Positions 1-42,236 of a stretch of 42,236 bases of DNA are shown one piece after another; positions within the stretch are counted from its first letter, which is position 1; the number at the start of each line of letters is the position of its first letter. The notes below the pieces were generated by a model, which saw only the letters and a program-made list of their open reading frames with translations, ran no database searches and was not told the DNA's origin. A program made the translations under genes and the position numbers. The DNA comes from a virus: IMG/VR virus record IMGVR_UViG_3300009183_000155, positions 1 to 42,236 of that record; one strand, given 5' to 3'.

Positions 1-139
1 CAACACCTATCGCTTCGACGGCTGGGAGCGCGTAGGAAGGGCACGTAGCGGCACCGACACGCGATCCGGCAGACCGGGGCGCGACAAGTGGGTGTGGGCG
101 TGGCCAGGTAAGCCGAACAGCGTATTATCCAAACCCTGA
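1..139 (+). CDS. 3' part of a small unknown protein that crosses the window junction
   Basis: An open frame is already running at base 1 and stops at 137-139. Base 1 supplies the third position of a codon whose first two bases are the last two of the window. Joined to the frame that starts at 42130 it gives an 81-residue protein. The visible part is basic and tryptophan-rich (five W, many R and G), with no recognised motif, membrane segment or signal. On the circle it lies between a 204-residue unknown protein (ATGA overlap) and the primase-like gene, so it belongs to the head and packaging block. Function unknown. Confidence 0.6.
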   Translation, partial: NTYRFDGWERVGRARSGTDTRSGRPGRDKWVWAWPGKPNSVLSKP

Positions 140-177
140 TTAAAATATTGGATATCCCACTATCAGGGAATTCCCTA
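129..177. promoter_or_regulatory. AT-rich intergenic island with inverted repeats
   Basis: This is a short AT-rich patch in GC-rich surroundings, between the stop at 139 and the ATG at 184. CCCTGAT at 134-140 and ATCAGGG at 162-168 form an inverted repeat. AGGGAATTCCCT at 165-176 is a perfect 12-bp palindrome. No Shine-Dalgarno sequence precedes the ATG. The site could be a promoter or operator for the downstream head block, or a weak attenuator. The sequence does not decide which. Confidence 0.35.
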
Positions 178-183
178 TAAACC

Positions 184-1284
184 ATGGACCTCCTTCAACT
201 CACCACCGAAGCCAAGGAGCGCCTGACCATCCCGGACGTGTGGCAGCGGCTGGGCCTGCCCGGGGAAGCGCGGGCGCAGGGCGTGTGCAAGTCCCCGTTC
301 CGGCAGGACCGGAGCGGGGCCAGCTTCTCCATCTTCAAAAGCGGGCGCATGTTCAAGGACCATGCGGAGGGAGACAACGCGCAGGGGGATGTTGTTTGCT
401 TCATCGAGTTGGCCACCGGCTGCGACCGTGCCCAGGCCATGCGCACCCTCGTGGAACTGGCGGGCATGGGGCACCTTTTGGGGAGCGGTCAGAGGGCAGA
501 GGGCAGAAGTCAGATAATGCCCGTGGCCATGGAACCCCGGCCCGCCATGCCGGAGCGGGGCACCGGCTGGGGATTCCGCCCTTTGCCGAAGCTGCCGGAG
601 ACTTTGCCAGTGGATGCAGCCTTTGTGGAAGCCATCGCCACGCAGCGCGGGCTGGAGCCGTGGGCCATCCTCGCGGCAGTGGACCGTGGCCTGCTGGCAA
701 AGGTGCGGCACTATGACCGGGATTGCTGGATGGTGCGGGACGCCACCGGCTGCAATGGGCAGGTGCGGCGGCTGGACGGCCAACCGTGGATGGTGAAAGG
801 CAGCGCCATGAAAGGCCTTACCCTCCCCGATAGCTGGGCCTCATGGCCGCTGGGCTGTTCCCACCATCAATCATCAACCATCAACCATCAACCCTCCCCC
901 ACCCCCGGCCTGCTGCTGGTGGAAGGCGCACCAGACCTGTTGGCAGCGGTGCAGGTGATCGAGGAGGAGGGGCAGGAAGCGGCCTTTTCCCCCGTGGCCA
1001 TGCTGGGCACCGGGCACCCCATCCAAGGCAGTGCCCTGACGCATTTCACGGGGCGGCATGTCGTGATCGTGGAGCAGAATGACCCGGTGAAAACCCGCCG
1101 GGATGGCAGCACCTACTACCCCGGCCAGGAAGCCGCCGCGAAGTGGCAACAACAACTTTCCCCGGTGACCGCGAGCGTGCGCATCATCCACCTCCCGGCT
1201 GAGATGCCGGGCAAAGACCTCAACGACTATCTGAAATGGCCGGGCCGCCAAAGGTTGCTGACGGGCCACGGATGGCACGGATGA
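184..1284 (+). CDS. DNA primase-like protein (zinc-finger-like N-terminus plus Toprim domain)
   Basis: This 366-residue protein resembles phage and prophage primases. Residues 33-80 look like a degenerate CHC2-type module (C35-x-x-PF-R-x-D, SFSIF, FKDH, GDVVCF), but most zinc ligands are missing. Residues 243-350 resemble a Toprim fold, with LLLVEGAPD around E247, a nucleotide-binding-like strand ending at D300, and GKDLNDYL at 343-350. The usual DxD pair is replaced by EQND, so catalysis is uncertain. The linker near 228-240 is encoded by a CCATCAA heptamer array. The last residues and the TGA lie in the left arm of a 44-bp inverted repeat, which may have replaced the original C-terminus. 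It sits among head genes, far from the helicase at 33461, which is unusual. It could instead be a Toprim protein with another role. Confidence 0.65.
   Translation: MDLLQLTTEAKERLTIPDVWQRLGLPGEARAQGVCKSPFRQDRSGASFSIFKSGRMFKDHAEGDNAQGDVVCFIELATGCDRAQAMRTLVELAGMGHLLGSGQRAEGRSQIMPVAMEPRPAMPERGTGWGFRPLPKLPETLPVDAAFVEAIATQRGLEPWAILAAVDRGLLAKVRHYDRDCWMVRDATGCNGQVRRLDGQPWMVKGSAMKGLTLPDSWASWPLGCSHHQSSTINHQPSPTPGLLLVEGAPDLLAAVQVIEEEGQEAAFSPVAMLGTGHPIQGSALTHFTGRHVVIVEQNDPVKTRRDGSTYYPGQEAAAKWQQQLSPVTASVRIIHLPAEMPGKDLNDYLKWPGRQRLLTGHGWHG
864..891 (+). repeat. In-gene CCATCAA heptamer array, four units
   Basis: Four 7-bp units (CCATCAA, TCATCAA, CCATCAA, CCATCAA) lie inside the primase-like gene. They encode a Ser/His/Gln/Asn-rich linker at about residues 228-240, between the zinc-finger-like and Toprim parts. 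The same heptamer occurs at 9051, 16884, 17995 and, inverted, at 24451. Confidence 0.85.
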
Positions 1285-1361
1285 AACGGATGACACAGAT
1301 GATTCAAGGCTGAAAATATCTGTGCTATCTGTTAAATCCGTGCTATCCGTGGCCCGTCAGC
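1257..1361. repeat. Long imperfect inverted repeat (44-bp arms, 17-nt loop)
   Basis: The left arm at 1257-1300 and the right arm at 1318-1361 match at 38 of 44 positions. The arms are built from CACGGAT/CACAGAT-like words. The primase-like gene ends inside the left arm. There is no T-run after the right arm, so this is not a standard intrinsic terminator. It looks like a mobile palindromic repeat (REP/MITE-like) of the kind scattered in the host chromosome. That origin is inference. Confidence 0.75.
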
Positions 1362-1379
1362 CACCAGAATCCGCCGTCA

Positions 1380-1429
1380 AAGTTGCACAAAGTCGCCGGA
1401 AGTCGTCTAAGGTTGCCAGAAGTTGACAG
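1380..1429 (+). repeat. Five degenerate 10-bp tandem repeats
   Basis: Five units follow one another with exact 10-bp spacing: AAGTTGCACA, AAGTCGCCGG, AAGTCGTCTA, AGGTTGCCAG, AAGTTGACAG. They share an AAGTYGC-like core and lie between the long inverted repeat and the scaffold candidate. One unit per helical turn would suit a protein-binding array. No binding protein can be named, and a non-functional intergenic repeat is equally possible. The rest of 1430-1511 shows nothing recognisable. Confidence 0.5.
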
Positions 1430-1511
1430 CGCAGGACCGTGACTTTGCGGAATGGGTAATGGATAGGGGGGACGCCGGGCAATGTGCCCGTGATCCTACC
1501 TGAATCCTACC

Positions 1512-2651
1512 ATGGCTGTAAATCTTTCCCCGTCTGCCACGGGCACACCTACCCCCGGCGCGCCCGCTGCCGGTGGTTTTGATGCGGCTGCATCCCAGAG
1601 CGCGGAGCTTGTGAACGTCGATGACGCTCTCATGGCCGATTTGCTGGGAGATGCCGAGACCCCTGCGGGCGATGAAGACCCTGCCAGCAACCCTGATCCG
1701 CTAGACGGTGACGACGCCGCCTCCAGTGAGGATGGCGAAGAAGCCACGGATGAGGATGATGCAGCGGAGTCAGATGCCAATTCTGAAGACGAAGACGCCA
1801 ACCCTGACGACACGGAAGCCGACCCCGCCGACCCCAAAACGGAAGCCCCCAAGGGCACGCCCGCTGCGGTGCGCAAGGCCCTCCAGGATGCCAAAGTCCC
1901 CCACGGACTGCTCAAGCGAATCGACAAAGCCTTTGAACACAGCCGCACCTACCGCGAAGAAGCGGAGCGGCTGCGCCAGGACCTGGCCAATGCCCCGGAA
2001 CCCGTCACCCTGGCACCCAGCGCGGCCCATCCCCTATCGGATGTGCAGACGCCGGATGCCCTGGATGACCGCCGCCAAGCCGCCGAATTCTGGCTGGACT
2101 GGTGCGCGGATAATCCTGACGGTGGCACCCTGGGCACCGGAGCACAAACCCGCGAGTTGACCGCTGAGGAAACCAACGCTCAACGGCGTTGGGCCAGCAA
2201 CATCCTGAAAGCCCTGCCTGCCCGCCAGCAATATCTGGCACAGCGCCAGCAAGCCCGTAGCACCGCCCAACAGGCCCTGCCGGAGATGTTCCGCAAGGAC
2301 ACGCCGGAATACCGGGCCGCCCAGGCCCTCGTGGCCGGCACGCCGGAACTCGTCAATCAGCCAGACTATGAAATGAGCCTGGCAGATATGGTGCGCGGCC
2401 TTAAATACCGCGTCATGGAATCCAAGGGCTACACCATCGCCCTCGTCCCCCCGTCCAAGAAGAAAGCCCCTGATGCCGCCGCGCCACCCGCTGGCAAGGC
2501 CCCTCTGAAAGCCAGGCCTGTCAACCCGCCGCTCTCCAAACCCACCCCCACCCCGACCGGCGGCAAGCCGGACCTGGACCACCTTTCCCGGAAGGCATCC
2601 AGCGGCAGTGAGAAGGATGTGGATGCGCTGCTGATGGCAGAACTGGCCTGA
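1512..2651 (+). CDS. Putative capsid scaffolding protein
   Basis: This 379-residue protein lies immediately upstream of the major capsid gene. Residues 30-120 are extremely acidic and low in complexity, with runs of D, E, A and S. A helical, charged middle follows (about 120-300), then a Pro/Lys/Ala-rich linker and a short C-terminal helix ending in LLMAELA. This is the usual shape and position of a podovirus scaffold: disordered acidic N-terminus, helical core and a basic C-terminal region that contacts the capsid shell. No protease motif was found, so a fused protease is unlikely. No Shine-Dalgarno sequence precedes the ATG at 1512; the leader is C- and T-rich. The assignment rests on position and composition. 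Confidence 0.6.
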   Translation: MAVNLSPSATGTPTPGAPAAGGFDAAASQSAELVNVDDALMADLLGDAETPAGDEDPASNPDPLDGDDAASSEDGEEATDEDDAAESDANSEDEDANPDDTEADPADPKTEAPKGTPAAVRKALQDAKVPHGLLKRIDKAFEHSRTYREEAERLRQDLANAPEPVTLAPSAAHPLSDVQTPDALDDRRQAAEFWLDWCADNPDGGTLGTGAQTRELTAEETNAQRRWASNILKALPARQQYLAQRQQARSTAQQALPEMFRKDTPEYRAAQALVAGTPELVNQPDYEMSLADMVRGLKYRVMESKGYTIALVPPSKKKAPDAAAPPAGKAPLKARPVNPPLSKPTPTPTGGKPDLDHLSRKASSGSEKDVDALLMAELA

Positions 2652-2683
2652 CAAAACCAACGCCCCCCTACCCACTTACTCCC

Positions 2684-3712
2684 ATGGCTCTTCTCCTCGA
2701 CCACCAGACCGCTACCACGCTCCGCGTGCGCGATGTCCGCAAATCCTTCATCCTTATCAACGCCGAGCACAACCCTGTCACCTCCATGGCTGCCAAGGGT
2801 GAAGCCCCCAACAACACTCTGATCGAGTGGCCCCTGCGCCGTGTGCCCACCAGCACTACGGTGACCGGCACCATGGACGGCCTCGCCGTGCTGGATGCCG
2901 ACTTCCAAAACTTTGAGGACCGCAAGACGATCCTTCAAGGCCGCCTCATGAAGATCCGCGAAGCGATCGGCATCGGCGACATCGCCGATACCGTGACAGA
3001 TCAATACGGCATGGACGGCAGCACCCTCTTTGGGGAAGCCACCAAGATGGCGCTGATGAAAGCCCGCAGCCGCATGGAAGCAGTGACCGTGGGCACCCAG
3101 GAATCTGTGCTGCAATCCGGCACCGTGGCATCTTCTCCCGTGCCTTTTGTCACCCGTGGCCTAAGCCTCTGGGTGGGTAAGGGTGCCACCGGAGACCTGC
3201 CCATCACTGACACTTGGGCACAAACGCCCGCCAACAGCATCTTCACCACCGCCGCCAATGCGGATAACCCTGACAAGATCACGGAAGCCAACGTCCGCGC
3301 CGTCTGCCGCAGCGTGTATAACACGACCAAGCAGAAGGGGAACTGGATGCTGTTCTGCTCTTTGGATTTCCAGGAGCAGTTCAACAACTTCGTCAAAACT
3401 GGCGATGTGACCAGCACTACCGCCCCGCTGCGCCGCTTCAATGGCGACACCAGCGCCAGCGAGATGAAGCTGGATGTGCAGACCTACGTAGGCCCTGCCG
3501 GCCGGATCACCCTGATCCCCCACATGAGCCTGCCTGCCAAGGTTTTCGGGCTGCTCCTTGATATGCAGTACGTCAAGCTGCGCATGGCGCGGAATGCCCG
3601 CTTCGTCCAGCTCACGGAAGACGGCAGCGGCCCCCGTGGCTTTGTGGACGCCATCTTCAGCGTCTGCTGCGAGAACCCCACCGCAATGGGCAAGTTCATC
3701 CAGCTGACCTGA
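2684..3712 (+). CDS. Major capsid protein, SU10-type (HK97 fold)
   Basis: The 342-residue product resembles the SU10-like capsid family (DUF5309-like). The early part holds VTSMAAKGEAPNNTLIEWPL-type sequence (about residues 26-46), followed by a helical stretch with LMKIREAIGIGDIADTV (about 88-104). The C-terminal half has the strand pattern that places an Asp/Gly-rich loop before a final FVQL-x-GxxG turn. It stops 41 bp before the next gene and directly follows the scaffold candidate. HK97-fold subunits self-assemble into the procapsid shell. There is no Shine-Dalgarno sequence; the 5' leader is almost free of G. The family call is from memory of the pattern, without a search. Confidence 0.75.
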   Translation: MALLLDHQTATTLRVRDVRKSFILINAEHNPVTSMAAKGEAPNNTLIEWPLRRVPTSTTVTGTMDGLAVLDADFQNFEDRKTILQGRLMKIREAIGIGDIADTVTDQYGMDGSTLFGEATKMALMKARSRMEAVTVGTQESVLQSGTVASSPVPFVTRGLSLWVGKGATGDLPITDTWAQTPANSIFTTAANADNPDKITEANVRAVCRSVYNTTKQKGNWMLFCSLDFQEQFNNFVKTGDVTSTTAPLRRFNGDTSASEMKLDVQTYVGPAGRITLIPHMSLPAKVFGLLLDMQYVKLRMARNARFVQLTEDGSGPRGFVDAIFSVCCENPTAMGKFIQLT

Positions 3713-3715
3713 TCC

Positions 3716-3735
3716 CTGACCTGACCTGACCTGAC
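3716..3735 (+). repeat. CTGAC pentamer, four tandem copies
   Basis: Four exact CTGAC units sit in the leader between the capsid stop (3712) and the ATG at 3753. The next 17 bases are C/T-rich. This is one of several low-complexity leaders in this genome. Confidence 0.8.
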
Positions 3736-3752
3736 TTCTCCAGCCCCAGCCT

Positions 3753-4226
3753 ATGAACGCCACCGCCAGCGCCGCCCTGATCGATGAGTCTGATGGACTC
3801 ACCCTGCACGGGCGTGCGCAGCGGCTGGCGGACGTAGGCTACAGCGTGGACGATGAAATCCACGATGCGGTGCTGGGTCTGTCAGATGAGGAACAGTTCC
3901 GCGTGCTGGAAGCATTCCGGACGGATGCCACCAATAAGCTGGTGCTGGCCAAGGCCCGCGCCCTGCGGATTGGCGAGATCAACAGCCGCCTGGAATTCGC
4001 CGCCAACCATGAGCTGGACGGCCTGCGCCTGGAAAGCTCCATGCCCAAGGAAGTCTATGACTTCTGGCTGAGTGAACAAGTCAGTCTGGGGGGCAATCCA
4101 TGGGAAGATGACACCTTCATGGCGGAATTCCTCCGCGACAATCCGGAGTGCGCTATCAAGGAGACCAGCAAAAACATCGTTGTCACCAACGCCTTTGATT
4201 TCACAAACCGGAAGGAGGCGGCATGA
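3753..4226 (+). CDS. Unknown head protein
   Basis: This 157-residue acidic protein is encoded between the capsid and adaptor genes and overlaps the latter by ATGA (4223-4226). It is mostly helical in composition and has no transmembrane segment or signal. No motif is recognised. Genes in this slot of podoviruses often encode head-completion, decoration or head-tail joining factors, so such a role is plausible but unproven. Confidence 0.75.
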   Translation: MNATASAALIDESDGLTLHGRAQRLADVGYSVDDEIHDAVLGLSDEEQFRVLEAFRTDATNKLVLAKARALRIGEINSRLEFAANHELDGLRLESSMPKEVYDFWLSEQVSLGGNPWEDDTFMAEFLRDNPECAIKETSKNIVVTNAFDFTNRKEAA

Positions 4227-5428
4227 CGGACACCGTGCCTATCATCGCCTTCGGCCAGGTGGTGGATGCCGTGGCCACGCGCATGGGCTGGGATCCGATC
4301 CGCTTGCAGAGCAATCAGGCGGCGGCGCTTACCGTCTACCTGAATGCGGCCATGGAGACGGTGTGGAATTTTGCAGACTGGCCAGAGGCGATGCGCTGCG
4401 AACTACTGCCTGTGAATGATAACCTAATCCCCTGGCAGGCCAATCCCATCACGACCCGGATCATCACCACTGATCTGACCACCAACGGTCTCTTTGAAGC
4501 CAGCCTGCTGGGCTGGACGAATTCCGGCACGCTCTGGCAATGGCAGGCCGGCACGGCAGTATTTTCCTGTACCCAGGCAGATGCCACAGCGGCAGAGGCT
4601 GGCCTTTTCCAGACCGTTACTGGCCTGACCATAGGACGCGTTTACCGCCTCACCTTGGATCTGACCCTGCCTGCCATCAGCATGGGGGATTTTGTGAAGG
4701 TGAAAGCAGAATCTGGCGCCACAGTGCTGCACCTTTCTGCAGCGCTGACGAAGAGCACCTTGTACACGGCGGACTTCACCGCCACGGCTACCACTGCCAA
4801 GATTTCCATCCAACTTTTCCCTACCAATACGGTGATGGTTGCCGGTGCCGCCCCCAAGTTCACCGGACAGGCAGCACAGTTTACCCTGCATGACACCGCC
4901 CTGATCCGTATCGCACCAAGGCCACCCTTGGACATGGTGCGCGGCGTTTTTGGCGAGGATCCGCTCTCGGTGGATGCGCCTGTCACCTACAGCTACCGCC
5001 TGGGCCCCGGCTGCCTGCATCTGCTGGCTACGGCCCGTGATGTGGCGGAAGCCTGGGTGCTCTACCGCCCCCTGCCCCCCGTCTACACCAGCAGCCTCTA
5101 CAGTGATAGCACCACCTACCAGAATGGTGGGCTGAACTCCCTGGCCTACGATACCACCAGCGGCCATGTCTACCGTGCCCTGCCGGTGGATCCCTTCACC
5201 GCGCAGGCCTTGACCAATACCGCCTACTGGGAAATCGCCGGAGTGCCTGCCCGCTGGAAGGAGGCCCTGATCCGCCTCGCCACGGCAGATGCCCTGGAGG
5301 AGCAGGACCAATACGCCAAGGCCACCCGCCTGCGGGCGCAGGCCATGGACCTGATGGAGAATGCCGCCCTCACCCACTACCACCAGAGTGGACAAACCAA
5401 AAACTACCGAACCCCCATCGCCGCCTGA
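4223..5428 (+). CDS. Head-tail adaptor protein with a jelly-roll-like insertion
   Basis: The two ends of this 401-residue protein look like a phage neck/adaptor protein. Residues 1-65 are helical, with LNAAMETVWNFADWPE at about 36-51. The last 60 residues (RWKEALIRLATADALEEQDQYAKA and onward) match the helical C-terminus typical of connector adaptors. Between them, about residues 85-230, lies a beta-rich segment with a W/GTAVF/TGLTIGRVYRLTL pattern resembling carbohydrate-binding or fibre jelly-roll modules. A second YDTTSGHVYRAL-type module follows at about 310-325. The start has a real GGAGG eight bases upstream, although that lies inside the preceding gene. It probably seals the portal and attaches the tail tube. 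Confidence 0.6.
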   Translation: MTDTVPIIAFGQVVDAVATRMGWDPIRLQSNQAAALTVYLNAAMETVWNFADWPEAMRCELLPVNDNLIPWQANPITTRIITTDLTTNGLFEASLLGWTNSGTLWQWQAGTAVFSCTQADATAAEAGLFQTVTGLTIGRVYRLTLDLTLPAISMGDFVKVKAESGATVLHLSAALTKSTLYTADFTATATTAKISIQLFPTNTVMVAGAAPKFTGQAAQFTLHDTALIRIAPRPPLDMVRGVFGEDPLSVDAPVTYSYRLGPGCLHLLATARDVAEAWVLYRPLPPVYTSSLYSDSTTYQNGGLNSLAYDTTSGHVYRALPVDPFTAQALTNTAYWEIAGVPARWKEALIRLATADALEEQDQYAKATRLRAQAMDLMENAALTHYHQSGQTKNYRTPIAA

Positions 5429-5433
5429 CACTT

Positions 5434-5697
5434 ATGGAAATCGGAGACGCCATTGTTCAAACTGCCTTCGGCGCTGTCGCCGGGGGCCTCATCGCGGTGG
5501 TGAAGGTGCTCTGGGTGCGCTCGGAGAATTGCATTGAGGAGCACAAAGCCAAAGACGCCCGCATCGAAAACATGGAGAAAATCATCGGCGCTTGTGAATC
5601 CGAAAAGTGCCCCGCCCGGATCCGGCTCTGGCCACGGCATGATGCCGCACCCCATGGCCCAGCCCCCCGACCCCATACCCCCCCAACTCCTGCCTGA
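5434..5697 (+). CDS. Small membrane protein, holin or inner spanin candidate
   Basis: This 87-residue protein has one hydrophobic segment (about residues 8-28) followed by a charged, coiled-coil-like stretch (about 32-55) and a Pro-rich basic tail. One N-terminal membrane anchor with a soluble coil fits either a small holin or an inner-membrane spanin. It lies 5 bp after the adaptor and 4 bp before the next gene. A lipoprotein (6160) and a second tiny membrane protein (6402) follow, so this looks like a lysis cassette. There is no Shine-Dalgarno sequence. Confidence 0.6.
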   Translation: MEIGDAIVQTAFGAVAGGLIAVVKVLWVRSENCIEEHKAKDARIENMEKIIGACESEKCPARIRLWPRHDAAPHGPAPRPHTPPTPA

Positions 5698-5701
5698 TCT
5701 T

Positions 5702-6163
5702 ATGAGCTACACCAACCAACAGGGAATTACCAACCTCAAGGAGGGCGGAATCGCCGTGGCTTCCCTCATCAAATCTTTTCTCTCCGCCAATGCGGATGGC
5801 AAGATCACCCTGGCGGAATGGGTGGGCCTCGGCATCGGCAATGCCGCCCGCACCATCGATGCCCTGAAAGACGCGCACCTGATTTTTCCTGAGCTGATGG
5901 ACCTGCAGCCGTTTGAGTTTGAGGAGTTTTATTTCAGCTTGCTGGACACCTTGGGACTGGAAGACAGCGGCACCAGCCGCCGCCGCATCGGGGCCGTGTA
6001 TGACCTGATCCTGCATGCCCTGATCTGCACCCGCGAGTGGAAGGATGAGGTGAGCGGCTATGAAGCGGCCAACCCCATCATCCCCCCCGCCGTGGAGAAA
6101 ACCACGGTAGAAGCCGTGGAGGCACCCACACCAAAAGCCAAAGCCAAAGCCAAAAAGCCGTGA
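5702..6163 (+). CDS. Unknown protein with lysine/alanine-rich tail
   Basis: A 153-residue protein starting at the ATG at 5702, chosen because an upstream in-frame ATG at 5534 would overlap the previous gene deeply. The body is helical, with an ANADGKITLAEWVGLGIG segment at about 29-46 that vaguely resembles an EF-hand-like loop (D-x-D-G-x-I-T-x-x-E). The last 15 residues are a K/A/P-rich repeat (PKAKAKAKKP). The GTG start of the next gene overlaps its stop. Function unknown; it may be a virion or lysis accessory protein. Confidence 0.7.
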   Translation: MSYTNQQGITNLKEGGIAVASLIKSFLSANADGKITLAEWVGLGIGNAARTIDALKDAHLIFPELMDLQPFEFEEFYFSLLDTLGLEDSGTSRRRIGAVYDLILHALICTREWKDEVSGYEAANPIIPPAVEKTTVEAVEAPTPKAKAKAKKP

Positions 6164-6405
6164 AAAATTACCTCCTGCCATGTCTGGCCCTCCTCACTGC
6201 CGCCACCCTTACTGGTTGCGGGAGTACCGCCGGTTACAAAGGGCCCTCCCTGAAATTCGGGATCGGCTACGAAGGAGTCGAGCTGTCCATCACCCTCATC
6301 AGCAAACCCGCCGCGCCACCCCTGACGGATGCGGGCAATGCCTTCAATGCGCTGCTGCCCGGCGCTGGTTCCGGCGGCAAAACCCCTGCCCTCACCACCC
6401 CATGA
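6160..6405 (+). CDS. Small lipoprotein, outer spanin candidate
   Basis: This 81-residue product starts with GTG overlapping the previous stop (GTGA). It opens with a lipoprotein signal ending in the lipobox LTGC, with cysteine at residue 20. The mature part is about 60 residues, with a Pro/Gly-rich C-terminus. A short lipoprotein in a phage late operon beside tiny membrane proteins is the usual signature of an outer-membrane spanin subunit. A virion-independent surface function cannot be excluded. Confidence 0.6.
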   Translation: MKNYLLPCLALLTAATLTGCGSTAGYKGPSLKFGIGYEGVELSITLISKPAAPPLTDAGNAFNALLPGAGSGGKTPALTTP

Positions 6406-6503
6406 CTGCCGCCCAACGCTTCAATACCTTTCTTCTCTTTCTCCTCGCCTGCCTCTGGCTGGGGTTTGTTTTTCTCTTCGCCCTCGCCCACTTTAATCCC
6501 TGA
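6402..6503 (+). CDS. Tiny single-span membrane protein (33 residues)
   Basis: The ATG at 6402 overlaps the TGA of the lipoprotein gene (ATGA at 6402-6405). The product is almost entirely one hydrophobic helix, about residues 9-29, rich in L, F and W, with a short polar N-terminus. Size, coupling and neighbours suggest a small holin, antiholin or spanin partner. Confidence 0.6.
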   Translation: MTAAQRFNTFLLFLLACLWLGFVFLFALAHFNP

Positions 6504-6507
6504 TCCT

Positions 6508-6771
6508 ATGCCACTTATCTCTGTTTCAACCGCCGGGGAAATCCCCGGAGCCCAAGGACGAAAAGCCGTGATTTTGCAATTAAAATCCGGGGATTGCAAC
6601 TTCGGAGCCGCTGGCATGACCGGAGCCAGTGACGCCACCGGCAATTCTGGCATCGCCATGACCATCGGCGTGCCCATCGCCCTGACGGATGAGCAATACA
6701 GCACCTACTCACAGCCCATCGGCCTGTATTCCGTGGGCGGTGCAGTAATTTCATATCAAAACTTTTTCTGA
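6508..6771 (+). CDS. Small unknown protein before the tail fibre
   Basis: An 87-residue protein read from the ATG at 6508. It is glycine- and threonine-rich with alternating hydrophobic residues, suggesting beta structure, and ends in an aromatic tail (SYQNFF). It lies 9 bp upstream of the tail-fibre gene. No signal or membrane segment. It may be a virion decoration or fibre-associated protein; no family recognised. Confidence 0.65.
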   Translation: MPLISVSTAGEIPGAQGRKAVILQLKSGDCNFGAAGMTGASDATGNSGIAMTIGVPIALTDEQYSTYSQPIGLYSVGGAVISYQNFF

Positions 6772-6780
6772 TCTGCACCC

Positions 6781-7962
6781 ATGGCTATTACTATTCTCGG
6801 CAGTACATCCAGCGGCGGCGGCAGCTCCACTCCTGTGGTGCAGACCTTACCAAACAACGATGCCACCATTGCCGCTGGCACGACCGTGGCAAGAATTCCG
6901 GCCCTCTCTTCCAGCAGATTTTACAACCTGCCCCTGGCCAGTGGTTATGCCAATGGTAGCACCTTGACGATTTTGGATTCGGCTGGCTCGCTGAGTGCTT
7001 CAGTGGTTGCAAGTATCAGCAGCGCCACTGACATTATTAATGGTGCGAACCCTCTCATTTTATCCACGCCCTATGCCTCGCCCGTCCTGATATCCAATGG
7101 GGTTGACAAATGGACACTGGACATCCGTGGCGTGTCCAGAGGCGGCACCGGGGCGACTGATGCCGCCGCGGCGCGGACAAATCTTGGGCTGGGGACGGGT
7201 AATACTCTAGCGTTGACGGGTCTTACATTAGGCACTTCTGGAAATTTATTCGGAGGCACAAATCTCATTGAACAGCGGAACGGAACCAATGCGCAGGCGT
7301 TTCGGGTTTACAACACTCTTCCAAGCAGCGGATCAACTGCTGGAGAATGGTTTGAGGTGGACTGGCAGAGCACTTTTAACACAGTTAAAATTGGTCCTAA
7401 TAAAGGGGTTACTGGAAATCGCAGGGCCTTTAATTTGTGCATTGATGGCAACGCATATTTTGGTCTATCAAAAGACGGCGCATCATCTGGAGCTTGGTGG
7501 TGCATTGCCACATCCGGCCATTTGATTACCAATAGCCACAACACCTACGACATTGGCGCTGCTGGCGGGGTTAATTGTCCGAGGAATATTTATGTGGCCG
7601 GACTTGGCACATTTGGGGGGACCGTCACTACTGGCGGGAGTCTGATCCTGGGCAACTCCGCTGGCACAATATCTCTGTCTGGCGCATTGATAAATATTGG
7701 AGCGGGTGCAACAACAGGTATTTTGCTGGCACCTGGAGGCACGCCTACTATGCACTTAGGCGGCACCACCTCCGCATTTCCCGCGATCAAGCGCAACGGG
7801 ACCGGGATTGATATTGTGCTGGCAAATGATTCCGGGTTTGCTCCGATTAAAGGCAAAATCACCACGGACACCGCCTATACCGCCACTGTAGTAGCCGCAA
7901 CTGGCTACATCACCATCTACGACTCGACCGGAACTGCATACCGAGTGCCGTGCGCTGTTTGA
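6781..7962 (+). CDS. Tail fibre-like receptor-binding protein
   Basis: This 393-residue protein is beta-rich throughout (S/T/G/N-rich). At about residues 119-138 it carries the phage tail-fibre repeat GGTGATDAAAARTNLGLG, a widely shared junction motif in tail fibres and collars. Downstream are repeated GTFGGTVTTGGSLIL-type beta-helix turns and a short conserved-looking C-terminal domain (from about 365). The position after the neck genes and before the lysin candidate fits host recognition. Its GC content is visibly lower between 7200 and 7600, as is common in exchanged fibre genes. Start at ATG 6781 with no Shine-Dalgarno sequence. Confidence 0.75.
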   Translation: MAITILGSTSSGGGSSTPVVQTLPNNDATIAAGTTVARIPALSSSRFYNLPLASGYANGSTLTILDSAGSLSASVVASISSATDIINGANPLILSTPYASPVLISNGVDKWTLDIRGVSRGGTGATDAAAARTNLGLGTGNTLALTGLTLGTSGNLFGGTNLIEQRNGTNAQAFRVYNTLPSSGSTAGEWFEVDWQSTFNTVKIGPNKGVTGNRRAFNLCIDGNAYFGLSKDGASSGAWWCIATSGHLITNSHNTYDIGAAGGVNCPRNIYVAGLGTFGGTVTTGGSLILGNSAGTISLSGALINIGAGATTGILLAPGGTPTMHLGGTTSAFPAIKRNGTGIDIVLANDSGFAPIKGKITTDTAYTATVVAATGYITIYDSTGTAYRVPCAV

Positions 7963-7976
7963 TAACAATTTTACAC

Positions 7977-8165
7977 ATGAACCCAACCTACAAACAAAAC
8001 CTAGTCACCAGTCGCAACGCCAACCTTGCAGAACAGTGCGATCTTAAAGAGCGCCTGAAGCAACTGGAGAGCGAAGAGACGCAGCTCAAAGGCGCGATTG
8101 CCATCCTGACGCAAATTGAATCCGCTGAAGCCGACAAAGCCAAGGCTGAACAACCCACTACCTAA
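7977..8165 (+). CDS. Small coiled-coil protein
   Basis: A 62-residue protein from the ATG at 7977. Residues 18-55 form a clear heptad-like helix (ERLKQLESEETQLKGAIAI). It is hydrophilic with no membrane segment. It lies between the tail fibre and another small protein. It could be a fibre chaperone or a trimerisation partner; this is guesswork from position and shape. Confidence 0.6.
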   Translation: MNPTYKQNLVTSRNANLAEQCDLKERLKQLESEETQLKGAIAILTQIESAEADKAKAEQPTT

Positions 8166-8171
8166 TAACAT

Positions 8172-8504
8172 ATGGCCACAATTACTATTCCGCTCAATAC
8201 TCCCGCCGAACGTCAAGAGGTAACGCCAAAGACGTTCAATGAACTCTACATCATGGATCTTGCCATCTCCGCACGGTCTATGGGCGAGCAGGATTCTGTT
8301 TACGTTGAGTACGTCCCATTTGATCAGGCAACTGGTGATCGACTCCTGTCTGATCGGCGGGAAATCCGGCTCCCATTTTGGGAAATTGTTAATGAAGTTC
8401 CGTCTGCTGCTGCGGCTTTTGCGGCGGTTGCTGCCGCCATCCCTGATCTGATTGCTTACCAAGAGGCAAAGCAAGCGGCTGAAGCTGCCGCAATCCCAAA
8501 ATAA
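8172..8504 (+). CDS. Small unknown protein, tail region
   Basis: This 110-residue protein has a compact beta-rich N-terminal part (residues 1-75, with YVEYVPFDQATGDRLL near 44-59) and an alanine-rich C-terminal helix (from about 76). No motif recognised. It lies 6 bp after the coiled-coil gene and 1 bp before the lysin candidate, so it is co-transcribed with the tail fibre group. Confidence 0.65.
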   Translation: MATITIPLNTPAERQEVTPKTFNELYIMDLAISARSMGEQDSVYVEYVPFDQATGDRLLSDRREIRLPFWEIVNEVPSAAAAFAAVAAAIPDLIAYQEAKQAAEAAAIPK

Positions 8505-8505
8505 C

Positions 8506-9045
8506 ATGAACGCCCTGCTGCCCGCTACCCGCCCCCGACTGGGCCGTGAGGATGCCCTCGCCCGGCTTGCTGCGGCAGGCGTGATGCGCATCCCGCAGGA
8601 GGTGGTGGTGATGGCGCTGCGGGGCTACTACCAAGAGGTGGAAAGCAGCAACCAGCGGGGGATTTACGATGATGCGATGGTCATCTTTGGCACGGATCAC
8701 TACAGCACCTACAATGCCAACGTGGATCCCAGCGTGTTCCGGACGCACATCGCAAGGCTGAAGCCGGGAGTCTATGAATATCAGATCGGCATCCACGGCC
8801 TGAGCAAACCCAAGGCGCGACAATATCAAGCCTACGTGCAGGCGAGCGAGGTGACGGTGATCCGCGACGGCGAGGGCGAGGATACCGGTTGGTTCGGGAT
8901 CAATCTCCACCGTGGCGGGGACAGCGGCACTTCCTCCCTGGGCTGCCAAACCATCCCTCCGGTACAGTGGACGGCATTCAACGCCACGCTGAAAGACCAG
9001 TTGGCCCGCCGGGGACAAGCGACCTTCCGCTACGTCCTGATTTAA
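8506..9045 (+). CDS. L,D-transpeptidase (YkuD)-like peptidoglycan enzyme, lysin candidate
   Basis: The 179-residue product ends with a motif resembling the YkuD active site: H135-RGG, then SSLGC147, followed by QTIPPxQW. In this superfamily the histidine and cysteine form the catalytic pair acting on peptidoglycan stem peptides. The H-to-C spacing is shorter than in cellular enzymes but similar to phage relatives as I recall them. The first 45 residues are helical, with LAAAGVMRIPQEVVVMALRGYY. There is no signal peptide, so release would depend on a holin. The best interpretation is an endolysin-like or virion-borne wall enzyme. Confidence 0.55.
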   Translation: MNALLPATRPRLGREDALARLAAAGVMRIPQEVVVMALRGYYQEVESSNQRGIYDDAMVIFGTDHYSTYNANVDPSVFRTHIARLKPGVYEYQIGIHGLSKPKARQYQAYVQASEVTVIRDGEGEDTGWFGINLHRGGDSGTSSLGCQTIPPVQWTAFNATLKDQLARRGQATFRYVLI

Positions 9046-9050
9046 CGGCA

Positions 9051-9092
9051 CCATCAACTATCAACCATCAACCATCAACTTTTAACCATCAA
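9051..9092 (+). repeat. CCATCAA heptamer array in a gene leader, six units
   Basis: Six contiguous 7-bp units, four or more matching CCATCAA closely, end three bases before the ATG at 9096. The leader lacks any Shine-Dalgarno sequence and contains no G from 9050 to 9095. Confidence 0.9.
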
Positions 9093-9095
9093 CCC

Positions 9096-10898
9096 ATGCG
9101 AACCCCCACTGCCCCAGAAGATGGCCAGCTCCTCGAGGAACTGGACACGGCCTTCTATGGGGTGGACAACCGCCGGGAGCCGGGCCTGCTGCGTAGTCCC
9201 CGCGGATACAATGCCAGCAACCAGGAGCTAAGTAATCCGGGCCTGCTGGCAGATGCGCTGAATGTGCGCCTGCGCGATGGCAATGTGACGCGGCGCGGCG
9301 GGATCCTGCCCCCGGCGGATTTAAACGCGCCCGACTTTGTCACCCTGGTGGGCAGTGGGATCTGGCAAGATCCTGATGCCTCTGAATGGCTGGTGGCGCT
9401 GCGCCCCACGGAGACCTGGCTGACGGCGAGCAATCGCAGTCCGCTCTGCCTGCCCCTGCCCGCCGGAGTGACCCTGGCGGAACCGGTGGAGGTGGTGCAG
9501 ACCTTCAACCGGCTGCTGCTGTTGCGCGGATTTGACCTGCCGCCACTGGAGTGGCTGGGCGACTATTCCCAGCCTTGGCAAATCGTGGAACGCAGCCCGG
9601 TGGAAGAGGATACGGCCAGCTTTCTGGATGCTCTGCCGCCCACGGCCTGGGCGATCACCACGCAGGACCGCACGTTCTTCCCGGTGGATGGCGATACCCT
9701 GGGCTGGTCTGACCTGCTGGACTATACCCGCGTGGATACCGCTCTGGCCCGCGAGCGATTCAATGAGGGAGAGTCTGACAGCATAACCGCCGCCGCCCCC
9801 TATCAAGGTAACCGTCTGGTGGTCTTTAAGAACCGCTGCATCTACTACATGGAAGGGCTGACTCCGGCGATGGATGCCTACCGGATAGACAAGCTCCCCA
9901 TCCAGGTGGGCTGCATCGCCCGACGCACTCTGGCGGCAGTGGGCGGTGACCTGTATTTCCTGGGAGAGGGTGGCCTGTATTCCATGGGGCAAACGATCAA
10001 TAACGGATTGCGCGGGGAAGCGGTGCCGCTGTCCTTCCCGGTGCAGGGCTGGATCGACCGGATCAACTGGACCTATGCGGACAAGGCGGTAGCCATCTTC
10101 GACGGTACGACAAATCTTTACACCCTGGCAGTACCGCTGGACGGTGCCACCACCAACAATGCGCTGCTCCACTATGACACGGTGAACCAGCAATGGATCG
10201 GGCTGGACCGATTTGACAAACCGACCAATGCCGCGCTCTCCGGGGTGCCGGCCGGGAATGTGCTGGACCCGGCCCGCCCCTGGGAGATCCGCCAACGCAC
10301 GGACCTGCTGCAAGGGATTAACCGGCTGCATCTGCACCCTGTCTTCGGACGGCCCGCCGTGATCATGACCACGGGCAAGGCGAAGTTTTTCCTGTTGGGC
10401 GAGGCGGAATATGACACTGTGGATGGGATCAGCTATGAACCGCTGATGCGGGTGCGCACGCGGGGATATCTGCTGGGCACGCTGCAAATGAAACAGGTGC
10501 AGCAGATCTGCCCCAGCATAGCCACCCAGGATGCGGAACTGACGCTGCTGGCATGGACGGATGGGGTGAGCGAGGCGCAGCCGCTGCTCCGCGCCCAACG
10601 CCGCAGCCGCTACGGCAGCCGGAACTGGCGGCAGACCGCCTACGCGCCGGAGAATACGGGCAATGACTTCGCCAAGCCGGACCGGGAGGACTACACCTGG
10701 AAGATCGAGGACCAGCCGCGCCTTAATAACGGGATCACCCTGGGCCTGCTCCAGGACTACCAAGAACCCTGCCCGGTGCTGGCGCGGGACTGCCGCTGGC
10801 TGGCGCTGGAACTGATCAATACCACCGGACGCTGCACGCTGCGCAGCATCACCGCCAGCGGCCCCGCGCCCCGGCACCACGCCCGACCTTCTACCTGA
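9096..10898 (+). CDS. Tail tube / packaged-DNA stabilisation protein
   Basis: This 600-residue protein resembles the beta-propeller-like tail tubular or stabilisation proteins of podoviruses. Near residues 48-72 it has the characteristic LLADALNVRLRDGNVTRRGGI segment split across two lines of the fold. Repeated WIGLD/YDTVNQQW blades lie in the middle (about 340-370), with a VRTRGYLLGTLQMKQV-like segment near 450. In this group such proteins plug the tail tube after DNA packaging. The in-frame region before 9096 is excluded because it comprises the heptamer array and the end of the lysin gene. Confidence 0.65.
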   Translation: MRTPTAPEDGQLLEELDTAFYGVDNRREPGLLRSPRGYNASNQELSNPGLLADALNVRLRDGNVTRRGGILPPADLNAPDFVTLVGSGIWQDPDASEWLVALRPTETWLTASNRSPLCLPLPAGVTLAEPVEVVQTFNRLLLLRGFDLPPLEWLGDYSQPWQIVERSPVEEDTASFLDALPPTAWAITTQDRTFFPVDGDTLGWSDLLDYTRVDTALARERFNEGESDSITAAAPYQGNRLVVFKNRCIYYMEGLTPAMDAYRIDKLPIQVGCIARRTLAAVGGDLYFLGEGGLYSMGQTINNGLRGEAVPLSFPVQGWIDRINWTYADKAVAIFDGTTNLYTLAVPLDGATTNNALLHYDTVNQQWIGLDRFDKPTNAALSGVPAGNVLDPARPWEIRQRTDLLQGINRLHLHPVFGRPAVIMTTGKAKFFLLGEAEYDTVDGISYEPLMRVRTRGYLLGTLQMKQVQQICPSIATQDAELTLLAWTDGVSEAQPLLRAQRRSRYGSRNWRQTAYAPENTGNDFAKPDREDYTWKIEDQPRLNNGITLGLLQDYQEPCPVLARDCRWLALELINTTGRCTLRSITASGPAPRHHARPST

Positions 10899-10901
10899 CC
10901 T

Positions 10902-12572
10902 ATGCCATCTTCCCCTGTCTCCCTCACTGTTACGCCCGGCTACACGTTTCCCACCTCATCCTCACGGATCGGGGCCACGGAGCTGAATCTGGCTGCCAAT
11001 CCCGCCGTGCGCCTCGTGCCCAATGGTGCCCTGGGACCGGAGTTCCTTGATATGAATGCCATAGCGCAGGCCACAAGCGATGCAGCCACGCGGAACTATT
11101 TGCAGAAGGGGAACTTCGCCTACGAGGACTGGCAAAACGGCAACGGCTTGAGCGTGCTCGCCGGGGCGACCAGCAGCAATGCGCAAGGCTGGTATGCCCG
11201 GCCTATCGGCGGCCCAGTGACGGTGCTGCGCGCAGAGGATAGCCCAGGGAATAAGAGCACCTGGAGCGCGGAATTGCAGGCCGGCACGGGAGTGACCCAG
11301 CTGGACTATTACTCCTGGATCCCGCCAGCAGTGGGTTCCGGATTCCGGGCAGGGAATGTGACCTTCAGCCTGTGGGTGAAGAATCTTACCAACGCAGCAA
11401 TCAACTGCCGCCTGTTCTGCGATGTGGCATCCAATACCAATGAGCGCGCCACCCTGACCAATCAGGTGCCAGGCACGCTGACCAGCATTCCAGTGAATAC
11501 CTGGACGCGCCTGACCCTGACGGTGGATGCCGCCACCCTATCCCTCCAGAAAGGTAGCGGCTGGGGCCTGCGCACCACTGCCCTGACCGCTCCCGGAAAT
11601 GCTATCCGCATTGCCGAAGCGCAATTTGAAGCCACCACCACCGCCACCAGCTTTGCCCGCCCGGTGCCACCTGCGGCGTCTCTGGCATTCCTCTCCCGCC
11701 TGACGGATGCAGAGCGGGTGCTGGGTGCGGAAATAGTGGTGCAGTTGTCCAGTGGTGAGCTGCGATTGCTGCCTTCCCCACCCACCAGCATCTTTGCCCC
11801 AGTGCTCGGCTTTGACCGGACCAATGGCATTCCGGTCTGGATCGATAGCAAGGGATTCATCGAAGTCTATCAATACACCGGAGCAGATCAACTGCTGACG
11901 GTGCCCGCCGGTATCACCAGCATGGAGGTGTACTGCTGGGGCGCTGGCGGGAGAGTCACGGCGGACAAGCCTAGTGGTGTAGGCGGATTTGCCTATGGTA
12001 CGTTCCCAGTAGTTGCCGGACAATCTTTCACTTTGGTGGTAGGCGGTGCCGGTGGAACCTCGACTGCTGGAGCCTATGGATTTGGCGGCACCGGGGATAC
12101 TAATTATGCCGTTGGCGGCGGACTAAGCGGACTTTTCAGCGGCACCACCAAAGTACTGGAAACGGACGCTGCCCGCGCCCTACTCATCGCAGGAGGTGGT
12201 GGCGGCGTCGATTCACATAATAATGTGGCTGCAGGCAATGGAGGCGACACGGATCCCAACTGGGGCGGAGGCGAATCCACCATGCGCGGCTTTCCTGGGA
12301 CTGCCAACGTAAGCAATTCTGGAGGCGGGGGCTATGCTGGCGGGGGTGATGGTGCCTATTATGCTGCCAAAGGCGGCACCAGCTACCGCCGCACCAGCGG
12401 TACCTACCCCACCACTGGCAGCACCACCGGAGGTTTGGAATTCACCGCCCGCACCACCCCGGTGGTGGCCGGCCAGCAACTCACCGTGCCCGGCAGCACC
12501 AACGCAAAATACCAGAACCAAGCCGGACAGAGCGGACGCAACGGTCTCATCGTTGTGAAATGGATCCCTTGA
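10902..12572 (+). CDS. Tail fibre/spike with glycine-rich C-terminal domain
   Basis: The 556-residue product has three parts. The first is an N-terminal anchor region (1-110). The second is a jelly-roll-like carbohydrate-binding module (about 130-255, with W-RLTLTVDAATL near 208-220). The third is a glycine-rich region (from about 325) beginning YQYTGADQLLTVPAGITSM and continuing as repeated GGAGG/GGGG turns. This last pattern is the Gly-rich lectin-like or polyglycine sandwich found at the tips of phage adhesins. It probably contributes to receptor binding. Start 4 bp after the previous stop; no Shine-Dalgarno sequence. Confidence 0.65.
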   Translation: MPSSPVSLTVTPGYTFPTSSSRIGATELNLAANPAVRLVPNGALGPEFLDMNAIAQATSDAATRNYLQKGNFAYEDWQNGNGLSVLAGATSSNAQGWYARPIGGPVTVLRAEDSPGNKSTWSAELQAGTGVTQLDYYSWIPPAVGSGFRAGNVTFSLWVKNLTNAAINCRLFCDVASNTNERATLTNQVPGTLTSIPVNTWTRLTLTVDAATLSLQKGSGWGLRTTALTAPGNAIRIAEAQFEATTTATSFARPVPPAASLAFLSRLTDAERVLGAEIVVQLSSGELRLLPSPPTSIFAPVLGFDRTNGIPVWIDSKGFIEVYQYTGADQLLTVPAGITSMEVYCWGAGGRVTADKPSGVGGFAYGTFPVVAGQSFTLVVGGAGGTSTAGAYGFGGTGDTNYAVGGGLSGLFSGTTKVLETDAARALLIAGGGGGVDSHNNVAAGNGGDTDPNWGGGESTMRGFPGTANVSNSGGGGYAGGGDGAYYAAKGGTSYRRTSGTYPTTGSTTGGLEFTARTTPVVAGQQLTVPGSTNAKYQNQAGQSGRNGLIVVKWIP

Positions 12573-12596
12573 TCGTACTCTTATCCCACCAATATC

Positions 12597-13592
12597 ATGG
12601 CCCGTGGCGCTACTACAAATTCACTGATTCAGCAATCCAGCCAGAAGGCAAACTCGCGCCCAATTGATAGCGGCACAAAGACAACAACTTCGGACAAGGC
12701 CCCACAGATCAACCTCCTGAAAATGGGGCGCGATAGCCTGCAACTGCAGCGGGAAGCCCTGCCGCAGCAGCTGGAAATGCAGCAGACGTATGGCCCGCAA
12801 TTCGCCGCGGCGGATGTGGCCACAGCCAATGCCCGCGCCTCCGGCGAGATGGCCGGCGTGAGCGCCAATGGGGCAAACTTCAACCGCGCCCTGCGCAGCG
12901 CCTCCCCGGAGATCGACCAAGCGACCAGCGCCATTACCGGCAACCTGAGCCAGCTGGGCCCCAGCGACATCGAGCGCGAGCAGCAGCGCCAAGCCCTCGC
13001 TGACCTGCAGCTGGGCGGGCAGCTCAGCCCGGAGGAGACCCGCACCGCCAACCAAGCCGCCCGCGCCGCCTTCGCCGCCCGTGGTCTGGGACGCGGACAA
13101 AATGCCGCGATAGGCGAGGTGATGAACCGCGAGCAATACGCCAACAGCCGCCGCGACCAACGCCGTGGCTACGCCAGCGCAGTGGATGGGCAATCCATCA
13201 ACCGCCGCAACACGGACGCCGCCATCGCCAACAACGCGCAAAACACCCTGGGCAGTTTCTACGATCCCCAAATGCGCCTCTACGGACGCGGCGGCAGTGC
13301 GGTGAGCGGCCAAGTGGCAGGCCCCAACGCGGGCAGCCCGTACCTGCAAACCGCCGGCCAAGTGGCCACCGCCAACCTGAACGCGCAGGACGCCTTCCAG
13401 GCCCGGAAACAGGAACAATATCAATTCGGCGTAAACCGGGAGGACAGCTACTATTTCAGCGAGCAAAACCTGGCCAACGGCAACGCCAACGCCGCCGCCG
13501 CCCGCAAAGCCAGCACCACCAATGCCGTCATCGGAGCCGCTGGCACCGCCGCCGGAGTCGCCGCCTACGCGTGGATGCTGGGCCTCCTCTAA
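12597..13592 (+). CDS. Internal virion (DNA ejection) protein candidate
   Basis: This 331-residue protein is rich in A, Q, N, R and G. It has a long helical middle (about 40-230) and one hydrophobic segment at the extreme C-terminus (about residues 312-331). It precedes a second low-complexity protein and the 2592-residue giant, reproducing the podovirus trio of ejection proteins that cross the envelope ahead of the DNA. No enzyme motif was seen. The leader (12573-12596) is nearly free of G. Confidence 0.55.
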   Translation: MARGATTNSLIQQSSQKANSRPIDSGTKTTTSDKAPQINLLKMGRDSLQLQREALPQQLEMQQTYGPQFAAADVATANARASGEMAGVSANGANFNRALRSASPEIDQATSAITGNLSQLGPSDIEREQQRQALADLQLGGQLSPEETRTANQAARAAFAARGLGRGQNAAIGEVMNREQYANSRRDQRRGYASAVDGQSINRRNTDAAIANNAQNTLGSFYDPQMRLYGRGGSAVSGQVAGPNAGSPYLQTAGQVATANLNAQDAFQARKQEQYQFGVNREDSYYFSEQNLANGNANAAAARKASTTNAVIGAAGTAAGVAAYAWMLGLL

Positions 13593-13635
13593 AATTTCTC
13601 CATTTTCCAATTTCCAAATTTCCCCATTTCCTGCC
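13593..13635 (+). repeat. Low-complexity pyrimidine/A leader (TTTCCAA-like units)
   Basis: Repeats of TTTCC[A/C]A-type words fill the gap before the ATG at 13636. G is nearly absent and there is no Shine-Dalgarno sequence. Confidence 0.7.
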
Positions 13636-14580
13636 ATGGCCTACTCTCCCCGCTCGGATCTCCTCACCCCCACCGTGGCCCCGGACACCCAGGGCTATGG
13701 CCCCGGCATCACCGCCGGGATGAATAACTTTTCCAGCTTGGTCACTCAAGGCCTGGCCAATAAACGGCAGGACCAGCGCGATCAGAAACTCTGGGACCAG
13801 ACCCTGATCCGCGACAAGGCCAACTTCGACCACGACTACAGCATGATGGACCGGAAGGACACCCTCATGGACAAACGGGAAGCCACCAGCAAGCAGGACC
13901 TCTCCGAATTTTCCATGGGCATCTGGGAAGCCATGAAGTCCCAGAAGCCAGACCTGATCTCCCCGGAAGTGAATGACAAATTCTACGGAGCCAACGCCAA
14001 CACGCGCAACGCCCTGGCCCTGACCAAACAAAAGGAACTGGCAGATGCCATGAAATCCCAGATGGAAGCAGACCGCCGCACTGCGCAAGCCAAAGCCGCC
14101 AATAACTGGAACCAGACCCCAAACCCAAACAACATGATCAATGACCTTGGATCAATGACCAGCAGTAAGACCCAAGGCCAAGCCGGATTCCAAGACATCG
14201 GCAATGGCGTGACCGCAGCCTTCGGACCGGACGGCAGGCCTATTAACCCAGCTTACCTCCTGCAAGGTCCCACCAATTCCTCAACCAATCTCTGGGACAG
14301 TAACCAGCAAGGGCTTCCCCCTGACTTTAAACCCTTGATCCCGCCAAAATCCAAAGAAACCGACAAGACAAAACTGGTCCCCCGGCAGAACTCCAATGGA
14401 GGCGTGACTTGGTATGACCCCTACACTGGCCAACCCGTAGCCGGTGCCGATATGCCACCCCCACCAACCGCTGCTGCCCCTGACCCAGGTGCCCGTAGTG
14501 CCTCCGGCTACTACCGGCCCCAAGGGAATGCCTACCTTCCTGCCGGTTCCAATACAACGGTGGGAGGAATCCGATATTAA
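13636..14580 (+). CDS. Internal virion protein candidate
   Basis: A 314-residue hydrophilic protein read from the ATG at 13636; an upstream in-frame start would lie inside the previous gene. Residues 20-130 are highly charged and helical (KRQDQRDQKLWDQTLIRDKA near 41-60). The C-terminal half is rich in P, N, G and S and probably disordered. It lies 2 bp before the giant polyvalent gene. It is likely part of the ejected protein set; no motif gives a specific role. Confidence 0.6.
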   Translation: MAYSPRSDLLTPTVAPDTQGYGPGITAGMNNFSSLVTQGLANKRQDQRDQKLWDQTLIRDKANFDHDYSMMDRKDTLMDKREATSKQDLSEFSMGIWEAMKSQKPDLISPEVNDKFYGANANTRNALALTKQKELADAMKSQMEADRRTAQAKAANNWNQTPNPNNMINDLGSMTSSKTQGQAGFQDIGNGVTAAFGPDGRPINPAYLLQGPTNSSTNLWDSNQQGLPPDFKPLIPPKSKETDKTKLVPRQNSNGGVTWYDPYTGQPVAGADMPPPPTAAAPDPGARSASGYYRPQGNAYLPAGSNTTVGGIRY

Positions 14581-14582
14581 GC

Positions 14583-17500
14583 ATGGCCACGCTCAACGAA
14601 ATCCTGACCTACGGCAATGAGCTGGACCCCGCCACCGGCCAGCCCCGCGCCAATGCCATGCAACAGGCGGAAGCGGTGCGCGCCTGGCACCGCGAGACGG
14701 TAGACTATGGCCGCGCCGCCGTGGCGGACACTACCAATCCCCTGCCAGCCGATGACTTTTGGAAGGGCACCCTGGCCGTGGATGATGAGGTGACGCAAAC
14801 GCTGGAAGCCCTGCGCACCACCGCGATGGCGGATACCGCCACCACCCTGTTCCAAGACCCGGCAGAACTGCAAAGCTTTTGGCGGGTGTGGGAAAGCAGT
14901 GGTAAAGACCCGGAAAACATGGATGCGCCGGAGCGCTGGATCGCCAACGCCCGCGCCATCGACCAAGTGGGGCAGGCCCGCGCCTTCCAAGCGCCACGCT
15001 ACCAGTCCGGACAGATCGGGATCGGCCCGAACGTGCTGGGCCACTACCTGATCCGGGAGAAGGAAGACGGCACCGGATACCAAAGCTACGTCCAGAGCGC
15101 CATCCCCACCAAGCAGGAGATCAAACAAGCGGACGGCACTACCAAAACCGTAGAAGCCCTGCCGCCCCCCATCACGGTGGACCTGCCCACCATCGAGGCG
15201 ATGCGGCAGAAGGCGAATGAGCGCCTGGCCAAGACCTCCCAAGACTGGAACCTCTATCAACCCCGTGAACGCGCACCCGTGCCGGGCGCAGGAATGTTTG
15301 ACGCCTTTGTGCAAAGCAATGAGGCCAGAGAGTATGAAAAGCGTTTTCTATCCGCTAAATCCCGCGCCGACCTCATCAACAGCAAGGATCTGGCCACCGC
15401 CTTGCACGTAGGACTGGATGACAACTTGACGCAAAACGCCGCCTTCCTGGATCAACTCCCCGGAGGCGTAGGCGCATGGGCTGAACAACTGACCCTGCGC
15501 CCCATGAACCAAGTCGCCCGTGGCCTGGCCCAAGCCTACGCCGCCCTGCCCGGTACGGATAACCGTGCCCTGACCCAGGAAGGCCAGGATGCCGTGGAAA
15601 CCGTGACCCCCGGTGCACTAGCCAACCGCTACGAGAACTCTCCGACAGGCACCACGCCCATCGCCGACATGATCACCAGCGGCATTGAGAGCGCCGTCAC
15701 CATGATCGGCCCCGGCCTAGCCACCAAGCTGGCAGGCCGCGCCATGACGGGCTTCAAGCTGGCAGACCGCGCCAGGATGGGCACCAAAATCGGCCGCGCC
15801 GGAGCCATGGCCAATGCCATGGATGAAGCCACCGGCACCTCTCTGCCCTTCCTGAGCGCCCGCACCCGGACTGGCTTTGTGGGAGAGCAAAGCGGCTGGG
15901 GCGGGATGTTCACCACCGCGAGCGGCCAATCCTACGCGGCCACAGAACAGGAAGCCACTGCCCTGGATGCCACCGACCCCGCCCGCGCCGCCCGCCTGCG
16001 CCGATGGAACGGCCTGACCTCTCTGGCCAAAGGAGCCATTGAAATCGGCACGGAGCATATCTTCCCCGGCGAGATGGCCTTGCTGCGTGGCCAGCGCCGT
16101 TCAATCGGCAGCTTGGCCTTGATGCCCTTCCAAGAAGGCACGGAAGAATACCTTGGAGCGGTAGCCCAAAACGGCGTCGCCGCCCTCTCCGGCAGCCAAC
16201 AATTCGAAGACCCATGGCAAGCCGCCCGTGGAGGCTTCTACGGCAGCGCCCCCTTCATCGCGGCGGCAGCCAGCGCCGGACGCTTCAGCCCCCAGCCCGC
16301 CGCCCCGGCAGACCCAAACCAAGCCCCGCCCGCCGCGCCTCCCGCCGACCCCAACGCGCCCGCCCCCGGCCCGGATGGCACCCTTTTCCCCAACGTCAAC
16401 GTCAACCCGCAGGATGCCAACGGCCCCGCGCCGACCGCCCTCGCAGGCATCGCCCAACGTGGCGGAAGGGAAGACTCCTCTCAAATCTCAAACCTCCCGC
16501 CCATCCCCACCGCCGGGCGTACCACCGCCTACGGCTACGCCAACGACGAAACCCCCGACGCCAACAGCAGTGCCGGGATCGGCGCCTTCGTCAGCAGCGC
16601 AGAGGCGGAGAAAATCAAGCGCGGCGAACCCAGCGAAATGCGCCTGCGCTCTGGCGACCTAGCCGTGAGCCGCGACATCGAGGCCCAGTTCCGCGCCCAA
16701 GGCATCCGCCCCGGCGACGCCGTGACCCTGCACTACGCGGACGGCACCACCCACACCGGACGCTGGATGGACCGCACGGACGGTAGCCTGGATGGTCGCT
16801 TCGACCTCTACAGCCCGAACGGCCCGCCCTCCAATGACGGCAGCAAAATCACCGGATTCAACCCCGGCGGCAGCGTCCAGGATCCATCAACCATCAACTC
16901 TCAACCATCAACCATCCCCGATACCCCGGAAGACCTGGAAGACGGCAGCCCGAACCTGCACCCCAACGGCGTCACCCCTGCCGAAGTCCTCACCTTCCAG
17001 ACCGCCCAAGACGATCACCTCGCCCGCAACCCTGACACCGCCACCCAGCCAGAATCCCTGCGCACCCTGGACGCCCAGCTGGACCTCGTGAAGGACGGCG
17101 GGAAGCCCAGCATGATCTTTGAGGGCCTGACCCGCGACCAACTGCCCGCCCGGATGCGACCCATCGCCGGACGCGAAAGCCCCATCGATGGCGTGCAGAC
17201 GCCCGGCGGCTATGTCATCTTCAACAAAGCCGCCATCCGCCCCGCCCTGGGCCTGCGTGCCGCCGACCCCTACACCAGCGTGCAAGCCGCCGCCCGGCAG
17301 GCCTTCAGCAACCCCGCCACCGCCGGCCAGCTCCTCGGCTACGGCACCGCCGAAAAGCCCGCCGATGCCGACCACGCCCAAGTGATCCGCGCCGCCGATG
17401 GCACCGAAGTCCTCGCCGTAGCCGCCAATGCCGCCACCGCCGAGCCCACCGCCCAAGCCCTCGACCGCGCCGTCTCCCGCCGCGCCCAGAGCGCCAGCAA

Positions 17501-20500
17501 CGCCGCCTTCCGCGAGATGCCGCTCGCTCAATTTGTCATCCAATCCGGCGGCATCATGTCCCGCAGCACCGCCCGGAAGGAAGGACTCTACCGCCGCAGC
17601 AAATCCCTCTGGGACGATGCCCCGCAACGCCTCTCCAGCCCGGAGCACAACGCCATCTACGGCACCACCGCGCCGGACGAGCTGGCCCAGAGCGCCATCC
17701 GCGCCGGACTCCTCCCGGAAGGCAGCACCCAGCGGGAACTCTGGGCCGCCCTGGGCGAGGAATCCGCCGCCGCCCGCCGCCAAGCCACCGCCGCCCGCCA
17801 GCAGGACCAAGACATGGCCCAGCTGGAACGCCTCGCCCGCCGCGAGCCGCTGGACTTCACCCTGGCCATGCGGGCCAAGAGCCGCCGCGAAGAATCCCGC
17901 CAAGCCCTCCGCCAAACCGCCGAGCCAGTCAGCATCGCCGAGCCGCTCACCGACCCCACGGACGATCCGAACTACGTGCCCTTCAGCCGTTCATCCATCA
18001 ACAATCAACCTTCAACCATCAACCGGGGCGTCACCCCCAAAGCCGCGCAGGAAGCCCTCGCCCTCCTCCGCCAATCCCTCCCCGCCGTGGCGGATGCCAC
18101 CCGCATTGTCACCAACCGCGATGCCCTGGCCGATGAGGTGGACGACTACCGCCCGCAGGACTGGGCCGACATGGGCCCCGGCGGCGTGCAAGGCTTCTAC
18201 GACCCCCGCACCGGCCAGACCACCGTGATCCTGGAGAACATCGAAGTCCGCCCCGGCGAAACGCCGCTCCGCGCCGTGGCCCGGATCATCCTGCACGAGC
18301 GCATCGCCCATGCCGGTCTCGCCACCCTGCGCGAGAACGACTCCACCTTCGACCGCCAGTGGCAGCAGCTCACCGCCCAGATCCCGCAAGCAGAACTGCA
18401 AGCCATCGCCGAGCGCTACCCGGAACTGAGCGGCAATCTAAACGCCCTGGCCGAGGAATGGCTGGCCCAGCAAGTGGAAGCCCGCGCCGGGAAACTCCTC
18501 CCCGCCAACACCCTCGCCGGGAAACTCTGGGCTGCCCTCAAGGCCGCCCTCGCCCGCGTCTTTAGCCGCCACAGCCGCTCCACCCCGCTGGATGCCGAGG
18601 TGGACCGCATCATCGAACTGGCCCGGAATGCGCTGAAGACGCAGTTTGTCCCCGCCGGTCCCGGCCCGGTGCTGGACGCCATGGCCCGGCTACACTTCCT
18701 GCGCGCCTTCCACGGCACACCGCACAAGGTGGACAAGTTCAGCACCGACAAGATCGGCACCGGCGAGGGAGCGCAGGTTTATGGATGGGGGCTTTACTTT
18801 GCGGAGAACAAAAGAATAGCGGAGAACTACCGCCGCACCCTGACAGGCAAGCAATTTATTAAGAAAGTGAAAGACACCTACGGGGAATACGACGCCCCGC
18901 AGGAAGCCACGGACGCATTGCTTTCAAACCCAGACCTAGAAGGCTACGAGCGCCGCCTGCTGGAGGCCCTGCAAGCAGATGCTTGGTTTGGCTTTGACTA
19001 CCCCCACCAAGCGGTGCGCGCCGCGCTAAGCAATGAAGTGCAAAGCTGGGACCCATCACCGGAAACCATGGCCGCGGTCGCTAACTTTGGCAACCTCTAC
19101 ACGGTGGACATTCTGCCCAATGAGGAGGAATTCCTAGACTGGGACAAGCCGCTGAACGAGCAGAGCGACAATGTCAAATCAGCACTAGCGAAACACAAGC
19201 CAAGCAGCTTGCCTGATGGAAAACTACTCGCAGACATGGACGGCCAGTTCATTTACCGAATGGCGCTAGGTGACTTTGCTGGAGCTGATAATGTAGAAAT
19301 GGCTGCGGAAAAAACATCCAGATATTTCCAAAGCCTAGGCATCCCCGGGATCAAATACTTTGACAGCAACAGCCGACGGCCTGGAATAGTAGCGCAACAA
19401 CTTCGGAGAAGTATTGCGGATTGGCGTGAACGCTACAGCCTATCCCCTGATGAGTTCCACCGCCAAGAACTGGCGCGCCTTGAACAGGAGCTGGCCCGCT
19501 ATGAAGAAACCAATCTCTCCAGGAACTTCGTCATTTTCGACGAAAACCTCATCAAGATCCTTGAGGAAAACGGCGAAGTCAGAATGAGCCGCCCCAAGCT
19601 TAACTTCGCCCGCCCCGGCCCCATCGCTGGCAGGCTGCTGCCCGCCGCCAACCGCGAGAGCCAAGTCTTCTACCGGGGCGAGGGAGCTTACCGGGTGCAG
19701 CGCCCGCAGCTCCGCGCCCTCTTCACAGGACGCATCCTACCCAAGGAAGTGGCGGACTACGTGGAAATGAGCAATCACGACAAGGCTGCCGTGGACTTGG
19801 CAGCCGCCGCACTGGTGCGCGATTTGCAGGGAGCCATCACCCTGCACGCCAAGGCCAACGGCCTGACAGAGGCAGATGTGACCGCCCTGGTGGACGCCGC
19901 CATGCAGGATCCTACCACCCTGGCTGCGCTCCAGGATCCCGTGCTAAAAGAAGCCACGCGCAAGGCGCGGAACTTCCTGGATGATGGCAGCACCGCCATC
20001 GCCACCATCACCGGAGGCCAGCTGGGCAGCGCGCTCATGGCCAATCGTGGCCACTGGATGCGCCGGGCCTACAAGGCCTTCGACCCCGCCGCGAACTGGA
20101 CCTACGACCGCCTCCAAGACTACGCGGCCAAGGGCAAGACCGTGGAAGGCGTAGCAGCCAGCAAGATCTTAAAAGATGCGGAAGCCTACCTTCTCACGGA
20201 AGACCCGACCCGCACCCCGGCGCAGATCGAAAGCATCCTGCGCGACTTGATGAACCGCCGCGTCTGGGAACAGGCCCTTACCAGCCAAGCCATCAGCAAG
20301 CCGGTGGATAGCCTGATGAAACGCAAGGACCTGGCCCCGGAACTCCGCGCCGTGATGGGCGAAGAGACCAACGTGCTGCGCAGAATTTCCAACAGCGCGG
20401 GATTCCAAGCCGGATTCATCGCCAAACATGAAATGCAGACACGCATCGCCGACCTGGGCCTGCGCCTGGGCTTCATCAGCACGGAGCGCGGCGGTGTCTT

Positions 20501-22361
20501 CACCGAACTCCTCAGCGAGGGCCAGCCGACCGCCGCCGGGCAGCGCCGCAGCGGATTCGCCGGACTCTACACTTCCAAGGAATTCAAAGCCGCCCTGGGC
20601 TACAGCCGCATCGTGGAGCCGCAGGACTTGGCAGGCTGGTTCACCAAGGCATTGATCAGCCTGGGCGGCATCGCCAAAGCAGATGCCGTGGCGCTCTCGC
20701 CAAAATCCTGGACTGTCAACATTTTCGGCGGATTGGTAGGCATCATGCAAAACGGCCACCTCTACGACCACCGCATCGTCAGCCGCTGGCAGGAAGCCTA
20801 CCGCATACGCGCCAGCAGCAAAGACATGAGCCGCGCCCTGGGCACCGCCCGCCAAGCGTTCATCGAGCAGAAACGCGAGATGCTGACCCGCCTCACCGCC
20901 GCCGGGATCAACAACAACAATTTCACCCTGCGTGACATGGACGCCACCATCACCGTGGCCTTGGAAAGCTACCTTATCAACCCTGCCCAAACCTGGCAAG
21001 ACCGCATGGCCGGCATGGTGCGCGGTGCCGCCCACGGCAGCGCGATAGGTAAATTCAGCCGCCCGACCCGCATCGGTGGAGCCATCGCCGGAGGCATCGC
21101 CGGGGGAATCGTCGGCGAGGCACGGATCAACCAAGCCGTGCGCAATATCGGGCAGTTTACCATAGGCAAGTCAGACAATTTCTTCAAAGTCATCTCTTTC
21201 CTGTCCAACTACGAAAGCCACCTCCTCAGCGGCATGACAGACAGCGCCGCCTTTGACCTGGCTGCCGAGAAGACCAGCAACACCATGCCCAACTACGACA
21301 AGGTATGGGGCCCACTGAAATCCGCCAGCAAGCTGGGCATCGGCATCGGATCTTTCATCAGCTTCACCAGCGAACTCTACCGCAATACCTTCCACGCCCT
21401 GAACTACGCCAAGAAGGAAATCGCCAGCAGCAACGCACACACCCGTATGCAAGGCGTGCGGCGCCTCGCCGGAGTCGCCAGCGTGCAAGCCCTCGCCACC
21501 TTCGGCATCCCCGCCCTGATCGCCAAGCTCTACGGCAAAATGGTGGGCGACGACGAGGACAAAATCGCCCGCAAATGGTGGCTCCCCAAATGGAACCGCT
21601 ACCAAAGCCTGACCTACAGCAAGTTTGGCCCGGACAAAATCACCTACGCCAACGTCAGCTACCTCATCCCACAAGCCACCCTGAACGAGATCATCATCGC
21701 CGCCGCAGAAGGCCGCACCCTGGGCGATGGTCTCGTCAAAGCCCTGGAAGCCGGACAGAAACAATTTATCGGCGGCGGCATCCACACCGACCCCATCCTG
21801 CAAGCCCTCGCCAACCGCGACGGGTACGATCAGATCGTCTCCCGTGCTCCAAATGCCTGGGCCAATGGCTTTGAGCGCTTCCTCTACGCCTCCGACAAAA
21901 TCTTCTCCCCCGGCCTAGCCAACGACCTGGAGAAAACCGTTCGCGCCACCACCGGAGCCGACAAAAATGGCCGCACCTACGAACTCAAAGAAATCTTTGA
22001 AAGCTACCTGGGATTCCGCACCACCACCATGGAAACGCCCAAGCTCATCACCGGAGCCTTGATGACCCTGCGCGGCCGGTACACCACCGCCGTGGACCGC
22101 GCCAATCTGGCCTACAAACTCAACCAGCCCTTCGGCGGACGCGAAGCCACCCTGCGCGACCTCAACCAAACCATCGCCGAGATCCAATCTGACTACGCGA
22201 CATTCACCCAAGACATGGCCAAGATCGGCATGACCGAGCTGACCCGCCACGCCAACGCCGACCGCAAGAACAAGGCCGGCAAGAACACCGCCGACATCAT
22301 CACCCCCAAGACCTTCCGCCCCTACCGCCTCACCCCAAAAGGCTTCGAAGCGGTGAAGTAG
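14583..22361 (+). CDS. Giant polyvalent virion protein with zincin-like and ADP-ribosyltransferase domains
   Basis: This 2592-residue protein matches the phage polyvalent-protein theme: many domains carried into the host with the DNA. A zincin-like motif HERIAHAGL lies at 1238-1246. An ADP-ribosyltransferase-like domain spans about 1376-1660: FHGTPH (H1377), VYGWGLYF (1399-1406), YTVDILPNEEEFLDWDKPL (1506-1524), GIPGIKYFDSNSRR, and NFVIFDENLIKIL around 1648-1660. Short FSR/FAR linkers flank the domains. Near 2332 the WWLPKWNRYQSLTYSKFG segment resembles the C-terminal PLxRFG/LPD38 domain. Gly-rich hydrophobic stretches near 2160-2180 may insert in membranes. Two CCATCAA arrays add Ser/Asn/Gln linkers at about 768-778 and 1138-1147. 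It is last in the late operon. Likely roles are ejection and disarming host defences. Confidence 0.7.
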   Translation: MATLNEILTYGNELDPATGQPRANAMQQAEAVRAWHRETVDYGRAAVADTTNPLPADDFWKGTLAVDDEVTQTLEALRTTAMADTATTLFQDPAELQSFWRVWESSGKDPENMDAPERWIANARAIDQVGQARAFQAPRYQSGQIGIGPNVLGHYLIREKEDGTGYQSYVQSAIPTKQEIKQADGTTKTVEALPPPITVDLPTIEAMRQKANERLAKTSQDWNLYQPRERAPVPGAGMFDAFVQSNEAREYEKRFLSAKSRADLINSKDLATALHVGLDDNLTQNAAFLDQLPGGVGAWAEQLTLRPMNQVARGLAQAYAALPGTDNRALTQEGQDAVETVTPGALANRYENSPTGTTPIADMITSGIESAVTMIGPGLATKLAGRAMTGFKLADRARMGTKIGRAGAMANAMDEATGTSLPFLSARTRTGFVGEQSGWGGMFTTASGQSYAATEQEATALDATDPARAARLRRWNGLTSLAKGAIEIGTEHIFPGEMALLRGQRRSIGSLALMPFQEGTEEYLGAVAQNGVAALSGSQQFEDPWQAARGGFYGSAPFIAAAASAGRFSPQPAAPADPNQAPPAAPPADPNAPAPGPDGTLFPNVNVNPQDANGPAPTALAGIAQRGGREDSSQISNLPPIPTAGRTTAYGYANDETPDANSSAGIGAFVSSAEAEKIKRGEPSEMRLRSGDLAVSRDIEAQFRAQGIRPGDAVTLHYADGTTHTGRWMDRTDGSLDGRFDLYSPNGPPSNDGSKITGFNPGGSVQDPSTINSQPSTIPDTPEDLEDGSPNLHPNGVTPAEVLTFQTAQDDHLARNPDTATQPESLRTLDAQLDLVKDGGKPSMIFEGLTRDQLPARMRPIAGRESPIDGVQTPGGYVIFNKAAIRPALGLRAADPYTSVQAAARQAFSNPATAGQLLGYGTAEKPADADHAQVIRAADGTEVLAVAANAATAEPTAQALDRAVSRRAQSASNAAFREMPLAQFVIQSGGIMSRSTARKEGLYRRSKSLWDDAPQRLSSPEHNAIYGTTAPDELAQSAIRAGLLPEGSTQRELWAALGEESAAARRQATAARQQDQDMAQLERLARREPLDFTLAMRAKSRREESRQALRQTAEPVSIAEPLTDPTDDPNYVPFSRSSINNQPSTINRGVTPKAAQEALALLRQSLPAVADATRIVTNRDALADEVDDYRPQDWADMGPGGVQGFYDPRTGQTTVILENIEVRPGETPLRAVARIILHERIAHAGLATLRENDSTFDRQWQQLTAQIPQAELQAIAERYPELSGNLNALAEEWLAQQVEARAGKLLPANTLAGKLWAALKAALARVFSRHSRSTPLDAEVDRIIELARNALKTQFVPAGPGPVLDAMARLHFLRAFHGTPHKVDKFSTDKIGTGEGAQVYGWGLYFAENKRIAENYRRTLTGKQFIKKVKDTYGEYDAPQEATDALLSNPDLEGYERRLLEALQADAWFGFDYPHQAVRAALSNEVQSWDPSPETMAAVANFGNLYTVDILPNEEEFLDWDKPLNEQSDNVKSALAKHKPSSLPDGKLLADMDGQFIYRMALGDFAGADNVEMAAEKTSRYFQSLGIPGIKYFDSNSRRPGIVAQQLRRSIADWRERYSLSPDEFHRQELARLEQELARYEETNLSRNFVIFDENLIKILEENGEVRMSRPKLNFARPGPIAGRLLPAANRESQVFYRGEGAYRVQRPQLRALFTGRILPKEVADYVEMSNHDKAAVDLAAAALVRDLQGAITLHAKANGLTEADVTALVDAAMQDPTTLAALQDPVLKEATRKARNFLDDGSTAIATITGGQLGSALMANRGHWMRRAYKAFDPAANWTYDRLQDYAAKGKTVEGVAASKILKDAEAYLLTEDPTRTPAQIESILRDLMNRRVWEQALTSQAISKPVDSLMKRKDLAPELRAVMGEETNVLRRISNSAGFQAGFIAKHEMQTRIADLGLRLGFISTERGGVFTELLSEGQPTAAGQRRSGFAGLYTSKEFKAALGYSRIVEPQDLAGWFTKALISLGGIAKADAVALSPKSWTVNIFGGLVGIMQNGHLYDHRIVSRWQEAYRIRASSKDMSRALGTARQAFIEQKREMLTRLTAAGINNNNFTLRDMDATITVALESYLINPAQTWQDRMAGMVRGAAHGSAIGKFSRPTRIGGAIAGGIAGGIVGEARINQAVRNIGQFTIGKSDNFFKVISFLSNYESHLLSGMTDSAAFDLAAEKTSNTMPNYDKVWGPLKSASKLGIGIGSFISFTSELYRNTFHALNYAKKEIASSNAHTRMQGVRRLAGVASVQALATFGIPALIAKLYGKMVGDDEDKIARKWWLPKWNRYQSLTYSKFGPDKITYANVSYLIPQATLNEIIIAAAEGRTLGDGLVKALEAGQKQFIGGGIHTDPILQALANRDGYDQIVSRAPNAWANGFERFLYASDKIFSPGLANDLEKTVRATTGADKNGRTYELKEIFESYLGFRTTTMETPKLITGALMTLRGRYTTAVDRANLAYKLNQPFGGREATLRDLNQTIAEIQSDYATFTQDMAKIGMTELTRHANADRKNKAGKNTADIITPKTFRPYRLTPKGFEAVK
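16884..16911 (+). repeat. In-gene CCATCAA heptamer array
   Basis: Four 7-bp units (one degenerate, CTCTCAA) inside the polyvalent gene encode a Ser/Thr/Ile/Asn/Gln linker at about residues 768-778. Confidence 0.85.
17995..18022 (+). repeat. In-gene CCATCAA heptamer array
   Basis: Four 7-bp units (CCATCAA, CAATCAA, CCTTCAA, CCATCAA) inside the polyvalent gene follow a PFSRS linker at about residues 1138-1147, just ahead of the zincin-like domain. Confidence 0.85.
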
Positions 22362-22371
22362 CGTAGAGCAG

Positions 22372-22746
22372 TCAACCTTCCCTGATACGCGGCGGGAACA
22401 CCTCCACCGCAGCATCGCCCACGCGACGGAATGCCCTGCCATTGCTGTGGTAAAGCGTATCACCCTTCCAAACCATGGTGGACCCATCACTCCCATACCA
22501 TGTATTCCCCACCCGCCGCAGCACCCCACCATCGCTGAAATAAGTCGTGTCGCCCACCCTGCGCGAGCGCACCCCACTGGGATAAAATCCAGCATTTCCC
22601 AGGTGCCAATGCGCCCCAGCCGGTCCATAATACCCCCGCACCTTCTCCCTTGGCCCCGTTTCCATTTCAGCTCCCGCCATCCCCCCCGACCGCCTCGCAC
22701 ACCCAACCAAGGCCCCCACCAACAGCATCAACAGCACAAATTTCAT
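22372..22746 (-). CDS. Repeat-containing surface lipoprotein, likely cargo (moron) gene
   Basis: The 124-residue product begins with a lipoprotein signal ending LVGC (cysteine at 16). Residues 58-115 hold three to four imperfect repeats of about 15 residues with the pattern RRVGxTxYxSDG, a beta-hairpin repeat resembling bacterial surface proteins. It is the only reverse-strand gene outside the lysogeny operon. It lies between the end of the late operon and attP, and has a good Shine-Dalgarno sequence (GGGAGG, 8 nt before ATG), unlike most genes here. That combination suggests a host-derived gene expressed from the lysogen, for example for lysogenic conversion or superinfection exclusion. No specific function recognised. 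Confidence 0.75.
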   Translation of the reverse strand: MKFVLLMLLVGALVGCARRSGGMAGAEMETGPREKVRGYYGPAGAHWHLGNAGFYPSGVRSRRVGDTTYFSDGGVLRRVGNTWYGSDGSTMVWKGDTLYHSNGRAFRRVGDAAVEVFPPRIREG

Positions 22747-22901
22747 GCTTCCACCCTCCCAGAATCCCCCTTACCCCGTCCAGCCCAAACCGCCCCACGC
22801 CAAGAAATCTTTATCCGAAAGCGTATCTCAACAGGGATACACCCCCGCCCCTCCCGCATAAAACCATGATTATCAACAACCATTCCCAAACTACCGCGCC
22901 C

Positions 22902-22943
22902 CTGTTAACCATTAGGTCGTAGGTTCGATCCCTACCTTCGGAG
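22902..22943 (+). other. attP core: 3' half of tRNA-Asn (GTT)
   Basis: The 42 bases read as a tRNA from the anticodon loop to the discriminator base. Loop CTGTTAA carries anticodon GTT at 22904-22906. The T arm is GTAGG, loop TTCGATC, then CCTAC. The acceptor 3' strand is CTTCGGA, with G73 as expected for tRNA-Asn. No matching 5' half is present upstream, so it is not a functional tRNA. With the integrase starting 200 bp downstream this is a classic attP: insertion into the host tRNA-Asn gene would rebuild its 3' end. In the 403-bp gap 22747-23149 the only other features seen are the terminator, the G-run repeats and a candidate promoter listed separately. Confidence 0.88.
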
Positions 22944-22953
22944 TTTTTTATTA

Positions 22954-22983
22954 GGCTGGTTCCTTCGGGGACTGGCCTTTTTT
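22954..22983 (+). terminator. Intrinsic terminator with UUCG loop after attP
   Basis: A 10-bp stem (22954-22963 with 22968-22977, three G-U pairs) closes a TTCG tetraloop and is followed by six T (22978-22983). It sits 10 bp after the tRNA 3' end. After integration it would terminate the rebuilt tRNA-Asn transcript and shield the integrase region. Confidence 0.85.
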
Positions 22984-23007
22984 GTGGGCTGTTTTCTGAG
23001 GTTCTAC

Positions 23008-23040
23008 GGGGGAATTGGGGGGAATTGGGGGGAACTGGGG
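23008..23040 (+). repeat. Tandem G-run repeats, predicted G-quadruplex
   Basis: Three copies of a 10-bp unit give four G-runs (5, 6, 6 and 4 G) separated by AATT, AATT and AACT. The tract fits a parallel G-quadruplex on the plus strand and lies between attP and the integrase. It could instead serve as arm-type binding sites for the integrase or excisionase, since it is a regular direct repeat beside attP. Confidence 0.65.
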
Positions 23041-23096
23041 AGGATTTAGGGGGCGGGATGGGATTTTAGGGGACTGGAAATAATAGCGGACGGTAG

Positions 23097-23125
23097 TTGA
23101 CAATAGCGGGATGGATGGGATACGG
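23097..23125 (+). promoter_or_regulatory. Candidate integrase promoter
   Basis: A perfect TTGACA at 23097-23102 is followed 17 bp later by ATACGG, a poor -10 box. The predicted start falls about 20 bp before the chosen integrase ATG at 23150. Weak evidence. Confidence 0.3.
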
Positions 23126-23149
23126 TTGGGGATACAACCTTTCAATTCT

Positions 23150-24454
23150 ATGGCAGCAGGCAATTACTTTCTGGTTCGGCGGCAGCGGCAGGGGAAACCC
23201 ATGGGCGATTTCCATGAGGAGTGGTATGTCCGACTGAAGTTTCCGGGCAGGCCGGAGGTGCTGAAGAATTCGGGGTATGATATTTGTGGGAAGTGCATGG
23301 CGCTGCAAGATTCGGTGGAGATGCGGACGCGGGAGGGATGTGGATGCCGAGTGAAGCCGGGGCGATGGGCGAAGGGGATGCTGGAGGGCTGGAATGATGA
23401 GCGAACGATTCTGGCGATCGAGGGGGCGCGGATGGTGCGGCAGGTGGCGACGCTGGGGGAGGTTTTCGCGGCTTATCTGGCGGAGGGGGTGCGGATTTTG
23501 AAGGATGAGAAGAGTCAGCGGCGGAATGTGAATTCGCTCCGGCGGGTGGTGGCGTTTGCCAAGGGACTGTGGCGGGTGCATGAGGGGGGGATTCCAGGGG
23601 TGAGGATCGGGGCGATGGTGGCGGATGAGGGGCGGATCGGGAAGCTGCCGGCCTCGGTGCTGACGGCGGGACTGCGGGAGGAGTATTTCCGGGCGGCGCA
23701 GGGCGGAGCGCTGGATTGGAATGAGCCGCAAGAGGGAAATGTGAGCATCAATTCTACGCTGGCGCAGGGATGCGATGTGTTCTCAAAAAATGCGCTCTAT
23801 CATAAGTTGAAGGGGCTGACTTTGCCGCCGCTGGAAGGATTTTTGAAAGGGCCTTGGCTGCCAGAAGAAGATAGTAAGCCGGATCCGCTGACGGTGGACC
23901 AGTGGGAGGCGATGCTGGGGGCGGTACCGGGGCTGGACCGGATGCAGCCGGAGCTGGGGCTGGTGAATGCGCTGCTGAGACAGACGGGGCTGCGGTCGAG
24001 TTACGTGGAGGCTGCGCAGGGGACTTGGCTGGAGGTGCACGAGGGGCGGACGTTTCTGGTGATCCGTAATAGGCCGGAGGAGGGGTTCCGGAAAAAGCGG
24101 GGGACTCGGGACCAGCAGATTCCTATCGGGGCGGGGCTGGCGGCGCGGCTGGCGGGGCGGCCGGGGTTTCTGGTGCTGCCGGAGGGGACGGCGGCGGGGC
24201 GGCAGGAACTGGTGAGTAAGCAACACAATGCCTGGCTGAAGGCGATTATCGGCGGGGCGGGGGAACGAGGACAGGGGAATCACCGGCTGCGGGATACGGT
24301 GGCATCCGTGCTGTGGTCCGTGGATTGCCCGACTGCGGCCCAGGAGGCGCTGGGCCACGCGAGCGTGGATACGACGGCAAAGCACTATGGAAAGAAGATG
24401 CACGTTTGCGCGAGTATGAGGGAGGAGCTGGCGGCGTGGCTGGTGGGGAGTTGA
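23150..24454 (+). CDS. int: Tyrosine recombinase, phage integrase
   Basis: The 434-residue product has the catalytic set of the tyrosine recombinases in order: R282 (TGLRSS), H378-R-L-R381, H403 (LGHASVDTT) and the nucleophile Y413 (KHYGKK). The N-terminal 170 residues are a basic arm-binding and core-binding region, with R/K-rich clusters and two Cys-containing loops. The ATG at 23150 is preferred to one at 23111 because it follows the candidate promoter; both leave the domains intact. It inserts the phage at the host tRNA-Asn through attP at 22902. Its TGA is supplied by the first unit of a heptamer array. The gene is markedly G-rich on the coding strand. Confidence 0.92.
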   Translation: MAAGNYFLVRRQRQGKPMGDFHEEWYVRLKFPGRPEVLKNSGYDICGKCMALQDSVEMRTREGCGCRVKPGRWAKGMLEGWNDERTILAIEGARMVRQVATLGEVFAAYLAEGVRILKDEKSQRRNVNSLRRVVAFAKGLWRVHEGGIPGVRIGAMVADEGRIGKLPASVLTAGLREEYFRAAQGGALDWNEPQEGNVSINSTLAQGCDVFSKNALYHKLKGLTLPPLEGFLKGPWLPEEDSKPDPLTVDQWEAMLGAVPGLDRMQPELGLVNALLRQTGLRSSYVEAAQGTWLEVHEGRTFLVIRNRPEEGFRKKRGTRDQQIPIGAGLAARLAGRPGFLVLPEGTAAGRQELVSKQHNAWLKAIIGGAGERGQGNHRLRDTVASVLWSVDCPTAAQEALGHASVDTTAKHYGKKMHVCASMREELAAWLVGS

Positions 24455-24490
24455 TGGTTGATGGTTGATGGTTGATGGTTGATGGTTGAT
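24451..24490 (-). repeat. Inverted-orientation CCATCAA heptamer array at the integrase 3' end
   Basis: Nearly six contiguous units of TTGATGG, the complement of CCATCAA. The integrase stop codon lies in the first unit. This is the only array in this orientation and the least degenerate. Confidence 0.92.
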
Positions 24491-24504
24491 GCTGAAACGA
24501 CAGT

Positions 24505-24546
24505 AGCCGCCACGGGACCGAAAGGCCGAACCAGGGCGGCTCTTTT
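24505..24546 (+). terminator. Terminator after the integrase
   Basis: AGCCGCC at 24505-24511 pairs with GGCGGCT at 24535-24541, followed by CTTTT. The stem is short and the loop long (23 nt, with an inner GGxxCC pair). A moderate intrinsic terminator for integrase transcripts. Confidence 0.55.
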
Positions 24547-24653
24547 GTTGCTGGATCATTTTCGTGACGCCGGGAAATTGATTTGGAGGATTTTTTTATA
24601 CCGGGGGGGATGTGGGGACGGAAATTTTCGGAGCCGACTGTTCTGAATACGAC

Positions 24654-24692
24654 AAGGCCCGCACGGTTAGGATACCGGGCGGGCCTTTATTT
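24654..24692 (+). terminator. Strong GC hairpin terminator
   Basis: AAGGCCCGC at 24654-24662 pairs exactly with GCGGGCCTT at 24679-24687, followed by a T-rich tract. It separates the integrase from the convergent lysogeny operon. No gene was found between 24455 and 24706. Confidence 0.7.
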
Positions 24693-24706
24693 AGGGTGGC
24701 AGGGAT

Positions 24707-24922
24707 TTACTTGGCGAGGTGGGCGCAATCGTGGACGCCGCGGAGGAGCTTGGCGGAGGTGCACCAGGTCAGATGATCGGCGGAGTTCGCCCCGCAGGTG
24801 CATTCATAAACCTCTTGGAATTTCCGGGAAGGTCGGCGAGCAAGAAGGCGGTGGCAACTATTGTTGTCGGTGACAACAAAGGCGGGCTTTTTACCGGCAA
24901 GGATGGTAAGAATGTCTTTCAT
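24707..24922 (-). CDS. Small cysteine-rich unknown protein
   Basis: This 71-residue protein is translationally coupled to the preceding ribbon-helix-helix-like gene: its ATG (24922-24920) overlaps that gene's TGA. Residues 42-66 hold several Cys and His (CTCG, WCTS, HDCAH) that could bind a metal. It is the last gene of the leftward operon. Not recognised; possibly a DNA-binding or anti-repressor-like helper. Confidence 0.65.
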   Translation of the reverse strand: MKDILTILAGKKPAFVVTDNNSCHRLLARRPSRKFQEVYECTCGANSADHLTWCTSAKLLRGVHDCAHLAK

Positions 24923-25140
24923 GGTTTTGTGCTTTTGGCTTGGATTAAGGTTCCGGTGAGGATGGCGGAGAGGGTGGAGTTGTCGGCGAGGGCGCGGTTT
25001 CTGTAGTGGGTGAGGAGGCTGGATGGGAGGCGGAGGGATACGCGATCGGTTTCCTCGCCGCCGTGACGGCTGGCGTTTTTGTTGCCGAGAGGAGCGCCGG
25101 CCGAGGCTTTGCGGGGAGCGGTTGATTTGCGGGAGGGCAT
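24919..25140 (-). CDS. Small DNA-binding protein, ribbon-helix-helix-like
   Basis: The 73-residue product starts with a basic Ser/Ala-rich tail containing GAPLGNKNA, a short motif common at the N-terminus of small mobile-element regulators. RVSLRLPSSLLTHYRNRALADN-type sequence follows, matching the strand-helix-turn-helix layout of Arc/MetJ-type repressors. It forms a coupled pair with the next gene and may autoregulate this end of the lysogeny operon. Confidence 0.65.
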   Translation of the reverse strand: MPSRKSTAPRKASAGAPLGNKNASRHGGEETDRVSLRLPSSLLTHYRNRALADNSTLSAILTGTLIQAKSTKP

Positions 25141-25186
25141 GGCAGAGGGTAATGGGTGATCGTGGCGAAAGCGCGGTTATACGGTG

Positions 25187-25222
25187 GCCCCGTCTCCCTT
25201 GCAGGGGAGGCGGGGCTTTTTT
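25187..25222 (+). terminator. Terminator facing the leftward operon
   Basis: GCCCCGTCTCCC at 25187-25198 pairs with GGGAGGCGGGGC at 25205-25216 (one G-T), followed by six T at 25217-25222. It is on the plus strand, so it would stop rightward read-through into the leftward lysogeny genes. It lies immediately downstream of the stop of the 25225-25644 gene. Confidence 0.7.
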
Positions 25223-25224
25223 GT

Positions 25225-25644
25225 TCAGGGGAGAAGGATGGCGGCGGCGAGGCAACGTTCAAAATCGCCTATCCAAGCGGCATCTGAATTGACGATGAGG
25301 GCGAGTGGGGGGAGGATGGCAACGGCGAGCCATGGACCGGCGGGAGGGGGGACGATGGGCTGGCTGGCTCCGAGCATGGCGCGGAATTGCTCATCGAGGG
25401 CGCAGAGGCTGGCCCAGGTGGCGTCCCGGCCCCGGCCCATGCCGCAACTGACGAGGGGCTCGCGGCCCCGATAGATGGTGAATATGGGGCCGTGGATCTC
25501 TACGCGGAAGGCGGGAAATCCGGGCACGGGACCACCGCCGGTGGGCAGGAGAGCCCGGCAGATGGCGACGGCCTCGCGGTCGAGAGTGTCCAGCCGGTGC
25601 ACGGAGAGATGGCCGGTGGTAAGGGTGATATGAGAGAGGAGCAT
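25225..25644 (-). CDS. Unknown protein of the lysogeny operon
   Basis: A 139-residue protein. The start at 25644 (MLLSH) is chosen because the upstream in-frame part is a proline-rich stretch that includes a perfect hairpin. It has a beta-rich first half and a hydrophobic segment near residues 108-122 (WLAVAILPPLALIV) that may be membrane-embedded. No motif recognised. Confidence 0.55.
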   Translation of the reverse strand: MLLSHITLTTGHLSVHRLDTLDREAVAICRALLPTGGGPVPGFPAFRVEIHGPIFTIYRGREPLVSCGMGRGRDATWASLCALDEQFRAMLGASQPIVPPPAGPWLAVAILPPLALIVNSDAAWIGDFERCLAAAILLP

Positions 25645-25674
25645 GAGAGAAATGGGCGGGAGGATTGCGCCATG

Positions 25675-25704
25675 CTGCCCCGCAGCTGGAGGGCTGCGGG
25701 GCAG
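25675..25704. repeat. Perfect 12-bp inverted repeat
   Basis: CTGCCCCGCAGC at 25675-25686 and its exact complement at 25693-25704 frame a 6-nt loop. It lies between two leftward genes with no T-run on either strand, so it is more likely an mRNA-stabilising or processing hairpin than a terminator. Confidence 0.7.
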
Positions 25705-25714
25705 AGGGGCGGAA

Positions 25715-26143
25715 TTAGGCGATGGCAAAAACCTTGAGGTTCATCAGCGTTGAGCGGAAGAGGTCCAAAGGATTGCCACTTCCATCCCACGCCCATTCTC
25801 TTCCGTCCTCGCTTACTGTTCCTGTCAGATCGTGCCAGCGCTCCGTGTCGGACTCGTTCAAATCGCAATGCTCCTCCTCATCTTCCGTGGTGGTGTTGTG
25901 AATCCATTCTTTGCCGGTGGGGCAAGCAATAGACGTCCACCAGAGGGATTCAATTTCCTTGCCAGCGTTCCAGAATTCAAGAAATGTGATGGGGCCTGCT
26001 GTGTGCTGTTCCTGCGTTTCCTGATCCCAGGTATCGGTAAAATCCTGGGTGAAACTGTAAACGGTCGCACCGGTATCGTCGGTGGTGGAATAATAGACGT
26101 TGCCATTGCTGGCGGTATGGGTGGTGATGTTGGTGGGTTCCAT
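25715..26143 (-). CDS. Unknown acidic protein of the lysogeny operon
   Basis: This 142-residue protein is rich in T, D, E and W (seven Trp) with a beta-rich N-terminus and no membrane segment. The ATG at 26143 follows a CCAA-type low-complexity leader ending CCAAAATT. No family recognised. It is the third or fourth gene of the operon driven from the region at 28147. Confidence 0.65.
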   Translation of the reverse strand: MEPTNITTHTASNGNVYYSTTDDTGATVYSFTQDFTDTWDQETQEQHTAGPITFLEFWNAGKEIESLWWTSIACPTGKEWIHNTTTEDEEEHCDLNESDTERWHDLTGTVSEDGREWAWDGSGNPLDLFRSTLMNLKVFAIA

Positions 26144-26191
26144 AATTTTGGTTGATTGATTGGTTGGTTTGGGTTGGGGGGTTGAAGTGAC

Positions 26192-26383
26192 TTAACTGAT
26201 GATGGTCAGCGCATTATTAATTGCGAATCTGATACTTTCGACAGATGGCGCGATTTCAGCGGGTTCATTGGCCCACAGGCCAGCAAAAGCATTGGGAATG
26301 AGTTTGCCTTCCGCAAAGGCGTGGAGTTGAGCGGTGGCAACTTCAAGTTGAGCGGCGGCGGCAAGGGCGGTTGCTGTTTTCAT
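26192..26383 (-). CDS. Small unknown protein
   Basis: A 63-residue helical protein, alanine-rich at the N-terminus, without a convincing signal peptide. Its leader also ends CCAAAATT before ATG, matching the preceding gene's start. Function unknown. Confidence 0.55.
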   Translation of the reverse strand: MKTATALAAAAQLEVATAQLHAFAEGKLIPNAFAGLWANEPAEIAPSVESIRFAINNALTIIS

Positions 26384-26413
26384 AATTTTGGAATGTTGGG
26401 TTGGGTTGGGGAA

Positions 26414-26557
26414 TTAGTTGGTGAGGAAAGCCACGGTCAGCAGGACGGCGGCAGCGGTGGTGGTGGCGGTGAGGAGAAGAGCAAGGACGGCGGTTTGTGC
26501 GTGGAAACTCAAAACGCGGCGCGCTTCATTCTCGGACATGGGGCGGATGCGGGACAT
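26414..26557 (-). CDS. Tiny membrane protein (47 residues)
   Basis: A short reading frame on the reverse strand from ATG at 26557 to TAA at 26414. The first 20 residues are charged (MSRIRPMSENEARR), and residues 22-46 form one hydrophobic helix rich in A, L, T and V. It fills the space between the DUF932 gene and the 63-residue gene. It could act in superinfection exclusion, as small lysogen-expressed membrane proteins often do. Confidence 0.5.
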   Translation of the reverse strand: MSRIRPMSENEARRVLSFHAQTAVLALLLTATTTAAAVLLTVAFLTN

Positions 26558-26584
26558 GGCGGGCAAATAGGTTGAGCGGACAAG

Positions 26585-26611
26585 GCCGGGTGGGGATGGA
26601 ACCCACCCGGC
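26585..26611. repeat. Perfect 10-bp inverted repeat after the DUF932 gene
   Basis: GCCGGGTGGG at 26585-26594 pairs exactly with CCCACCCGGC at 26602-26611. It follows the DUF932 stop on the reverse strand with no T-run; it may be a processing or partial termination hairpin. Confidence 0.6.
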
Positions 26612-26624
26612 TGGCCTGCGTGGT

Positions 26625-27515
26625 TTAGATGCCGGCGCGGATGGCTTTCATTTCCTCGGCTAATTGCCAGAGGGCACGGTTGACGGCGGTGTTTTGATCA
26701 ATGCCGTTGATGGGGCGGGTGTGGCGCCGGGCGACGCGGCGACCGTTGGCGTCGCGCTGGACGTAGGAGACGCCGCCCCGAATCAGGTTTTCCTGAATGA
26801 CGTTCAAGGATGACCAGAGGTCAGATCCGGCATCCTCGCGGCGGTTGGGAGCGAGGATTTGCGGGGCGCTGACGGGGGCAAGGGCGGCGTCATCGTAGCG
26901 GGCGGTGAGGGCGGCGCGGGCAAAAATGGTGGCTTCGGCGGAACTTAGGTTGATGCTGCGCATTTCTTCGATGGATTCCTGGATGGCGGGAGTGGATTCA
27001 AGGATTTGGATGCAGCCGTCGATAACCTCGCTGGCGACGTCGCCGGTGTGTTTGACGCGGATTTCTTGGATGAGGCCGTCGCTGGTGATCAGGCCATTGC
27101 TGCAGACCATGCGGAATTGGCCGCCCATCATCCGGTAGGAGCTGGTGCCGTCGTGGCTGTTCATCAGGATAATTTCCGAAACGGTTTTATCAGGGCCGGA
27201 GGCGGTGGTGTCGCCCATGTGGCGGAGACGGATCAGGTGCTTGGTGAAGCCTTTTTTGTCATCGTCGCGGCTGCCGCCCTGGAAGGCGGCGAAGGGCTGG
27301 AATCCCTCGCGCTGCAATTTGCAGAGGATTTCGCTGGTGGGAATGTAGCTGTACCGCTCGCTGCGGGATTCATGTTTTTGCTCGGCAAACACGGAGGGCG
27401 TGGCGGCCTGGATTTCCTGGAGGGTCAGGGGAGTGTTTCCACGAGCGTGGAGGATGGCGCTGCCGGATTTTCCAAAAGATTTGATTCTGACGGTGGAGGT
27501 GTTATTGTAATACAT
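26625..27515 (-). CDS. DUF932 family protein
   Basis: The 296-residue product, read from the ATG at 27515 (MYYNNTSTVR), resembles the DUF932 family found on plasmids and phages. Its hallmarks are a central SEILCKLQREGFQPFAA segment (about 64-80), the HLIRLRH block (about 99), and MMGGQFRMVCSNGLITSDG (about 139-157), followed by a helical C-terminus. The biochemical role is unknown; these proteins are recurrent cargo on mobile elements. A long, AT-rich space upstream and its own CCAACC-type leader suggest it has its own promoter within the operon. Confidence 0.75.
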   Translation of the reverse strand: MYYNNTSTVRIKSFGKSGSAILHARGNTPLTLQEIQAATPSVFAEQKHESRSERYSYIPTSEILCKLQREGFQPFAAFQGGSRDDDKKGFTKHLIRLRHMGDTTASGPDKTVSEIILMNSHDGTSSYRMMGGQFRMVCSNGLITSDGLIQEIRVKHTGDVASEVIDGCIQILESTPAIQESIEEMRSINLSSAEATIFARAALTARYDDAALAPVSAPQILAPNRREDAGSDLWSSLNVIQENLIRGGVSYVQRDANGRRVARRHTRPINGIDQNTAVNRALWQLAEEMKAIRAGI

Positions 27516-27576
27516 GGCGTGTGGGTTGGTTATACGGTTGGTTGGTTGGTTGGTTGAAAACCGCCTTGCAGGGCGG

Positions 27577-27713
27577 GTGGCCATTTGCTGGCCACGAGAT
27601 GACAATTGCGCACTATTGTTTGACAGTCAAATAATATTTTGAATTATTTTTCAGGCTGGACAATGGGGCGTTGCAGGGTTAGGATTTACCCGTTGAAAGA
27701 TGTTATTCAACGG
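27577..27713. promoter_or_regulatory. AT-rich intergenic region with palindromes and a possible promoter
   Basis: Between the repressor stop and the DUF932 start there are three inverted repeats: GTGGCCA/TGGCCAC (27577-27595), TTTGACAGTCAAA (27619-27631) and CCGTTGAA/TTCAACGG (27690-27713). On the minus strand TTGACT (27630-27625) is followed 17 bp later by AATTGT, a weak promoter candidate for the DUF932 gene. The last hairpin may mark the end of the repressor transcript. Closer to the start, four tandem TTGG units occupy 27537-27556. Confidence 0.35.
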
Positions 27714-27729
27714 TTTATCTGTCAGGAAA

Positions 27730-28146
27730 TCACTCGCCGCGGGCGCGGCGGGTGAGGGTGGCGAGCAGCAAATCCAAATCTTTGTCGCTGGTAATATTTC
27801 CGGCCCAGTAATCAAGATCCGCCTGCTGACGGGTGGTGAGCGCGGGTGCCCAACTACGGACGGAGCCGGTAAGCTGACCACTCTGCTGCTCGAGCAGCTG
27901 GACAAGCAGATCAGGATGGACTGCCAGCAGATCGTGGAGCCACGCAGCGAGTAGGCCGGAGGCGCTCTCTGTAGGGACAGCCTGCAGGTAGCTGAGCAAA
28001 TGCTCGTCGCGGATGGCGCGGCTGCCGGTCAAATGCTGGCCCACGGTGGTGCGATGTAGGCCAGCGCGGTCAGCTATGGCAAATTGATTCCACGCCTGGC
28101 TGGACATGACGGATTGGAGGAATTGGGAGGTTAGAGGGGTTTCCAT
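27730..28146 (-). CDS. Phage repressor, Cro/cI-type helix-turn-helix
   Basis: The 138-residue product (start MET at 28146) has an N-terminal helix-turn-helix at about residues 15-45: FAIADRAGLHRTTVGQHLTG fits the Cro/cI recognition fold. The rest is helical with no visible LexA-like protease or autocleavage site, so SOS self-cleavage is not supported. It is the first gene of the leftward operon and faces a divergent early operon, with two matching operators in between. Its mRNA is predicted to start at or next to the start codon. It probably maintains lysogeny and regulates itself. Confidence 0.8.
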   Translation of the reverse strand: METPLTSQFLQSVMSSQAWNQFAIADRAGLHRTTVGQHLTGSRAIRDEHLLSYLQAVPTESASGLLAAWLHDLLAVHPDLLVQLLEQQSGQLTGSVRSWAPALTTRQQADLDYWAGNITSDKDLDLLLATLTRRARGE

Positions 28147-28223
28147 GAAACATTTTGTAGCACGCCACAAATATTTGCAATTATTAGTTGCGCCTCATTT
28201 TGCGGCATGCTACAAATTGCATC
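28147..28223. promoter_or_regulatory. Divergent switch: twin operators and predicted leaderless promoters
   Basis: Two near-identical sites on opposite strands: TTGTAGCACGCCACAA (28155-28170) and TTGCGGCATGCTACAA (28200-28215). Each is an imperfect dyad (consensus TTGYRGCR/YGCYACAA). On the side facing each gene the site reads TACAAA, a -10-like box. From its end to the start codon is exactly 7 nt on both sides (28153-28147 for the repressor, 28217-28223 for the 28224 gene). That spacing puts the transcription start at or next to the AUG, so both mRNAs would be leaderless. The operator overlaps each promoter, so the repressor at 27730 could control both. Confidence 0.75.
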
Positions 28224-28442
28224 ATGAACGCAATAATTAATTCAACAATAATGGCGGCCGCGCGTGTGACCACGCTGGCCGAAACGGAGCGGGAAATTGC
28301 CTTTTTTGGTCGGCGGGCAAAATCGCCGGCCGCCAAGGTGGCCTACGCCGAGCTGCAACAGGAGCTGCAGGAGGTACGGGAGCGCTGGGAGATGCGCGGC
28401 CTGCTGGCCGAAGCAGAACCGGAAATCGAAGCGGCAGCCTAA
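28224..28442 (+). CDS. Small early regulator candidate
   Basis: A 72-residue alanine- and glutamate-rich protein starting at the first ATG after the operator. Residues 18-65 form a long charged helix (RAKSPAAKVAYAELQQELQ), and there is no clear helix-turn-helix. As the first rightward gene opposite the repressor it occupies the Cro position, but nothing in the sequence proves DNA binding. An antirepressor or protein-protein adaptor is possible. Confidence 0.6.
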   Translation: MNAIINSTIMAAARVTTLAETEREIAFFGRRAKSPAAKVAYAELQQELQEVRERWEMRGLLAEAEPEIEAAA

Positions 28443-28455
28443 ACCCTCCTATTGT

Positions 28456-29334
28456 ATGAGCGCTAAACAAAATCGCGTTGTCCATATTTACAAGTCCCCT
28501 TGGTACAACCAACGGGGCACCGCTGACGGCACAGTGGACGACTGGGGCCGAGTCCTGGTACAATTGCACAGCACTGGCGACACTGTCGCCGTGTATGAAT
28601 GCGATCTCGAAACCGTGCACTCCACGGAACCCGCCGCCAGCAATTGGCAGGCGGGAATACAGGCGGATCCAACGACCGGCGAGCGGGTGATCTCGGCCGT
28701 GGTGCCGCGCCCGGCGGGAGAGCGGGAGGCGTTGCAGGGAGCAATTCGGGAGTGTTGGCGGACGGAGCAGCAGGAGTGGGACAGCCAAGCGGATGTGCGC
28801 CACCGGCATGAAATCGCGCCAGACCGATTTTCTAAAATGGACCGGATGGCCCAGAATCGCAGCCTAGGCTGGCCGGAATATCACCGTGCATTCCGGGCCC
28901 CGCGACCTGGCGAGATGGCGCAGTTGGTCGAAGGTGCGGAGGTGCCCACTGCAGAAATCCAGCTGCACCCTATGGGATCCGAGCGGTATCTGGTGAGTCT
29001 GGCCCGGCCAGTGGAGGAGCTACGGCCACGACTACGCGCAATGCGCGCGGAGATGGCAGCCCGCCCGGAGGAGTTTGGGACGCGTTGTTTTGATATTGAT
29101 TTGTGGGCGGATTCCGCGCCGGGCTGTCTGCTCCCGCTGGCGCGGGAAGTCGAGGAGGGACTCGCGCATTGGATCATGTGGGTGGGCACGCAGGGACGGC
29201 AAAGCCAGGATTTCCACCGCGCACACTCCATTGACGGCTTCCATTTTCGGAGCCGCCGGACGCTGGCGGTTTTTGCGACCTGGGCGCGGGATCCCTGGTT
29301 CTGCGACGTGCGTTCGCGGGATTTGACGGACTGA
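28456..29334 (+). CDS. Unknown early protein
   Basis: A 292-residue soluble protein, read from the ATG at 28456. It is rich in W, R and E, has no membrane segment, and ends in a C-terminal region containing VFATWARDPWF. No catalytic motif recognised. It lies between the Cro-like slot and small regulators, so it may act early on host takeover, counter-defence or regulation. Confidence 0.65.
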   Translation: MSAKQNRVVHIYKSPWYNQRGTADGTVDDWGRVLVQLHSTGDTVAVYECDLETVHSTEPAASNWQAGIQADPTTGERVISAVVPRPAGEREALQGAIRECWRTEQQEWDSQADVRHRHEIAPDRFSKMDRMAQNRSLGWPEYHRAFRAPRPGEMAQLVEGAEVPTAEIQLHPMGSERYLVSLARPVEELRPRLRAMRAEMAARPEEFGTRCFDIDLWADSAPGCLLPLAREVEEGLAHWIMWVGTQGRQSQDFHRAHSIDGFHFRSRRTLAVFATWARDPWFCDVRSRDLTD

Positions 29335-29375
29335 TTTTACGGATTTGTTGATATTTAACATAAACTGATATTTTT

Positions 29376-29681
29376 ATGATGCTGTTTTTTGCGGATTTGC
29401 GATTTGTGCAAGCGATGCTGGCGGAGAGTGAAATGGACATTTTGCTGGGCTGGTGCGCGGGTGGGGTAGCTGTGCTGGTGCTTTTGCTGGGCTATAGTCT
29501 GGCGCGGGAGATTCAGGCGGATTTGCGCCGACGGCGCCGGGCGGAGCATCTGCGAGCAGTCAGGGAATTGCAGGAGCGGCTGGATGCGCGATTCCCGCGA
29601 GCGGGAGCGCACAGCACACAATGGGACGATGCGAATTTTTTTGGCGGGCTGCGTGATGATCGGGAGGGCCGCGATAGCTGA
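29376..29681 (+). CDS. Small membrane-anchored early protein
   Basis: This 101-residue protein has one hydrophobic helix (about residues 21-42) followed by an arginine-rich cytosolic segment (RRRRRAEH near 51-58). An internal ATG (MLAESEMD) is an alternative start. It could be a superinfection or membrane-tethering factor; the role is unknown. The next gene starts one base after its stop. Confidence 0.55.
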   Translation: MMLFFADLRFVQAMLAESEMDILLGWCAGGVAVLVLLLGYSLAREIQADLRRRRRAEHLRAVRELQERLDARFPRAGAHSTQWDDANFFGGLRDDREGRDS

Positions 29682-29682
29682 T

Positions 29683-30093
29683 ATGGCTGCGGACAACTAT
29701 ACGGTGGACGAGCTGGCGCAGCTGCTGCGGCTGGCGCCGTCAATCGTGGCGGCGATGGTGGCCGGCACCGGGCGGACGGATTCGTTTTTCGCCGGGGCAT
29801 GGGAGGAGCGCGACGGATCCGGCTGGCGTGTGCCAGCGCGGGCGGTGACTCGATATTTGGAGCGCCGGGCCGAGCCGCTTTTTACTTTTCAGGAGGCGGC
29901 TGATTTTTTGGGCGTGCACAAGGTCACGGTGCAAAAAGCTGCGGCTGACTGGACGCGGGGCGACCGGGCCGGGTTTGCCACGGTGGATTTGTTGTTGCCT
30001 GGAGCAGGAGCAAAACGGGTGCCGCGAATCACGCTCAGCGAACTGCAGCGGCACATCCAAACGGCACCGGCACGGCCGGAAGCGGCGGCCTGA
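29683..30093 (+). CDS. Excisionase/helix-turn-helix-like DNA-binding protein
   Basis: A 136-residue protein; the ATG at 29683 follows the preceding TGA by one base. Residues 67-88 (FQEAADFLGVHKVTVQKAAADW) fit a winged helix-turn-helix of the excisionase/MerR type. An N-terminal segment (YTVDELAQLLRLAPSIVAAMV) resembles a second helix-turn-helix. Two tandem DNA-binding units suggest a regulator or excisionase. It lies far from attP, so a regulatory role is more likely than excision. Confidence 0.6.
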   Translation: MAADNYTVDELAQLLRLAPSIVAAMVAGTGRTDSFFAGAWEERDGSGWRVPARAVTRYLERRAEPLFTFQEAADFLGVHKVTVQKAAADWTRGDRAGFATVDLLLPGAGAKRVPRITLSELQRHIQTAPARPEAAA

Positions 30094-30130
30094 CCGGCCC
30101 ACCGCGCCCCTTTTTATTTTTTGATTTTTC

Positions 30131-30811
30131 ATGTGCTTCTCCGACCCAACACAACAGCCCCCCACTGCTCATTTTTTGGCGGGGTCAGGATCAGGCGGGA
30201 AGGAAGCGACTCCCGAACTGGCCTTGGAGTTGGAATTGGCCCTGGATGCGGCCAGCAAACAAGGCACCGGAAAGCGCGGGATCTACACGGCGGAGCGATT
30301 CCGCGAGCGCGAGCCGCGACGCTATGCGCTGGTGGTGACCGGGCTGGCGCAGGGCTATTCCAAGCAGGCTTTGGCGCGAGCACTGGGGTTGGCTTGGGAA
30401 ACGGTGCGAGCGATTGAGCGGGCGGAAGGCGAGCGCAGTATACGAGACGAGAAAAAAGGATTCGCTGATGGACTGGCGGATGTCATCGAAATCGGGATTG
30501 ATGGACTGCGAGACAAGGCATTGGCTGGCAAGCTGAGCGCTCTGGACGTGGCGGTCCTCACGGACAAATTTCTGACGCTGCGAGGCGAGGCCAGCAGCAT
30601 AATAGAGACGAGGGGCGAGGATCCGGCGGTCACGGCCTACCGGGAATTCATGCGGGCGATGGGTTCGGAGGCGGGGGATGTTTTTGCAAAGGGCGCGGCG
30701 GGCGCGCGGGTGGTGGTGGGTTCGGTGGTGGAAATGGGCCGGGAATCGGGGGCAGGTGGTGTGGAGCCACTCGCTGTCGGGCAACAACTCACTGAGGATC
30801 AAGGCAAATGA
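30131..30811 (+). CDS. Helix-turn-helix protein of the early operon
   Basis: The 226-residue product carries RRYALVVTGLAQGYSKQALARALGL around residues 63-87, a clear sigma-like or HTH-23-type helix-turn-helix that continues WETVRAIERAEG. The remaining C-terminal part is helical with an ALDVAVLTDKFLTLRG segment. It is the head of a chain of seven genes linked by 4-bp ATGA overlaps. Similar small-terminase-like proteins have this domain order, but it is distant from the large terminase. A regulator of the early operon fits as well. Confidence 0.6.
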   Translation: MCFSDPTQQPPTAHFLAGSGSGGKEATPELALELELALDAASKQGTGKRGIYTAERFREREPRRYALVVTGLAQGYSKQALARALGLAWETVRAIERAEGERSIRDEKKGFADGLADVIEIGIDGLRDKALAGKLSALDVAVLTDKFLTLRGEASSIIETRGEDPAVTAYREFMRAMGSEAGDVFAKGAAGARVVVGSVVEMGRESGAGGVEPLAVGQQLTEDQGK

Positions 30812-30966
30812 GCGTCTGTATCCCTGTTGGTGCTGTGGGTGGGTGGGCTGGTGGGCTGGTGGAAGGTGGCGGGATTTCTTTGCGGGCAGGGGGGGGAGGG
30901 GATCGGCGGGGGCGGCGGGCATTCACTCTTATATTCCATAACCATTCACAGAATTTATTACAATGA
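30808..30966 (+). CDS. Hidden 52-residue glycine-rich protein in an ATGA chain
   Basis: A short frame, MSVCIPVGAVGG onwards, starts at the ATG that overlaps the previous stop (ATGA 30808-30811) and ends in a TGA that overlaps the next start (ATGA 30963-30966). Seven neighbouring genes are all joined by exactly this 4-bp overlap, so the frame restores the chain and is likely translated. The product is very rich in G and R and has no domain. Its DNA contains a G-quadruplex-like tract, so the same sequence could be selected at DNA or RNA level. Confidence 0.6.
   Translation: MSVCIPVGAVGGWAGGLVEGGGISLRAGGGGDRRGRRAFTLIFHNHSQNLLQ
30837..30855 (+). repeat. Predicted G-quadruplex tract
   Basis: GGGTGGGTGGGCTGGTGGG has four runs of three G with loops of 1, 1 and 5 nt, which is a stable quadruplex pattern. 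A second G-rich tract follows at about 30891-30921. Both lie within the 52-residue reading frame, on the coding strand. Confidence 0.6.
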
Positions 30967-31484
30967 TCCCTGTCGCTGATACCCAACTGGCCGAGCAATA
31001 CGGCGTTCCTACCGCTACCATTACCTTTCACCGGGAGAAGGTGCTCACTCAAGGTGTGCACTGGGAGAAGGACAATAAGCGGGTGATCTGGCTGGCTGCG
31101 GGACTGGAGGCTATCGCTGAAATGGTGGCTGCTCTGGACCCTGAAAAAAAAGACGGGGGGGCGGCTCCGGCTGCCGGGGATGGTGCTGCCGCGACTGGGG
31201 AGGGTGATGACAGCGCCCCCCCAACGGAGGAGCCGCCAGAGGCCCCGGATGAGCCGGAACCGCTCCCTCTGCGGACAGCCGAGGCGCGTGTTTTGATGAA
31301 GCATCCAAATCCTTGTTTTGTGCGCTGCCACATTCCTGGGGATAACGCGACCCAGCCCTTCGATGTGCGGCTGCGGAATCACCACACGATCCGCGGCAAG
31401 AACGCGCTGCTGCCGGTGGCCCAGCTGCCGGACGGGACCTGGATCTGCACGCACCCTCACCATTCACCGAGACCCTACGCATGA
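30963..31484 (+). CDS. Helix-turn-helix protein with acidic disordered linker
   Basis: The 173-residue product starts with a winged-helix-like unit (about residues 8-52, QLAEQYGVPTATITFHREK onward). A Pro/Ala/Glu/Gly-rich disordered stretch (about 60-105) follows, then a compact C-terminal part with several His and Cys (CFVRCHIPG, HPHHS). A DNA-binding head with a metal-binding tail is possible. It could be an anti-repressor or early regulator. It is coupled to the genes on both sides. Confidence 0.6.
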   Translation: MIPVADTQLAEQYGVPTATITFHREKVLTQGVHWEKDNKRVIWLAAGLEAIAEMVAALDPEKKDGGAAPAAGDGAAATGEGDDSAPPTEEPPEAPDEPEPLPLRTAEARVLMKHPNPCFVRCHIPGDNATQPFDVRLRNHHTIRGKNALLPVAQLPDGTWICTHPHHSPRPYA

Positions 31485-32131
31485 ATACCAAGCTCCTCCT
31501 TCCCCTTTATGATGATAGCCTCTTATCTGATGCCATCTTTGCCAGCCACCGCATCGGGCAAAACCTGGTGGCAATCCTGAATCCGAACAGCGGGCCGAAG
31601 CTGACCAAGAGCCAGCTGAAACCCTATCGGAACGCAATCGAAACGCTGAACCAGAATCACTCGACGGTGCTGGGTTACATCGATCTGCACGAGGGCACTG
31701 GCTTCACGGGCAAAGGGCCGCGCAAGCTGCGGAAAGATTCTGCTATTCTGGCAGAAATAGAGGCGTGGAATGACCTCGCGGTTTTTGAGTACTTTCTGGA
31801 TGATGCAGTGGACTGGAAGGACGAAAAGGTGCGGCCCCTGATCCAGAAGATTCAAGCCTATGGCATCAATCTGACATCCAGCTGGCTGAACCCTGGCGCT
31901 CCTGCGCCTGTTTTGGCCGACTTGGGGACCAATCTGATCGTCCTGGAAGACACCACCAGCAAGACGGCCCCGGCGGGTCCGGACTATGGCTGGATCATGT
32001 TGGGGCGCAAGACGCTGCCAGCAATCCCACCAAAGCTGGGCGCATTCTTCGCCACCGACCGCGCCCCCTCCTCTGCTTTCCAGGTCCTGCCGACTTACTG
32101 GAATCAACTCCTCAGCAAATTCCAAGCATGA
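31481..32131 (+). CDS. Spherulin-4-like / GH135-type glycoside hydrolase fold protein
   Basis: This 216-residue protein matches the spherulation-specific family 4 pattern: LLLPLY at 5-10, AILNPNSGP at 31-39, a helix with YRNAIETLN, VLGYIDL at 63-69, and a segment ending in VFEYFLDD (101-108) where the family has an acidic pair. Relatives include fungal Sph3 and Ega3, which cleave galactosaminogalactan; that is family knowledge, not shown here. No signal peptide or membrane segment, so it would act inside the cell or be packaged. It sits between an early regulator and the replication initiator, an unexpected place for a polysaccharide enzyme. Activity may have been lost or changed. Confidence 0.7.
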   Translation: MNTKLLLPLYDDSLLSDAIFASHRIGQNLVAILNPNSGPKLTKSQLKPYRNAIETLNQNHSTVLGYIDLHEGTGFTGKGPRKLRKDSAILAEIEAWNDLAVFEYFLDDAVDWKDEKVRPLIQKIQAYGINLTSSWLNPGAPAPVLADLGTNLIVLEDTTSKTAPAGPDYGWIMLGRKTLPAIPPKLGAFFATDRAPSSAFQVLPTYWNQLLSKFQA

Positions 32132-33117
32132 TCATCCAACCCGATTTCCTCACACACTGGAAAGTGCAGGCGCTCTCCGGCATCATTGGCCGCGCGGAGG
32201 CCCTCACCGCCCTGCTGGCCCTTTGGGGCCACTGCCAAAATTCGAAGACCTATGTCTTTGAGTTCACCCTGCCGATGCTGGCCGGCATCTGCCAATATCA
32301 GGGCGATGCGGCCCAACTGCACCGCGCCATGCTGGACTGCCGCCTGCTGGATCCCTTGGAAAATGGCCGCTATGAGGTGCATGGGTGGGCGGAAAAAAAT
32401 GCGAGCTACCAGGCGGCATGGAGCAATGGAGCGAAGGGAGGCAAGCCAAAAAACCCACAGGCAACCGAGCGGTTACCCAGCGGTAACCCAGCGGTAACCC
32501 ATGGGTTACCCACAGGTGAACCCAATACAAAGATTCAGGAACCAACAGGACCCCCGAAGGAAGGAATAGAAGGAAGGAATGAAGGAAGGAATGAAGGAAT
32601 GAAGGAATCTGCCGGGCCACCCGACAGCGCGATTCCTCCCACCAGGATTTCCTGGTCCCATCACACGGGTTGGAGCGGCTTCACGCCGGAACTCAGGGAG
32701 ACTCTGGCCAAGGCCTTTCCTGGTTTGGATCTGGATCTGGCCTGCAATGAATCGGATGCCTGGCTGCGACTGAAACCGGCCAACGCGAACAAGAAAAACT
32801 GGTTCACGTTTCTGACCAACTGGCTGCGCCGCTCTTCCCCGTCTCTTTCCAACCAGACGGATGATTTCACTAGCGGAAATGATGGCAAAAAAAATGAAGG
32901 GGGGGCGGCACCGCCTGCCTTGGCCCACCACCGGCAACCGGACGGGCCGTGGCGCGGGGCTTTTGAGGCCACCTACGGGCGTTTGCCTGATGGAGGCTGG
33001 GCTACCCTGCCACCAGCCATCCAGCGCGAGCTGCGTGCGGCGCTGGGCGATGCAGATGCCCTGCTCCTGGCTTCCTTTGAGGCGGCTGAAAAAAATGAAA
33101 GGGGGGAAGCCGCATGA
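32128..33117 (+). CDS. Replication initiator (lambda O-like organisation)
   Basis: The 329-residue product has a winged-helix-like N-terminal part (about 1-95, FLTHWKVQALSGIIGRAEALTALLALWG at the start) and a C-terminal module that includes NKKNWFTFLTNWLRR (about residues 217-231), typical of proteins that recruit the replicative helicase. The joining linker (about 114-161) is encoded by four 11-bp iterons and a purine-rich tract, as in lambda O. The gene overlaps both neighbours by ATGA, and the DnaB-type helicase follows two genes later. It probably binds its own gene as the origin and loads the helicase. Confidence 0.75.
   Translation: MIIQPDFLTHWKVQALSGIIGRAEALTALLALWGHCQNSKTYVFEFTLPMLAGICQYQGDAAQLHRAMLDCRLLDPLENGRYEVHGWAEKNASYQAAWSNGAKGGKPKNPQATERLPSGNPAVTHGLPTGEPNTKIQEPTGPPKEGIEGRNEGRNEGMKESAGPPDSAIPPTRISWSHHTGWSGFTPELRETLAKAFPGLDLDLACNESDAWLRLKPANANKKNWFTFLTNWLRRSSPSLSNQTDDFTSGNDGKKNEGGAAPPALAHHRQPDGPWRGAFEATYGRLPDGGWATLPPAIQRELRAALGDADALLLASFEAAEKNERGEAA
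32469..32608 (+). repeat. Putative origin of replication: four 11-bp iterons plus purine-rich tract
   Basis: Four tandem 11-bp units: GCGGTTACCCA (32469-32479), GCGGTAACCCA (32480-32490), GCGGTAACCCA (32491-32501), TGGGTTACCCA (32502-32512). Units three and four create an 18-bp perfect palindrome (32493-32510). From 32556 to 32608 a C-free GGAAGGAAT-type tract follows. Iterons within an initiator gene followed by an asymmetric tract are the layout of lambdoid origins. Melting tendency is not proven, as the tract is purine-rich rather than strongly AT-rich. Confidence 0.7.
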
Positions 33118-33464
33118 ATGTGACCGTGACCCTGCCCTGTGGGCATACTTCGCCGCTGGATGAGGCTTTTATCGACCGGGACCAATACCACTGCCCGGTC
33201 TGCCGGGGGGGCTGGCATTGGATCACCGGAGCACCCATCAAGCATCCCAGCGGATGGGTGGAGCCGGGGACGCGCACGATGCGTTCTGGCCTGCCGGATC
33301 TGGGCTTGCCGGGTGCAGAGTCCCGCCGCTTCGGCCAGCGGCTAAAACTTTCCGCGCCGGGCAAGTGCCCCGGCGGGAATGCTGTGGGGGTGCCAAACCA
33401 CCGGAAAATGAGCGGTACCACCACAGCACAACTTTTCCCCGCATTCCCCGCATTCCCCGCATGA
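33114..33464 (+). CDS. Small zinc-ribbon-like protein
   Basis: This 116-residue protein has LPCGHTS and QYHCPVCRGGWHW near its N-terminus (residues 7-37), a four-ligand zinc site of ribbon or RING-like type (C9, H11, C28, C31). The middle is basic, and the end is an FPAFPAFPA repeat encoded by a CATTCCCCG tandem that also forms the leader of the helicase gene. It lies between the initiator and the helicase, suggesting a helper for helicase loading or single-strand DNA handling. Confidence 0.6.
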   Translation: MNVTVTLPCGHTSPLDEAFIDRDQYHCPVCRGGWHWITGAPIKHPSGWVEPGTRTMRSGLPDLGLPGAESRRFGQRLKLSAPGKCPGGNAVGVPNHRKMSGTTTAQLFPAFPAFPA

Positions 33465-34960
33465 ACCAAGAACCCCCTACCATACCCCACCAGCCGGAGG
33501 CTGAATTATCATTGATGGCCTGTCTGCTGATGGAGCCGGAACGCATGGGCGGGCTGGCCGGCCGCGTGAAGGAGGACTGGTTTTACAGCATCACGCACAA
33601 GCAGCTTTGGCAGAGCCTGCACCATTTCCACACGGCGGGCTTGCCATTCGATCCACTGAATATCATCGCGTGGGCGCGGTCCCATGCGGATGAGGAGGTG
33701 AGAAAGAACGTGCACAATATCGAAAAACGGTGCGGGGATCTGGTCAGCTATGTGCCGACCACGGCAAATTTCGACACCTACTTTGGCCATGTGGAGGATG
33801 CGGCGATGCGGCGGCGGCTGATGCGGATGGGCCGGGCTCTGAGTCAGGCGGCTAACGATACCTCGCAGCCGTGGAAGGCGGCGATGGATGAGGCGGAAGC
33901 GGGGCTGTATAACCTACGGGAGATCCAGTCCATCAAGGGGAGCCGCCCGGTGAAGGAGGTGGTCTGTGAGGTGGTGGATACGTTTGAGGCGCGGCACCGG
34001 CGGCGCGGCGATGCCACGATGGGCGTGCCGACCGGATTCGCGGATATCGACCGCATGATCAATGGGTTCCAAGGCGGGCAGTTGGTGACCATCGGGGCGC
34101 GTCCGGCGATGGGGAAGACGGCGCTGCTATGGAATTTTGTGGAGGGCATGAGCATCGACAATCCCTACCCGGCGAAGGGCTGTTTCTACTCGCTGGAAAT
34201 GAAGGATAGTGAGATCGTCGAGCGGGCGCTGTTGGGGCGGGCTTCGGTGGATTTCTCAAAGGGGCGCACGGGAATGTTTTCCACGGGAGACTTCGCCCAG
34301 ATCAAGCAACAGGTAGGGGAGGTGGGCAATAGCCCGCTCTACACGTTTGATGGGTATAACATGACCATCGGCGATATGTGCGCCCAGATCAGGAGCGATG
34401 TGCGGCGCTTCGGGATTCAGTATGCGGCGATCGATTACGGCCAACTGCTCAAGGCATCCAGCAAGCGGGCGCAAAAAGAAAAGCGGCTGGAGGTGGAGGA
34501 AACGTGGGAACTGCTGAAGGGTGTGGCCAAGACGCAGAATATTCCTATCATCCTGCTGGCACAGTGTGGACGCGGAGCGGATGACAATCCGAGCCGCCCG
34601 CCGCAACTGAAGGATTTGCAGGAGTCGAGCGCGATTGAGAAGTTTTCGGACATCGTGGCCTTCATCCACCGGGTGAGCTATTACGTGCCCTGGCAACGGC
34701 TGAAGGAGGATCCCCGCGAGGAATGGGAAGACAAGGCAAAGGAGTGGGAACAGGAAAATGGACGTAGCTTCCCGTGTTCTGATGATGACGATGCCACCGC
34801 CGGACAGCGGATGTATAACAGTTGGGCGCAGTTCATCCTCGCCAAGCAGCGGAATGGCGCGGTAGGGCCAATCGATCTGATATTCCACGCGCACCGCGCC
34901 CGGTTCTCCGGGCGGACGGGCAAGATTTTCTCCAACAACTTGAAAGAACGCCAACACTAA
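33461..34960 (+). CDS. dnaB: Replicative DNA helicase, DnaB family
   Basis: The 499-residue product has the DnaB N-terminal domain (about 10-110, including LFHFHTAGLPFDPLNI-like sequence) and a RecA-type motor domain. The Walker A motif is GARPAMGKT at 212-220 and the Walker B is YAAIDYGQLL near 321-330. SLEM and a QSSAIEKFSD-like loop follow. The N-terminal domain contacts primase and loader; the motor encircles DNA. It starts in an ATGA overlap directly behind three CATTCCCCG repeats. It completes the initiator-helicase pair, with the primase-like gene at 184 as possible partner. Confidence 0.9.
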   Translation: MNQEPPTIPHQPEAELSLMACLLMEPERMGGLAGRVKEDWFYSITHKQLWQSLHHFHTAGLPFDPLNIIAWARSHADEEVRKNVHNIEKRCGDLVSYVPTTANFDTYFGHVEDAAMRRRLMRMGRALSQAANDTSQPWKAAMDEAEAGLYNLREIQSIKGSRPVKEVVCEVVDTFEARHRRRGDATMGVPTGFADIDRMINGFQGGQLVTIGARPAMGKTALLWNFVEGMSIDNPYPAKGCFYSLEMKDSEIVERALLGRASVDFSKGRTGMFSTGDFAQIKQQVGEVGNSPLYTFDGYNMTIGDMCAQIRSDVRRFGIQYAAIDYGQLLKASSKRAQKEKRLEVEETWELLKGVAKTQNIPIILLAQCGRGADDNPSRPPQLKDLQESSAIEKFSDIVAFIHRVSYYVPWQRLKEDPREEWEDKAKEWEQENGRSFPCSDDDDATAGQRMYNSWAQFILAKQRNGAVGPIDLIFHAHRARFSGRTGKIFSNNLKERQH

Positions 34961-34964
34961 ATCC

Positions 34965-35753
34965 ATGAGCAACAAGAACCCAGAATGGCGCAGCCGCGTG
35001 ACTTTGATGGCACCTACGGTGGAAAAAATCCCGAAGAAACGGGGCCGGCCACCCATGACAGAGGAAGATCGGGCAGCAGGACAACTCTTGTCGAAAAGCC
35101 GCCGTGCGGTGTGGCAGCGGGAAATGCGGGCAAAAATAAAGGCCGGGCTGGACCTGCCAACCAATTCCAAGAAAAGCCCCGGCCCACGGCGGATTCCATT
35201 GGAGGGCCGGGTTTTCGGAGATCTGACGGTGATGCACTACGAGGACACCATAGGCCCACGCGGTGGACGCAAGAGCCGGTGGAGGCTGCGCTGCAGCTGC
35301 GGGGTGGAGCTGGTGCTGCGCACCGATCAACTCTTGGCAGTATATGGACGGAAGCATTGCGGCCATGCACGGGGCCAGACTTATGCGCCCACGGAGATGA
35401 TGCCCACGGACCGCAAAAAACGCGGCAACCAAAATCCGGTGGGCCGCGTCCGCAAAGAGCGGGCCAAGACGCAGCGGCCTGCCCGCGTATGGACGGCGGC
35501 AGAGATTGAAGAACGCGAACTTGATGCGGCAGAACGGCTGGAGCGGAAAATGCGGAATGTGGAGAATGCGGAACGGTCGCGGAAAGGTGAGCGAATGCTG
35601 CCAGCACCCAAGAAAGAAATGGATGCGGCGGGCTGGATCCGACTGCTCCGGACGATGCGCCGGGCCGGGGCGCGTTGGGCGGAACTGACGATGGAACTGG
35701 AATCGGCGGCGGCGTTCGGTGTGACACGCGAACTGGTGGAGGTGGCAGCATGA
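34965..35753 (+). CDS. AT-hook and zinc-site protein, small-terminase candidate
   Basis: The 262-residue product opens with a basic segment holding an AT-hook-like KKRGRPP (residues 24-30). Around 108-133 comes RLRCSCGVELVLRTDQ ... KHCGHA, a zinc-binding pattern seen in DNA-binding phage proteins and HNH-endonuclease neighbours. The last third is helical and arginine-rich. It is coupled to the large terminase by ATGA (35750-35753). DNA-binding features and position suggest the small terminase or packaging-site recogniser, but the family was not confirmed. Confidence 0.55.
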   Translation: MSNKNPEWRSRVTLMAPTVEKIPKKRGRPPMTEEDRAAGQLLSKSRRAVWQREMRAKIKAGLDLPTNSKKSPGPRRIPLEGRVFGDLTVMHYEDTIGPRGGRKSRWRLRCSCGVELVLRTDQLLAVYGRKHCGHARGQTYAPTEMMPTDRKKRGNQNPVGRVRKERAKTQRPARVWTAAEIEERELDAAERLERKMRNVENAERSRKGERMLPAPKKEMDAAGWIRLLRTMRRAGARWAELTMELESAAAFGVTRELVEVAA

Positions 35754-37663
35754 CTGCGGCTTACGACCCCCTGCAATTGGCCCTTGAGGCCCAGCCGGAC
35801 CATCCGGTCTATCCTGCCCTGACGCGGGGACAGCTGGAAATGCTGCCACCGGAAATGATCCTGACCCTGCTGGAAGGCCGGGCGCGGCAGATCAGGCAGG
35901 AGAAGGAAGATCCCTACCGTTATGGCCATGAGCCGGAGTTCTGGGATGTGATGGACTGGGCCGTGGCAGAGCGGCGGATAGACCGGCCCAGCCAAGTGTT
36001 GGAGGTGCTGATTCTGGGGGGAAACCGGGCGGCAAAAACGGAATTCGCGGCGAAGCGGATGATTCAGGGGATTGTCAGCAACAAGGAGTGGGAATGCCTG
36101 ATGCTCCATGCGGATGAACCCGCCAGCCGGGCGGTGCAGCAAAAGCGCAGCTGGAAATACCTGCCACCGGAGTGGAAGCCCAGCAGCGGCAAGGCCAAGA
36201 AAACAATCACGACCAAGCTGAACTATAACGAACTTTCCGGCTTTACGGAGAACGCCTTCGCGCTGTCCAATTCCTCGCATGGGCGCTTCAAATTTTACTC
36301 TGCGGATGTGACTTCTCTGGAGGGGATGGAATTTGATAGCGCGTGGAGCGATGAATTGATCCCGCTGAACTGGGTGGATGCGGTGGAATTCCGCCTCCTG
36401 ACGCGGGCGGAGCATACCAAGACGCTGGCGCTGCAACTGCGGCCCCTGCTGCGCGAGAAGGCGGCGGATCCGGCGCTGAGATTCCCCCGCGAATTGTTGG
36501 GGCGGCTTTATCAGGGAGTGCACCTGATCACGTTCACGCCTATTCTGGGATTCACCCCGACTTGTGGGCGATTCCTGACCGGGGCCCGGACGATCATGGA
36601 GGTGGAAGCGGAATTGTTGCCGTATACCTCGCCGGATGGGACGAGCGGATTCCGCCGGGTGCCGCGCCTGCAGATCGGAAAGGAAACAAACCGCCTGATC
36701 GGTTATTTCCACACCTATGACAACAAATACGGCGGGAACTGGGACGGGATGAAGGCCAAGCTGGCCAATGCCACGGAGCGCAAGATCAAGGAACGCGCCT
36801 ATGGTGTGCCGGAAGCGGCGTTCGACACACGCTTCCCCATGTTCAGCCACGCCAGCCATGTCAGGGCAGAGAATTTCACTCCGGCGGAAGCCACCTGGTA
36901 TCAGATTGTGGATCCCTGCCCTGGGCGGAATTTCTCGATGATCTGGGTAGCGGTGAATGCCCTGGGGGAGAGCTTCATCGCCCGCGAGTGGCCGCAGGAG
37001 GACGATTACATCCCCGGCATCGGCAGTCCCGGCCCGTGGGCGGTGCCCAGCACCGGCACGCGAAAAGATGGCGACAAAGGCCCGGCGCAGAAGCCGTTTG
37101 GGTTCGGCATTAAATCCTACAAGCGCGAGATGGCCCGCGTGGAGCGGGAGCTGCACCGGCTGCTGCATCCTCACGACTCTGCCAATAGCAAGAAGCGAAT
37201 CCCCATCTTCAAGCGGATCATGGACAGCCGGGGCGGTGCCGCCCCTACCCTGGCCCATGAAAGCCCCAAGACGCTGATGGACCTCTTCGCGGAGGTGGAT
37301 CCGGAGGATGATACGGATGAGGAATTCCTCTTTGATCCCAGCAGCAAATCCCTTACTGGCGAGGGCGGGAACGGCGGGATTATGGACGGCGTGGAGATGG
37401 TGAACGACTTGCTATTCTACGACGAAACCCAAGCCACCCTGAACGAGCCAGGCGACCGCATGACCTTCCGCGGCGCGGCCCCCCGCCTCTACGTCTGCAC
37501 CCGCTGCACCAATACCATCAACGCCCTGAGCACCTGGACCGGAGCGGATGGCCAGAAGGGTGCCTGCAAGGATTTCGCGGACTTGCCCCGCTACTACGCG
37601 CAGGCCGGACCGGAATACATCCCCGAATCCAACACCCGCCCACGGGGAGGCGGGACTTTCTAA
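35750..37663 (+). CDS. terL: Terminase large subunit
   Basis: The 637-residue product has the ATPase signature of phage terminases: ILGGNRAAKT (Walker A, 88-97) and FDSAWSDEL with D201-E202 (Walker B). The C-terminal nuclease-like half shows acidic residues D388 and D492 in RNase H-type strands (IVDPCPGRNFSMIWV near 386). The start at 35750 overlaps the upstream stop. It powers DNA entry into the prohead through the portal and cuts the concatemer. The large size and the divergent Walker A (GGNRAAKT) are usual for podovirus-type terminases. Confidence 0.88.
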   Translation: MTAAYDPLQLALEAQPDHPVYPALTRGQLEMLPPEMILTLLEGRARQIRQEKEDPYRYGHEPEFWDVMDWAVAERRIDRPSQVLEVLILGGNRAAKTEFAAKRMIQGIVSNKEWECLMLHADEPASRAVQQKRSWKYLPPEWKPSSGKAKKTITTKLNYNELSGFTENAFALSNSSHGRFKFYSADVTSLEGMEFDSAWSDELIPLNWVDAVEFRLLTRAEHTKTLALQLRPLLREKAADPALRFPRELLGRLYQGVHLITFTPILGFTPTCGRFLTGARTIMEVEAELLPYTSPDGTSGFRRVPRLQIGKETNRLIGYFHTYDNKYGGNWDGMKAKLANATERKIKERAYGVPEAAFDTRFPMFSHASHVRAENFTPAEATWYQIVDPCPGRNFSMIWVAVNALGESFIAREWPQEDDYIPGIGSPGPWAVPSTGTRKDGDKGPAQKPFGFGIKSYKREMARVERELHRLLHPHDSANSKKRIPIFKRIMDSRGGAAPTLAHESPKTLMDLFAEVDPEDDTDEEFLFDPSSKSLTGEGGNGGIMDGVEMVNDLLFYDETQATLNEPGDRMTFRGAAPRLYVCTRCTNTINALSTWTGADGQKGACKDFADLPRYYAQAGPEYIPESNTRPRGGGTF

Positions 37664-37686
37664 CGTAAAAACAACAATCAAGCACT

Positions 37687-37968
37687 ATGAGCAAAGCCAA
37701 AAATCCAAAAGCCCTGACGGCACCAACTGCTTCATCAAGTTCAACCAACAGTCCAAAACCATTCCACCATGATGTAATGTGCAACGGATGTGTCATCCGT
37801 CATCTGCCAAACATCGGAACTGGAGAAAGATATAAAGTGACCCTGATCCGCACAGGAGAAGCACGAGTAGTGATGTCTCAATCATTCCCCGACGCCACTG
37901 CTCGCGATGCAATGCAAAGGCGACTCATAACAGTCATGGACGCCATGGAGTGGTCCAGCCCGACATAG
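37687..37968 (+). CDS. Small unknown protein after the terminase
   Basis: A 93-residue basic protein with a Ser/Lys/Pro-rich N-terminus and a short beta-rich second half (ERYKVTLIRTGEARVVM near 47-63). No Shine-Dalgarno sequence; the leader is A/C-rich (AAAACAACAATC). No family recognised. Confidence 0.55.
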   Translation: MSKAKNPKALTAPTASSSSTNSPKPFHHDVMCNGCVIRHLPNIGTGERYKVTLIRTGEARVVMSQSFPDATARDAMQRRLITVMDAMEWSSPT

Positions 37969-37992
37969 TCACTTGCAATGCAATTCTCCAAC

Positions 37993-38229
37993 ATGCCACC
38001 CATCCACCAAAGCCCTACTCAGTCCGACCGCAGGACACGAGCAGGACGCAGGAAAGAGATACTGGACCATATCCGATTCCATGGGGGCTTCTCAATCTTC
38101 TGGATCACCGAGCATCGTCTGCGGGCTGTTGTTGGAATGCAGATGCAACAAACTGGTGAGATTATCACCGACAACAAAACCTATGGGTATCCATGGATTG
38201 GAGTAAAGATTTCACCAATTAAAAACTGA
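37993..38229 (+). CDS. Small unknown protein with a 5' end shared by its neighbour
   Basis: A 78-residue protein; the ATG at 37993 is preferred to 37978 because the first 19 bases repeat those at 38237. A basic segment follows (TRAGRRKEILDHI) and then a short beta region. Possibly helix-turn-helix in the N-terminal half (RKEILDHIRFHGGFSIFWITEHRL). Function unknown. Confidence 0.5.
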   Translation: MPPIHQSPTQSDRRTRAGRRKEILDHIRFHGGFSIFWITEHRLRAVVGMQMQQTGEIITDNKTYGYPWIGVKISPIKN

Positions 38230-38236
38230 ACGCGCC

Positions 38237-38440
38237 ATGCCACCCATCCACCAAAACCCCAAACTTGTAACCCGCAGCGCCGCACTGGAAATTCTGGCGG
38301 GGTATGGTATCAAGGCCACGACATTCGACAAGTGGCGTGTAAACCAGGACATCCGCCCCGTCCGCCTGCCCGGCCACCGCTGGGAACACTACCGCCCCGC
38401 CGACCTCCACCGGCTGGCCAACCCAACCACCACACCCTAA
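38237..38440 (+). CDS. Small helix-turn-helix protein
   Basis: A 67-residue protein with AALEILAGYGIKATTFDKWR at about 15-34, matching a compact helix-turn-helix, followed by VRLPGHRWEHYRPADLHRL, a typical excisionase-type wing. The first six residues (MPPIHQ) repeat those of the upstream gene. It could be an excisionase or regulator, though it lies far from attP. Confidence 0.55.
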   Translation: MPPIHQNPKLVTRSAALEILAGYGIKATTFDKWRVNQDIRPVRLPGHRWEHYRPADLHRLANPTTTP

Positions 38441-38444
38441 AACT

Positions 38445-38849
38445 ATGTTTTCTCAAATCTCCTCATGGATCGGCGTTGATCTCGACGGCACCCTGGCTCA
38501 CTACACTGGCTGGAAAGGCCCGGACCACATCGGCGAGCCGGTGCCGCTGATGCTGGAACGGGTCCGCCGCTGGCTGGCGGAAGGGCGCACTGTGAAAATC
38601 TTCACGGCCCGCGTGGCCAGCCATGGGTTGCCGATCCTTGGTGAGGGCTTGTGCGACGCCATCAGCCCCATCAAAGCCTGGTGCCAACAGCATCTGGGAC
38701 AGCAGCTAGAGGTGACCAACATCAAAGACTTCGGGATGACCGAGCTTTGGGATGACCGGGCCGTCTCCGTCGAAACCAATCAGGGCAATGCCTTCACCGA
38801 TTACATTTATCCAAAAACCACCAGCACAAAATCCGCCTCTTCCCTCTAA
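38445..38849 (+). CDS. HAD-superfamily phosphatase-like protein
   Basis: The 134-residue product begins with WIGVDLDGTLAHY, containing the catalytic-site motif D12-x-D14-G-T. A short helix and IFTARV (around 50-56) follow, with the serine or threonine that anchors phosphate in motif II. ELWDDRAV (around 103-110) is the acidic pair of motif IV. This is a compact, capless HAD protein of a type common in phages. It would act in the cytoplasm on a small phosphorylated substrate. The substrate is not evident. Confidence 0.75.
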   Translation: MFSQISSWIGVDLDGTLAHYTGWKGPDHIGEPVPLMLERVRRWLAEGRTVKIFTARVASHGLPILGEGLCDAISPIKAWCQQHLGQQLEVTNIKDFGMTELWDDRAVSVETNQGNAFTDYIYPKTTSTKSASSL

Positions 38850-38884
38850 AACCAAGAACCAAGAACCACCAACTTTCCAATTCC
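38850..38884 (+). repeat. AACCAAG-type leader before the portal gene
   Basis: Two AACCAAG units continue into AACCACCAAC and TTTCCAATTCC directly before ATG 38885. G occurs only in the repeat units. The leader shares its AACTTTC word with the leader at 41141-41225. Confidence 0.8.
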
Positions 38885-41140
38885 ATGCACAATAACAATA
38901 CCCTGACCCACCTCGACCCCCGCGATACTCCGGACCCCGCCCTGCTGATCCGGCAGATTGAAAATGCCGTGACCACGGCCCACACCCTGGGCATCTTTGA
39001 GCGATTGATGAACGCGCATGATACGCGGGATTGCCAGTGGGATGACAAGACAGTGGATGGCCGGAAGCGCGATAGCGTGGACGGAAAGCGCAAGGCTTTT
39101 CCCTGGGCCGGGGCACCGGACACGGAGCAGCGGCTGGTGGAGGAAGTGATTCTGGAATTCACCGACATGGCGGAAGCAGCGGCATCGCGGGCAGAATTCC
39201 AGATGGCCCCGCGCAGCTTGAGCGCCCCGGAGGAAGCGGACCGTGCGGCGAGCGTGTGGAAGCAGGTCCACGCCTACTATCTGGATCAATTCGCCACCGA
39301 GATCGAAGACCAGACCGGGCTGTTTATCGATACCGCCCTGGAATCCGGGCACAGCCTGATGCGCATCTCCTGGCATGAGACGCAGACGCTGGAGAAGCGG
39401 ACCATCGGCGTGGAGCAGGTGCTCCAGATGTTCCTGGAGACGGCCACACAGGAAGTGCTGGCGCAGATGGCTCCCGGTGCCCCCATGAACCCAGAAACGG
39501 GCGAACCCGTCCTGACGCCGGAACTCCAGCAGATGCTGGCTATGGAAACGGCCAAGCGGACCCGCGCCATGCTGGACGATCCGGCGAACCGGGGACAGCT
39601 CAAGGAAGCGGTGATGGCGCTGGATCCGGCGATGACACCGCAGGAAGCGGCCCGCGTGGCCACCTCCCTGCAACGCGGGAAGCCGGGGGAATACTATGCG
39701 ATAGTGACGGATGAAACCCGCCCCACCTGGCGGGCGCTAAAGCCCTGGGTGCATGTCTGGTATCCGCCAGAGACGGAGGACATCCAGGCCGCGCCGTGGG
39801 TGTGTGAGGCGCTCTGGCTTGATGAGGTGGCGCTGCGCACCATGGCCGCCAGCGAGGGCTGGGATGAACAGTGGGTGGAGCGCGTGCTGCGCAATCCGGG
39901 CCGCAGCATGAAGAACCTGAGTATGCCCAACTGGGTGCTGGGCACGCTGGATGTGGGCATGGGCGTGCAGGACGATGTGATCGAGGGCACCGGCAACCGC
40001 ACCATGTACCAGATCACCCTGATGCATTACCGTGCTATCAGTAAGGCCGGGGTGCCGGTGCTCTACCGCACCGTGCTGCATGGCCAGATCAATGATGCCT
40101 ACGCCATCCACGAATGCTGCCCATGGGCGCATGGAAAAATGCCCTACGTCCAACTGAAACTGCAACGGAAGGGGACGCTGCTTTCCTGCAAGGGCGTGGC
40201 GGAACTGGGCATCAGCGCCCAGCTGGAAATCAAGCTGCAACGCGACGCCCGCGGGGCACAGGTCCAGCTCCGTGCGGCGCCTCCCTTGCAGGAGCCTGTG
40301 AGCCAACTCTCTGGCGACACGCCAGTACGCCCCGGCGAGCGCCTGCCGCTGAAACGCGCGGGCATCGTGGGGGAATACCGTTTCCTCGACATTCCCGCCA
40401 TTGCCGGAGAAAGCGTGGAAATGGAGAATGCCACCCTGAAAGGATGGAACGAATACTGGGGACGCGGCCTTACCGTGGATGCCGAGATCAAGCTGATCCG
40501 CCGCCAGGCCTGGGTGAACAAGGTGCTGGGTGCCCTGCGCGAGGCGCACCGCCTGACCTTCCAGCTGATCCAGGAATTCACAGACGATGTGGAGGCCTCC
40601 ACCATCGCCGGCCAACCCGTGCAATTGCAGGCCACCCGTGCCGAGATCCAAGGGCAGTTCAATCTGAGCCTAAAGTTCGATGTTTCCGACCTCAATCTGG
40701 AATACACCACCAAGGTGCTGGACTTCATCAGCCGTTTGTTGGTGCCGCTGGATGTGAATGGAATCATCGACCGCAACAAGCTGATCGCCTTCGCCGCACG
40801 GAAGTTCTCCCCGGAACTCGCTGACAAGATCGTGCGTCAGAGCGAGGATGTGCAAATGTCCGAGATCGAGGACGAGCAGGGAGCTATCGCCCGCATGGCC
40901 GCAGGCGTGGAACCGCCCTTCAAGGAAGGAAAGAACGCCAATCTCCGCGCCCAGGTGCTGCGGGAAAGCGTGCAGAAATCCCCCCGCCTCGCCCAGCTCC
41001 TCCAGGCGGATCCCGACAACTTCGGGGCGCTCTACGAAAACCGCCTGAAGCAATACGACTTCGCCGTCCAACAACAGAAAAACGCCCAAATCGGCCGCGT
41101 CGGCGGCCAGCCCATCCTTGAACTCCCGGAAGCCGCCTGA
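38885..41140 (+). CDS. Portal protein
   Basis: This 751-residue protein lies after the large terminase, separated by four small genes, in the typical portal position. Its shape fits large podovirus portals: a helical N-terminus (about 1-90, LLIRQIENAVTTAH), a wing region with mixed alpha and beta segments (about 280-470, VHVWYPPETEDIQAAP near 292), and a C-terminal stem and crown with long helices (about 560-720, LDFISRLLVPLDVNGIIDRN near 613). It forms the dodecameric channel for DNA entry and tail attachment. The assignment is by size, position and fold pattern. Confidence 0.75.
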   Translation: MHNNNTLTHLDPRDTPDPALLIRQIENAVTTAHTLGIFERLMNAHDTRDCQWDDKTVDGRKRDSVDGKRKAFPWAGAPDTEQRLVEEVILEFTDMAEAAASRAEFQMAPRSLSAPEEADRAASVWKQVHAYYLDQFATEIEDQTGLFIDTALESGHSLMRISWHETQTLEKRTIGVEQVLQMFLETATQEVLAQMAPGAPMNPETGEPVLTPELQQMLAMETAKRTRAMLDDPANRGQLKEAVMALDPAMTPQEAARVATSLQRGKPGEYYAIVTDETRPTWRALKPWVHVWYPPETEDIQAAPWVCEALWLDEVALRTMAASEGWDEQWVERVLRNPGRSMKNLSMPNWVLGTLDVGMGVQDDVIEGTGNRTMYQITLMHYRAISKAGVPVLYRTVLHGQINDAYAIHECCPWAHGKMPYVQLKLQRKGTLLSCKGVAELGISAQLEIKLQRDARGAQVQLRAAPPLQEPVSQLSGDTPVRPGERLPLKRAGIVGEYRFLDIPAIAGESVEMENATLKGWNEYWGRGLTVDAEIKLIRRQAWVNKVLGALREAHRLTFQLIQEFTDDVEASTIAGQPVQLQATRAEIQGQFNLSLKFDVSDLNLEYTTKVLDFISRLLVPLDVNGIIDRNKLIAFAARKFSPELADKIVRQSEDVQMSEIEDEQGAIARMAAGVEPPFKEGKNANLRAQVLRESVQKSPRLAQLLQADPDNFGALYENRLKQYDFAVQQQKNAQIGRVGGQPILELPEAA

Positions 41141-41225
41141 CCCACAACCAAGAACCAAGAACCAAGAACCAAGAACCAAAAACAAGGAACCAAGAACCAA
41201 GAACAAGGAACCAAGAACTTTCTCC
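41141..41225 (+). repeat. AACCAAG tandem array leader
   Basis: At least six AACCAAG-type 7-bp units with two ACAAGG variants fill the whole gap between the portal stop and ATG 41226. The array ends in AACTTTCTCC. The tract is A/C-rich, with G only inside the repeat units. Confidence 0.9.
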
Positions 41226-41489
41226 ATGACATTTGCATCCTACCTCCGCACCGCCGGCCCGGCCCTCACCCCGGACGAAATCAAAGCCGCCCTCTACCGC
41301 CAGCAAACCAACCAGCAGGTCCGCGCCGTGCTGGACCTGCTGGCGGGCAAAATCCTCGAATGCCACGAGGCCGCCCACTGCCACCCCGCCGCCCTCAAAA
41401 CCCCGGAAGAACGCCACTACCACGCCGGCACCGCCGCCGCGCTGGAAGACTTCTTCAACCAACTGGGAGGGCAGATCGAAACCGCCTGA
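41226..41489 (+). CDS. Small unknown protein after the portal
   Basis: An 87-residue helical protein, with LTPDEIKAALYRQQTNQQVR in its first half and three histidines plus a cysteine in ECHEAAHCHP near residues 45-54. A metal site is conceivable. No family recognised. It follows the AACCAAG leader directly. Confidence 0.6.
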   Translation: MTFASYLRTAGPALTPDEIKAALYRQQTNQQVRAVLDLLAGKILECHEAAHCHPAALKTPEERHYHAGTAAALEDFFNQLGGQIETA

Positions 41490-41518
41490 CTTACCCGTGA
41501 ACCACGAAGCCCACTATC

Positions 41519-42133
41519 ATGCCCGAAATTCTTTCCGACCTCCCCCGCCTCATCACCGTTCTCGTCCGCCGGGAGTTCACGCAGAACTTCCAGCAGGGAC
41601 AAAGCGAATTCATCGAGGGCCACCTGCTGGGAGTCCGCTGTCAGGCCGGAGCCAGCCTGCAATTCCAGGTGAGATTCCAGCAGGATGGCTATGCCGGTGC
41701 CATGTTCTGCCTGCCCATTCAAGCTTTGTGCTGGCGGCCCTGCGCCATGCCGCCCGTGGAACTCGTGCAGCCGTGGGATACCTTCTCCAGCAATTTCGCC
41801 GTCCATGAATTCAGCCTCCTGCGGAACTCCAGCGCCTGGCTCCTGAACGTGCGGAAATGTAAGCCCTACCCGGAACGCCTCGCCGCCAAGTATCTCTTCA
41901 CCCTGGACTTCCAAGGCAATGCCCTCGCGGATTGCTTCGAACAACACAAGCAACTTCACTTCCTCCAAGTAGCAGAAGGCTGGTTTGCCGCCGTGCCAAA
42001 TAACCGGATGCTCTCCGATGACTCCGCCTTCGGCAAAATCCCGGAGGAACTGCCGCGCTTTGAATCGCTAGCGAAGGATTTTTGCGGAGAATGTCAGATT
42101 GGCCTTCCAAACGACGCACAAGCTGACCTATGA
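41519..42133 (+). CDS. Unknown head-block protein
   Basis: This 204-residue protein is beta-rich in its first two thirds (LGVRCQAGASLQFQVRFQQDG near 37-57), with six cysteines and no membrane segment. It overlaps the next gene by ATGA (42130-42133). It sits between the portal and the primase-like gene on the circle and may be a head or neck component. No motif recognised. Confidence 0.65.
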   Translation: MPEILSDLPRLITVLVRREFTQNFQQGQSEFIEGHLLGVRCQAGASLQFQVRFQQDGYAGAMFCLPIQALCWRPCAMPPVELVQPWDTFSSNFAVHEFSLLRNSSAWLLNVRKCKPYPERLAAKYLFTLDFQGNALADCFEQHKQLHFLQVAEGWFAAVPNNRMLSDDSAFGKIPEELPRFESLAKDFCGECQIGLPNDAQADL

Positions 42134-42236
42134 CCACCGCGCCAACAGACTCCGAATCCACGCAGACCGTCAACGCGGTGGGCATTAGGTCCAGCGCCTT
42201 GTTCGGCTTTGTCGGTTTCGAGCCGGTGACGTTGGC
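42130..42236 (+). CDS. 5' part of the junction-spanning small protein
   Basis: The ATG overlaps the stop of the 41519 gene. The first 35 codons are open to the last base, with the final two bases starting a GCC codon completed by base 1. The N-terminus is polar (MTTAPTDSESTQTVNAVG), followed by ALFGFVGFEPVTLA. With 2-139 it forms an 81-residue unknown protein. Confidence 0.65.
   Translation, partial: MTTAPTDSESTQTVNAVGIRSSALFGFVGFEPVTL

Follow-up and report, generated by a model that had tools for sequence, protein, structure and literature searches.

A putative repressor-controlled divergent immunity switch with two candidate operators in a temperate tailed phage

Described switches with leaderless messages

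The cI mRNA that phage lambda transcribes from PRM is leaderless. Leaderless messages are also known for SetR, the repressor of SXT (PMC4542580), for PaaR2 of the paaR2/ydaS pair, whose genes face away from each other across a 97-bp gap in the cryptic prophage CP-933P of E. coli O157:H7 (PMC8630535), and for the C proteins of restriction-modification systems, where leaderless C mRNAs are common and the promoter lies directly at the start codon (PMC4824078). In phage PY54 both arms of the switch are of this kind, as 5' RACE found the cI and cro mRNAs to be single leaderless species that begin at the AUG (PMC4488713). The idea of promoter, operator and start codon as one compact element is thus not new, and the original prediction for the locus described here, that a mirrored pair of leaderless messages would be unusual, does not hold in view of PY54.

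The locus lies in a 42,236-bp stretch of viral DNA, the whole of which was analyzed and is referred to as the window. It shares with PY54 a divergent repressor and early gene, which in PY54 are separated by a 116-bp gap with a 16-bp palindromic operator (PMC4488713). However, CI and Cro of PY54 belong to other protein families and there is a single Cro operator (PMC4488713), whereas the window has two mirrored candidate operators and a first early gene without a Cro-like helix-turn-helix (HTH). The paaR2/ydaS pair likewise combines divergent regulators with a short gap, but leaderless transcription was demonstrated there for the repressor side only, in a lambda-like PR/PRM arrangement and an E. 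coli host (PMC8630535). The C proteins share the small Cro/C1-type HTH and palindromic boxes (PMC4824078), and two of them, C.AhdI and C.Esp1396I, match the predicted fold of the window repressor. Those matched C proteins are only ~66–79 aa long and control restriction genes, while the window repressor continues for ~80 aa in an additional C-terminal half and belongs to a putative phage immunity region. Lambda cI/PRM and SetR resemble the locus in having an HTH_3 repressor and a divergent early promoter; their leaderless mRNA is established and is a candidate feature here, and the window differs from both in the missing S24 peptidase domain and in having two gap operators instead of three. A lambdoid OR region was ruled out by the features tested, namely the lack of S24, the first gene that is not Cro-like, and the operator number, which is two in the gap of the window, two in that of its relative and three in lambdoid OR.

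The locus is very likely, as judged from sequence, a familiar kind of divergent immunity switch with two conserved candidate operators. With its defined operator motif and spacing, it extends the known switches to a phage lineage for which the annotated phage collection contains no close relative. Should both of its messages be leaderless, it would back the view of promoter, operator and start codon as a single compact element, as in PY54, and would be a further such case from an unrelated phage lineage.

Gene pair and phage setting

A 77-bp gap (28147–28223) separates a leftward gene (27730–28146, minus strand) from a rightward gene (28224–28442, plus strand), with exactly the boundaries between the two start codons that had been given earlier. 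The 138-aa product of the leftward gene is best read, on homology and modeling, as a small Cro/C1-type (XRE, HTH_3) repressor. The window protein itself scores under the Pfam cut-offs, and its homologue in the relative described below passes the HTH_3 cut-off (7.5e-06). AlphaFold predicts an N-terminal helical domain with fair confidence (pLDDT 68–87), which superposes on the HTH domains of C.AhdI, C.Esp1396I and P22 c2 over ~53–57 residues (C.AhdI: 1.1 Å, 53 aligned columns). Foldseek E-values are weak (>0.04), and the fold assignment rests on this short-range superposition. No match to an S24 autoproteolytic C-terminal domain was found in the 138 residues. Just past the repressor gene, at 26625–27605 on the minus strand, lies a DUF932 protein (2.9e-46), which had no match among the examined stretches of the relative.

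The rightward gene encodes a 72-aa protein with no Pfam match, no PHROG match and no Cro-like HTH. Its start is conserved in the relative, where the early-gene ATG is the sole usual start codon after the upstream stop, and the N-terminus of the repressor aligns with that of its homologue. From these alignments, both ATGs at the switch look like correct starts.

The window also encodes a DnaB helicase, a terminase-like protein, relatives of which occur in numerous viral contigs, and, 4 kb from the switch, a tyrosine integrase (PHROG 1), which supports a temperate phage. Taken with the gene layout, we consider it likely that the locus is the divergent, repressor-controlled lysis-lysogeny (immunity) switch of a temperate tailed phage. 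Elsewhere in the window, positions 14583–22361 encode a polyvalent-type protein of 2,592 aa, whose weak match to ART-PolyVal (2.9e-06) falls narrowly short of the Pfam cut-off, and an early-region protein at 31481–32131 matches Spherulin4 (PF12138, 3.9e-11), an odd family for a phage.

IMG/VR was queried with the repressor, the 72-aa early protein, proteins of 292 and 226 aa, DnaB, the integrase and the terminase, and yielded a single close relative, IMGVR_UViG_3300046000_010979 (G001; 39,824 bp). Identity to this contig is highest for the terminase (87%), DnaB (84%) and the integrase (82%), and lower for the early protein (58%) and the repressor (50%). Both of its ends map side by side in the window (30811–30963), and from this adjacency the contig probably represents a permuted and nearly complete genome. 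In the annotated phage collection, the matches were limited to a terminase at 28% and distant DnaB proteins. A 30% terminase match was found in an Opitutae MAG in one scan of genome contigs, and 388 genomes of the phylum of that MAG held no credible repressor or integrase match; two weak repressor matches among them looked like chance.

Two candidate operators and their conservation

Two related repeats lie within the gap. Operator 1, on the repressor side (28154–28171, TTTGTAGCACGCCACAAA), and operator 2, on the early-gene side (28199–28216, TTTGCGGCATGCTACAAA), are each imperfect 18-bp palindromes in which 7 of 9 pairs match. Set against each other, they share 16 of 18 positions if mirrored on opposite strands and 14 of 18 if read directly. 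They had been described as near-identical 16-bp operators on opposite strands; the repeats are indeed there, and two imperfect 18-bp palindromes describe them better. Nowhere else in the window does a site fit the pattern common to both with at most one mismatch. A third operator sought in the window by motif score was not found, the next best site scoring 10.5, under the mean chance maximum of 12.0 as measured on the composition of the relative. The symmetry extends to both start codons: the mirrored arms 28144–28171 and 28199–28226, which include the two ATGs, pair at 23 of 28 positions, and in 400 first-order resamples of this stretch the highest value was 19 of 28.

At its outer end each operator carries the hexamer TACAAA. 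On the minus strand the end of operator 1 reads TACAAA (28159–28154), 7 nt ahead of the repressor ATG, and at operator 2 the same hexamer (28211–28216) ends 7 nt ahead of the early ATG. This part of the original prediction is confirmed, as TACAAA-N7-ATG is present at exactly two places in the window (28144–28159, minus; 28211–28226, plus), with 0.11 expected from dinucleotide shuffles; the exact 7/7 symmetry is a post hoc observation.

To ask how the repeats fare outside the window, a motif built solely from its four half-sites was run over all of G001. The three best sites were at 35946 (score 20.9), 36950 (13.8) and 36995 (13.5), compared with a mean maximum of 12.0 and a 95% point of 15.5 in 200 Markov resamples. 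The sites at 36950 and 36995, the equivalents of operators 1 and 2, have modest scores when taken one by one, but both fall within the corresponding divergent gap with the 45-bp spacing seen in the window, and a pair at this spacing appeared in none of the 200 null sequences. The conserved motif, spacing and location in this one relative, from which all the conservation evidence comes, provide good support for reading the repeats as operators. With the gene pair conserved as well, the predicted symmetrical divergent switch with two putative operators stands.

The strongest site in the relative would be a third operator (35946–35963), located ~420 bp past the repressor stop codon, after a rightward gene and ahead of a short rightward ORF overlapping the 3' end of the repressor gene. 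It is followed by TTGCATC and then by a long CTCAC tandem repeat, an arrangement without counterpart in the window.

Sequences of this type also fill the space between operator 2 and the early gene. In the window, TTGCATC (28217–28223, plus strand) takes up the whole 7-nt gap ahead of the early ATG and looks like a third half-site; the variant TTGCAGC similarly resembles a third half-site, TTTGYRGC. The composite ACAA.TTGCA(T/G)C is confined to operators: operator 2 carries the only copy in the window, and each of the three operators of the relative has one; operator 1 has no such extension. Because two of the three extensions in the relative have no gene start directly after them, the 7-nt distance from TACAAA to the early ATG is explained, on this comparison, as operator sequence wherever the transcript begins.

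The gene layout, the operator sequences with their conserved spacing and the HTH fold prediction, all read directly from the data, lead us to propose that dimers of the 138-aa repressor would bind the two palindromic operators 45 bp apart. Bound repressor would then block the rightward early promoter and probably also its own leftward promoter. Since each operator overlaps the candidate −10 element of one of the two predicted divergent promoters, one repressor could control both.

Candidate promoters and transcript starts

Promoter matches were scored with a matrix of E. coli frequencies, and the scores serve for ranking only; the host may be another species. As a −10 element TACAAA agrees with TATAAT at 4 of 6 positions and is missing the final T (−7 T), and an extended −10 TGC precedes both copies. 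On the early side, a candidate −35 TTGCGC (28188–28193, plus strand) stands 17 nt from TACAAA, and the relative carries TTGCGT in the corresponding place. The full arrangement is TTGCGC-17-TACAAA-7-ATG in the window and TTGCGT-17-CACAAC-10-ATG in the relative, whose hexamer CACAAC makes a poor −10. The −35-like TTGCG(C/T) and its 17-nt spacer are kept in both phages while most other inter-operator DNA has diverged, which makes an early start at or near the AUG plausible. We give roughly an even chance to an early transcript that begins at the AUG or within ~3 nt of it.

The repressor side is different. Its candidate −35 TTGCAA (28175–28180, minus strand) has a spacer of 15 nt to TACAAA, or 17 nt to CAAAAT, and is not found in the relative. 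Furthermore, the repressor ATG of the relative is separated from the equivalent hexamer by 108 nt if the first candidate start is taken, and by 126 nt if the second is, the one that aligns with the repressor start in the window. A leaderless repressor message is therefore not a conserved property of the switch as far as this comparison goes. That the repressor transcript of the window is leaderless is somewhat doubtful, and if it were, the trait would belong to this phage in particular, not to the switch generally. The original prediction that both transcripts are leaderless is accordingly left with its early half as a possibility, through the hexamer 7 or 10 nt from the ATG and the shared TTGCG(C/T), and with a repressor half that the relative does not back.

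The start regions of 29 other genes of the phage, with starts picked by hand, provide context. An anti-Shine-Dalgarno duplex of −5 kcal/mol or better was present at 5 of the 29, and since most genes of the phage do without a Shine-Dalgarno sequence, its absence at the switch proves nothing. A pyrimidine stands just before the ATG in 25 of the 29, compared with 37% for any ATG, and both switch genes have TC at this place like the phage's other genes, which fits leadered starts without a Shine-Dalgarno sequence as well as leaderless ones. Such starts across the window point to initiation of this kind in the host. Leaderless starts do not seem to be in general use in this phage, as a TA-type box 5–9 nt upstream, a feature used elsewhere to predict leaderless genes (PMC3160421), precedes 1 of the 29 starts.

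The evidence from the relative agrees with a mixed arrangement, which we hold tentatively as a possible reading: the early message would be leaderless or nearly so, and the repressor message would be leadered or come from another promoter. In the relative, the early ATG is indeed 10 nt and the repressor ATG more than 100 nt from the operators. In the window, however, a long repressor leader would not fit unless transcription were to start in or beyond the center of the gap.

Leaderless transcription on both sides would mean that, on each side, a single TGCTACAAA unit doubles as operator half-site and −10 box, with RNA polymerase starting on the A of each AUG. The equal 7-nt distances, the TGC ahead of both hexamers, the early −35 at its 17-nt spacing, the C/A at the start position and 5' ends that are unpaired in the leaderless models are all consistent with this, but we regard it as doubtful. 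The position of the repressor ATG in the relative, the absent −7 T and the 15-nt repressor-side spacer argue against it, as do the TTGCATC extensions at operators that have no start codon, which account for the early-side distance otherwise. Moreover, other promoter placements score equally in the window, namely TTGCAA-17-CAAAAT on the minus strand and a symmetric −10 at 28179–28185.

This symmetric −10, which reads AATTAT on the plus and AATAAT on the minus strand, could serve both promoters from the AT-rich center of the gap. Predicted starts would fall at 28191 (plus) and 28173 (minus), giving leaders of ~33 nt for the early gene and ~27 nt for the repressor and placing the operators at the −35 and initial transcribed regions. 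The −7T/−11A positions are reciprocal, at 28180 and 28184, and starts 18 bp apart are the arrangement seen most often in bacterial bidirectional promoters (PMC10268837). TGC precedes AATTAT, the score is 6.6 compared with 5.7 on the plus strand (6.5 compared with 7.0 on the minus strand), and leadered transcripts without a Shine-Dalgarno sequence would be normal in this phage. Nevertheless, we judge a shared −10 to be rather unlikely: the element and the AT-rich center around it are not conserved in the relative, position −18 is a T on neither strand (28173 is A and 28191 is C on the plus strand), and the predicted start bases are not A.

That the repeats are chance or transcript hairpins instead of operators, for which nothing more than their palindromic cores speaks, is highly improbable given the motif, spacing and location kept in the relative and RNA folding around both starts that was no better than in shuffles.

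The long repressor leader of the relative contains a palindrome of its own, GCGGAATAATTCCGC, at G001 positions 36883–36897, which differs from the operator motif.
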